Part shown: positions 1-36,738 of the stretch, piece by piece
Layout of the letters: each line of letters begins with the position of its first letter
How positions within the stretch are numbered: position 1 is the first letter of the stretch
NCBI GenBank assembly: GCA_016935665.1
Contig: JAFGQN010000218.1
Location: 1-36,738 of the forward strand
Length of the DNA stretch: 36,738 nucleotides
Origin: Deltaproteobacteria bacterium
GTDB taxonomy: Bacteria > Myxococcota_A > Polyangia > JAAYKL01
Reading direction: 5' to 3'
Notes under the pieces: generated by a model
What the model was told of the DNA's origin: nothing
Database searches by the model: none
The model's input: the letters and a program-made list of their open reading frames with translations, nothing else
Made by a program: the position numbers and the translations under genes

Positions 1-339
1 AAATTCGATACAGAGAAGGCCAACATCGCAGAAGGACTGATTTGGTTTTCCATTGCCGCTGCCTTCATCAAACGATACCTCGCACTGGCTGCTCAGCAGA
101 TTTTCCAAACCGCCGAAATATCAACGCGAAAAGTGGCGATGTGCTTGAAGATGCACTTTACCAGCTTGATAACCATGCTTATGCAGCGCAGAAAAACAAG
201 GGACGCCCTTAAAAAGCTGTTTTTCTTTCTATCCCGCAATGCAAAACGGTCTCATCCGCAGAGGGACAGAACGCTGGGAAGCAGAAACTGCGGGCTCGAG
301 CCGATTTTTGTCATCAATTGGGGAGGGCTTAAGGACTAA
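1..339 (+). pseudogene. IS4-type transposase, C-terminal fragment (runs off window start)
   Basis: An open frame enters from the window edge and ends at the TAA at 337-339, giving about 112 residues. The segments IAEGLIW, LKRYLA-like FIKRYLALAAQ and AEISTRKVAM match my memory of the C-terminal part of IS4-family DDE transposases, after the catalytic core, where the chain reads as AEGLIW, a KRFLA helix and an E-x-STRK-x-AM stretch. The catalytic DDE residues would lie upstream of the window, so activity cannot be judged. The stop is only one base away from the stop of the convergent broken gene on the minus strand, leaving no obvious space for an IS terminal repeat. Family assignment is by pattern recall only. 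Confidence 0.7.
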
Positions 340-340
340 C

Positions 341-917
341 CTATGAGTCTTCATTTACATATACGTAATATCCGTCACGGATGGTGGCCCAGTTCGAGGC
401 CGCAGTGTTGTACTTACCGCCACTGACGGAAGAATGGTTGCATAATGGCAGGAGGCTTTGTTGTCTCTTCCACCGCTCACGGTGGCGAAATTGTAACTCG
501 CTTTATTTGTAGAACTGCCGGTGATCGAGATGTAATAACCAGTTGCAGCATTTTTGTATCCGCGACAGGCGGATGGGCTGTTTTCAAAAATCAATTGGGA
601 GTGTCCAGCCACGAATCCATCAGTAGCGCCGGACCGTATATGAAAATTGCCAACAATAAGATTGCCGGTGCCATTGCCTGCATTGCTTGAAACCCTCTGC
701 ACATTGGCTCCCTGTAAGATGACCAGCGGATTGCCATCTGCATCTGTGGAGATACCGACGTATTTCAGCTTATTGTTCAAACGGTTGAGGATGTCAGTTG
801 TCGTGCCGGTGCACAATCCAGCGGCTGCATCAAGGGGAGCGAGCATGAGTTTCGTGCACGAATACGGGTTGCAAGCGCAATTTTCTTTTTCAGTTCTTTA
901 CTTTTTCTCATCTTCAT
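341..917 (-). pseudogene. Broken gene for a surface protein with GG-x-x-N-x-A-S head-type repeats
   Basis: The central frame encodes a chain with GNGTGNLIVGNF, GFVAGHSQLIF and then NFATVSGGRDNKAS. This resembles the short repeats of trimeric-autotransporter heads and related bacterial surface proteins. Near the end the frame is lost. The sequence resumes one frame over as SGGKYNTAASNWATIRDG and stops at 341-343. Comparing the two repeat units suggests about 8 extra bases (attcttcc on the coding strand, near 395-410) inserted after the HYAT codons. At the 5' end, a good ribosome binding site (GAGGAG) precedes an ATG at 917 followed by a lysine-rich start (MKMRKSKELKKK). That start is in a different frame from the body (CACNPYSCTKLMLAP), and no signal peptide is visible. 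At least two frame breaks therefore make this a decayed gene. Confidence 0.6.
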
Positions 918-1277
918 TTTCTCCTCTATTCCATTTTGGAAATTTGACTCCCTGCGAGTGTGCAGAAGTTCGTTTTATTTGCTGCGTTACTATTTAATCG
1001 CTGGGATATTGCGCATGGATGAGATGAATGCGTATCGCCGCAAATCTCAATTGGCATTGTGATCGATGGCACATGAAATCACGCAAGACTGTACGCGTCG
1101 TCAGTTCATTCCTAAAGCGGCTGTATCCCTTTTTCTGCAAACGTGAATGCAGCGGGTTTTTAAAATGGTTGCACGAAAGTGAACTTTTTTGGGCTTTTGA
1201 AAAAGCCGTATTGAGACGATGGGATTTATACTGGTGTGGCAGACGATACTATCAGGTTTACAAGATGGCGTATTTTT
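918..1277. other. Intergenic stretch, no gene seen
   Basis: Between the start of the broken surface-protein gene and the 3' end of the pseudouridine synthase gene I see only short frames without a convincing ribosome binding site or recognisable product. No clear terminator hairpin with a T-run was found. Confidence 0.5.
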
Positions 1278-2054
1278 TTACCACCCCGGTTGGAGATAGT
1301 GCTGAAGTTCTTCCGGGGCGACGTCCTGAAACTGTCCCGGTGCAAGATCGCCGAGCCTGAAATTGCCGAAGGAGATTCGCTTCAGTTTATTCACTTCGTG
1401 ATGCAACCCTTTGCACAGGCGACGTATTTCGCGGTTTTTGCCGCTGATAAGTTCAATGAACAGGGTGCTCTCCCGATTACTGCATTTTTTTAAGGTCACC
1501 TTGCTGGCTCTGAGCAATTCGCCTTTGTCCATAATGCCGTTTTCAAACAGCGGCGTGTCGGATGCGGTAACACGACCGCGCACTCTGGCCAGATAACATC
1601 GCGGAAGTTGGTTGGCCGGATCGGTCAGGCGGTTTGAGAGATTTGTGTCATTGGTCAGCAACAGCAGCCCCGAGGTGTTGTAATCCAGACGTCCCACGGT
1701 GTGGAATCCAGGCAATTCATTCTCAAAAAAAGAATATACGGTTTTTCTGCCCTCAGGATCGCTCCGGGTTGTCATGACTTTACGGGGCTTGTGAAACAGG
1801 ATGACCCGCGTCCGGGACGCCTGTACCGGTTCGCCTCGAAAAACAATTTGCGACTTTTCGGGAATGACCAGAAAGTCGGGTTTAGTGACCGCCTTACCAT
1901 TTACCTGAACCTCTTCATTGGCAATGGCCCTTGCCGCTTCAGTGCGGGAGGCCACTCCCAGTTTTGACAGCGCCCGGACCAATGGAACGTACCCAGGGGG
2001 ATTACGGCGGGTATCGACATGTTTTTTTTTTAGAGGTGATACGGGATGCCTCAT
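1278..2054 (-). CDS. RsuA/RluB/E/F-family pseudouridine synthase
   Basis: Converts a specific uridine in rRNA to pseudouridine in the cytoplasm; the target (16S or 23S) cannot be fixed from sequence alone. From the ATG at 2054 the product is 258 aa, normal for a small-subunit-type member. An S4 RNA-binding domain comes first (LVRALSKLGVASRTEAARAI through VQVNGKAV, about residues 25-80). The catalytic domain follows, with the family signature GRLDYNTSGLLLLTND, whose Asp (about residue 124) is the nucleophile, and the later motif ISGKNREIRRLC. The frame stays open upstream to a TTG at 2120, but the extra residues resemble no family N-terminus, so the ATG is preferred although its ribosome binding site is weak. 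Function class is very likely; the exact paralogue is not assigned. Confidence 0.9.
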   Translation of the reverse strand: MRHPVSPLKKKHVDTRRNPPGYVPLVRALSKLGVASRTEAARAIANEEVQVNGKAVTKPDFLVIPEKSQIVFRGEPVQASRTRVILFHKPRKVMTTRSDPEGRKTVYSFFENELPGFHTVGRLDYNTSGLLLLTNDTNLSNRLTDPANQLPRCYLARVRGRVTASDTPLFENGIMDKGELLRASKVTLKKCSNRESTLFIELISGKNREIRRLCKGLHHEVNKLKRISFGNFRLGDLAPGQFQDVAPEELQHYLQPGW

Positions 2055-2638
2055 AATCGACAATGTGTATCCGCGGTGTAAGGTTTCGTCCACAACAATT
2101 GACAAAAAAACGAAACACAAGTTGAGTCAATTGACTGGTAAATCCGCGATAAACGGATTTGCTACGGTTCAAGCCGATTAGTTGCTATCGGTCTATTTAA
2201 ACGGCAATGAAGAGAAAACCGCATTTCCCTTTGCAGGTTTATGGGAAACAGCGTGATTTCGTTTCGCGATTCACAGCCGCCTGTTGGTGGCCAGAAACGT
2301 ATTTCGACACCCGCTGCTGGGCGAACATAATCACTTTCCAGTTGTAACGTCCTTTGATTAAAAGTATGAAAAATACACTGTCCGCAAAAAGAGGAAAAAC
2401 TGCTTTTTCTTTTTGAAACATGAATATACTGACACAAGCGACCGCCCGCAGTCATTACCTGCATCAAACTGCGTGACCGATGCCCACACCAGGTTCGAAA
2501 CAGTATTTGAAATCGATGGGTCGAATACGGTATAGTCCCTTTGAGACAACGAAAAAATGAGTCTAATGCACACCCGGGAAAAAACGACAAATCCGGGAAC
2601 CACCAGCGCACCAATCCAAGGTGGAAAAGGAGATGACA
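2055..2638. other. Divergent intergenic region with a 12-bp palindrome
   Basis: This 584-bp gap separates two divergently transcribed genes, so it should hold both promoters. A perfect 12-bp palindrome, AGTCAATTGACT, lies at 2125-2136 and could be an operator. No gene with a convincing start and product was found in the rest. Confidence 0.4.
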
Positions 2639-3490
2639 GTGGCTTTGAATCCGATAAAAAAAAGTTATTTTCCCAAACCACCCAAACGAAAATACTCGTT
2701 CGATGGCTACACGAACGGCGAAGTAATGCCACAGTCTGAACCACGGTCGAAACAGATAGTTCCAAGAATATTTTTGGCTGTATTCGCAACTGGACTCATT
2801 GTATACGTACTGACTCATGGCGGAGTGCGCATTAATGTTGAGGTGGATTTGTCCAACTGGAAAGAGGGGACACATCAGTTGGACACCGTTGCCAAAGATG
2901 CGCAGATGAACGTCCTCGCTGCTGCTCTGATGCACGAGCTGACGCGACAGGGCGTTTTCCCCGAATCTGTCGAAGTCGACAATTCAACTATTTCTATTAC
3001 TGCCCCCAAAGCGCCCATCACCGGGACTCGATTGGCGGATATGATTGACAACATAAAGGATTGCCATGTGGGCGCCTTTGAGTGGGAAGGGACATCTGTT
3101 GACATTGACATGCTTCGAAGCACCACCGCTTGTGAAACGGTGTTCTCGACGTGCAACACTTCGGTCGATTCCAACGGGCAAATCCAATTGAACGTTGCTC
3201 TGACATCTGATGGGCGCAATCATTTTGAAGACTTTCACGATACCATGGTGTTTGTGAAAGCGGCTTATCCCATTGCCATGATTTATGACTACCGTCTTGA
3301 CGACAGTGGCAATATTGTCATTCGAAGCAGCAATAAATCCCCCCAAACGCAGCAGCGTGAACTCTCACGTATTTGCGATGCAATACAAAACCGGGATCGG
3401 TTGGAAGGGGTTACATTCAAAAGTATCTCTACTCACCGAATTGGCCCGCGCCTGCTGAATTTCCAGATCTTCCCTGGCCTGAATCAGTGA
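2639..3490 (+). CDS. Unknown protein anchored by one N-terminal membrane helix
   Basis: I do not recognise the family. A GTG at 2639 is taken as start because AAAGGAG at 2626-2632 lies six bases before it; the ATG at 2633 directly abuts that site and is a poor alternative. The product is about 283 aa. A basic, proline-rich cytoplasmic N-terminus is followed by one hydrophobic helix (IFLAVFATGLIVYVLTH, near residue 45). The rest, about 220 residues, would be outside the membrane. The ectodomain alternates helix and strand, and its first half (LTRQGVFPESVEVDNSTISI) faintly recalls the periplasmic P1 region of SecD, which is too weak to name it. Two cysteines about nine residues apart (ACETVFSTC) could form a disulphide. 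It stands alone and no operon partner is visible. Confidence 0.7.
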   Translation: MALNPIKKSYFPKPPKRKYSFDGYTNGEVMPQSEPRSKQIVPRIFLAVFATGLIVYVLTHGGVRINVEVDLSNWKEGTHQLDTVAKDAQMNVLAAALMHELTRQGVFPESVEVDNSTISITAPKAPITGTRLADMIDNIKDCHVGAFEWEGTSVDIDMLRSTTACETVFSTCNTSVDSNGQIQLNVALTSDGRNHFEDFHDTMVFVKAAYPIAMIYDYRLDDSGNIVIRSSNKSPQTQQRELSRICDAIQNRDRLEGVTFKSISTHRIGPRLLNFQIFPGLNQ

Positions 3491-3755
3491 TACATTGATG
3501 GTCGCTTTTGTACAATTTGGTTTTTCAGCAACACACTCTCCAATGGGAGCGGATCTTTTATTCCGGCGCATTAATCTTTAAAAACCAACACATTGCGATT
3601 GATGAGTTGAAAAAAAAATGGAGCCTCCGGGTTACTTATGAATTGCAAAAAACGATATGCAAGGAAACCCCGGATGGAAGCAAATACTATTGAGAAGAAT
3701 TGGAACGCATTTTTTTTACTCATTTATTGAGTTTAAGGGTACTGGAGGATAGTTT

Positions 3756-4838
3756 ATGGAGTGCTTTTCACAAAAAAGAAGGGAAAAAAATAGAATGGCG
3801 ATGAAACACATTTTAATTTTAATGCTGATTGCGGCTTTAATTGTGTTGCAGGCGTGCGGAGACGGGGAAAATACGTCTTCAAACAGTGGCTCGGATTCCG
3901 ATTCAGATGGCGATGCCGATTCAGACGGCGACTCCGATTCAGACGGCGACTCCGACACTGACGGTGATTCCGATACTGACGGCGATAGCGATTCGGATGG
4001 CGATAGCGATTCAGATGGCGATAGCGATTCGGATGGCGATAGCGATTCAGATGGCGATAGCGATTCAGATGGCGATAGCGATTCAGATGGCGATAGCGAT
4101 TCGGATGGTGATAGCGATTCGGATGGTGATAGCGATTCAGATGGTGATACTGAAACAGATACCGGCACGGAGCCGAATGGCTTCTCCCCATGTCCCACCG
4201 ACGGATCGGACTGCAAAGTCATGCCTGTTGGGGATTCGATTACCGATGGTATGGGAACCGGATCTTACCGAACGCAACTGTTCAGAAACGCCACAAAAAA
4301 TGGCAAAAAGATGACATTGGTTGGCAGAGCAACTGGGGGGCCCAACGACGTGGATGGTGTGCCGTTCCCCAAAAATCATGAGGGCTACCCTGGCTGGTTC
4401 GTCGATCAATGGCATGCTGATGCGGCGCAGCCGGCGTTGAACGCCAACATGCCTCATATCATAACAATGATGCTGGGTACCAACGACGTTCATCAGCTGG
4501 ATAATCCCCGAGGCGGGGATGGGGCAGCGACGGCAGCGGAGTTGTCCTCCCTTATTGATTTCCTTACTGAGAAAGCCCCGGATACACTGGTGGCTGTTGC
4601 GCTTATTACGCCGGCCAACGGCAGATATGAATATGCGCAGCCTTTGATTGCCGATTACAACAGCAAGATTCCGGCTGTAGTGGATGAAAAAATTGCGGCA
4701 GGGAAACATGTGATACTGGTGGATTTATACACCGATTTTCCTCCAAATAGCCTTTCTGACGGCCTCCACCCCTCTCAGGCCGGCTATGATTTTATGGGAG
4801 ATCAGTGGTACGACGCCATAAAAGATTATCTGCCGTAG
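3756..4838 (+). CDS. SGNH/GDSL-type esterase lipoprotein with Asp/Ser/Gly linker
   Basis: Probable surface or periplasmic lipoprotein esterase, about 360 aa. GGAGG at 3744-3748 lies seven bases before the ATG at 3756; an ATG at 3795 would also give a signal peptide. A lipoprotein signal ends at LQAC (Cys34). Residues about 44-133 are a low-complexity linker built from D-S-D-S-D-G units. The SGNH domain follows: block I is PVGDSITDG (Ser161), with [20 protein letters not shown] (Asn243) and SDGLHPSQ (Asp335, His338). All catalytic residues are present. The order and spacing are like the XynB-type SGNH subfamily found with carbohydrate-active enzymes, so removal of acetyl groups from polysaccharide is a reasonable guess; the substrate is unknown. 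The linker probably carries the enzyme away from the membrane. Confidence 0.9.
3981..4142 (+). repeat. Nine tandem copies of an 18-bp unit inside a coding linker
   Basis: The unit GGCGATAGCGATTCRGAT is repeated nine times with only third-position changes (C/T in GGY, A/G in TCR). It encodes G-D-S-D-S-D. Older, more diverged copies lie just upstream (about 3892-3980). Because the unit is a multiple of three, copy-number change would alter linker length without breaking the reading frame. Confidence 0.9.
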
Positions 4839-5119
4839 TTTATTTTTCGGGAACGACCCCCGCCTCATTGCAACGGCATTTTGAATGCGCCTTGTAATTT
4901 TCCCTTTACCTCTGATTACAGACCTGGTATCGCTGACAGTGATTTTATTCGCCCGTTCAAATGCCTGCGAATTCTACAAAAATATCGCTGGGTCTTCACT
5001 CGTTGCGCCGCCATGACGCGCATTGGGTTTGCCTCGCGCATGCGGGCCTCATGCGGCTTTTTGTTTCCTTTGGCAATGAAGGCGCTTCTCAACCGCTCCT
5101 GTTCGTTCTGTAATCTACG

Positions 5120-5575
5120 TCATGATGCCACTTCGTTATCGGTAAAATCATAAACACGCATGTCCATTTGTTCATCATAAGCCACTCCATATTTTTCTAA
5201 AAGCAGAAGCAATTCTTCTTTGAAACCGTTTGACTAATGGTGTTCCTGCCGGTTATCGATATAATGCGGCAATGTCGGAAACTGGGATTGCCAAAGAGAT
5301 AAGATGCCGTAACCAGACTGCCACGAAAAATGTGCTGTTCCTTCGTCCTGCTGCTTCATCCCCGAGGAGGATGGCTTTTTTATTTCCTCGACAAGTTTCG
5401 CCATCGTGAGTGTCCATGGCAGTGTGCAGGCAATGTGGACATGGTCGTCCGTTTTGCCGACGCGAATGGCTTCAGCTCCTTTTGCCCGGCATATACCGGC
5501 AGGATACGCGTGCGGCTATGAATGAAGATATTGCAGTATAGTCTTCTGCCGATTGTGGGTGCTTAAAACACAGAA
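5120..5575 (-). pseudogene. Decayed IS200/IS605-like (Y1, HUH) transposase
   Basis: Read on the minus strand, this interval encodes a clear Y1-transposase chain interrupted by stops at 5516-5518, 5234-5236 and 5120-5122. Visible parts in order are STHNRQKTILQYLH, an A-E-A-I-R-V-G stretch, DDHVHIACTLPWTLTMAKLV (the HVH is the HUH metal-binding motif), FSWQSGYGILSLWQSQ and HYIDNRQEHH. The Tyr of the last motif is the likely nucleophile. The tail FKEELLLLLEKYGVAYDE is typical of the group often annotated as REP-associated or IS200-like transposase. After the last stop the frame stays open to 4916 as a basic tail without clear homology. The 5' end, including the start codon, is lost where it meets the IS5 remnant. 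Not functional as read. Confidence 0.75.
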
Positions 5576-5577
5576 AA

Positions 5578-6020
5578 AAATTCTGTTCCTCGATACTCAA
5601 TGTGGTTTTCCTTCATCCAGCCAATGACACGTTCAACGATGTTGCGTTTTCGATAAAGGTCGCTGCGAAAAGGAACCGAACGAGCCTGTCTGTCTGTCTT
5701 CGTTGCTTTTCGAAGGAATAACAGGAGATATGCGAAGGTTCATGAGACAATTGTCGTTTTCAGTCCGCCTGGGTACCCTTTATCTCCCGCAAGGGCTATG
5801 GGCCATGGGACAGGAGTACCGCTGGAATTGAACAAATGACTGTCTGCCATGCGCCAAATTCTTTGGGTAAATCTCTCCAAGGCGCACCTGTACGAAGAAT
5901 CCGGAATATTCCATTCATTATTTTCCGCCTCGGTATCGGTGGTCGACCTCCTTTTTCGCTTTTTGGAATCAACCGGGAAACGTTATCCCATTGGTGATCA
6001 TTCATTACTAGCCTGGTCAT
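5578..6020 (-). pseudogene. Decayed IS5-family transposase with an internal deletion
   Basis: The N-terminal part starts at the ATG at 6020 and reads MTRLVMNDHQW, GGRPPIPRRKIMNGIFRILR and TGAPWRDLPKEFGAWQTV, the classic start of IS5-family (DUF4096-type) transposases. The frame is then lost near 5800-5830. The C-terminal part is found in the neighbouring frame as ALAGDKGYPGG, a stop at 5740-5742, then DLYRKRNIVERVIGWMKENH. The middle part carrying catalytic acidic residues is missing, because AWQTV is followed almost at once by the GDKGY region. This is a deletion derivative plus point decay. It directly adjoins the IS200-like remnant on the same strand, as if one element had inserted into or recombined with the other. 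Confidence 0.8.
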
Positions 6021-6436
6021 CTGGACCTCACTGTTAAAAGACACTGCGAAATCACAGAGCAAAAATGAAATCCAAAATTGGGGCCGCATGAATCGAATAG
6101 CAACTGTCTGGCTCCCTCCCATACGTATACTGCATCCATATTCCGAAGCAGATTCTGCGCCAAACACCCGAGGTAGAAGCCCAGTGCGGTGATGCCGCTC
6201 GCTGGGATCTGTGCGGGGACAGCTCGAATCCATTTGTGCCAGGAGCTGTTCCTACCGCGACCAAACTCCCGGCCTGCATGAAAACAGATGGACTGTCCTG
6301 GAGCGGATTTGTGTCGCAACGCGCATCCCCACGTCAGACAGAATCCTCATTAAAGAAAAAAATGACCGCCATTACTTCATACGATGATACAAAACAACAT
6401 TCATTCAAACTGATACTTCTGATAATCAGCGAAACG
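6021..6436. other. Intergenic stretch beside the IS remnants, no gene assigned
   Basis: Overlapping minus-strand frames occur here, one with a hydrophobic run (ALGFYLGCLAQNLLRNM). It could be a trace of a further element, but I could not match it to a family and found no convincing start. Left unassigned. Confidence 0.4.
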
Positions 6437-7063
6437 TTAGTGGGATTCGTGGGCCTGCATGTATTTGCGGACGTCCCCTGGGATACTCAGTAGCATTTCA
6501 ATCGCTGAACGGGCCAGTTCGGGACCTACGAGAATCACCAGCCCCATCGGTGCACGCGACGATACCACATACGCGGCCAATGTTCGCCCGCCGGGTTGGG
6601 GAAACAATCGCCAAAATCCCTGTAACATTTCCAAATCGCTGGGATAATTGGGGACCAGATCAAACTGTAGCGTCTTTTCTTTTTCGTTGGTGACAATATT
6701 CAAATGAAACTGCACTCTGGCGACGGGATGCCCGATTACCATCTTTACCAGGGTGCGCTGTCCTTTGCGCGACAGTGGCGTGCACTCTTTGGTGTGGGGA
6801 AAAATGTCCGGATAAATGCTCCAGTTTAAAAGTGTTTTCCAAACTTCGTCCACCGGTGAATCGATAACCACGTACCCCGACCCACCATAAAACCCCTTTT
6901 TCCCGGAGGTGGGCAACAACCGGATGACCATTTCCCCTTCCCGCAATCTGGCCTTTTCCTCTGTAGAAAACTCAAGCGCGCTGGCGGGACTTGCGACGGC
7001 CAGTCCGAACAGAACAACAAATGCCGTTAAAATCATTGAACCTATTAAATAATGTATTTTCAT
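6437..7063 (-). CDS. Exported SRPBCC (START/polyketide-cyclase-like) protein
   Basis: Product of 208 aa. The ATG at 7063 is preceded by GAAGGG about nine bases upstream. Residues 1-29 form a signal peptide with a hydrophobic core (LTAFVVLFGLAVA) and a likely cleavage site after ASPASA. The mature part reads as a ligand-cavity SRPBCC fold: YVVIDSPVDEVWKTLLNWSIYPDIFP is the typical start, with strands such as TLVKMVIG and RVQFHLNIVTNEKEKTLQFDL, and a long C-terminal helix from ELARSAIEML. Such domains bind hydrophobic ligands, but no ligand can be inferred. It has no operon partner, being flanked by IS debris and a broken lipoprotein gene, so it probably has its own promoter in the gap upstream. 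Confidence 0.75.
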   Translation of the reverse strand: MKIHYLIGSMILTAFVVLFGLAVASPASALEFSTEEKARLREGEMVIRLLPTSGKKGFYGGSGYVVIDSPVDEVWKTLLNWSIYPDIFPHTKECTPLSRKGQRTLVKMVIGHPVARVQFHLNIVTNEKEKTLQFDLVPNYPSDLEMLQGFWRLFPQPGGRTLAAYVVSSRAPMGLVILVGPELARSAIEMLLSIPGDVRKYMQAHESH

Positions 7064-7399
7064 CCGTTAATTACCCTTCGTAAACAAATACCACACTGCA
7101 GCTTTGTTAGAACGACCTATACCCCAAAAAATTTTCTTCACCATGTAAAATTATAATTTAAACGGCTACGGTCAACCGACTCTACCGCCAAATCCCTTTA
7201 CGTTCATATAAGTTGCAACATTCCAAATTTCACACGCGGACTCCGAACTGGTGTTGTTTCTCAACAGTTTCTGCGATAACGGGCCGTATCACAAGATTTT
7301 TTGTGCCCTTTCCACCCAACAATGCAATTGGTCAAATAGCCAACGGGGACCTGTTCGCATCGGTAAGGGAATGAAACGGAATCCAACGAGTTATACTAA
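7064..7399. other. Intergenic stretch, no gene seen
   Basis: A 336-bp AT-richer gap between the start of the SRPBCC gene and the 3' end of the Cys-rich gene. It presumably holds the promoter of the former. Nothing else could be supported. Confidence 0.4.
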
Positions 7400-8148
7400 T
7401 CATTCAATCGAATCAGTCAAATTTGAGGGTTTCGCGGATGCTGCTCCACTGAAAGTAACTTCTTTTGAAAAGATTTGTGTGACAGGATTTGTGACAACAA
7501 CAGCATAATCGCCCACATTTGGAGGCGGTGGCGCCAATGCGGGAATGTCAAAAGTAAGCGCAGCACACACTTGTGCGTTGACCTTCACCCCGGTGATGGC
7601 CGCACAGGATGATAGCGTTACATCCGCCGCGATGCCATCCCATGTGACCGCCATTAGTCTGCACAAAACACGTCCGGTTGCCGTGAGGTTCACTTGAGCA
7701 GACAACAGGTTGGAACAATTCAGGGGCGGAGTCATGGATTCGATGGCAAACGCTTCACACCAGTCAAACAGTTCACAGGTGATCAGACAGCTGCGGGTGT
7801 TGTCGAGATTGCCGTCGTCGCACGCCTCAATACTTTCGTGGATGGCACCATCGCCACATGTCACCAGAACACACGCATTGGTGCAGGCGTGATTGTTGCC
7901 GAAATTGCCATCATCGCACATCTCAACGTCGTCCCAAACAAATCCGTTTCCGCATCGGACACGTTCATACGTATGGGTGCAGGTATCCAGATTGCTGTTG
8001 TTGTCGTCACACGCCTCTATGCCATTTATTTTTCCATCCCCGCATACAGAGGGGATGGAGATGCTTCGTCATCACACCCCTTGGCAAGAAAACTGAACTT
8101 TAGAATAACCTCGGCAAAAGCCATCGAAATCGTGATCGATGTGCGCAT
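7400..8148 (-). pseudogene. Frameshifted Cys-rich (DUF4215, myxococcal repeat) lipoprotein
   Basis: The main frame holds the myxococcal Cys-rich repeat, C-G-D-G followed by E-A-C-D-D-G-N and a C-x3-C: CGDGKINGIEACDDN, CGNGFVWDDVEMCDDGN and CGDGAIHESIEACDDGN, three units in a row. A C-terminal domain of about 110 residues with paired cysteines follows and ends at 7400. Upstream, the same strand but another frame carries a hydrophobic segment ending in FSFLAKGCDDEAS, which looks like a lipoprotein signal and N-terminus (ATG at 8148, AAGGAG directly before it). The two frames join near 8038-8046, where one extra base would explain the break. If it were a sequencing error, the gene would be a normal surface lipoprotein of about 245 aa. 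The ribosome binding site abuts the chosen ATG, so the start is uncertain. Confidence 0.65.
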
Positions 8149-8610
8149 CTCCTTTTTAAACTGTCTTTGGGTTTCGAGGTGATAATTGGACCTGAAGTCA
8201 AACGGCTCACAGGTAATTTCGCGTTTCATATACCAATATCGGAACACAGCGCTCTTTTCGTTAAACGTACAAAACGACAAAGATTCAGTGTGAATCAAGT
8301 ATGAACACCCTTACTGCATTCGACAATTCTGTTGAGCGGATTCGTTGCTGCCGTCGAAGACCCGCGTACAAAATACATACAGGATACGACAGATATGCCT
8401 CGTGCCATTGTTCGGGTAACATCCGATTATTATTAAAGAACGTCGAAACCACAAAAGCGGCAGACGTCGAACGTCTTTCCTGGCAGTTGAAAAAAACAGG
8501 ATGAATCAATGAATTTTCTTCTCAAACAGGTAGCATAGATTCAATAATCGCGTTACCGAACAGCAGACGAACTGTTCACACCCATTGTTCTTTTTGAAGG
8601 AGGTCTCTAT
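8149..8610. other. Leader region of the metal-uptake operon; no riboswitch recognised
   Basis: This 460-bp gap precedes the cbiM-like gene. I looked for the conserved cobalamin-riboswitch boxes (GCCACTG-type B12 box) and for a NiCo-type motif and saw neither. Two short opposed frames at about 8285-8510 mirror each other and have no convincing starts. The only clear signal is the strong ribosome binding site AAGGAGG at 8597-8603. Confidence 0.45.
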
Positions 8611-9648
8611 ATGCACATGGCAGACGCGTTGATTTCTCCGGTTGTTGGCGCCGGAGGCTGGGCTGCAACTCTCGGATTGGCAGGATACAGTGCCCGCATT
8701 ATAAAAAAAAAAATTGAAGAACCAAATATTGCGTTGATGGGTGTGGGCGCTGCATTTGTTTTTGCCGCCCAGATGATTAATTTTTCTATTCCAGGGACAG
8801 GGTCAAGCGGCCATTTGGGCGGCGGATTGATTCTCGCGGCGTTGCTCGGTCCGCACGCCGCGTATCTTGCGATGGCATCCATATTGACAATTCAGGCATT
8901 GTTTTTTGCGGATGGCGGGTTGCTTTCTCTGGGCTGTAACGTATTCAATCTCGCTTTTTTTCCATGCTTTTTGGCATACCCGCTATTGTTTCGCCGCCTG
9001 ACCGGCGGTACGCCATCGCGCGCTCGGCTTTCCTGGGTATCGGTGGTGACCGCGGTTGTCGGCCTTCAACTGGGGGCGATGGCGGTGGTGATTGAAACAC
9101 AACTATCTGGGATAAGCGCTCTGCCGCTTCGTGAATTTCTGCTTCTGATGCTGCCGATTCACCTCGCCATTGGTGTTGTCGAAGGGTTGGCGACTGCTGC
9201 GGTGTTGATGTTTGTACATCAGGCACGACCGGATGTTCTGCATTTTACAGAAGCGAAACCGCCAAGTTCAAAACCATTGATTTTCGGATTACTTGGCTGT
9301 GCTGTCCTTGTGGGCGCAGTGGTGAGCTGGTTCGCATCCGGACAGCCGGATGGACTTGAATGGTCAATGGAAAAAACGTCCGGAAGCGCGGAATTGGAAT
9401 CACCGGATACAGCGGTGTACAGCACAGCCGCAGACGTACAGAAGAAAGTATCTTTTCTGCCGGACTACAAACTTCCCAATAATGATGAAACCGTAACAGT
9501 GGAGAATGAGAATACAGCGTCGTCATGGCCTGCCGTCGATGTGGGGACCAGTTTGTCCGGAATCGTCGGTATCGCGTTAACGCTGCTGCTCGCGGGACTC
9601 ATCGGCCTGGGGATTCGCCGCAGGTCCTCAGTTCAAAATCAATCATAA
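8611..9648 (+). CDS. cbiM: CbiM/NikM-type substrate-binding membrane subunit with C-terminal PDGLE domain
   Basis: Inner-membrane S-component of a group I ECF transporter for Co2+ or Ni2+, 345 aa. AAGGAGG lies seven bases before the ATG. It begins MHMADALISP; in CbiM/NikM proteins the N-terminal Met1-His2 pair and a His near 67 coordinate the metal, and here His2 and His68 (GSSGHLGGG) are in place. About six membrane helices follow. After about residue 225 comes an additional segment: a helix (FGLLGCAVLVGAVVSWFA), the motif QPDGLEW typical of the PDGLE/CbiN family, a loop and a final helix. The CbiN function is thus fused to CbiM, which explains why no separate cbiN is present. It is first in an operon with cbiQ and cbiO. 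Cobalt versus nickel cannot be decided from sequence. Confidence 0.92.
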   Translation: MHMADALISPVVGAGGWAATLGLAGYSARIIKKKIEEPNIALMGVGAAFVFAAQMINFSIPGTGSSGHLGGGLILAALLGPHAAYLAMASILTIQALFFADGGLLSLGCNVFNLAFFPCFLAYPLLFRRLTGGTPSRARLSWVSVVTAVVGLQLGAMAVVIETQLSGISALPLREFLLLMLPIHLAIGVVEGLATAAVLMFVHQARPDVLHFTEAKPPSSKPLIFGLLGCAVLVGAVVSWFASGQPDGLEWSMEKTSGSAELESPDTAVYSTAADVQKKVSFLPDYKLPNNDETVTVENENTASSWPAVDVGTSLSGIVGIALTLLLAGLIGLGIRRRSSVQNQS

Positions 9649-9671
9649 AAACAGAAACGACGGATAACTCA

Positions 9672-10484
9672 ATGGGAAAGCTGGCCGATAGCGTTGTCGC
9701 CATAGGAAATCTGGATTTGCTGTCCTACAGCGATTCATTTATCCATCGGCTGGATGCGCGTTCCAAATTGCTGGTCACTCTCGCCTACCTGATAACGGTG
9801 GTATCCTGGAACCGCTATGCCATTTGGCCACTGATACCGTTGGCGTCCTATCCACTTGTCCTGGGGTTAAGTGGTCACGTTCCAGCGCGGGAAGTATTTA
9901 AGCGTCTTTTGTTTGCGGCACCGTTTGTGGTGCTGGTGGGAATTTTCAATCCTGTTTTTGACACCGCCCCATTTGCCGAGGTGATGGGCGTTTCAATTTC
10001 TGCGGGATGGATTTCGTTTCTGTCAATTCTCATTCGCTTTGTTTTGACGGTCAGTGCGACACTGGTGTTGATTGCAGTCACCGGTATGGACCCCCTGTGT
10101 TCGGCAGCGGAAAAATTGGGCGCCCCGCGAATTTTTGTCATGCAGCTGGCCTTTTTGTATCGCTATTTATTTGTATTGATATTAACAGCACTGCGGATGA
10201 TTCGTGCCGCAGAGATGCGTTCGTTTAACCGCTCCAGGTTGTCGGTCAGTCATTTCGGGTCGCTCGTGGGTCATCTGCTGTTGCGGACAGTGGATCGCGC
10301 CCAGCGAATTCACGTGGCCATGTGTGCGCGCGGATTCAACGGCTGTTTTCCTCAACGACGACCAATGCGGTTTACCGTTCGGGACTTTGGATTTGCAGTC
10401 GTTTGGCTTTTGTTTTTTGCAACGATACGTTTTTCAGACCTGGTGACCACGATTGGCCAACTGGTATTGCGAGGGCTCGGATGA
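9672..10484 (+). CDS. cbiQ: CbiQ/EcfT-type energy-coupling membrane subunit
   Basis: Membrane T-component, 270 aa, that links the CbiM-like subunit to the ATPase. The ATG at 9672 is chosen because the product then begins MGKLADSVVAIG and continues IHRLDARSKLL, the usual N-terminal pattern (L-D-x-R-x-K-L). Its ribosome binding site is weak, so coupling to the upstream gene 24 bases away is likely. Hydrophobic helices are spread over the chain. The coupling motifs sit in the C-terminal cytoplasmic part: IRAAEMRSFNRS is the degenerate first motif and AMCARGFNG is the second, canonical A-R-G motif. Its stop overlaps the cbiO start by four bases (ATGA). Confidence 0.92.
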   Translation: MGKLADSVVAIGNLDLLSYSDSFIHRLDARSKLLVTLAYLITVVSWNRYAIWPLIPLASYPLVLGLSGHVPAREVFKRLLFAAPFVVLVGIFNPVFDTAPFAEVMGVSISAGWISFLSILIRFVLTVSATLVLIAVTGMDPLCSAAEKLGAPRIFVMQLAFLYRYLFVLILTALRMIRAAEMRSFNRSRLSVSHFGSLVGHLLLRTVDRAQRIHVAMCARGFNGCFPQRRPMRFTVRDFGFAVVWLLFFATIRFSDLVTTIGQLVLRGLG

Positions 10485-11266
10485 CCCATCACATTGTTGA
10501 AGTATCCTCCCTGGTGTATGACTATCCGGATGGAACCAGGGCGTTGGACGGAGTATCTTTTCGTATTGAACATGGCGAGTCGGTTGCCATGGTTGGCGCC
10601 AACGGTGCTGGAAAATCCACGCTGCTGATGCATCTGATGGGCGCGCTCTTTCCAAAAAGTGGCGCTGTTCGAATTGGCGACTTTCCATTGACCAAAAAAA
10701 ATGTGGCAGACGTGCGTCGCTCGGTGGGAATGGTATTTCAGGACCCCGATGATCAGCTGTTTATGCCGACTGTTTTCGATGATGTGGCCTTTGGTCCCAT
10801 TAACCTTGGATTGCCGCTGTCGGAAGTGGATTCCTGCGTGATGAAGGCGCTGGAAACAGTGGGGGTTGCGCATTTGAAAAATCGGCCACCTTACCGACTT
10901 TCCGGAGGTGAAAAGCGGGCCGTCGCCATTGCCTCGGTCATTGCCCTGTCGCCCAGTGTCCTGGTGCTGGATGAACCGTCCACCAGTCTGGATCCGGCAA
11001 GTCGAAGACATCTCATCGAACTGCTTGCATCATTCACACACACTAAAATCATCGCAACCCATGATTTGGATATGGCTCTGGATTTGTGCGAGCGGACTAT
11101 CGTGATTCACAAAGGCGCCGTGGCCGCAGATGGAAAAACGTCAGAAATTCTTCAGCAGCAATCCCTGCTACAGGCCAGTCATCTGGAAATTCCGGGTCGA
11201 CTGGAACCTTGCTCCCTGTGTGGTGGACGGCGCATTATAGCAGTTCAGAAAGGCAAAATAGAATGA
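10481..11266 (+). CDS. cbiO: CbiO/EcfA-type ATPase of the metal ECF transporter
   Basis: Cytoplasmic ABC ATPase, 261 aa, powering Co2+ or Ni2+ import with the two preceding subunits. The start overlaps the cbiQ stop as ATGA. All motifs are present in order: Walker A GANGAGKST, Q-loop QDPDDQLF (the ECF-typical D-D-Q form), signature LSGGEKRAVAIA, Walker B VLVLDEP and the switch His in ATHDLDMAL. The C-terminal tail contains a short CSLCGG pair of cysteines, unusual enough to note as a possible metal site. The stop overlaps the next start by four bases, so the following gene belongs to the same translational unit. Confidence 0.95.
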   Translation: MTHHIVEVSSLVYDYPDGTRALDGVSFRIEHGESVAMVGANGAGKSTLLMHLMGALFPKSGAVRIGDFPLTKKNVADVRRSVGMVFQDPDDQLFMPTVFDDVAFGPINLGLPLSEVDSCVMKALETVGVAHLKNRPPYRLSGGEKRAVAIASVIALSPSVLVLDEPSTSLDPASRRHLIELLASFTHTKIIATHDLDMALDLCERTIVIHKGAVAADGKTSEILQQQSLLQASHLEIPGRLEPCSLCGGRRIIAVQKGKIE

Positions 11267-11617
11267 AAAAAAAAATGATATCCGGGGTTTTAGCAGCCGC
11301 GATATGCTTCTTCTCTGCAACAGAAAGAGCCGCGGATACAACCGAAACATTCGATGTCGGCGTTTCTGATTTTGAACTGTATACGGGATTCGACGCAACA
11401 CGATGAGATTTCCAACCATCGCGCACATAAGGTTTCCGAAGATGAGATAGACTTCGTTGAGATTGGCGGTATCGCTCTGGGTTATAATATGATGGTATCA
11501 TCCAGTTTGGAAATCATTGCACAGGTAACCCTCGACATATCCCAAAAAAGCGAAACGGTCTCAGCAGGCGCAATGATTGGATTTGTCGCAGCACTGCCGC
11601 AAAACACAGCACAATGA
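11263..11617 (+). pseudogene. Frameshifted small exported protein coupled to cbiO
   Basis: The ATG at 11263 overlaps the cbiO stop (ATGA). The first frame encodes a signal peptide (KKKMISGVLAAAICFFSATERAA) and a start that looks like an outer-membrane beta strand (DVGVSDFELYTGFD), then stops at 11404-11406. The sequence continues plausibly in the next frame (EIDFVEIGGIALGYNMMV, SLEIIAQVTLDISQ) to a stop at 11617. Joining them somewhere in 11350-11403 would give about 117 aa, short for a complete barrel. I do not recognise the family. The tight coupling suggests a role in metal uptake, perhaps an outer-membrane or periplasmic part, but the gene is broken as read. No slippery heptamer for programmed frameshifting was seen. 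Confidence 0.5.
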
Positions 11618-11678
11618 TCTCACCAGGAAGTGAATCCGGAGTGGATTCCAAATAAAAAACCACGTATCATTCCTTTGC

Positions 11679-12662
11679 ATGACGCTTTTTGACTCAATTT
11701 CGAATATTCAATACGCACCTCCTTTTCTATTGCCAGGTGGACATGTGCAAACAATTTTTCCAGCCGTGGCGCGGCACGTTCACGGAGTTTTGTATTGCAG
11801 GGAGCGCATACACACCGACGATGACGATTTTCTGGATTTGGACTGGTCCAGTGCGGCTTCTCCGTCACGGCGGTTGACCATTTTGTGCCACGGTTTGGAA
11901 GGGCACTCGAAACGGGCGTACATCCTGGGCATGGTGCGCGCACTGAATGACGCCCACTGGGATGCGCTGGCGTGGAACTATCGGTCCTGCAGTGGGGAAC
12001 CCAACCGCCAACTTCGATTCTACCACAATGGCGCCACCGACGACCTGCAACGCGTGGTGCAGCATGCAGTTGAAACGGACCGATACGATCAGATTGCCCT
12101 TGTGGGCTTCAGTCTTGGCGGCAACATGGTTCTCAACTACCTCGCATGGCACAAAGCACTAATGCCCGCTCAGATTTTCAGGGCAGTGGTCTTTTCAGTT
12201 CCCCTGCACATCGCCTCCAGCGCCGCTGCTCTGGCCAGGCCCGCCAATCGCATCTACATGAAGCGGTTTCTCATGGAGCTGAAAAAAAAGATCCTGGCAA
12301 AGGAAAAACGTTTTCCAGAGGCAGTCAGCAGTGACGGATACAGCTCCATCAAAGACTTTAGAGGATTCGATGACCGGTACACCGCTCCCATACACGGTTT
12401 CGCAGATGCAGGCGACTACTGGCACAAGTGCAGTGGCGTTTTTGCCATCCCCCACATTTCGCTTCCCACATTGATTGTAAATGCGCAAAACGACCCGTTT
12501 TTGACGCCGGAATGCTTTCCTATTGAGGCGGCGGTGCAAAACAACAACGTGCTTTTGCTGATGCCAAAGGGCGGCGGACACTGCGGATTTCCCGCCTTCA
12601 ACCGAAACGGCCGATACTGGTCCGAGGAAATCACCTGCCGTTTTTTTAACGATCCCGAGTGA
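11679..12662 (+). CDS. YheT-family alpha/beta hydrolase
   Basis: Cytoplasmic alpha/beta-hydrolase of 327 aa, the usual size for the YheT group (carboxylesterase-like, physiological substrate unknown). It starts with the family pattern PPFLLPGGHVQTIFPA, then LDLDW, the oxyanion segment ILCHGLEGHSKRAY and NYRSCSGEPNR. The nucleophile Ser is in GFSLGGNMVLNYL, the acid is probably the Asp of NAQNDPFLTPE, and the His is in GGGHCGF, so the triad is complete. The ATG at 11679 lacks a strong ribosome binding site but fits the family N-terminus. It follows the metal-uptake operon in the same direction after a 60-bp gap; no functional link is implied. Confidence 0.9.
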   Translation: MTLFDSISNIQYAPPFLLPGGHVQTIFPAVARHVHGVLYCRERIHTDDDDFLDLDWSSAASPSRRLTILCHGLEGHSKRAYILGMVRALNDAHWDALAWNYRSCSGEPNRQLRFYHNGATDDLQRVVQHAVETDRYDQIALVGFSLGGNMVLNYLAWHKALMPAQIFRAVVFSVPLHIASSAAALARPANRIYMKRFLMELKKKILAKEKRFPEAVSSDGYSSIKDFRGFDDRYTAPIHGFADAGDYWHKCSGVFAIPHISLPTLIVNAQNDPFLTPECFPIEAAVQNNNVLLLMPKGGGHCGFPAFNRNGRYWSEEITCRFFNDPE

Positions 12663-12873
12663 ATAATTCACTTGTTCATCTGAAAGAGGAACGTTCGGGT
12701 GATACGCTTTTGCATGGAAAGCACGATTTTATCTACAAAAAGAACCGGGGATCTCAAACACAGAGCCCACCTTCTGATAGCCCTTTTTCTCGTAATGAGG
12801 AATGGCCGCGCAGATGCGGGAATGGAAAAGGGATCCAATCCAGCCTTGATTAGCCGGACTATTCCCTGGGCGA

Positions 12874-15177
12874 CTAAATCCCCACCGCAAATTGATTGCA
12901 TGTAGTGGCCAAAATGGACTGATGCAACTGCTCTGTGGCGGTGGCGCTGCCATGAATATGCTGCTCGAAAAGTAAAATGAGTTCTCTTTGGCTTTTGGCG
13001 ATTCGGGTCCGAGTGGGAATCCGTTTCAGATCTACCAGATATGACGAGAACACATTGGGCATTTCCAACGCCACAGATGTGTTCAGATAATGTCTGTCGA
13101 AATACAGGCGATGGTAATCCCCTTCGCGTTTCTCCACTAAAATGGAGACCCCTTTCATATTGACGATGGACGCAGATTTGCTGCACTCGGCAATGCATTG
13201 GGAACTCACTTCTGACTTTTCGCAGCCGGTCACCTGATGGAACAGACATTGTCTGCTGGTCATTAAGGGAATGGGGTGAAAAATGCTGTAGTGCAGCGCC
13301 ATATCCGCCACACGGGGAATGCTTTTTAGCTGTAAGTGATTCAGCTCATTGGATAGAAACGCGCCGTTGCAATTAAAATCCCTTTTCAAACATTCAAGCG
13401 CAAAGGAATTGGCAATGTTCATGTACGGCCCGGCGGTCCAGGGTATCCGCATCTCAAAAGCCATCTGTGCCAATCCCGAATTATTGGTGACAATATGCGT
13501 TGGACGCACTGTTCGAAGCAATGCCACTGCGGCAGCAAAGTCATCTCCAATAAGTATTTCCGGAAACCAGGGCGTGACCATTGGCCATTTTTTAAACAGC
13601 GCGGCATATGATTCCCAATTGGGTGCGAGTTGGTTTGGCAGTTCAAAATAAAAGTTCGCATCTGTTTCATCGCTCAGGAACAAATCCGAGGCGTCGCAAA
13701 TCAACACCGATAACTGCGGCGTAACCTCCTGGTCGTTCGCCCGTTGAATCTCCGGCAGTTCAACCGGCGCGACAGATGACAGGCTGCCGTTCAAACGATA
13801 CAGAATTTTTTCTTTTAACCGCACTATCTCTTCGTATCCAATACAAAGCCCCGTATCCAGACGGCTCATATTCACATCCGTTATCTGATACGCCGTTCCA
13901 TTGATGGCGCGCAATTTGTGCAAAAACAGTTTTTTATTCAGCTGGTTGTGGGCCTTTGGCACCGGTGAACCGTCGTCCGATGCCGTTCTTTGTGAACGAA
14001 ACAATGTCGTATCCGACAATACATTGAATGACTCCAAAGACGTATTCACCGTCATGCACAACGGCGCACCTTCTTTTCCGGACACATGGATTTCCAGTGG
14101 AACTTTGGCGACGCTCAACCTGGCCACCTTTTTTTTCACTTTTTCAATCAGCTTTTTTTTGCTGTCATTCACAATCTGGTTCACTTGCTTGATTTCTTTA
14201 TAGCGAACTGCGCCACTCTTTTTTAAAAAATACCTGGCCGAATTGTCTTTGGGATTATCGATGAACATATCCTTATGAATCACGCCATCTAAAAACCCGC
14301 TGGTGAAATCCCGATTGTATACGGTTCTTAGCGGTGTAACGCGCTCGCAAAGCTTTAAATCGCTGTACAATCGCCGCAACTGCTGTTGCCACAACCGCAC
14401 GACCCGGTACACATAATTCGATTGCTTGATGCGACCTTCAATTTTCAACGAATCAACCCCCGCGTCCCTAAGCTGAGGCACGTGCATAAAGGCCGTGTTG
14501 TCCTTGAGATTTAATGGGAATCGCCATCCCTGCGGTGTGGGCTCGTACTCTTCGCGACATGGCTGACTGCAGCGGCCACGATTGCCTGAGTTTCCATAAC
14601 ATACCGAGCTCATGTAACACAGGCCGGAAAAGGACAAACAGTTGGCGCCGTGTACAAACACTTCGGTTTCCATCCCCAACTGATGACTGATATTGGTCAA
14701 ATCCTTTATTTCTTCCATATTCAATTCTCTGCATAGATTGACACGAACGGTGGAAAGTGTGGCGAGAAACGCCAGTTGTCCCGCATTGTGGGTGGTCAGT
14801 TGGGTGGATGCGTGGACACGAATGCCCGGAAAGTGCGTTCGTATCAGATAGAGCAATCCAATGTCCTGCACAATAACGCCATCCAGCCGCATATTGGACA
14901 GTCGGTGAAGGATGCGAACGATACTCGAAAACTCGCTTTCAAGCAAAATGATATTCAGGGTTACAAAAATCTGACAATCGTGCTGGTGGGCCAGGTATAC
15001 CACTTGCGGCAAGTCGTCAATGGGCACATTTTTCGCGCGGTCTCTGGCGCTGAATTTTTCAAGACCGCAGTACACCGCATCCGCTCCGGCGAGAATCGCG
15101 GCTTTGATGGCGTCGATACCACCGCCCGGCGCCAGCAGCTCCATTTTTCGTGTGATTTTCAAATCGGACGTCGTCAT
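12874..15177 (-). CDS. U32-family protein, RlhA-like long form
   Basis: Product of 767 aa. The N-terminal U32 domain begins MELLAPGGGIDAIKAAILAG and has the family signature region EVFVHGANCLSFSGLCYMSS (about 172-191). Conserved cysteines are Cys180 and Cys187, with RGRCSQPC (Cys203, Cys207) following; they probably hold an iron-sulphur cluster. SLKIEGRIKQSNYVYRVV follows. The long C-terminal part matches the layout of RlhA (YdcP)-type members, which in E. coli are needed for hydroxylation of a 23S rRNA cytidine, rather than the short UbiU/UbiV forms. Assignment to RlhA is by length and layout only. It lies 53 bp downstream of the radical SAM gene on the same strand, so the two are probably co-transcribed. 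The start ATG lacks a clear ribosome binding site; Met12 is an alternative. Confidence 0.82.
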   Translation of the reverse strand: MTTSDLKITRKMELLAPGGGIDAIKAAILAGADAVYCGLEKFSARDRAKNVPIDDLPQVVYLAHQHDCQIFVTLNIILLESEFSSIVRILHRLSNMRLDGVIVQDIGLLYLIRTHFPGIRVHASTQLTTHNAGQLAFLATLSTVRVNLCRELNMEEIKDLTNISHQLGMETEVFVHGANCLSFSGLCYMSSVCYGNSGNRGRCSQPCREEYEPTPQGWRFPLNLKDNTAFMHVPQLRDAGVDSLKIEGRIKQSNYVYRVVRLWQQQLRRLYSDLKLCERVTPLRTVYNRDFTSGFLDGVIHKDMFIDNPKDNSARYFLKKSGAVRYKEIKQVNQIVNDSKKKLIEKVKKKVARLSVAKVPLEIHVSGKEGAPLCMTVNTSLESFNVLSDTTLFRSQRTASDDGSPVPKAHNQLNKKLFLHKLRAINGTAYQITDVNMSRLDTGLCIGYEEIVRLKEKILYRLNGSLSSVAPVELPEIQRANDQEVTPQLSVLICDASDLFLSDETDANFYFELPNQLAPNWESYAALFKKWPMVTPWFPEILIGDDFAAAVALLRTVRPTHIVTNNSGLAQMAFEMRIPWTAGPYMNIANSFALECLKRDFNCNGAFLSNELNHLQLKSIPRVADMALHYSIFHPIPLMTSRQCLFHQVTGCEKSEVSSQCIAECSKSASIVNMKGVSILVEKREGDYHRLYFDRHYLNTSVALEMPNVFSSYLVDLKRIPTRTRIAKSQRELILLFEQHIHGSATATEQLHQSILATTCNQFAVGI

Positions 15178-15230
15178 GGTTGGGTTGGCGTCTGTTCAAA
15201 TGTTTGCATTGAGTAGTGCAGTGGGTCTGC

Positions 15231-16967
15231 TCACAATCGTGTAAATGCGGCGACATCGCCGGCATCCCTAATGGTCACAACGGCAGTGGCGTGGGAAGAA
15301 ACAGATGTTGAGTCATGGGTGCTCAATGGCATTACTCGGGCATCGCCCTGTTCGTAACGGGTGTAAATTGTTCCAGGCTGTTTCATATCGCCTTTAAGTT
15401 GCACACGCATTGCCCAGCATGCCGCGGCGATCCGCGCGCCTACAGCCAGAAGTTTGGCACTCAGAGGAAGGGGGCCCAACAAGTCGGTGATTTCCTTTTG
15501 AAGCGTGTCCGCTTTAAGCTGTTCAGCGGGGGAGGCATTGGCTTTAAGAACTTCCAGCATGGGACGGTATTCCTGTGTGCGCGCCTTCATTTGCTGCATT
15601 CGCGCATGCAGGTGCGGATTGCCATTTTGGGACGCGGACAAGGTTTTGTACCCGCGAAACGCTGTTTCGATCATTCGATATACGGAGCTGAAATTGGCGT
15701 CGTATTCCATTTTAAACGCGCGATTCAGCCATTGTTCGGCACTGTCTCCTGGAAACGCGGGATGCCGCCAGTTGAGCACCTGCTGACCGTGCCAGTCCTC
15801 GAATGGCAAATCCTCCCGAATCAAACCTTTCCCCTTCAATCGCGTGTAGAGCGCGGTCACCGGCAATGGTGTATACAGCATGAACTGCACGAGATCCGCG
15901 TTGAGCTCAATCATAAAGTCAATATCTTCCTGGATGTTCGAAGGGGTGTGTTCTTCGAGACACAAAATGCCGGATGCCAAAACCGATACGCCAATGTCCC
16001 GCAGTTGCTGCACGAGTGCAGGACCATCGTTGGCAATGTTTTTTTCGTAATTGCCCTTTTTGCTTTTGGTTTCAAATCCAATCCAGATAAAAATAACTCC
16101 CAGCCGCACCAGATTGTCGATACCCATGTTGGCAATGGTTTCCGCTGACGAGAACAGATAAAACTTAAAGTAGCGCTGGTGTCGTTCCATTTCCTCAATA
16201 AGCGCCAGCGCGCGTTCCTTGTCCTTAAGGAAGTTCTCATCCATTACAAAGAAATTATCGGTGCCGCGTTCATCGGCAATGCGACAGCAGGTGTCGAAAA
16301 TTTCTTTTCCCGTGCGCAAAAAGGGGGTGTAGCGCTTTCCAAAATAATGGGACGTGGCACAAAAGTTACATCCATTGACACAACCAACGCCGGGAACCAG
16401 CAGATTATTGGTTTTTCCGGGAACCGGCACACCGTAAATGGTCTGCCAATCCGACGCGGGCAATGTGGGATGAATAATGGGTGCATCCACATACTGCCCC
16501 AGGTGCTCCCGAAACCACCGAATGCCTTCCCCTTTCACCACATGGTCACAGTCGATAAGGGACTCAACCCCCTCAATGGCCGCACCATGTCCGCCCAGCA
16601 CAATTTCCGCATCCGGCGCGAATTCGCGGCAAACGCGGGCCATTTCTTTGGCTTTTTTATAGTTGGGCGTGATAAACGAAATGCCGATGATGTCGTACCC
16701 CTTTTGAACCTCTTTTTCAAAGCGTTTACGGGAGGGAAAATCCAGTACCGTAACATCGGCATCCAGATTAGCCGCGATAAAGTACAGCCCAAACGATCGA
16801 TGATGCAATCGAAACGATGCCAGGCCCTGGCCTTTGGTGACCTGATTGTGAAACAGTTCCATGATGTTTTTGGCGCGTCCGAATTCGTCATCAACCCCAT
16901 ATGGGCCGAAAACGCCGGAAAGCAGTATCCGTGGGGCGCGGGACGACGTGCGGTAAGAATGTGTCAT
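15231..16967 (-). CDS. B12-binding-type radical SAM protein
   Basis: Cytoplasmic enzyme of 578 aa from the ATG at 16967, which has GAAGG about 12 bases upstream; a TTG four codons earlier is too close to that site. The N-terminal 150 residues form a Rossmann-like B12-binding-type domain (YDIIGISFITPNYKKAKEMA, EIVLGGHGAAI), without the D-x-H-x-x-G cobalamin-ligand motif. The radical SAM core has the cluster motif CVNGCNFC (Cys196, Cys200, Cys203), then FFVMDENFLKDKERAL and IWIGFETKS. It resembles the BchE/HpnJ-like class that acts on lipids, tetrapyrroles or other unactivated carbons, but the substrate is unknown. The C-terminal 150 residues are helical, with no named domain. It is first in a probable two-gene operon with the U32 protein. 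Confidence 0.88.
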   Translation of the reverse strand: MTHSYRTSSRAPRILLSGVFGPYGVDDEFGRAKNIMELFHNQVTKGQGLASFRLHHRSFGLYFIAANLDADVTVLDFPSRKRFEKEVQKGYDIIGISFITPNYKKAKEMARVCREFAPDAEIVLGGHGAAIEGVESLIDCDHVVKGEGIRWFREHLGQYVDAPIIHPTLPASDWQTIYGVPVPGKTNNLLVPGVGCVNGCNFCATSHYFGKRYTPFLRTGKEIFDTCCRIADERGTDNFFVMDENFLKDKERALALIEEMERHQRYFKFYLFSSAETIANMGIDNLVRLGVIFIWIGFETKSKKGNYEKNIANDGPALVQQLRDIGVSVLASGILCLEEHTPSNIQEDIDFMIELNADLVQFMLYTPLPVTALYTRLKGKGLIREDLPFEDWHGQQVLNWRHPAFPGDSAEQWLNRAFKMEYDANFSSVYRMIETAFRGYKTLSASQNGNPHLHARMQQMKARTQEYRPMLEVLKANASPAEQLKADTLQKEITDLLGPLPLSAKLLAVGARIAAACWAMRVQLKGDMKQPGTIYTRYEQGDARVMPLSTHDSTSVSSHATAVVTIRDAGDVAAFTRL

Positions 16968-17214
16968 TGATTTGTGCAACCTTCACTCAAATTGTCAAAA
17001 GAGAGGGAATTGAAATATATGATTTGTTTAAATAGATTTGATATTCCAAGCCTGTCATATAAAGTGTCGGCTGCGGATAGCATTATTAAATCACGGTTCT
17101 GTCATGAAATGGACATTTCCCAAATCCCGGCATAAATCTATCGGTATAGAGACGTATTCTGCTTTTTCATGCATCGATTTATATGTGGGAATCAGCAACG
17201 CTCAATGGTCAATA

Positions 17215-18180
17215 TTACGGCGCCCCGGGGCCGCAAGCGTTGTTTCCCATAATGGCATGGGGCGGCGATGCCACATAGAGTTTTGCGGAATCATCCACCA
17301 CAAACTGGATAGTGTTATATGCAAAGGGCGCTTTTACAGCCGTCAGGCTGTGAACCCCAAAAGACAGATTGTTCAATAATACACCGCCGTCCACCGATGT
17401 TGCTGAAATCATGGGATTGGGCGTGACCGTTTCATCAAAATAAATGGGGCCGCCCAGCGGAGAACTCACCGGGGGATTGGCGATCACACTGGCTCCGGGA
17501 TCCCCATGGGGAAGCGTGGGATTGTAAATGGATGCCCAGGCCTTGCCCACAGTGGCCACCGCAAGGTTATGGATGACATACGCAATCCCCGTCAGCTCGT
17601 ATATGCGCTGCTCCAGGGTACTTTTGGCAACAAACAGAAACAGCTCGTCGGGCATTTGCATAGCGATATCGGCAATATCTTCTGAACCGATGGAATACAC
17701 GTTGGATTTAATAACTGATTTGTCATACCCCGAGGGAAGGCCACCGGGGATCACCATGCGTTCCACCTCTTTGGAGAAATGGTCCTTTTCGTACATGAAG
17801 GATAAATCAAGGTCCATTCCCCGCGGTTTCACCAGATGCATCGTCCAGTATCCTTCTTTGTTTGTGCGCACATTGAATCGCTTTGAGAACGGATAATCTG
17901 CCAGCCACACATGTACCCCCGGAACCCCCGCAAAGTTGTACGGGGCCGGCGGCGACTGCAGAATATTCATTCCAAAATACCGAACCTTGCCCGACAGGCG
18001 AACCATCTCCATGCCGCGATGGTGACACAATTCTCTGGATGTGGCGGCAAAGGGGCCAGTGTGCACATGCACCACGTTGACGATTTCTTTATCATCGGGA
18101 ACAGTATCATCCTCACACGACAGCTGAAACAGCAACAGAGATATAAGGATTATTCCCACAGTTACTTCCTTGCGTATCAT
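17215..18180 (-). CDS. Lipoprotein with carboxypeptidase-regulatory-like (Ig-type) domain
   Basis: Product of 321 aa from the ATG at 18180, preceded by GGAG four bases upstream; upstream in-frame ATGs lack such a site. Signal: VGIILISLLLFQLSC, Cys at the lipobox, followed by acidic residues (EDDTVPDDKE). A His-rich stretch (VVHVHTGPF, ELCHHRGMEM) follows. The middle has the look of a carboxypeptidase-regulatory-like domain: VPGVHVWLADYPFSKRFNVRTNKEG and YWTMHL. A second Ig-like part lies near the end (GGVLLNNLSFGVHSLTAVKAP). The product is likely a surface or periplasmic binding or structural lipoprotein; no catalytic motif was seen. Its start overlaps the stop of a small upstream ORF by four bases (ATGA), so translation is probably coupled. 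Confidence 0.75.
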   Translation of the reverse strand: MIRKEVTVGIILISLLLFQLSCEDDTVPDDKEIVNVVHVHTGPFAATSRELCHHRGMEMVRLSGKVRYFGMNILQSPPAPYNFAGVPGVHVWLADYPFSKRFNVRTNKEGYWTMHLVKPRGMDLDLSFMYEKDHFSKEVERMVIPGGLPSGYDKSVIKSNVYSIGSEDIADIAMQMPDELFLFVAKSTLEQRIYELTGIAYVIHNLAVATVGKAWASIYNPTLPHGDPGASVIANPPVSSPLGGPIYFDETVTPNPMISATSVDGGVLLNNLSFGVHSLTAVKAPFAYNTIQFVVDDSAKLYVASPPHAIMGNNACGPGAP

Positions 18181-18344
18181 ATTTCTCCAGGCTTTACGCA
18201 TTGGAGCGAAAGACTTTGTTGGGTGGCATGCCATGCCACGTCACAGCAATCGGGATTCCTGGCAAATATCGTGAATTGAACTGGTTCGGGACACGGGGAG
18301 AATATCGTCCACAACACCATCTGAGTGGCGATTTGTTTGGACAT
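18177..18344 (-). CDS. Small ORF (55 aa) coupled to the downstream lipoprotein
   Basis: GAGGAGG is followed at a good distance by the ATG at 18344 (MSKQIATQMVLWTIFSPC...). The stop TGA at 18179-18177 overlaps the ATG of the lipoprotein gene by four bases. The peptide is 55 aa with several cysteines (including a Cys-Cys pair) and tryptophans, no signal peptide and no recognised family. It may be a real small protein or a leader that couples translation of the lipoprotein. The site and overlap are directly visible; function is unknown. Confidence 0.5.
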   Translation of the reverse strand: MSKQIATQMVLWTIFSPCPEPVQFTIFARNPDCCDVAWHATQQSLSLQCVKPGEI

Positions 18345-18569
18345 AACATACCTCCTCCCCAAAGGAACTAACGGAAGCGTATTTCCGTCAGAAGGTAGAT
18401 CACTCTCATATAATGTAGTTATTTGTAGGATACGCCGCAACGAACAATACCGCGGATGCAGCATTTTTCAAAACCCAATAAAACGGGATTGCATTTGCAG
18501 ACACCCCGCCCGGCACTTACATCAGTTGCCTGCTTCATTCATCAGGGCGGATAGTGTATGCTGGTATTG

Positions 18570-18583
18570 CCTTTGGCCAAAGG
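18570..18583 (+). promoter_or_regulatory. 14-bp palindrome overlapping a ribosome binding site
   Basis: CCTTTGGCCAAAGG is a perfect inverted repeat. Its right arm runs into the AGGAG (18581-18585) that serves the ATG at 18592. In DNA it could be an operator; in mRNA a hairpin there is possible but would have a very small loop. Either way it is well placed to control the PL14-like gene. Confidence 0.4.
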
Positions 18584-18591
18584 AGTATGCG

Positions 18592-20283
18592 ATGCCTCAT
18601 AGCGCTTTAATCCGCAGTTCGTCCAAATCCCCCGTCTTTAATGCACAAGCCAAACACCACAGGTCCTCGCTGTGTGCACTGCGAAGGCGTCCCCATGGAA
18701 TACTATTAATGATGCTCATAATGGTACTGCCGTTGGCAGGGGTGATAACCGCGTGTTCCGATGCCAGCAACGGCACACACCAGGAGATGGGGAGCGATTC
18801 GGATACGCCCACAGATTCACAACCCAATTCAGATTCATTTGTAAACGAGGACTCCAATCCCCACTTTGAGACGGATACGACGCCACCAGCGGATACCGAC
18901 AGCGATACGGCCACAGACACCGCCACCGATGTCGACGTTGACACAGGAACAGACTCGCAAACAGATACCACCTGTGCTGCACCGCCGTCACAGGAAGCGG
19001 GATTTTTATGGTTCTCAGGATATGAAGCGGACCCGTGGGACGCGGTGTGGGGCCTGGAATGGCAATCCCTCGACAATCACGAAGTGACCCCGGATGGGGT
19101 GCTGTTTGGTCAGTATGCCGCGCGGGTCACGTATCCCGCGGGTTTGATGTCAGCGGAAGGTGGCAGCCAGTATCGGATGTCATTTGATTTACTGCAATCG
19201 CCCATCGTATCCAGAGAGGCGTTATATGTGCGCTACTATGTGAAGTTCGATGAAGATATTGACTTCGTGCTGGGGGGCAAACTTCCGGGGTTCATTGGGG
19301 GTACGGCCAATACCGGCGGTAATCCCCCAAATGGCATGGATGGGTGGAGTGCACGCATCATGTGGCGGGCAAACGGGCGCATTGTGCAATATGTGTATCA
19401 CCCGGATCAGCCGGGAGAATATGGCGAAGATATGGATTGGAACCTGGGCGGTGGCTCACGCTACTTCATTCCGGGACAATGGCACTGCGTGGAGACGTTC
19501 ATTGGCATGAACACGGTAAATGGCGAAGGTGAGACCAACGCCGCATACGATGGACAGGTGCGCTCGTGGCTGGATGGCGAGCTGGCCCTGGAGCGCACGG
19601 ACGTTCGATTTCGCTACACCAACGACTTTGCCATTGACGGGTTCTATTTCTCAACATTCTTTGGTGGCAGCACCGCGGAATGGGCGCCTGTGAAAGACGA
19701 ACATGCCATGTTCGATAATTTTGTCATCAGCGATACACGAATTGGCTGTCTGGAGAGTTGCATGATTCCCAAAGCCACTCCTCCGGGCCCAGACCCCATT
19801 ACGGTTCTCAGCAGCACACTGGTATTCAACGGTGACGACGCAGCCTTTTCCACCGGCAACTGGAACAACAACGGCACGTACGATTATCAAAACGAAGTGA
19901 ATCATACTCCCAGTGGCGCCTACAGCGCACACATCGTGTTTGATCCCGCAGCCTGGGACGCCACAGTATTTGGCGCCGCAGCACCCTTCAATCCCGGCGA
20001 TTACACTCACCTGCGCATGTGGATTCGACCATCGGGCATGGGAGTGCGCTTTCGTACGCAGTTTCGAGGCAGCACCACCAGCAACAGCGCCGACGTGATC
20101 GTGGACGGCTCTCCCACGTACCACACAGGCCCATGGCAGCCCAACACCTGGCAGGAAGTGATTGTCCCTATTGCCGATTTCGCTTCAGAGCAGGGTCAGC
20201 AGCAGCTCCTCATCCGCGCCGACACCAACACCCCCACCGACGGATTCTGGATTGATGACCTGGAACTGGTGGTGGCGGATTGA
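18592..20283 (+). CDS. PL14-like (alginate-lyase type) lipoprotein with C-terminal carbohydrate-binding-like domain
   Basis: Product of 563 aa. AGGAG lies six bases before the ATG at 18592. After a long basic N-terminus, a hydrophobic helix ends at GVITAC (Cys55 lipobox). Residues about 56-130 are a Ser/Thr/Asp linker (TDSDTATDTATDVD). The next 260 residues resemble polysaccharide lyase family 14-type domains: RYYVKFDEDIDFVLGGKLPG, GWSARIMWRANG, YVYHPDQ, FIPGQWHCVETFIGMN, a W-L-D-G-E strand, IDGFYFSTFFGG and MFDNFVIS. PL14 members cut alginate or glucuronan by beta-elimination. The last 160 residues (GDDAAFSTGNWNNNG..., LRMWIRPSGM, GFWIDDLEL) look like a jelly-roll carbohydrate-binding domain. 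Substrate is inferred from family resemblance only. Likely a surface-displayed polysaccharide-degrading enzyme. Confidence 0.82.
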   Translation: MPHSALIRSSSKSPVFNAQAKHHRSSLCALRRRPHGILLMMLIMVLPLAGVITACSDASNGTHQEMGSDSDTPTDSQPNSDSFVNEDSNPHFETDTTPPADTDSDTATDTATDVDVDTGTDSQTDTTCAAPPSQEAGFLWFSGYEADPWDAVWGLEWQSLDNHEVTPDGVLFGQYAARVTYPAGLMSAEGGSQYRMSFDLLQSPIVSREALYVRYYVKFDEDIDFVLGGKLPGFIGGTANTGGNPPNGMDGWSARIMWRANGRIVQYVYHPDQPGEYGEDMDWNLGGGSRYFIPGQWHCVETFIGMNTVNGEGETNAAYDGQVRSWLDGELALERTDVRFRYTNDFAIDGFYFSTFFGGSTAEWAPVKDEHAMFDNFVISDTRIGCLESCMIPKATPPGPDPITVLSSTLVFNGDDAAFSTGNWNNNGTYDYQNEVNHTPSGAYSAHIVFDPAAWDATVFGAAAPFNPGDYTHLRMWIRPSGMGVRFRTQFRGSTTSNSADVIVDGSPTYHTGPWQPNTWQEVIVPIADFASEQGQQQLLIRADTNTPTDGFWIDDLELVVAD

Positions 20284-20428
20284 TGCAACGAAAAGACCTC
20301 GCCCGTCTGACAACCGGATATTCGCGGACCAGGCGCCCCTCCCTGCGCACCGCCATCCGGGCGAACAGCTTTTTTGCCAATGGATTATTCAAATGTTTTG
20401 AGAGGATAAAACAATCGCCTGCTGTTAA

Positions 20429-20614
20429 TTATTTTTCGCGGCTTGCAGGTGTCTTTGTGGCGTCACTTGAAGTGCGTCTCGCCGCTTCCCTTTCGAAATG
20501 CTCCAGCAGTTTGTGCACTGGTATTTCCGGAACAGTTGTCTTTTCTGACTCGGGTTTCTCACTTTCCAGGAAACCCTGGTCATGTGCATCTTTGTCTGAT
20601 TTTCGTTGAACCAT
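20429..20614 (-). CDS. Small highly charged protein (61 aa)
   Basis: The ATG at 20614 is preceded by CGGAGG five bases upstream, one of the best ribosome binding sites in the window, so this is probably expressed. The peptide begins MVQRKSDKDAHDQGF and is rich in Glu, Lys, Ser and Asp. It has a predicted helical centre (VHKLLEHFEREAARRT) and a proline-containing tail, with no signal peptide and no cysteine. No family recognised. Confidence 0.55.
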   Translation of the reverse strand: MVQRKSDKDAHDQGFLESEKPESEKTTVPEIPVHKLLEHFEREAARRTSSDATKTPASREK

Positions 20615-20995
20615 TTCTGCCTCCGTAAGTAACAGACAACCCTGTTTACCTTCTTTAATTAACTATATGGGCAATCAAGGGGCGCGCATCTCCTGAAACG
20701 ATTAAAAATTGAAAGGTTATTACTTCATTCCCAAACGCCGTTTGCCAGGAAGCATCCTTTATGAGAGTACCGCCTCGGTCTGCGCTCAGGTATCATCATT
20801 CGACCAAAACGTCGGGCTCGGCGTAATTGTCGGACCTTTCGGTAAATGATCAGGGAGTAGCCAGAAGGTCAATCCCACCCAAAAGCCCGTATGCCAAAGG
20901 AGTTACCAGACAACCTGCGTTTCACTTTTCCTTATCGCTCCCTGGCATTGTCCTTGCTCTTTTTCAAAAATTTAACCACCCAGGAGGAGGAAGCA
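20615..20995. other. Divergent intergenic region, no gene seen
   Basis: A 381-bp gap between the small minus-strand gene and the Cys-rich lipoprotein gene. It should hold promoters for both. Near 20900 the frame of the downstream gene is open further upstream, but the best ribosome binding site is the one just before 20996. Nothing else could be supported. Confidence 0.4.
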
Positions 20996-22051
20996 ATGAC
21001 CCACAGAATCGCCGCAACAACGTTGATGACAATTGTGCCTATCGCAATCATTAGTCTAACGGCCTGTGACAGCGCCACCAGTCACGGTACCCCCACAGAC
21101 AGTTCAATTTCGCCATCCACTGAAGACGGTACCAGTGACAACAACGACTCGGCCACCGAAACCACCCCCGACAGCGATTCTGGAGCCGGTATCAACAGCA
21201 CGGATGCCGGCTGGACAACCGGAACGGATGGAACAGTTGTGGTTGCAGATGGCGGAGAGCTTATTACGGACGGCGATGGCCATGAGTTCGTATGTTTTAA
21301 AACCAAATGCGACGGGAGGGTGCTGGAATGTGGTGACTGCAAAGATAACGACGGCGACGGTATGACCGATTGGCGGGATCGCGAATGCCTTGGTCCCTGT
21401 GACAACACCGAAGGTCCCGCACTGATTTCCGATGTGGGCGGCGTGACCGGCTCCACCTGTCACGTGGACTGCTATTTCGACTATGGCAATGGCATGGGGA
21501 CCGGCAGCGACGATTGCTGGTGGAGTCACGAATGCGATCCGCTGCAACCTGAAGCACCCGTTTGCGAGTATCGGGAATCCCTGGTGGATAACCCCAGATT
21601 CTGCCCCGAAACACAGTCTCAGACGTGCACAGATATCTGCCTGCCGTTTACGCCCAACGGCTGCGACTGTTTTGGCTGTTGTACATTTCCGGAATTGGAG
21701 GGGCTGGGCGATAACGGCGATGATGGCTATGTGTGGATTGGCGCCAAAGATGAAAATAATCGAGGTAAGTGTACATTTGACGATATACTCGATGAAAGCA
21801 AATGCCCCAGATGCACGCCCGTTCCAGGCTGCCTCAATGCCTGCGGCCACTGTGAGCTGTGCATCGGTAAAACCGAACTCCCCGACGACTGCTACACCAT
21901 CGATACCGACAACAGCGATACCGAACCCAAACCGCCCACCGACCAGTGTGCCGAGGGAATCACCCCCTGCAGTCCCGACGACATGATACCCTGCGAAGAG
22001 GGATACTACTGCATCAGCGGATGTTGCCAGCCCGTCACCATACTCGAATAG
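20996..22051 (+). CDS. Cys-rich lipoprotein of a myxococcal type
   Basis: Product of 351 aa. CAGGAGGAGG just upstream fixes the ATG at 20996. The lipoprotein signal ends at SLTAC (Cys24), followed by a Ser/Thr/Asp-rich linker to about residue 90. The rest has very many cysteines, with an EF-hand-like acidic repeat DCKDNDGDGMTDWRDREC and motifs such as GPCDNTEGP, CHVDCYFDYGNG, DDCWWSHECDPL, SQTCTDIC and GCDCFGCC. I recall the order N-D-G-D-G, G-P-C-D-N, D-C-Y-F-D, W-x-H-x-C-D-P-L and C-D-C-F-G-C-C from uncharacterised surface proteins of Myxococcota; this is recall, not a search. Calcium binding by the D-x-D-x-D-G loop is plausible. Function unknown, probably surface structural or adhesive. 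Confidence 0.8.
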   Translation: MTHRIAATTLMTIVPIAIISLTACDSATSHGTPTDSSISPSTEDGTSDNNDSATETTPDSDSGAGINSTDAGWTTGTDGTVVVADGGELITDGDGHEFVCFKTKCDGRVLECGDCKDNDGDGMTDWRDRECLGPCDNTEGPALISDVGGVTGSTCHVDCYFDYGNGMGTGSDDCWWSHECDPLQPEAPVCEYRESLVDNPRFCPETQSQTCTDICLPFTPNGCDCFGCCTFPELEGLGDNGDDGYVWIGAKDENNRGKCTFDDILDESKCPRCTPVPGCLNACGHCELCIGKTELPDDCYTIDTDNSDTEPKPPTDQCAEGITPCSPDDMIPCEEGYYCISGCCQPVTILE

Positions 22052-22216
22052 ACCCCAACGCGCGATTATCTCCCCTTCAAAAAAAACAGAGATGGATTCA
22101 GATGCAATAACGGAGATTGTCGCACCCTCTGGATTCTGCCCCGGATGGGAAAACTCGCCGTTGCAATAATTTTTTAAACGGACTAATCGTTAAGACGGAA
22201 CAAAAAAGGAGGACCA

Positions 22217-23380
22217 ATGAAACCGGTATTTTTAATATTGATGGTATTAGTGTCGGCTGTCGCCTGCAGCAGTGGCTCCGATTCCAATAATACCAATTCC
22301 ATAAACTCAGCAGATGGCGCTTCCGACGCGGACAACGACGCCGATACGGATTCTGATTCCGATAGTGACGCAGATGCGGACACAGACACCGATTCTGATT
22401 CTGATACAGATTCTGATTCCGATAGTGACTCAGATGCAGACACCGACATCGATTCCGATTCCGATTCCGATTCCGATGGTGATACCAGCACGGATGGGGA
22501 TACAGACGACAGCACCGAAAGCGAATCCGATTCTGGCGATGAGACGCTCCGGTCCACAAGAATTGAAGCCAACGGCTTCACCTTCGATGCGCTGGAAATC
22601 GGTTTGGCCCATGGCGAGCCTGTGCTGTTGCTGCACGGCTTTCCAGACACATCTTTAATGTGGTCGGATTTGATGCCGAAGTTATGGGATAACGGCTACC
22701 ATTGCCTCGCACCGGACCAGCGCGGGTACAGCCCCGACGCGCGCCCACTCGAAGTGGATGCGTACAACTATGACGCGCTCATAGAGGACGCGTTTGCGTT
22801 TGGAAACAAGCTCGGACAAAAGTTTCACCTAATCGCTCACGATTGGGGCGCGAACGTGGGATGGCTCATGCTCGAAAAAGATCCATCCCCCATTGCTTCT
22901 TTTACCGCCATATCAATACCCCACTACGGCGTTTGGGCGCGCACAGTCTACGATGACAGCGAGATGGCGTGGTATCTTTCCATGTTGAATACGTGGATGA
23001 CGCCGGGAGAGGGAGAAGATTTCTGGTCCGAACAACAGCTCAAGAATATATGGAAAGCGAAACCGGCCGATCTGCTGGAGCAGACCATCGCGCACATGTT
23101 GGCGCCAGGCGCTATGACGGCGGCGCTGAACTGGTACAGGGCATCGGATGGCCACAAAAGCGTGATTGAAGATTTTGATCTCTGGGAAGTCAATGTCCCC
23201 ACCCTGCTCATCTTCGGCAGCGACGATACGGGGGGCCGTTCCGTGACGGATACGGCGCCACTCATGACCGGCAGCTATCGTCTCGTAAGACCAAAGGGCG
23301 GTCATTTCATCGTCGACGAGCAACCGGATGCCGTGACCGAAGAAATTCTGACGCACCTGCAAGAAAATCCCATAAAATAG
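22217..23380 (+). CDS. Epoxide-hydrolase-like alpha/beta hydrolase lipoprotein
   Basis: Product of 387 aa with AAGGAGG five bases before the ATG. Lipobox SAVAC (Cys17) is followed by a linker of Asp-Ser, Asp-Ala and Asp-Thr pairs to about residue 107. The hydrolase domain has the oxyanion motif HGFP (138-141), DQRGYS (165-170) and AHDWGANVGW with Asp207 as nucleophile in place of Ser. The cap-domain motif LNWYR (Tyr305) matches the ring-opening Tyr of epoxide hydrolases, and His361 is in KGGHFIVDEQP. Asp nucleophile plus N-W-Y-R favours epoxide hydrolase over haloalkane dehalogenase. Its display on a surface lipoprotein with a long acidic linker is unusual; most relatives are cytoplasmic. Confidence 0.88.
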   Translation: MKPVFLILMVLVSAVACSSGSDSNNTNSINSADGASDADNDADTDSDSDSDADADTDTDSDSDTDSDSDSDSDADTDIDSDSDSDSDGDTSTDGDTDDSTESESDSGDETLRSTRIEANGFTFDALEIGLAHGEPVLLLHGFPDTSLMWSDLMPKLWDNGYHCLAPDQRGYSPDARPLEVDAYNYDALIEDAFAFGNKLGQKFHLIAHDWGANVGWLMLEKDPSPIASFTAISIPHYGVWARTVYDDSEMAWYLSMLNTWMTPGEGEDFWSEQQLKNIWKAKPADLLEQTIAHMLAPGAMTAALNWYRASDGHKSVIEDFDLWEVNVPTLLIFGSDDTGGRSVTDTAPLMTGSYRLVRPKGGHFIVDEQPDAVTEEILTHLQENPIK

Positions 23381-23430
23381 GTTCATCCCAAATGTCAAAA
23401 AAAATGATTCGCGCATCCCTTTTTGAAAAC

Positions 23431-24549
23431 TCAGTGGTCATCATTGGACCATTGGCAGTCGGCAAGGTGTTTTTCCAGGTAGCTTAAGGGAAAGGCCACC
23501 TCCAGCTGAAATCCATCGCCGCGATGGCCAATGGTGGTAAATTCAAGCAGGTTATGGAGTTTTTCGTTGCCGTTGGCACGTGCGGTCAGTCTGGCCACAG
23601 AAAGAACGCCGCCCATGGCCACCGCCAAATCAGACATTTCGGTGTCGTTCTCTCCTTGAACATCCGCCACAATGGCCACATCTTCCGATGCGTCGACATG
23701 CAGATAAACGTCGCTCACTACTTCAGTAAAACGGGTGGCAAACGCATCGTTGCTTTCAAACAAGTGTGCTGCGCTGTCGATGCTCATCCGGCCAAACAAA
23801 TCGCCATATGCCTGGTCTTGCGGGAAAACCGATTCGTCGAACGGAATTTTCCCTTCCAGAATACCCACGGCTTCCTCCACACCGCCATCGTCGTTTTTTG
23901 CTATCATCAACATGGAATCGTTCCAAATAGCAGCGTGGAGCACGGGGCTGTCATCATCGCTCTTATCACTGCTCGTTTCCTTCGTTGGGGACTGTTTTTT
24001 GTAGAATCGTTTTACCGATTCATTTTCCGCAACATTGTATGTTTCCTTTCCCAAAAGCTCCAGTACATCGAGGTTTGCGAAATCCCCTTCCAAAAACAAC
24101 ACGTCATCGGTGATGGCCACCCGTTCAATAGTATCCAAAGGAGAGCGCCCCGTTTTCTCTTTGAACTTCGAGATGGGATTGCTCTCCTTTTGACTCATGC
24201 AATCAATAAGAATCTGACCAATGGGCGTTTTTTGAAGACTGGTCAAATCCAAAACAACATGATCGCTCCTGGCGGCAGCGCCGGACATGGCCACCAACAG
24301 CGGATCGGCATCGTAGTCTTCCTGGCTGGGCTGTTCCTCCATGCTTCTGGCAGGATGCCTGGACAGCAACTGCAACCTTCTTTGTCGCCTGCCGCGTTTT
24401 TCCCGCTCCTGGGTTGAATAATAATTGGGAAATTCAATTTGCCGGGCGGTCTGCTTCTCTTCGTCGGCTTCACCCGAAAGCATGGCGGCAACCACTGTTA
24501 AAACCAGTGCGGCGCAAAGCAGCAGCAGCGACAGCTTTTTACGTTTCAT
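23431..24549 (-). CDS. Unknown membrane-anchored protein, third gene of ABC exporter operon
   Basis: Product of 372 aa whose ATG directly follows the TAA of the permease gene, so translation must be coupled. An N-terminal hydrophobic helix (LSLLLLCAALVLTVVAAML) is followed by a very basic stretch (REKRGRRQRRLQLLSRHPAR). The remainder, acidic and about 290 residues, has alternating strands and helices (HVVLDLTSLQKTPIGQIL, DTIERVAITDDVLFLEGDF, VLHAAIWNDSMLMIAKNDDG, EDVAIVADVQGEND). This layout recalls proteins with repeated alpha-beta modules found in myxobacteria, but I cannot name a family. Given the context it may be a partner or substrate-handling subunit of the exporter. There is no lipobox. 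Confidence 0.7.
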   Translation of the reverse strand: MKRKKLSLLLLCAALVLTVVAAMLSGEADEEKQTARQIEFPNYYSTQEREKRGRRQRRLQLLSRHPARSMEEQPSQEDYDADPLLVAMSGAAARSDHVVLDLTSLQKTPIGQILIDCMSQKESNPISKFKEKTGRSPLDTIERVAITDDVLFLEGDFANLDVLELLGKETYNVAENESVKRFYKKQSPTKETSSDKSDDDSPVLHAAIWNDSMLMIAKNDDGGVEEAVGILEGKIPFDESVFPQDQAYGDLFGRMSIDSAAHLFESNDAFATRFTEVVSDVYLHVDASEDVAIVADVQGENDTEMSDLAVAMGGVLSVARLTARANGNEKLHNLLEFTTIGHRGDGFQLEVAFPLSYLEKHLADCQWSNDDH

Positions 24550-25383
24550 TTAAAAATCCTTCTGTTCGAATTTCCACCATCCAAAAAAGAAAATGGCCAA
24601 AGAAAACACCCCCTGACTCAACAACTGGCGGGCGCCGGTCCACAGACTCACGTCCATGGATTGTGCAGTATTGGCAGCCAATGATGCCACCAGATGCACT
24701 CTCGGAAAGGGCGCCAGTCCCCACTTTAATGTCTGCTGCCAAAACCCCGGTTCCATCATCTCCAGGAGCTCCTGGCGAAAACACGAGATGAAACCGGCCA
24801 CCAGCACCACACCGCCCACTGCTGCCCCCAGTGGGGCACTGCGAACAAACAGCGCTGCGACCAGCATGGCCATGTAAATAGTGCCAAATGTGCTCGTGGC
24901 AATCACACCGGATTGAATCAGCGCGCAGGTCCAGAATCCGGTTTTTACCCCCAGTATGACAGTCAGCCCCACAGTGCCGTACAGCGTCCCCATGGCGGAT
25001 AGCAAAAGAACTCCTAAAAAAGTGCCTGCCAGAAGTTCAAATCGCGAAATGGGCAACGATAGCAGGTGTTCGATTCGTCCTTCGTTAAAGATAGTTGGCG
25101 CAAATCCGGAGCATACGAGTATGCCCAAAATCAACCCGCCGTAAAACACAACAAAGGAAAACACTCTAAATACCGGTCGAAGCGCCACATCCACCGATTG
25201 AATATCGGTGGATAAGACATCGCCAAACAGTCTGCTGGCCGCCAGCACCCCATCCACTACATCCAGCCTGAGCGACAACCCAATGATGCTCATCGCCAGG
25301 GTCAATGCCACACCCAGCCCCAGAAACCATTTTCGGGCAACCGCCTCTTTGAGCAGGTCGTATGCAACCTGGAATATCTTCAT
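24550..25383 (-). CDS. ABC-2-type permease
   Basis: Inner-membrane subunit of 277 aa. Its ATG overlaps the stop of the ATPase gene by four bases (ATGA). About six helices are visible: FLGLGVALTLAMSIIGL, VFSFVVFYGGLILGILVC, FLGVLLLSAMGTLYGTVGLTVIL, IYMAMLVAALFV, AAVGGVVLVAGFISC and a last helix ending in FFFGWWKFEQKDF. The phrase IFNEGRIEHLLSLPISRFELL is the characteristic ABC-2 coupling segment. It works with the ATPase encoded upstream; the exported substrate is unknown. Confidence 0.88.
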   Translation of the reverse strand: MKIFQVAYDLLKEAVARKWFLGLGVALTLAMSIIGLSLRLDVVDGVLAASRLFGDVLSTDIQSVDVALRPVFRVFSFVVFYGGLILGILVCSGFAPTIFNEGRIEHLLSLPISRFELLAGTFLGVLLLSAMGTLYGTVGLTVILGVKTGFWTCALIQSGVIATSTFGTIYMAMLVAALFVRSAPLGAAVGGVVLVAGFISCFRQELLEMMEPGFWQQTLKWGLAPFPRVHLVASLAANTAQSMDVSLWTGARQLLSQGVFSLAIFFFGWWKFEQKDF

Positions 25384-26333
25384 TGGACTCCCCCGGGTGG
25401 TACACTTTCAGGATGTTCCTTCAGGGAATTGGAGAGCACCTCTTCGAGTCGTTCAAACGGGTGGAAGAATTCCTCAAACACGATTCCCTTCGAAATAAGC
25501 GATGCAATCAACCCATTCATTTCGGCCGCATCATCACATTCCCTTTTCCACGTCCGGTGGTCGCCTTCACCCGCGGAAACAAATCCACAGGTTGTCATCA
25601 ATTGGGGGACATGTCCGCCCGGCGCCACCGTTACCTCCCAGCATTTTTTCTGGATGCACAACTCCTGCAGGGCGCCCTCTCGAACCACTTTGCCATGGGC
25701 AATGATGGCGATTCTATCCGCAACTCGTTCTGTTTCAGACAGCAGGTGAGAATTGAGAAAAATGGTGGTGCCATTTTGTTTTTTTTCTTCCTGGAGTATC
25801 TTCCGAATTTCGGTCCTGCCAATGGGATCAATGCCATCGGTCGGTTCGTCCAGCACCAGCAGCCTTGGGCGCCCCATCAATGCGCCGGCCAGTCCCAGAC
25901 GTTGCCGCATTCCTTTTGAAAAACCACCAATTTTGGCCCTGGAACGATAGCTCAGCCCCAGTGCATTCAGCAATTTTTGGGCCTGAGAATCCACATCGCT
26001 GGTTCCTTTCAAACGCCCGACACTCCTTAAAAAGTCGCGTGCACTAAACGCCCTGGGCAAATCAAGACGCTCCGGCAGGTAGCCAATCTGGGCGCGCACA
26101 GCCGGATTTTCCGGATTGCCCCCCAAAACCGTCAATGCGCCACTGTCAAATCGAACCACTGACAGAAGAGACTTGATAAAGGTGGTTTTCCCCGCGCCGT
26201 TCAAACCAATTAATCCAAACGTTTCTCCGGCCTTCACAGAAATACTGACCCCCCTGAGGGCTTCCGTGCGCTGCCTGCGAAAAGGACTGAAATACGTTTT
26301 TTTTAAATCTATTGCTTCAATTATGGCTGTCAT
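25380..26333 (-). CDS. ABC transporter ATPase (ABC-2 exporter type)
   Basis: Cytoplasmic ATPase of 317 aa. Motifs in order: Walker A GLNGAGKTT, a Q-loop region reading IGYLPERLDLP (a Glu after the Pro, as in many ABC-2 ATPases), signature FSKGMRQRLGLA (S-K-G-M instead of S-G-G-Q, again common in this class), Walker B LLVLDEPTDGIDP and the switch His in LNSHLL. A C-terminal extension of about 100 residues carries Cys and His residues. First gene of a three-gene operon with overlapping starts. Promoter presumably in the 130-bp gap before the plus-strand gene stump. Confidence 0.93.
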   Translation of the reverse strand: MTAIIEAIDLKKTYFSPFRRQRTEALRGVSISVKAGETFGLIGLNGAGKTTFIKSLLSVVRFDSGALTVLGGNPENPAVRAQIGYLPERLDLPRAFSARDFLRSVGRLKGTSDVDSQAQKLLNALGLSYRSRAKIGGFSKGMRQRLGLAGALMGRPRLLVLDEPTDGIDPIGRTEIRKILQEEKKQNGTTIFLNSHLLSETERVADRIAIIAHGKVVREGALQELCIQKKCWEVTVAPGGHVPQLMTTCGFVSAGEGDHRTWKRECDDAAEMNGLIASLISKGIVFEEFFHPFERLEEVLSNSLKEHPESVPPGGVQ

Positions 26334-26468
26334 TTTCCACTTAAATTAAACCAGTATTCTAAAAACAACAACATTTGAATGATGTGGCGACGAAGGTGAA
26401 TATATGGGTTCACCGGGCTAACTCGTAAAAAAGCATCGCAGAAATCGAATGTTACAGTTTCCAGCTCG

Positions 26469-26816
26469 GTGGGAACCACACAGGGGCAGCGCGAAGAACT
26501 CTTTCAAAGGTTGAAAACTCATATAGATAGCCAAATGCCACAAATCCTCAGCATATTGGTGATGCAGAGCGATGCTGTCATTTTCGAGTATTACCGCACG
26601 GCCACTGGTAAAAGCGAAAAATACGAAGTGCGATCCGTGACCAGGAGTTTTATATCCGCTCTGATTGGCGTTGCCCTTCAGCAGGGGCGAATCAAAAGTG
26701 TCAAACAGAAAATATCTGACATCCTGCCCGGCGCCATGTTTACGGAAAATGCGCCGGCCAACAGAAATATTACCATTGAACAGCTGCTTACGATGACCGG
26801 CGGCTTTACCCTTTGA
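26469..26816 (+). pseudogene. Truncated serine hydrolase (beta-lactamase/class C-like), N-terminal stump
   Basis: About 115 aa are left of a protein family that normally has about 300-400. The part around EVRSVTRSFISALIGVAL corresponds to the S-x-x-K active-site region, but reads S-V-T-R, so the catalytic Lys is replaced by Arg. ITIEQLLTMTGGF is the usual segment after it, and then the gene stops at 26814-26816. The Y-x-N and C-terminal motifs are absent. The start (GTG at 26469) is not well supported by a ribosome binding site. Together with the next stump, this looks like a site of deletion. Confidence 0.6.
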
Positions 26817-26894
26817 TTAAGTCAATGCATCCTGGCAAAAACAGAGCGAAGGCAGTGCGCCCGAAGAGGCGGCATATGGGTATTTAGCGAAATC

Positions 26895-27518
26895 ATGAAC
26901 GACCGCTCCGCCCAACACCAGGCTGTAGTGCAGGCGGCAGTGCGTGCCAATATAAAACTGCTGGTGTACACCAGCCTGCTCAAGGCTCCCCAAACCAGCG
27001 TCTCAGTACTAAAAGAACACATACACACCGAGGCCGCCATCCGTGATTCGCGCATTCCCTACGTGATATTGCGCAACAGCTGGTACATCGAAAACTACAC
27101 CGACAACGTGCAACTGATCTTAAGCCAGGGGGCCATTTATGGCGCCTCAGGCGACGGCCGCATCGCCGCCGCCAGTCGCGCCGACCTCGCCGAAGCCGCT
27201 GCCCGCGTACTTTTAGAAGACGGCCACACCGGCAAAACCTACGAACTCGCCGGCAGCCACCAATTCACCAAAGCCGAACTGGCCGGGATTATCTCAAATT
27301 GGTCCCATAAAAATATTGCATATCAAAACATGCCCCCCGAACAGTACACCGCCACCCTCACCGGCGCCGGACTCCCCGAACCCATCGCCCAATTCCTGGT
27401 CCAGGCCGACCTGGCCATCGCCGTCAACGAACTCAACAGCGACAGCGACGACCTCCAATTCCTCATCGGCCATCCAGCGCAAACTGTTGAGGACGTTCTT
27501 GGGGAGATGAACGCATAG
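26895..27518 (+). pseudogene. QorB/NmrA-like NAD(P)H oxidoreductase lacking its N-terminal Rossmann part
   Basis: The 207-aa frame matches the layout of E. coli QorB-type quinone oxidoreductases from about residue 75 onward: AQHQAVVQAAVRANIKLLVYTSLL, YVILRNSWYIENYTDNV, a G-A-S-G-D-G-R-I-A-A-A-S-R-A-D-L stretch and TYELAGSHQFTKAELA. It ends normally with a typical C-terminus. The dinucleotide-binding G-x-x-G-x-x-G N-terminus is missing. Upstream the frame is open for a short way but does not resemble it, and the preceding gene stump ends 78 bp before. So the gene is 5'-truncated and probably inactive. The coding style after about 27100 is strikingly GC- and C-rich, shared with the next gene. 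Confidence 0.65.
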
Positions 27519-27520
27519 CG

Positions 27521-28441
27521 TTAGTGGCCAAACACCAGCTTCCCGCCCAGCATACCCAACCGAGCGGTCACACCAGTGGCAGCCAAAAGCAGCGCCGTAT
27601 AAAGGACCATTTCCGTGCCCACCGGCACATGGGTCCACCCCAGCACCAGCCGCCAAACCGCCATTGCCGTCATCAGCACCCCAAGCACCACGCTCAATCG
27701 CTTTTTCTCCGGAAATACCCCGGTTTCAGTGGTGCCAAATCGATGCCGCGCATCGGACCATCCCGTTATCCCCGTCACCGGCGCCGCCGCCGCCGCCACC
27801 AGCATCAAATAAAAACTGGCCCGCTCCAAACACCCCTCGCCCAGCACCAGATACATCACCCACGAGAGGAACGCCAGCGGCAGCGCCCCATTGGGAAAGT
27901 GGGCCGCCACAGGATGAAGGTGCAGTTTTTCTATCAGCCCGCTAAACCCGCGGTGGTGATGCTTCGGGCTCTTCTTCTCGGGAATAAAAGAATCCTTTTT
28001 TGCCCCGCAAATGGGGCAAATATCCGGCGCATCATCTCCCTCGTGAATATAATTACACACCACACACCGCCATCTGTTCGCCTTTTGCGCCTCGCCGCTC
28101 CCCGTCTCATCAGACGCCGCCACCGCAGACGTCGCCCCCGCGCCCGCCCCGCTTTTTTCCAAATCCCCACCATCCACTTTGGGCACAAACACCGACCACG
28201 GCTGCCCACATACCGGACACGTATCCGGCGGCCCATCCCCCTCATGAACATAGCCGCACACCGTACACACCCATTGACGCGGCAATTGATCTGTCTTTGG
28301 ATTTACCTCGTCTTCGCCGCCATCCGGTTCAGGCGCCGCCATCTCCTCAAACGCACTCGCGCCCGCACCACACACCGGACACGCATCCGGCGGCGCATCC
28401 CCCTCGTGAACATAATTGCACACCATACAGACCCATTTCAT
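27521..28441 (-). CDS. Triple rubredoxin-like protein fused to DUF2231 membrane domain
   Basis: Product of 306 aa with an excellent ribosome binding site (AAGGAGG) before the ATG at 28441. It has three rubredoxin-like iron modules, each C-x2-C-x-Y-x-H-E-G-D then P-D-x-C-P-x-C-G: WVCMVCNYVHEGDAPPD, WVCTVCGYVHEGDGPPD and WRCVVCNYIHEGDDAPD, separated by Ala/Gly/Glu-rich linkers. From about residue 165 comes a DUF2231-type membrane domain, with its start motif LHLHPVAAHFPNGALPLAFLSW and about four helices. Iron coordination by twelve cysteines is expected; the His residues of the membrane part could bind haem. An electron path from soluble iron sites to the membrane, for example against oxygen or peroxide, is inference. 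It converges on the QorB-like stump (stops 2 bp apart). Confidence 0.88.
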   Translation of the reverse strand: MKWVCMVCNYVHEGDAPPDACPVCGAGASAFEEMAAPEPDGGEDEVNPKTDQLPRQWVCTVCGYVHEGDGPPDTCPVCGQPWSVFVPKVDGGDLEKSGAGAGATSAVAASDETGSGEAQKANRWRCVVCNYIHEGDDAPDICPICGAKKDSFIPEKKSPKHHHRGFSGLIEKLHLHPVAAHFPNGALPLAFLSWVMYLVLGEGCLERASFYLMLVAAAAAPVTGITGWSDARHRFGTTETGVFPEKKRLSVVLGVLMTAMAVWRLVLGWTHVPVGTEMVLYTALLLAATGVTARLGMLGGKLVFGH

Positions 28442-28615
28442 GAGACCTCCTTCAAAACACAGTTTCTATACCTAATACGAGAATTCCCGCCCCTGTCGAC
28501 CCGGCATCCCCTGTTTCCCCCCAGGAAATCAGAATTTTACTGTCACTGAAATCACGAATTCAAATCCACTCTTGCCAAGGCAACCGCTTTATTATAATAA
28601 GCTTCTTCTCATTCA

Positions 28616-28689
28616 GCACCCATAGCTCAGCTGGATAGAGCATCGGTTTCCTAAACCGGGGGTCGCAGGTTCGAGTCCTGCTGGGTGCG
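28616..28689 (+). tRNA. tRNA-Arg (anticodon CCU)
   Basis: A complete cloverleaf can be drawn: 7-bp acceptor stem GCACCCA/TGGGTGC, D arm GCTC...GAGC, anticodon stem TCGGT/ACCGG with loop TTCCTAA (anticodon CCT, reads AGG), five-base variable loop GGGTC and T arm GCAGG-TTCGAGT-CCTGC. The discriminator base is G; CC follows but the A of CCA is not encoded. It marks the boundary between housekeeping-type genes and the accessory island to its right, a common integration target, although no duplicate of its 3' end was found in the window. Confidence 0.95.
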
Positions 28690-28693
28690 CCGT

Positions 28694-28721
28694 CTGAAAA
28701 CCGAGCAAGCTCGGTTTTCAG
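28694..28721 (+). repeat. Perfect 13-bp inverted repeat just after the tRNA
   Basis: CTGAAAACCGAGC and its reverse complement are separated by two bases, effectively a 12-bp stem with a CAAG tetraloop. It sits five bases after the tRNA. It may act as a terminator or processing stem, but no T-run follows it on either side, so a mobile palindromic element is an alternative. Confidence 0.6.
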
Positions 28722-28732
28722 GCCAAGCGGCA

Positions 28733-28758
28733 GCTTATTTTGCGCCCGCAAAATGAGC
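28733..28758 (+). repeat. Second hairpin after the tRNA
   Basis: GCTTATTTTGCG and CGCAAAATGAGC form a 12-position stem with one T-G wobble and a two-base spacer. It is flanked by direct copies of GCGGCAG (about 28728 and 28762). Together with the preceding stem it forms a double-hairpin block. The rest of the gap to 28994 shows nothing else. Confidence 0.55.
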
Positions 28759-28994
28759 GAGAGCGGCAGACCAGTAAGTAATTGTTAAAGCTCTTATACC
28801 CGTAAGCCACCGTAAGATAATGGCCGAAACGGCTGGTCTCAACAGACAGGAAGTGCAATGGCACCATCGGTTTTCAATACAGATAATAAACCAAAATCTT
28901 ATGATGAACCTTCGTTCGGGACTCAGGCGTACTGAATTTTCAACCAGACAGGTAACATGTTGTTGTTGTTAAGATGTTCTGATAATGATTAGTC

Positions 28995-30050
28995 ATGACT
29001 CTTCAATCAAGCATAAATCAACTCTGTGATAAGTGGGGTCTGAATCTGGATCATATTGATCGGGCGCAGAAAGACTCCGATGAGACTGTTGTGGAGTTGG
29101 AAAAACGGCTTTGCGACATAAATCCGCGCAACGACACAAGTATTGTAGTATTTGGCTCTCTTGCCAGAGGTGAGTTTAGCGCGAAAAGTGATATTGATTG
29201 GACACTTTTAATTGACGGCGCTGCAGACAGCAACCACTTAGAGACTGTTTTGGAAATCGGAAGAATCGTTGATGAAGTCGCGGGTAAGTCACCGGGGCAG
29301 GAAGGCGTCTTCGGCAATTTAACGTTCAGCCACGAGTTGATTCATCTGATTGGTGGTCAGGATGATACCAACTTCAATACGACACAGCGCAATCTGCTGC
29401 TACTTGAATCGAAGGTTATTGGAGATTCGGCAGCGCACAAAAGAACGATACGAAATATTCTTAATCGATACATATTGGAAGATACGTCCTACGGCGATCA
29501 TTCAACATACGACCACGTACCTCGATTCCTTCTCAACGATTTTGCGAGATACTGGCGCACAATGGCGGTGGATTTTGCCTACAAACGCCGAAGACGACAA
29601 CAGGCAGGCGCTGCGTTGCGAAATATAAAACTTAGAATGTCTCGAAAGCTGTTGTATGTCACTGGATTGATTTCGTGTTTTGGATGCGAACTCGGGTTAT
29701 GTTTCAATACTGAGAATAAGAATTGTCCAGTGGAAAATTGCATTAGAGGAATGGAGCGCCTCATTTCGTTCTCTCCACTCGAGATATTGGCGCAAACGGT
29801 TTTGAAGATAAGCCCGGAACGACAAGATGTCCTTGCGGGACTTTTCGAGTCCTACAACGATTTTATCGGGCTATTGCAGGATAAAGACGCCCGCAACATT
29901 CTTAATAATTTGACTCCGGACCAGTATGCTGAGAATTCGGTATTTCAGGATGCCAGAAGAAACTCCCATCGATTTCGAGATGGCCTTGATCATTTGTTTT
30001 TTGAAGTTGAACCGCTTAAAACCCTGACGCGAAAATATGGTGTATTTTAA
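28995..30050 (+). CDS. Nucleotidyltransferase-fold protein (accessory island)
   Basis: Product of 351 aa. The DNA-polymerase-beta-type nucleotidyltransferase signature is clear: VFGSLARGEFSAKSDIDWTLLIDG, with Gly-Ser at 54-55 and the metal-binding acids Asp66 and Asp68. The third acidic residue cannot be placed with certainty. The remaining 230 residues are mostly helical and basic in the middle (YKRRRRQQAGAALRNIKLRM), perhaps for nucleic-acid or nucleotide binding, with an F-N-T-E-N-K-N-C-P-V-E-N-C stretch. It does not look like a typical AbiEii toxin, a CBASS cyclase of a class I know, or a two-domain tRNA enzyme. The ATG lacks a good ribosome binding site. Its stop TAA shares a base with the ATG of the next gene, so the two products are made together. 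Substrate unknown. Confidence 0.75.
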   Translation: MTLQSSINQLCDKWGLNLDHIDRAQKDSDETVVELEKRLCDINPRNDTSIVVFGSLARGEFSAKSDIDWTLLIDGAADSNHLETVLEIGRIVDEVAGKSPGQEGVFGNLTFSHELIHLIGGQDDTNFNTTQRNLLLLESKVIGDSAAHKRTIRNILNRYILEDTSYGDHSTYDHVPRFLLNDFARYWRTMAVDFAYKRRRRQQAGAALRNIKLRMSRKLLYVTGLISCFGCELGLCFNTENKNCPVENCIRGMERLISFSPLEILAQTVLKISPERQDVLAGLFESYNDFIGLLQDKDARNILNNLTPDQYAENSVFQDARRNSHRFRDGLDHLFFEVEPLKTLTRKYGVF

Positions 30051-30802
30051 TGAGAAAAATAGGTTTTTCAACGGGCGCATTGGCGCTATCGAATTTTGAA
30101 CTGGCTATTCAATATATGAAGGACGCACCGCTACAGTTTGATGCAGTGGAAATATCGGCGTTGCGCGTTCACGAACTGGCGCCGCTAATCGCCTGGCTGG
30201 AGCGGGTTGATTTCTGTCTCCCTTTTGGCAGTGTGGTGATTCATGCGCCAAGTGTCATGAACACGAAAGAGGAACTCGAAGTTGCTGATTTACTGCATAA
30301 GGTTCACGAAAGACAATTGCCAATTGTTCTACACGCCGATGCGTATCACAACGCCGCAATCTGGCGGCAATTTGATGATGGATTGCTGATTGAAAATATG
30401 GATAAGCGGAAACCCGGTGGTCGCACCGCAGATGAACTGGATATCGTTTTTGATGAATTGCCAGATGCCGCCCTTTGCTTTGATATTGGCCATGCCAGGC
30501 AAATAGACCCCACAATGATTGAAGCATCGGAAATACTCAAAAGGCATGGGCAACGTCTTAAGCAAATCCACCTCAGCGAAGTTACCTGTGGCAGCAAACA
30601 TGTTCCTTTGTCGTATACATCAATCGTTGCAGTTCGATCTATTGCTCAGTTAATACCAATCGATATCCCGATTATTCTGGAAGCGCAGGTTGAACCCACA
30701 CAAATGCTTTCGGAAGTCCAGCGCGCTGAAGAAGCATTGAATGCATTTTCAGAAACAGATGCGCAATGGCGCAATGCGATCCATGGACGGGTCGTCGCAT
30801 AG
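30050..30802 (+). CDS. AP-endonuclease-2-type TIM-barrel protein
   Basis: Product of 250 aa, a single TIM barrel of the xylose-isomerase-like/AP endonuclease 2 superfamily. Strand ends carry the expected metal ligands: His65 (VVIHAPS), His95 (IVLHADAY), Glu115 (LLIENMD), Asp145 and His148 (CFDIGHARQ), His174 (QIHLSEV), His184 and Glu211 (IILEAQV). This is the pattern of a di- or trimetal site as in endonuclease IV, so catalysis on a phosphate ester or sugar is likely. Which substrate (abasic DNA, sugar phosphate or a nucleotide product of its partner) is open. The ATG overlaps the stop of the nucleotidyltransferase gene by one base (TAATG). It converges with the AbiEi-like gene. Confidence 0.8.
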   Translation: MRKIGFSTGALALSNFELAIQYMKDAPLQFDAVEISALRVHELAPLIAWLERVDFCLPFGSVVIHAPSVMNTKEELEVADLLHKVHERQLPIVLHADAYHNAAIWRQFDDGLLIENMDKRKPGGRTADELDIVFDELPDAALCFDIGHARQIDPTMIEASEILKRHGQRLKQIHLSEVTCGSKHVPLSYTSIVAVRSIAQLIPIDIPIILEAQVEPTQMLSEVQRAEEALNAFSETDAQWRNAIHGRVVA

Positions 30803-30894
30803 TTTTTCGTTCCAGCCTTCTGTTCGCCCAAACGACCAAAGTAAACCAGCCGGAGGCTTGCCCCGGGGTTCCAGTTTTTCAAACGGATGATCGG

Positions 30895-31449
30895 TCACTG
30901 ACGTGCCTCCAATAGTTGTTTAAGTATTTCAAGTTCAGGGGCTGAAACCCTGCCCAGGTGCGCGGCGGTTTCGATGCTCTGGCGAATCAGGTGAGTAGGA
31001 ACGGCGCCACGGATTGCCTGTTCAATGGCTTTGGCTGGGGTCACAATTGGTATGCCTTCGTGCCAGCCTTTGTCTTTTTCATCCAGGTTCTCTTTATGGA
31101 GAACGTAGTTCTCGCCACCCTTGCGATTGACTCTGTATCCGGCCGGTACCACGATATGCACTTTTTCAGGGTTCACATCACATAGCGTATGCAGCTCCAA
31201 CGCCGTATCGTAACCCAGCACCCCATGCCGCGATGGCCACAACGTTGCCAGCATGTACGAATCAAGCTCTGTCGCCGGTATCTGCAAAAACCGATAAATC
31301 CCATGCCCCCGCCGTTCAATTTTCCCCGCCTGGTGCCATTGCCGAAGCCGCACCGGATCGGCATCCATATCACGCATATCATCAAACGTGATGAATCCAT
31401 ATTGATCCAACGCAACTTCAAAAGCTTGTTCCCATACTCGACCCGGCAT
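30895..31449 (-). CDS. AbiEi-family protein (type IV antitoxin/transcription factor), no toxin adjacent
   Basis: Product of 184 aa from the ATG at 31449. It has the AbiEi layout: an N-terminal winged-helix (FEVALDQYGFITFDDMRDM, RLRQWHQAGKIERRGHGIYRF), then IPATELDSYMLATLWPSRHGVLGYDTALELH, and a C-terminal part with HIVVPAGYRVNRK and IVTPAKAIEQAI. Members usually repress their own operon with an AbiEii nucleotidyltransferase toxin immediately downstream. Here nothing follows on the same strand, because the next gene converges. The start codon touches a perfect inverted repeat. It is divergent from the Gabija-like pair, so it may act as a regulator. An upstream in-frame extension to 31593 lacks family character. 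Confidence 0.82.
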   Translation of the reverse strand: MPGRVWEQAFEVALDQYGFITFDDMRDMDADPVRLRQWHQAGKIERRGHGIYRFLQIPATELDSYMLATLWPSRHGVLGYDTALELHTLCDVNPEKVHIVVPAGYRVNRKGGENYVLHKENLDEKDKGWHEGIPIVTPAKAIEQAIRGAVPTHLIRQSIETAAHLGRVSAPELEILKQLLEARQ

Positions 31450-31482
31450 GCAAATACCGTATGAAAAAAATACGGTATTTGC
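31450..31482 (-). promoter_or_regulatory. 12-bp perfect inverted repeat touching the AbiEi start codon
   Basis: GCAAATACCGTA and TACGGTATTTGC are separated by nine bases. The repeat ends exactly at the ATG of the AbiEi-like gene. It is a likely operator for autoregulation; as RNA it would form a hairpin against the start codon. A possible -35-like TTGCAA overlaps its far arm, which would make the transcript nearly leaderless. Confidence 0.6.
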
Positions 31483-31573
31483 AAGTTTTTGGTTTTGAGA
31501 ATGTTGAAAATCGTTGGGATTTCGTAACAGCCAGCGATACGTTCCACCAATTCCAGACAACTTTCCACAATAA

Positions 31574-31587
31574 TTTTCAATTGAAAA
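31574..31587. promoter_or_regulatory. 14-bp palindrome between the divergent AbiEi and GajA genes
   Basis: TTTTCAATTGAAAA is a perfect palindrome in the 209-bp divergent region, about 13 bp upstream of the candidate -35 box for the Gabija-like operon. A protein-binding site is plausible. Confidence 0.4.
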
Positions 31588-31599
31588 CGACAACTTTCA

Positions 31600-31628
31600 T
31601 TGGTCATTTCTTCCGCAACCCGTAAATT
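31600..31628 (+). promoter_or_regulatory. Candidate promoter of the Gabija-like operon
   Basis: TTGGTC (-35, 31600-31605) and TAAATT (-10, 31623-31628) have a 17-bp spacer; each matches the sigma-70 consensus at four of six positions. Transcription would begin about 25 bp before the ATG at 31659. Confidence 0.35.
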
Positions 31629-31658
31629 TATGAAAACCCAATTTGCAATGAGGTATTT

Positions 31659-33380
31659 ATGCCTGCGATCCGTCACCTGATAATCAGAAATTTTCGCGCG
31701 ATAAAAGAGTTCATGTGGTACCCAAATCCCGGACTGAACTGTTTAATCGGGCCAGGAGACTCTGGGAAATCAACAGTTTTGGACGCCATAGATGTTGTTT
31801 TGGGCGCAAGACGTTCAATCACGTTCAATGATGCTGATTTTAACTGTGGCAACATTTCTCAGCCGATTGAAATACTTGCAACAATAGGGGCACTGGAAGA
31901 CGAACTACAGAATTTTGAATACTACGGAAATGTTCTTCGGGGATTCAATTTACAGGACAGGACAATATTCGATGAACCTCAGCATGGTTTGGAGACGGTT
32001 TTAACTGTACGGCTCCGAGTAGGTGCGGATTTGGAACCTGATTGGACGCTTTTCTCCGAACGCTCAGATACAGCAGGACAAGAATATCGATTGAAATGGA
32101 AACATCGTATAATTGTTTCCCCAAACCGTTTAGGGGTGATGTCATACAATCATCTAACTTGGGGGTCTGGTTCTGTATTGCCGCGACTTTCAACTGACGG
32201 CATTGAGACTGGAGAGACCTTAGCTGCCGTGAGCCGCATTGCGCGAAGTGCTTTCCCTTCGCCTGTCCCTCCAAACATTCAGGAAACAATTAATAAGGTT
32301 CAAAGTGTTGCGGACGACATGGCAGTTGCTGCTCATGGGGTAAAGGCGGCTTTGGATCCCAAAGCCGTTGCGTTATCAAATGGCGCGATTAGCTTACATG
32401 ATAACAACGGTACACCTCTTCGTCAGTTAGGAACCGGTTCGACTCGTCTACTTGTAAGTGGTCTGCAGAAATTGGCTTCGGAATCATCCATGCTGTTAGT
32501 TGATGAGGCAGAGTACGGTCTTGAGCCATTCAGAATTTCAAAATTTTTACATGAACTTGGCGCAAAAAATGTGCATTCAGGTAAGCAGGTGTTCATTACA
32601 ACGCATTCGCCCCATGTATTGCGAGAACTTCAAGTACATCAACTGCATGTTCTTCGCAAAGCAGAAGTGCCCTTTGAGCCGCCGTGGAGTCAATACTCTC
32701 ACTGGGCATACACGGCCAATGCCAATGATAGTCAAGCGCAAGCAACACTGCGCGCATGCGCCGAAGCATTCTTTTCAAAAAAAGTTATTGTGGCCGAAGG
32801 AAAGACGGAGATTGGATTGGTGCGCGGCATTGACATGTTCGAAGAGTCGCAGAATCGACAAAGTTTGCTTTCGAACGGTGCATTTTGTGCCGACGGTGGA
32901 GGGTCAAAGTTGTTTGAACGAGCGATGGTTTTTGCCCAATTTGGTTATCCAACGGCTATATTTAAAGATTCTGACATATCAACGCAGCATACCAATTCCA
33001 CAGCGCTGGCAACGAAGCAGGGGATTCAAATAATAGAGTGGGGTCATGGTTGGGCAACCGAAGAGGCTTTGTTTAATTGCTGTCCGGAGTCGTTGATTTT
33101 AGAGCTTTTGGATTTGGCTGTAGACCGTAACTCGGCGGACGCAATTGACACACATATTCGCAATTCATCAAACCACAGTTACGACTTGAATAAATGCAAA
33201 GCGAGTTTTGAAGAGCCGATGCGAGGTTGTCTTGCGTCAAGCGCTAAAAAGTACGGTTGGTACAAAGATATTGAACCTGCAGAATATATAGCCCTCAATG
33301 TCATTGGACCAAACCGGAATACCTTCAAAAAAGAATTGATCGCTGTGATTGATAGTTTGTTTCAATGGGCAAAATCATAA
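31659..33380 (+). CDS. gajA: Gabija-like GajA: OLD-family ATPase/TOPRIM nuclease
   Basis: Product of 573 aa, close to the known GajA length (about 578). GAGG lies five bases before the ATG. The N-terminal ABC-type ATPase has Walker A GPGDSGKST (31-39), a degenerate signature LGTGSTRLL (257-265), Walker B SMLLVDEAEYGLEP (277-290) and the switch His in FITTHSP. The C-terminal TOPRIM domain has the catalytic Glu in VIVAEGKTE (Glu380) and the D-x-D pair in AIFKDSD (437-439). GajA nicks DNA at preferred sequences and is held inactive by nucleotides until phage activity depletes them (known for B. cereus Gabija). The gajB-like gene follows after nine bases. OLD-type nucleases also pair with other partners, so the name rests on the combination. 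Confidence 0.85.
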   Translation: MPAIRHLIIRNFRAIKEFMWYPNPGLNCLIGPGDSGKSTVLDAIDVVLGARRSITFNDADFNCGNISQPIEILATIGALEDELQNFEYYGNVLRGFNLQDRTIFDEPQHGLETVLTVRLRVGADLEPDWTLFSERSDTAGQEYRLKWKHRIIVSPNRLGVMSYNHLTWGSGSVLPRLSTDGIETGETLAAVSRIARSAFPSPVPPNIQETINKVQSVADDMAVAAHGVKAALDPKAVALSNGAISLHDNNGTPLRQLGTGSTRLLVSGLQKLASESSMLLVDEAEYGLEPFRISKFLHELGAKNVHSGKQVFITTHSPHVLRELQVHQLHVLRKAEVPFEPPWSQYSHWAYTANANDSQAQATLRACAEAFFSKKVIVAEGKTEIGLVRGIDMFEESQNRQSLLSNGAFCADGGGSKLFERAMVFAQFGYPTAIFKDSDISTQHTNSTALATKQGIQIIEWGHGWATEEALFNCCPESLILELLDLAVDRNSADAIDTHIRNSSNHSYDLNKCKASFEEPMRGCLASSAKKYGWYKDIEPAEYIALNVIGPNRNTFKKELIAVIDSLFQWAKS

Positions 33381-33389
33381 GGGGACGAT

Positions 33390-34814
33390 GTGCCAGTTGA
33401 TGCTGTTTTAAAAACTTGGCGTGGTTCTGTGGTTGCTCCTGCAGGTTGTGGTAAGACTCATCTGATTACCGAAATCGCCAAACGTGCTGATGGTGGTAAG
33501 CCCTTTTTAGTATTGACGCATACGACTGCCGGTGTGGCTTCGCTAAAGAAAAAACTGCACAAGTATAACGTCCCTAACGCAAACATTTCTGTGTCTACAA
33601 TTGACGGATGGGCGATGAGTGTCGCAAAGAAGTTCCCCCATGGGTGTCCTCTGAAGGCATCGCCAACGAACACGCAAATTTTTTACCCCGAACTGAGAAA
33701 TGTTGTTAGCAAATTCTTACAAGGGGGGCATATCGACGGAATTATTCGATCGACCTATTCACGACTATTGGTCGATGAATACCAAGACACAGGTTTAGAA
33801 CAACACAGCATAGTTCTATGTCTCTCGAATTTATTGCCAACAACGGTTTTCGGAGATCCAATGCAATCAATTTTTGATTTTGGCGGCCCTCTCCCCAGCT
33901 GGAATGAAGTCCAAAGTGTGTTTCCAGAGGTGTTGGCTCTAAATACTCCGTGGCGGTGGAACAACGCTGGACAATGTGGTTTAGGAAATTGGATTCTGAA
34001 TGTTCGTGCGGAATTAGAGAATCGGCGTTCAATCAATCTACAGACTTGTCCCAATAATGTCTTCTGGTATCCTCTTTCCGGGAGCGAGCGGGATGATTTG
34101 ACGAATCAAACCAAAGTTCTATTTGACTTGCGAATTAAGGGTTCCGAGACTGATTCCATTTTGGTTATTGGCTCCTCAATGGAAGCAAATACAAGGCACA
34201 AATTCGCGAGAAACTCCAGAGGGGTACATGTTGTCGAACCGGTCGATTTAAAAGACATGATCGCAGCTTCAAAACGACTGGACGGTATTTTAGGTCGTGA
34301 ACTTGTGGAATGTACACTGGATATCGCTTCTAAATTGATGACAGGTACTGAAAAGAAAAAAGTGATGACTCGTCTTGATACCATTCTGGCAGGAAGGCAC
34401 AGGGCTGAGCCGACGGCGGTCGAAATCGTGGCCTGCGCTGTTGTCAGACAGTCCTGCCGCAAATCTTTGCTGGAGCTATGGGAGACTCTGGCGAAGAAAG
34501 AAGGTGTGAGATTGTATAGAGGCCCTGTCTATTCTGCTTTTAAGGAAACATTGAGGCTGGCTGCCAGCGATGGACAAAAAAGCATTGAAGAATGTGCATC
34601 GATCGTTAGAGAACGGCGAAGGCACTACGGCGACCGTCGAATCCCGCAATTTGCTGTTGGCTCAACTCTCCTTTTAAAAGGATTGGAGGCAGATCATGTA
34701 TTGATCCTTAATGCTGATGAAATGAATAGGAAACATCTTTATGTGGCTTTGTCCAGAGGGGCAAAGAGCGTGACGGTGTTTTCTCGGACTGCGGTAGTTG
34801 GCGTGCAAATGTGA
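33390..34814 (+). CDS. gajB: Gabija-like GajB: UvrD/Rep-type superfamily 1 helicase
   Basis: Product of 474 aa (known GajB about 494). AAGGGGA lies shortly before a GTG start at 33390, nine bases after the gajA stop. Motif I is VAPAGCGKTHL (Walker A, 16-23); motif II is LLVDEYQDTG (Walker B), motif III VFGDPMQSIFDF, and PWRW is the motif IV-region Arg. Near the C-terminus, VGSTLLLKGLEADHVLI and HLYVALSRGAKSV are motifs V and VI. The large 1B/2B insertions of full-length UvrD are absent, as in GajB. GajB is thought to sense DNA ends or single-stranded termini and activate GajA in one complex. All helicase motifs look intact. Confidence 0.85.
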   Translation: MPVDAVLKTWRGSVVAPAGCGKTHLITEIAKRADGGKPFLVLTHTTAGVASLKKKLHKYNVPNANISVSTIDGWAMSVAKKFPHGCPLKASPTNTQIFYPELRNVVSKFLQGGHIDGIIRSTYSRLLVDEYQDTGLEQHSIVLCLSNLLPTTVFGDPMQSIFDFGGPLPSWNEVQSVFPEVLALNTPWRWNNAGQCGLGNWILNVRAELENRRSINLQTCPNNVFWYPLSGSERDDLTNQTKVLFDLRIKGSETDSILVIGSSMEANTRHKFARNSRGVHVVEPVDLKDMIAASKRLDGILGRELVECTLDIASKLMTGTEKKKVMTRLDTILAGRHRAEPTAVEIVACAVVRQSCRKSLLELWETLAKKEGVRLYRGPVYSAFKETLRLAASDGQKSIEECASIVRERRRHYGDRRIPQFAVGSTLLLKGLEADHVLILNADEMNRKHLYVALSRGAKSVTVFSRTAVVGVQM

Positions 34815-35069
34815 CTGCGATATATTTTCTTCGAGGTACTTATAAACGCTTGAAGATGGAATTTATGATTGCGAGACTTTGAAAAACTCGATGCTGGTTA
34901 TTAAGATACGTGGCGAGCATTGCAATGTTGACTTCTCGCCGAACAAGGGGAGATCAGATTAAACAGGATATCGATTCTCTGACTCGAAAATATCAACGAT
35001 TTCGTAAATTATATGCTCGCAGATCCGGTATTATTTCCTATGCTTGTTTTGATACAATGACTCCAAGTT

Positions 35070-35831
35070 TCATCTGCATATACCCCCGTTACATTGCCTT
35101 GATATGCAATCGGCATTGTTGCCACATGGCTGACCGGCGGGACGACGCGGTGCACAAACATTGCCAATACAGGCATTGATGCATTGACCGTCTCGGTCAC
35201 ATGGTGCTCCATCCTCGCCATTTGCCGTTACGCATACATTGTCATTTCGACAACGTTGGCCATCGGCGCACTGAGAGTCTGCATTGCATCCACATACACC
35301 ACCGTTGCACAAACGTGATACGCAGTCTGCATTGTTGCCGCAAGATTGCCCCGGAGCACGCCTTGGTGCACAAACGTTGCCAATACAGGCGTTAATGCAC
35401 TGGCCGTCCCGATCGCATGGTGCTCCATCCTCGCCATTTGCCGTTACACAGACATTGTCACTTCGACAACGTTGACCTGTGCGACAATGGGAATCGACGC
35501 GACAAAAACCACACTGATTCTCAACACAGTTTTTTCCTGTTGGACAATCTCGGTTTTGAGTACATTCCACCCATTGACAACCAAGACGGCTGCAAATAGA
35601 TGAGTTAGAAAGGCTGCTACAGGTAAACTTCCCGTTACAATAGAAACCACCTCCATCAGTAAATTCTGGTGTGCAGGGTTTAACACAGTCTTTTAAATCG
35701 GTGATAATTTGTGACGAACAAGACCTTTGCCCTTCGCCGATGCATTTTCCAGTTCCGCCATTGCATTTGCCTGCGCTAATAAAAACAAACGTCAATAGCA
35801 TGACAACAAAATACTGATTTTTTTTCATCAT
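35070..35831 (-). CDS. Secreted Cys-rich protein with internal duplication
   Basis: Product of 253 aa from the first of two tandem ATGs at 35831, with AAAGGAAG upstream. A signal peptide (YFVVMLLTFVFISAGKC) is followed directly by Cys-rich sequence; the Cys after SAGK could be a weak lipobox. Cysteines recur in the pattern of Dickkopf-type or myxococcal small Cys domains: NRDCPTGKNCVENQCGFC, SHCRTGQRC and CGNNADC. Two nearly identical 72-residue units (CVTANGEDGAPCDRDGQC, CIGNVCAPRR, GGVC or GGIC) follow each other at the C-terminus. Function unknown; likely extracellular and disulphide-bonded. It is the only gene of this surface-protein style in the island. Confidence 0.8.
   Translation of the reverse strand: MMKKNQYFVVMLLTFVFISAGKCNGGTGKCIGEGQRSCSSQIITDLKDCVKPCTPEFTDGGGFYCNGKFTCSSLSNSSICSRLGCQWVECTQNRDCPTGKNCVENQCGFCRVDSHCRTGQRCRSDNVCVTANGEDGAPCDRDGQCINACIGNVCAPRRAPGQSCGNNADCVSRLCNGGVCGCNADSQCADGQRCRNDNVCVTANGEDGAPCDRDGQCINACIGNVCAPRRPAGQPCGNNADCISRQCNGGICR
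35074..35471 (-). repeat. Two tandem copies of a 216-bp unit in the Cys-rich gene
   Basis: The copies are offset by exactly 216 bp (for example TTTGCCGTTA at 35221 and 35437 on the plus strand). They are most alike around the segments encoding GEDGAPCDRDGQCIN. Silent and a few coding differences show that the duplication is not brand new. Confidence 0.85.
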
Positions 35832-36560
35832 TAATTATGCTTCCTTTCTCAAATGAATTGCGATTACAGTTAATTGATGTTGGTATCGCATTGTGAAAAA
35901 AACTCGGGGACCTTTACATAACCCATTTATGGAGAATCCCTCCGTTTGCTTTTTCCATGAGGCGGTCGCTATGAAGGCTAAAATACTAATCTCTTTTTTC
36001 CATGTATTACACTGTATTGCTTGTATTGGAAAGCAAACCCAACAGAAGGTATGGGAAAAAATTGCTTTCTCTTCTGTCATTAGGCGAAGCATTTTTGTCC
36101 TTAGTTTTTGTTAATTGCCTTAAATACTTGAATGTAATCGATGGGACACTCATGGGGCACTTGCTCTCAACTTTTGCCAATAATCGGCAATAATGGGAGT
36201 AGTCATTTGATTGAGTATTCAACTGGGAGAGGAAGTCGTGGATTGACTGCGGTGGCTGCGCCATCCTCGTCGAGATGCTTGAAATCCGGCAGCTTCATGG
36301 ACTTGCGTCCATTGCGCCGTGCCGTATTGCCAAATCACCCCAAATCACCCCACCCCGGTTGTTTATTTTCATGCAGCAGGAAAAGCCAAAAATTTTTTCC
36401 GTGAGTTAAATCCGGTGATTCAATTCGAATGTTCTGTATGAAATACTGAGCGCATCAATACATCGAGCGAGGAACATACACCTCAGTTTCCAACAGAAGA
36501 TGCAGGAGTGCAAAACACGCGAGAGTTGCCATCAAATTATTTTTGTAAGCCCAGCTTCGT
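35832..36560. other. Long stretch without a supported gene
   Basis: Short frames on both strands occur, none with a convincing ribosome binding site and product. Two perfect direct copies of CAAATCACCC lie at 36331-36350. One minus-strand frame (KSMKLPDFKHLDEDGAAA, about 36200-36325) looks protein-like but is closed by stops at both ends; it may be a remnant of another element. Confidence 0.45.
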
Positions 36561-36737
36561 TTATGCTGACGACACCGACACACCCGAATGAATACGCATT
36601 GCATAAGTGCCCGCCGGAAACATGGCATCCCTTTTCCCTTCTTTCCACCGCTTCAACGCATCCCAGTACTGTGAGACAAAATATTTGTAACGACGTATTG
36701 CATTGATTCGCAGTTTTTTTTCAAGAGAGAAAAATCT
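36561..36737 (-). pseudogene. Transposase C-terminal fragment running off the window end
   Basis: The minus-strand frame enters from the window edge and ends at the stop 36563-36561. It reads YFVSQYWDALKRWKEGKRDAMFPAGTYAMRIH and so on, in two adjoining pieces: a Y-W-x-A-L-x-x-W-K helix and a V/M-F-P-A-G-T-Y-x-M-R-x-H segment. This is a C-terminal ending I associate with REP-associated/IS200-like or related putative transposases common in Myxococcota. About 58 residues are visible and the start lies outside. Family is by recall and moderately certain. Confidence 0.55.
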
Positions 36738-36738
36738 C

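Follow-up and report, generated by a model that had tools for sequence, protein, structure and literature searches.

Two genes that overlap by one base in the window, as we call the whole 36,738-nucleotide stretch of DNA analyzed here, form a conserved but non-obligate two-gene unit and are an already catalogued phage-defense candidate, PDC-M70. Gene A (28995-30050, plus strand) encodes a nucleotidyltransferase of 351 residues (PDC-M70A), which carries a GS...SDID motif and a helical C-terminal region and ends in YGVF. Gene B (30050-30802, plus strand) encodes a 250-residue TIM barrel (PDC-M70B) of the AP-endonuclease-2/endonuclease IV fold. The stop codon of A and the start codon of B have base 30050 in common within a TAATG junction (30048-30052, plus strand), and the overlapping pair of reading frames reported by the first-pass annotation is real. 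The observation is far above chance: both proteins give near-full-length matches to family models, and their order and overlap are repeated across phyla. On our tentative best reading, the pair would be a mobile module of adenylylation and de-adenylylation, probably directed against phage, an enzymology and a defense role that we infer.

Catalogue identity and genomic setting

In hmmscan searches of PADLOC-DB, A matches PDC-M70A (PDLC04778, E 7.6e-127; residues 4-351 on model positions 5-355 of 355) and B matches PDC-M70B (PDLC04779, E 9e-84; residues 1-235 on model positions 1-232 of 238). The one-base overlap gives the two genes the adjacency that belongs to the PDC-M70 definition. Since both genes are already named in PADLOC-DB 2.0.0 (2023), the earlier proposal of an undescribed module or system was rejected. 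According to the available part of PMC12988326, in which a preprint by Payne et al. (2024) is cited, PDCs were identified by guilt-by-embedding, and the majority of them are without experimental validation. A literature search on PDC-M70 and related phrases, judged from the search listings, yielded no paper recognized as dealing with its function or with phage protection.

The neighboring tRNA and Gabija-like locus of the first-pass annotation were both recovered. The tRNA-Arg(CCT) gene (28616-28691, plus strand) marks the left edge of an AT-richer stretch and is a possible integration site. GC content drops there from about 0.53 to 0.45, and third-position GC is 0.41-0.48 in A, B, and the AbiEi, GajA, and GajB genes, compared with 0.52-0.70 in the ten upstream genes measured. 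Between the pair and the Gabija genes lies an AbiEi-like gene (30895-31593, minus strand), beside which no AbiEii partner was seen. It is followed by adjacent genes for the Gabija ATPase/TOPRIM protein GajA (31659-33380, plus strand; E 8.7e-201) and the UvrD-like helicase GajB (33390-34814, plus strand; E 4.9e-163), which match the PADLOC-DB pair PDLC04168/PDLC04173.

The tRNA-Arg(CCT) locus was recovered in 9 of 12 genomes of the window's taxonomic family, and two of these nine loci carry a phage-type integrase (G365, L184) or a YhcG nuclease (G154, L189) downstream of the tRNA, a possible hot spot of integration within the family. Because of the GC drop at the tRNA and the integrase and YhcG genes behind the same tRNA in relatives, the region in the window is probably a genomic island linked to the tRNA. 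The contig stops at 36738, short of the right edge of the island; a search for integration repeats across 28500-36738 (seed 12, minimum 16 nt) found none touching the tRNA, and an empty-site search through the upstream rubredoxin-like gene in the 12 family genomes returned partial or distant matches with no usable flank. Two 194-nt direct repeats, 80% alike, were seen at 35068-35477, within a Cys-rich gene of 253 residues on the minus strand.

Specific defense genes are found near at least 5 of the 25 pairs examined: Gabija in the window, type III restriction-modification in L002, type I in L016, Bil and SIR2 in L017, and AbiEii in L018. Among the 19 Acidobacteriota pairs (L002-L010, L012-L016, L125-L129), a defense neighbor was noted for L002 and L016 alone, and the other 17 sit amid ordinary-looking genes, as judged by eye from the output of a home-made gene caller. 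A neighbor scan was made with 131 of 160 proteins from 24 loci, the window left out, and a control with 131 of 153 proteins from random regions; matches were reported by family, without assignment to a single locus. Among the matches listed for the pair neighbors (25 of 197 families) are PDC-S08 and mad3, with two members each, and UvrD-type GajB matches, and among those listed for the control regions (25 of 100 families) are UvrD, sigma-54-activator, and kinase types. Defense genes thus do occur near the pair, as the earlier annotation had led us to look for, while their enrichment there is suggestive only. Because PADLOC candidates are picked by neighborhood, proximity to defense genes is also no independent evidence.

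A lone B gene occurs within a defense locus. In G335 (L074:9586-10326, contig C608), a B gene that retains all eight metal ligands sits between DrmMI and DrmA of a DISARM locus and is read from the opposite strand. Three small genes alongside it have no PADLOC match.

Conservation, loss, and transfer of the pair

The 25 loci in which B follows A come from Acidobacteriota, Planctomycetota, the window's phylum, and rhizobial plasmids. In 19 of them, the A stop codon and the B start codon have exactly one base in common (TAATG or TGATG); the spacing is 0 to 2 in five and 89 in one (L009). When genome contigs were scanned for A, 15 loci were found (14 labeled as Acidobacteriota in their titles and one Planctomycetota), all with B behind A. 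Four plasmids have a match to A: the two closest, from Mesorhizobium and Sinorhizobium, carry the pair, and no match to B was found on the other two (E. coli and Rhizobium BT04, 30-33% identity). In the phylum of G379, a genome that carries the pair and is part of the count, 347 genomes yielded six with full-length A, each with B adjoining, and a seventh, G677, with a broken pair. The 377 genomes of the window's phylum include eight with full-length A, five with strong B, and three with both (hypergeometric p 6e-5); with the genome of the window removed, the counts are seven, four, and two of 376 (p 0.002).

In these counts, full-length A means E below 1e-120, which excludes from the carriers the weaker matches of 28 of the 36 matching genomes in the window's phylum and 22 of the 28 in the phylum of G379. 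G115, whose B is partial (E 1.8e-18), and G177, whose B matches at E 8.7e-4, are excluded from the B carriers, and the neighborhoods analyzed are those of the counted A carriers and of the broken pair in G677. The conserved adjacency and the co-occurrence that the first-pass annotation had proposed as checks are both present in other genomes and support a conserved two-gene unit.

The distance matrices of A and B are correlated (r 0.80 for 22 pairs), with 0 of 10000 permutations as high. This mirror-tree comparison used 22 of the 25 pairs and left out L014 and L015, in which A is interrupted, L016, in which a contig end cuts A, and the broken L130. The same four loci are absent from the A alignment (A1; 27 rows, each longer than 300 residues), and the B alignment (A2; 27 rows) omits the partial L076 and the broken L130. 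The pair is non-obligate because five genomes, four of them of one genus, have A without B (none at E 0.1), and two have B without full-length A. The five lone A genes are interspersed among paired ones in the A tree and, since they are nested there, B was probably lost in these genomes.

Looser arrangements were also seen. In the broken pair of G677 (L130:8984-10030), the frame past the B remnant runs into DNA-methylase-like sequence, as judged by eye. A Miltoncostaea plasmid (NZ_CP064357.1, L021:8079-8672) has a B-like gene of 30% identity, with no annotated nucleotidyltransferase near it within a 16.6-kb stretch. A lone nucleotidyltransferase with about 30% identity to A is encoded on a 4.5-kb E. 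coli plasmid (NZ_CP092257.1, L019:711-1706) and was found by megablast in 1 of 5426 E. coli genomes. In Rhizobium sp. BT04 (NZ_CP125653.1, L020:7941-9636), the gene behind a relative of A encodes a histidine phosphatase, and both lie in a sugar gene cluster.

G546 and G494 have in common a 2.9-kb stretch, 89% identical, that comprises A, B, and about 1 kb upstream (L125:8221-11123 and L126:8778-11663). It ends about 35 bases behind B, the 20-kb surroundings of the two copies show no further match, and gyrA adjoins one copy only. An extra open reading frame is called in the upstream part of each copy (L125:8484-9182, L126:10711-11532). In the A tree, the window is placed among six rows of which the other five are Acidobacteriota (95/95), and apart from the A genes found in other members of its class. 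This placement points to horizontal transfer of the window's A, on a long branch whose exact place is unsure and with a B tree that lacks resolution. A phage-borne module was rejected, since a search of 50,697 phage records gave no relative of A at E 1e-5, and a scan of viral contigs that detects close relatives only gave no B.

In 3 of 25 loci (L125:11358-14261, L127:5363-8035, L128:2-734), gyrA or a fragment from the 3' end of this gene is found no more than about 1 kb away from the pair, and two of these three pairs belong to one clade of the A tree. A DUF3800-like gene flanks the pair in two distant bacteria (L018:6696-7457, L127:8049-8810), one of the two genes scoring just above and the other just below the Pfam cut-off.

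Predicted chemistry of the two proteins

A is a pol-beta-type nucleotidyltransferase, as initially annotated, with a Pfam match to NTP_transf_2 (E 1.3e-7) and a G54-S55...D66-x-D68 motif that is invariant in 27 of 27 aligned sequences. D124 is likewise invariant and is a candidate third catalytic acid. The AlphaFold2 model (25 sequences; pLDDT 89.2) comprises an N-terminal nucleotidyltransferase domain and a long helical C-terminal part. Comparison of this model by VIA-align highlights DrrA as the best match (Z 14.7, rmsd 4.1, 258 aligned, 10% identity), with GlnE next (3k7d_B, Z 13.2, rmsd 4.5, 259 aligned; 1v4a, Z 13.0, rmsd 5.0, 264 aligned), scores of 13-15 being attainable by chance for models that are mostly helical. 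After a clear drop follow MntA (7bxo, Z 7.1) and aminoglycoside enzymes (6.7). The VIA-align lists for both proteins re-examine Foldseek matches, and families absent from them may still be related; Foldseek itself gave no PDB match to A at E 0.001 or better, the best being 2.5e-3.

Profile comparisons place A at a distance from GlnE, MntA, and aminoglycoside enzymes. Alignment of A with GlnE by hhalign (eight partly overlapping stretches of four GlnE proteins) gave a weak match, with a probability of 29% over 63 columns; PF03710 (GlnE) does not match A at E 1 and has no match in the window's genome. The best NCBIfam match is MntA (NF047752) at 21.8 of 60 bits, below the cut-off. Aminoglycoside ANT models reach 15 bits of 500 and 12.4 of 350, and Hailong HalB (NF051895) 12.7 bits with a cut-off of 190, all under threshold. 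We read A as a predicted adenylylating enzyme with a protein target favored, from a modeled fold whose likeness discriminates neither AMP from other nucleotides nor protein from small-molecule targets.

B has no Pfam match at E 1. The protein is modeled as a TIM barrel (mean pLDDT 92.3), which VIA-align superposes on endonuclease IV (3aam, Z 18.3, rmsd 3.4, 225 aligned; 1qum, Z 17.5, rmsd 3.3, 224 aligned) and, with a slightly higher score, on the sugar epimerase 3cqj (Z 20.1, rmsd 2.9, 226 aligned). The 50 Foldseek matches listed for B include isomerases, epimerases, other TIM barrels, and the UV-damage endonuclease 4gle; none of the 50 is endonuclease IV. For the comparison of metal sites, we used the residue numbering of the endonuclease IV metal set, which we take to comprise nine ligands. 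Residues H65, H95, E115, D145, H148, H174, H184, and E211 of B are invariant in 27 of 27 sequences, both lone B proteins included. The Asp position of the DRH motif is occupied by S, G, C, or N in all 27, hence eight of nine endonuclease-IV-like ligand positions are kept. The full set of ligands first attributed to B is to this extent present, with the DRH Asp replaced.

Endonuclease IV is also the sole PDB sequence match of the B profile, at E 0.18, which is not significant by itself. This match puts E115, D145, H148, H174, and H184 on metal ligands. Alignment with six Nfo proteins by hhalign (probability 93.6%) places E211 as well and disagrees on H184 and on H65, which falls on the His of HPGS; the assignment of H65 and H95 as ligands is by motif alone. 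TIGR00587 (endonuclease IV, Nfo) does not match B at E 1, and the window's genome has a separate Nfo on contig C43. The best NCBIfam match is the phosphodiesterase CbiR (NF041277), at 27.9 bits with a cut-off of 105. Epimerases are not known to have the extra His ligands expected of hydrolases. Because eight of nine ligand positions are kept in all 27 sequences, B is predicted to be a metal-dependent phosphodiesterase, which we favor over a sugar isomerase; a role as sugar isomerase only is disfavored by the ligand set.

Canonical housekeeping and resistance enzymes were rejected for A and B, since no Pfam or NCBIfam cut-off for such families is reached. Neither protein reaches any NCBIfam cut-off, and the match to a characterized family that the first-pass annotation regarded as fatal to its proposal did not emerge.

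Proposed mechanism, alternatives, and known systems

We tentatively regard the pair as a mobile two-gene writer and eraser, or writer and processor, of a nucleotide modification. In a first step, A would move a nucleoside monophosphate onto a hydroxyl, as suggested by its fold and motif, and the group moved is most likely AMP derived from ATP. The target may be cellular or phage and is most likely a protein, as with GlnE and DrrA. In a second step, B would act as a phosphodiesterase of the endonuclease-IV/CbiR type and cleave the phosphodiester made by A or a related one in nucleic acid, a reaction suggested by its metal site. It might in this way keep the modification made by A off in uninfected cells, or complete the attack. 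Attachment and removal of a nucleotide had been suggested at the outset, and this chemistry is plausible given that the nearest folds to A adenylylate proteins and that B has a hydrolase-type metal site.

A more specific version, a defense module in which a GlnE/DrrA-type enzyme marks a protein with AMP and a TIM-barrel de-AMPylase of the endonuclease IV type resets it, is improbable in that exact form. The available part of PMC12663964 describes RNase Z, a nuclease, as a deAMPylase, and a TIM-barrel eraser of the endonuclease IV type is not named among the deAMPylases in that part. If such a module did exist, the lone B in DISARM would be an eraser or effector recruited by another immune system, and reversible protein AMPylation would be added to the known immune chemistries.

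The alternative that survives best, although we consider it unlikely, is a small-molecule pair, in which A would attach a nucleotide to a sugar, antibiotic, or metabolite and B would isomerize or hydrolyze a related sugar phosphate. It agrees with sugar epimerases and isomerases as the best structural matches of B, with the annotation of one B as a sugar phosphate isomerase/epimerase, with the sugar genes and histidine phosphatase around the Rhizobium BT04 relative of A (33% identity, 61% of query), and with the 17 of 19 Acidobacteriota pairs for which no defense neighbor was noted. The extra His ligands that B retains are, however, those expected of hydrolases, A is far under the cut-offs for aminoglycoside enzymes, and the patchy spread and mobility of the pair fit conflict better than core metabolism.

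Also unlikely is a toxin-antitoxin system that works by modification, with B as nuclease toxin and A as adenylylating antitoxin. This would follow the logic of MntA-HepT (type VII), in which MntA adenylylates HepT according to the available part of PMC7641770, with a TIM barrel replacing HEPN. MntA is among the next structural matches of A and is its best, sub-threshold, NCBIfam match, and the coupling and overlap of the genes would suit such a system. Against this, the A fold is closer to GlnE and DrrA than to MntA, and each gene is also present without the other: A without B in five genomes, and B without full-length A in two, with eight ligands intact. Lone A and lone B genomes thus disfavor a strict toxin-antitoxin pair and weaken the toxin/neutralizer wiring proposed earlier, which is retained here as a rival only.

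Endonuclease IV works on DNA 3' ends, and A has a palm fold in common with terminal transferases, to which Foldseek gave weak matches. Both points would accord with a module that acts on nucleic-acid 3' ends, A extending the termini of tRNA or DNA and B trimming or repairing these termini. As matches to A, CutA and Cid1 stand far lower in rank than GlnE and DrrA, and we consider this reading improbable. Least probable of all is that A and B are independently useful and merely travel in one mobile cassette, since their constant order, overlap, and correlated divergence argue against it even though each is found alone, B once within DISARM.

The pair is catalogued, yet it lacks an explanation in the literature searched. 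To the writer-and-eraser reading, this analysis adds a testable chemistry, with an adenylylating writer and a metal phosphodiesterase eraser and the exact residues of each. It also adds the A-only and B-only genomes, which are natural evolutionary controls, the 2.9-kb mobile unit, and the B embedded in DISARM.

Among known systems, PDC-M70 consists of the same two genes, with near-whole-model matches for both and no model-level difference, and is known from its catalogue entry alone. The glutamine synthetase adenylyltransferase GlnE resembles A in fold over about 260 residues and in its G...SDxD motif. However, GlnE has two nucleotidyltransferase domains and a regulatory region, whereas A has one such domain, no PF03710 match at E 1, and weak profile similarity. 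The GlnE adenylylating-domain fold in A (Z 13.2 and 13.0) is a likeness of fold only, near the chance level of helical models. The AMPylase domain of DrrA/SidM is the best structural match of A (Z 14.7), but the identity is 10% and A is encoded with B.

MntA-HepT is also a small two-gene nucleotidyltransferase module. In contrast to B, which is a TIM barrel, HepT is a HEPN protein, and the MntA model has 106 positions, whereas A is about three times longer and falls below the MntA cut-off. CbiR and endonuclease IV, of the AP-endonuclease-2 superfamily, resemble B in their TIM barrel and His/Asp/Glu metal set; B scores 27.9 of 105 bits against CbiR and differs from endonuclease IV in the absence of the DRH Asp. 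The available part of PMC7733943 describes CbiR as a phosphodiesterase of this superfamily and reports phosphodiester chemistry in the CbiR and endonuclease IV families. In the available part of PMC12249575, SoFic is described as AMPylating its targets during abortive infection, a precedent for AMPylation in immunity. If A is an AMPylase, the pair would have defense by AMPylation in common with SoFic, which uses a Fic fold and a different partner.

Follow-up and report, generated by a model that had tools for sequence, protein, structure and literature searches.

AbiEi proteins repress their own promoter and operon by binding inverted repeats that lie over the -35 and -10 boxes (PMC3985639), and autoregulation is also described for Rv2827c, an AbiEi-type antitoxin whose binding sites are inverted repeats located between -1 and -131 of its gene (PMC7319586). 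The 36,738-nucleotide stretch of DNA analyzed in this study (the window) contains an AbiEi-like gene beside a Gabija system. As in the AbiE system of Streptococcus agalactiae (AbiEi/AbiEii), the AbiEi protein carries an N-terminal winged helix, and an inverted repeat appears, from the sequence, to cover the -35 and -10 boxes of its own gene. Unlike that system, the locus has no AbiEii gene adjoining abiEi in one operon, its start codon abuts the dyad, so that the promoter looks leaderless, and its putative operator is one 33-bp dyad, whereas that of S. agalactiae comprises two 23-bp repeats 3 bp apart. Rv2827c-Rv2826c of Mycobacterium tuberculosis has four repeats in two pairs, in contrast to the one dyad of the window, where no toxin gene is present. 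The Gabija part conforms to known systems, with GajA (ATPase and TOPRIM domains) followed by GajB (UvrD-like helicase), both full length and adjacent; the divergent AbiEi neighbor sets it apart from the other Gabija loci examined. The BrxR-type WYL regulators of defense islands (PMC9122601) offer a parallel, as they lie beside defense genes and inverted repeats were sought upstream of their own genes, but that family is reported to co-localize widely with defense systems, whereas the AbiEi-Gabija divergence was seen once.

The original prediction that the AbiEi-like gene and gajA diverge across 209 bp (31450-31658) was borne out by Pfam, PADLOC, and the gene coordinates (Table 1). The AbiEi-like ORF matched Pfam AbiEi_4 (1.6e-7) and PADLOC AbiEi PDLC02228 (2.6e-55), and the structure model, built on two sequences and weak past the N-terminus, predicted the elements H-E-H-H-E-E across residues 3-54 and had an AbiEi (6y8q) as its best PDB fold match; together, these place the 184-aa protein in the AbiEi family with a winged-helix N-terminus. 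The C-terminal half is still encoded according to the PADLOC profile, which aligned with residues 4-179; Pfam AbiEi_1 remained below its cut-off, and the model pLDDT was <50 over residues 61-136. The protein shares only approximately 26-37% identity with the 83 AbiEi relatives compared below, and its helix-turn-helix is unlike that of the common-type relatives. No relative was found among viral contigs searched with the AbiEi protein, and no AbiEi was found in the phage records searched.

Table 1. Positions within the window of the genes and sequence elements discussed in the text.
Feature	Position	Strand	Evidence or remark
tRNA-Arg (CCT)	28616-28691		Directly before PDC-M70A/B, abiEi, and gajAB
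abiEi-like gene	31449-30895	-	184 aa; ATG at 31449, stop at 30895; winged-helix N-terminus
33-bp dyad (putative operator)	31450-31482	-	Ends exactly at abiEi start codon; perfect arms reach 31449 and 31483
Putative leaderless abiEi promoter	31456-31484	-	Within dyad; read from sequence, same register in relatives
14-bp palindrome TTTTCAATTGAAAA	31574-31587		Probably incidental
Best by-eye gajA promoter	31600-31628	+	TTGGTC-17-TAAATT; fails consensus scan
gajA	31659-33380	+	PADLOC 8.7e-201
gajB	33390-34814	+	PADLOC 4.9e-163

The inverted repeat touching the abiEi start codon, initially described as 12 bp long, is indeed present there, but its two arms measure 14 bp (31449-31462 and 31470-31483) and are 100% complementary across a 7-nt spacer. 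When the gap was shuffled 5,000 times under a first-order Markov model, arms of at least 14 bp never appeared, and the dyad core occurred once in the window at up to three mismatches and never in 100 shuffles. The putative abiEi promoter would consist of a -35 box TTGCAA (31484-31479), a 17-nt spacer, and a -10 box TACGGT (31461-31456), with 6 nt to the ATG; this is the only promoter reading that the dyad overlaps, the gajA promoter being putative. Searching 360 genomes of the phylum for an operator of the window type returned the window copy only.

To place this repeat in context, we compared 83 AbiEi genes, nearly all from the same phylum, scoring a dyad where at least 9 of 14 pairs formed in the 33 bp that immediately precede an in-frame start codon. 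Such a dyad abutted the start codon in 37 of the 83 relatives versus 3 of 1,640 shuffled 33-mers, a count that uses whichever start codon gives the best dyad and in which the relatives, sharing ancestry, are non-independent events; a clear abutting dyad is missing in about half of the set. When the start was set solely by closeness to the profile start (60 genes, window excluded) and thus chosen independently of the dyad, 27 genes had at least 9 pairs, and mean pairing at offset 0 reached 7.53 of 14, compared with 3.69 (sd 0.32) elsewhere in the offset series. Most of the 37 dyads are near TTGCACAAAAC...TTACGTTTTGTGC-ATG; TTG stands at -35 in 31 of them, TAnnnT at -12 to -7 in 33, and both in 30, a pattern that we read as a leaderless promoter lying within the dyad. 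The window dyad and promoter have the identical register (TTGCAA-17-TACGGT-6-ATG), with letters that differ from the common type. A 33-bp dyad ending exactly at the start codon may represent a compact form of AbiEi operator common to many abiEi genes of one phylum; the operators described in PMC3985639 and PMC7319586 have spacings other than this abutting dyad. In five relatives (L002, L005, L012, L018, and L031), an apparent second, similar dyad lies farther upstream of abiEi, as in Rv2827c.

Self-repression of AbiEi through the start-codon repeat is well supported by this 83-gene comparison and the published autoregulation of AbiEi, and to that extent the original claim that AbiEi may repress both itself and Gabija stands. 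The winged-helix domain would bind the two half-sites of the 33-bp dyad, which would cover both boxes (-35 and -10) of a leaderless promoter, so that bound AbiEi would shut off abiEi and its transcript would begin without a leader. Gabija would have its own promoter, with gajA independent of AbiEi, and abiEi and gajAB may simply be divergent neighbors in a defense island. Taken together, the sequence comparisons make it probable that the start-codon repeat is the abiEi auto-operator, that AbiEi is an orphan, and that Gabija is independent, any effect of AbiEi on gajAB being nil or incidental. The striking palindrome would then be accounted for by AbiEi self-control and not by Gabija regulation, which removes a tempting false lead. 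The same repeat was listed in the terminator scan as a plus-strand terminator-like site, with a 14-pair stem followed by AGTTTTTGG, and could on those features be a terminator that halts read-through from PDC-M70 into gajA instead of an operator. That role seems improbable given the mere 5 G-C pairs in the stem, the two terminator-like sites against 1.2 expected by chance, and the start-codon register common to many abiEi genes; terminator and operator roles could also coexist.

Built-in control of Gabija by AbiEi, the other half of the claim, is not supported. A model in which AbiEi, acting from the gap between the genes, represses gajAB as well as its own gene draws on the divergent genes, the 209-bp spacing, the DNA-binding family, and the absence of a toxin gene, as well as on two weak sites near gajA: an imperfect dyad at 31629-31661 (9 of 14 pairs), the best AbiEi-like site there, which lies over the gajA ribosome site (GAGG at 31650-31653, preceding the ATG), and a half-site with four mismatches at 31634. 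Both sites are at about chance level, and the start-codon dyad lies approximately 116 bp from the best reading of the gajA promoter, which is too far for simple blocking of that promoter by dyad-bound AbiEi to be plausible. The candidate gajA promoter itself, part of the original prediction, was weak by consensus and recognized only by eye, a sigma-70 scan of the region having returned no gajA promoter. The 14-bp palindrome placed just upstream of it does exist, but a perfect palindrome of this length arose in 4% of shuffled gaps, and five occur in the window. In footprinting upstream of other gajA genes, neither palindrome was conserved: TTTTCAATTGAAAA was found in the window's own copies only, and the AbiEi half-site words were represented by a single stray 8-mer.

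The predicted recurrence of the AbiEi-Gabija divergence in other genomes also failed to appear. Our GajA set comprised 80 relatives in bacterial genomes, nine viral-contig matches (three of them short), and two from the phylum; about 85 of these loci have upstream sequence, in which AbiEi was sought by a profile search of all ORFs and by a PADLOC and Pfam scan in which 112 further upstream ORFs were run alongside one AbiEi. A divergent AbiEi was present at none of the approximately 85 loci, and the recurrence beside the system that would mark a dedicated regulator was not seen among them. AbiEi lay near gajA at two, L067 (Eremiobacterota) and L091 (a Rubrivivax MAG), in each case as part of a complete AbiEi-AbiEii operon that runs in the same direction as gajA. 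These operons (L067:353-3543 and L091:2566-6236) lie directly upstream of gajA and belong to two different AbiEi subfamilies. By-eye ORF reading placed the two Gabija loci of the phylum behind HsdM-like and BREX-like genes, and the three annotated plasmid Gabija loci had no AbiEi. The titles and abstract openings of papers naming both AbiEi and Gabija state no regulatory link between them. Joint repression of abiEi and gajAB from the shared gap is thus quite unlikely in our assessment, although a 209-bp divergent gap could still allow some effect of AbiEi on gajA. Also quite unlikely is a variant in which the toxin was lost and AbiEi was kept since it also damps gajAB through the weak sites near the gajA start; if true, Gabija would here have a regulator of the AbiEi type.

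Another contig of the same genome, C37, carries the decayed 5' fragment of a related abiEi, with 86% identity over approximately 120 bp and a near-identical dyad. No Gabija genes were found among the ORFs around this copy, and similarity stops approximately 20 bp past the dyad. Because the copy keeps the dyad without Gabija and the similarity ends so close beyond it, the dyad travels with abiEi. The C37 dyad has one compensated base-pair change and one broken pair and is thus uninformative on selection; its preservation is no better than that of the coding portion. The decayed fragment and its operator (L003:1500-1650 on contig C37 of G000) adjoin a GGAGTCGCTACTCC hairpin and an operator-like half-site, ATACGGTA.

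AbiEii lies next door in 72 of the 83 AbiEi relatives, and the window AbiEi is most likely an orphan from AbiE, a type IV toxin-antitoxin system. Within the AbiEi family, antitoxicity sits in the C-terminal half. The proposal that AbiEi acts as a regulator rather than an antitoxin therefore met a divided outcome, being favored by the lack of an adjoining AbiEii but weakened by the C-terminal half that the gene still encodes. AbiEi could have remained an antitoxin, either guarding against AbiEii made elsewhere or pairing with the neighboring PDC-M70A nucleotidyltransferase, and the retained C-terminal half, the three AbiEii genes on other contigs of the genome, and the nucleotidyltransferase nature that PDC-M70A shares with AbiEii all fit this possibility. 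Yet each of those AbiEii genes (on contigs C234, C42, and C141) has an AbiEi match just upstream on its own contig, and PDC-M70A and abiEi are convergent and do not form one operon. Pairing with PDC-M70 was rejected, as PDC-M70 genes in two other genomes had no AbiEi alongside. We consider a continuing antitoxin function unlikely overall. Pfam calls the ATPase domain of GajA a "putative AbiEii toxin," which is a name only and is no evidence of a toxin-antitoxin pair at this locus. Two relatives (L026 and L173) likewise retain an intact dyad operator with no AbiEii detected, and why such orphan AbiEi genes persist is a small question in itself. By-eye reading showed the L173 abiEi adjoining a DUF262-like gene.

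G+C content drops from approximately 0.59 to 0.45 at the tRNA-Arg gene. Because this gene precedes the defense genes and coincides with the G+C fall, as expected for such islands, the tRNA is likely the insertion point of an acquired defense island. A repeated tRNA end, which would mark the far edge of the island, was sought but not found downstream within the window, and an Rfam scan of 28000-36738 returned the tRNA only. At 28995-30802, PADLOC marked a candidate defense pair that converges with abiEi and consists of PDC-M70A, which has a nucleotidyltransferase fold, and PDC-M70B; the pair also occurs elsewhere in the phylum, in genomes where no AbiEi adjoins it, and the literature searched contained no mention of PDC-M70. 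Elsewhere in the window, a 194-bp direct repeat (80% identical) lies at 35068-35477 within a cysteine-rich minus-strand ORF, and the ORFs at 3756-4838, 18325-20283, and 22217-23380 carry long Asp-rich Ser/Thr repeat stretches near their N-termini.

Follow-up and report, generated by a model that had tools for sequence, protein, structure and literature searches.

Gabija is one of the common systems by which bacteria defend themselves against viruses. In the Gabija of Bacillus cereus VD045 (PDB 8sm3, 8jqb and others), GajA forms a tetramer with docked GajB, and the TOPRIM residues of GajA have been named as E379, D432 and D434 (PMC10781630). The substitution E379A abolishes the nuclease activity of B. 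cereus GajA, and as long as nucleotides stay at their normal levels the Gabija nuclease is silent (PMC8136825). B. cereus GajB lacks several UvrD elements, and unwinding by this protein was not detected (PMC10681800). In Pseudomonas aeruginosa, Gabija targets linear DNA ends in the absence of RecBCD and prevents circularization, and defence by the PA14 system requires both genes and their active sites (PMC12407980). The published models of the Gabija trigger are in disagreement.

The window, by which we mean the whole stretch of 36,738 nucleotides analysed here, carries on its forward strand a gene pair with the same order and domain composition as the B. cereus system. The first gene, gajA (31659-33380), encodes an OLD-family ABC-type ATPase joined to a TOPRIM nuclease with the characteristic glutamate and DxD motif, and the second, gajB (33390-34814), encodes an SF1A UvrD/Rep-like helicase with a DEXQD box. 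Translation starts are ATG in gajA and GTG in gajB, and both frames are unbroken. The sequence leaves a gap of nine bases (33381-33389, forward strand) between the gajA stop and the gajB start, and a Shine-Dalgarno-like AAGGGG (33379-33384, forward strand), beginning at the end of the gajA stop codon, precedes the GTG. The products of 573 and 474 amino acids are similar in size to their B. cereus counterparts of 578 and 494 amino acids. The first-pass annotation had described an OLD-type ATPase/TOPRIM protein and a UvrD-like helicase with these coordinates, lengths and spacing, all of which are confirmed; its further assertion that such lengths define Gabija is refuted by the tested system of Providencia stuartii, whose GajA has 736 amino acids (PMC12935923). 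On account of this length, the P. stuartii system probably falls outside the lineage described here.

We conclude that gajA and gajB almost certainly constitute a complete Gabija (class 2 OLD) anti-phage system, as predicted from the genes, profiles, folds and catalytic residues. A profile search of the kind proposed in the first-pass annotation, run in PADLOC, returned GajA and GajB families as the best matches, end to end and far above other OLD or helicase models. The nuclease matches PDLC04168 with 666.5 bits (E 9e-201; residues 1-572 on profile positions 1-568 of 570), and the helicase matches PDLC04173 with 541.4 bits (E 5e-163; residues 5-470 on positions 5-467 of 471). PADLOC models of GajA score 666, 438 and 173 bits on the nuclease, against 100 bits for the best non-GajA model, ‘Old’. 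Above the Pfam cut-offs we find AAA_21, AAA_15 and OLD-like_TOPRIM in GajA, that is, an ATPase joined to TOPRIM, and UvrD-helicase in GajB; no NCBIfam model reaches its cut-off for either protein.

The Walker, TOPRIM and helicase motifs are intact, as had been noticed from the sequence alone, with little or no variation at these positions among 98 GajA and 93 GajB homologues (98-99 and 94 rows in the alignments). In GajA, the Walker A motif GPGDSGKS (residues 31-38; 31749-31772, forward strand) has G31, G33, D34 and K37 invariant in 98 rows; the Walker B region reads LLVDEAEYGLEP and the H-switch THSP. The TOPRIM glutamate E380 (32796-32798, forward strand), which phmmer aligns to B. cereus E379, is invariant in 99 rows, and the DxD motif D437-S-D439, within KDSD (32967-32975, forward strand), is aligned by phmmer to B. 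cereus D432 and D434, with D437 kept in 99 of 99 rows and D439 in 98 of 99. TOPRIM also has G414/G415, and the conserved C-terminal lysine K536 (33264-33266, forward strand), found in 98 of 99 rows, is a candidate equivalent of B. cereus K541. Together with Walker A, the invariant or near-invariant positions comprise D282/E283, H316, E380, G415, D437, D439, E468 and K536. Judged by this alignment, the predicted nuclease has a complete TOPRIM active site (E, DxD). In GajB, the motifs and the homologue alignment agree on Walker A APAGCGKT (residues 16-23; 33435-33458, forward strand) and on motif VI LYVALSRGA with R456 (34737-34763, forward strand). The DEXQD box DEYQD (residues 129-133; 33774-33788, forward strand) has D129, E130, Q132 and D133 invariant in 94 rows. 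Further helicase motifs read LTHTTAGV, VDEYQD, GDPMQ, PWRW and STLLLKGLEAD, and the positions that are invariant or nearly so among the GajB homologues are Walker A, DEYQD, D156, Q159, R189, G431, E433 and R456.

As an ordinary, intact Gabija operon, the pair represents a known kind of system, and its lineage is widespread. The closest resemblance is to the PDLC04168/PDLC04173 lineage carried on Providencia, Klebsiella and Vibrio plasmids, with which it shares gene order, tight spacing, motifs and end-to-end profile match. Searching plasmid records with tblastn, we detected the nuclease in 314, in 294 of them over at least 80% of its length, foremost in Klebsiella (189) and Providencia (22). 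Identity in the best places is 52-54%, the Providencia plasmid copies standing at 53.5%; the helicase displays the same plasmid spread, with about 47-52% identity. Scans with alignment queries retrieved 451 GajA relatives in genome contigs, 80 of which were kept, and relatives at seven distinct loci in viral contigs (IMG/VR), while single-protein scans of the same genome and viral contigs gave zero matches; this GajA was not present in any phage record. Across 101 related loci, drawn from several phyla, gajA has a GajB homologue as its neighbour in 100, and the remaining locus is cut by the end of its contig; the median overlap of the two genes in these loci is 11 bases by mechanical calls of open reading frames. 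On a Bradyrhizobium plasmid (L053, 5839-6787), an IS630 transposase gene lies between gajA and gajB, an insertion that probably breaks the operon.

Relatedness to the solved systems is far more distant. In single-sequence phmmer searches of the PDB, B. cereus GajA is the top match for the nuclease (E 5e-5) and GajB the top match for the helicase (E 4e-3), and the weakness of these matches indicates that the branch is far from the solved one; in structural alignment, GajA shares only about 16-17% identity with its B. cereus counterpart. The Gabija of P. aeruginosa PA14 (PAPI-1) consists of the same gene pair, but its reported helicase box is DESQ as opposed to the DEYQ of nearly every member of our lineage, and by this box, rather than by sequence comparison, it probably represents another lineage. 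We found no published test of any member of the lineage in the literature searched. Since the lineage is at once common, being carried on many Klebsiella and Providencia plasmids, and remote in sequence from the B. cereus Gabija on which the biochemistry has been done, testing one member would show how far the model based on B. cereus carries over.

Does the system extend beyond these two genes? To the left of gajA and divergent from it lies an AbiEi-type gene (30898-31449, minus strand; PADLOC AbiEi, 188 bits), and a perfect 14-pair palindrome (31449-31483) is found at its start, about 175 bases from gajA. The divergent arrangement and the position of the palindrome would fit a three-part unit in which AbiEi controls gajAB through this element. 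Such a unit is nevertheless improbable, as among about 100 related loci only 1 showed an AbiEi homologue in the vicinity of gajA. The palindrome recurs once more in the genome with three changes, on C37 (locus L035), where it adjoins a shortened, decayed remnant of the same AbiEi start and where no Gabija gene is seen. That the second copy accompanies a decayed AbiEi start without Gabija indicates that the palindrome belongs to AbiEi, for which it most likely serves as the operator. As a component of Gabija, AbiEi was therefore rejected, since it is not a regular companion of this lineage. The gene is an orphan regulator outside the Gabija system; no AbiEii partner lies beside it, and on C141 an AbiEi gene is followed directly by a gene that, judged by eye, is AbiEii-like.

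Another possibility is that the nuclease is a class 1 OLD protein that happens to stand beside an unrelated UvrD-like helicase. The fold lends it some plausibility. The AlphaFold model of GajA (pLDDT 87.9) is matched over its whole length by OLD and GajA structures, with Z 20.3 (rmsd 5.5, 427 residues) for the class 1 OLD of Thermus scotoductus (PDB 6p74), which shares the ATPase-TOPRIM fold, and Z 19.9 (rmsd 4.1, 422 residues) for B. cereus GajA, values that count as a tie. The lineage profile searched against the PDB is likewise tied between the two (E 3e-13 and E 5e-13, respectively). The model displays several helices after residue 460, a candidate region for the additional helices by which the class 2 TOPRIM would differ from that of class 1. 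Class was not assigned from fold alone: with class 1 OLD and GajA tied by this measure, the decision falls to the partner helicase and to the models of the families. Both argue strongly against class 1. The Thermus protein is of the single-gene type, standing alone with no helicase partner, whereas here gajB is adjacent, encodes a dedicated GajB-family protein (541 bits) and keeps its place beside gajA in nearly all related loci; the ‘Old’ model, moreover, reaches only 100 bits against 666 for GajA. Chance juxtaposition with a class 1 nuclease is therefore very improbable. An effector of a retron (class 3 OLD) or of PARIS is the least credible reading of all: parts of GajA are matched by the Retron-Eco8 and AriA models, but weakly (37 bits where the cut-off is 250, and 64 bits, respectively), no retron RNA family reaches threshold within the window, and no neighbouring gene matches a reverse transcriptase or AriB model.

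In the Gabija pair as we read it, the helicase raises a question of its own. With the lineage profile, GajB is again the top PDB match (E 1.4e-11), while the AlphaFold model (pLDDT 94.7) is nearer to Rep and UvrD than to the B. cereus GajB structures, with Z 27.2, rmsd 3.4 and 336 residues for Rep. Foldseek places B. cereus GajB 25th, and the 50 VIA-align matches listed do not include it. We do not regard this low structural rank as evidence against family membership, on which it bears weakly. The better fit to Rep and UvrD is what raises the prospect that GajB of this lineage, unlike that of B. cereus, might act as a true DNA translocase or helicase; we consider this rather unlikely, and the fit could equally well come from a difference in domain angle in the crystal. 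If it did hold, this branch of Gabija would use a different step, such as translocation from DNA ends.

How might the system work? We infer its assembly, its triggering and the cleavage step from the Gabija systems studied elsewhere. By analogy with B. cereus, GajA would probably assemble into a tetramer, on which GajB, an SF1A helicase-like ATPase, would dock to give a 4:4 complex. In the uninfected cell, the nuclease might be held off by high nucleotide levels or by the host RecBCD acting on DNA ends. Infection could then lower the nucleotides, or present linear DNA ends without RecBCD, whereupon the complex would act on phage DNA.

What could be the origin of this copy? In the maximum-likelihood tree, the window GajA falls inside a set of 17 rows from Gammaproteobacteria and plasmids with support of 100/99, its position within the set being unsettled (87/70). 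The host's own phylum, sampled with 377 genomes, yields four matches at E 1e-30 or better, the window's own genome included, and the two good copies among them are only 30-35% identical and lie outside the 17-row set; in contrast to the plasmid copies, the relatives found within the host phylum are distant. The contig itself can be ascribed to the host lineage because its U32 peptidase (12877-15177) is 66% and 56% identical to those of same-genus genomes. Since the nearest relatives are gammaproteobacterial or plasmid-borne (52-54%) and the copies of the host's own phylum are remote, it is likely that a Gabija lineage with its centre in Gammaproteobacteria and their plasmids entered this host, a member of another phylum, through horizontal transfer, which is the simplest reading of the GajA tree and identities. 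The locus would then document, besides a supported defence function for gajA and gajB, a probable transfer of gammaproteobacterial-type Gabija across phyla.

The surroundings of the operon were thought in the first-pass annotation to form an island to which Gabija gives a concrete function. The defence role is supported for gajA and gajB themselves; for the island the statement is only partly right, as the stretch also contains the orphan AbiEi and a further candidate defence pair, and no island boundary was found. G+C drops from about 0.59 to 0.45 to the right of tRNA-Arg (CCT; 28616-28691), but no repeat of the tRNA-Arg end is present between 28500 and the contig end at 36738, and none of the genes from the tRNA rightward to that point could be recognised as an integrase. 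With the fall in G+C on one side, and the lack of an att repeat or integrase and the end of the contig on the other, a genomic island at this place is plausible only as a candidate. The further pair, PDC-M70A/B (28995-30802; PADLOC), lies to the left of AbiEi and is also present in other genomes of the host phylum. PDC-M70A is a nucleotidyltransferase, with similar genes in ten of the genera sampled from the phylum, the host's own included; PDC-M70B weakly resembles CbiR/IolE-type proteins, and at L036 the M70B part lies within an open reading frame of 784 amino acids. Of two flanking genes, the rubrerythrin-like one is matched once, and partially, within the family, the cysteine-rich one not at all. 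The latter (35073-35831) encodes a cysteine-rich repeat protein that looks secreted and contains an internal duplication, the 194-nucleotide repeats being 80% alike, and weakly matches the Myxo_Cys_RPT repeat model.
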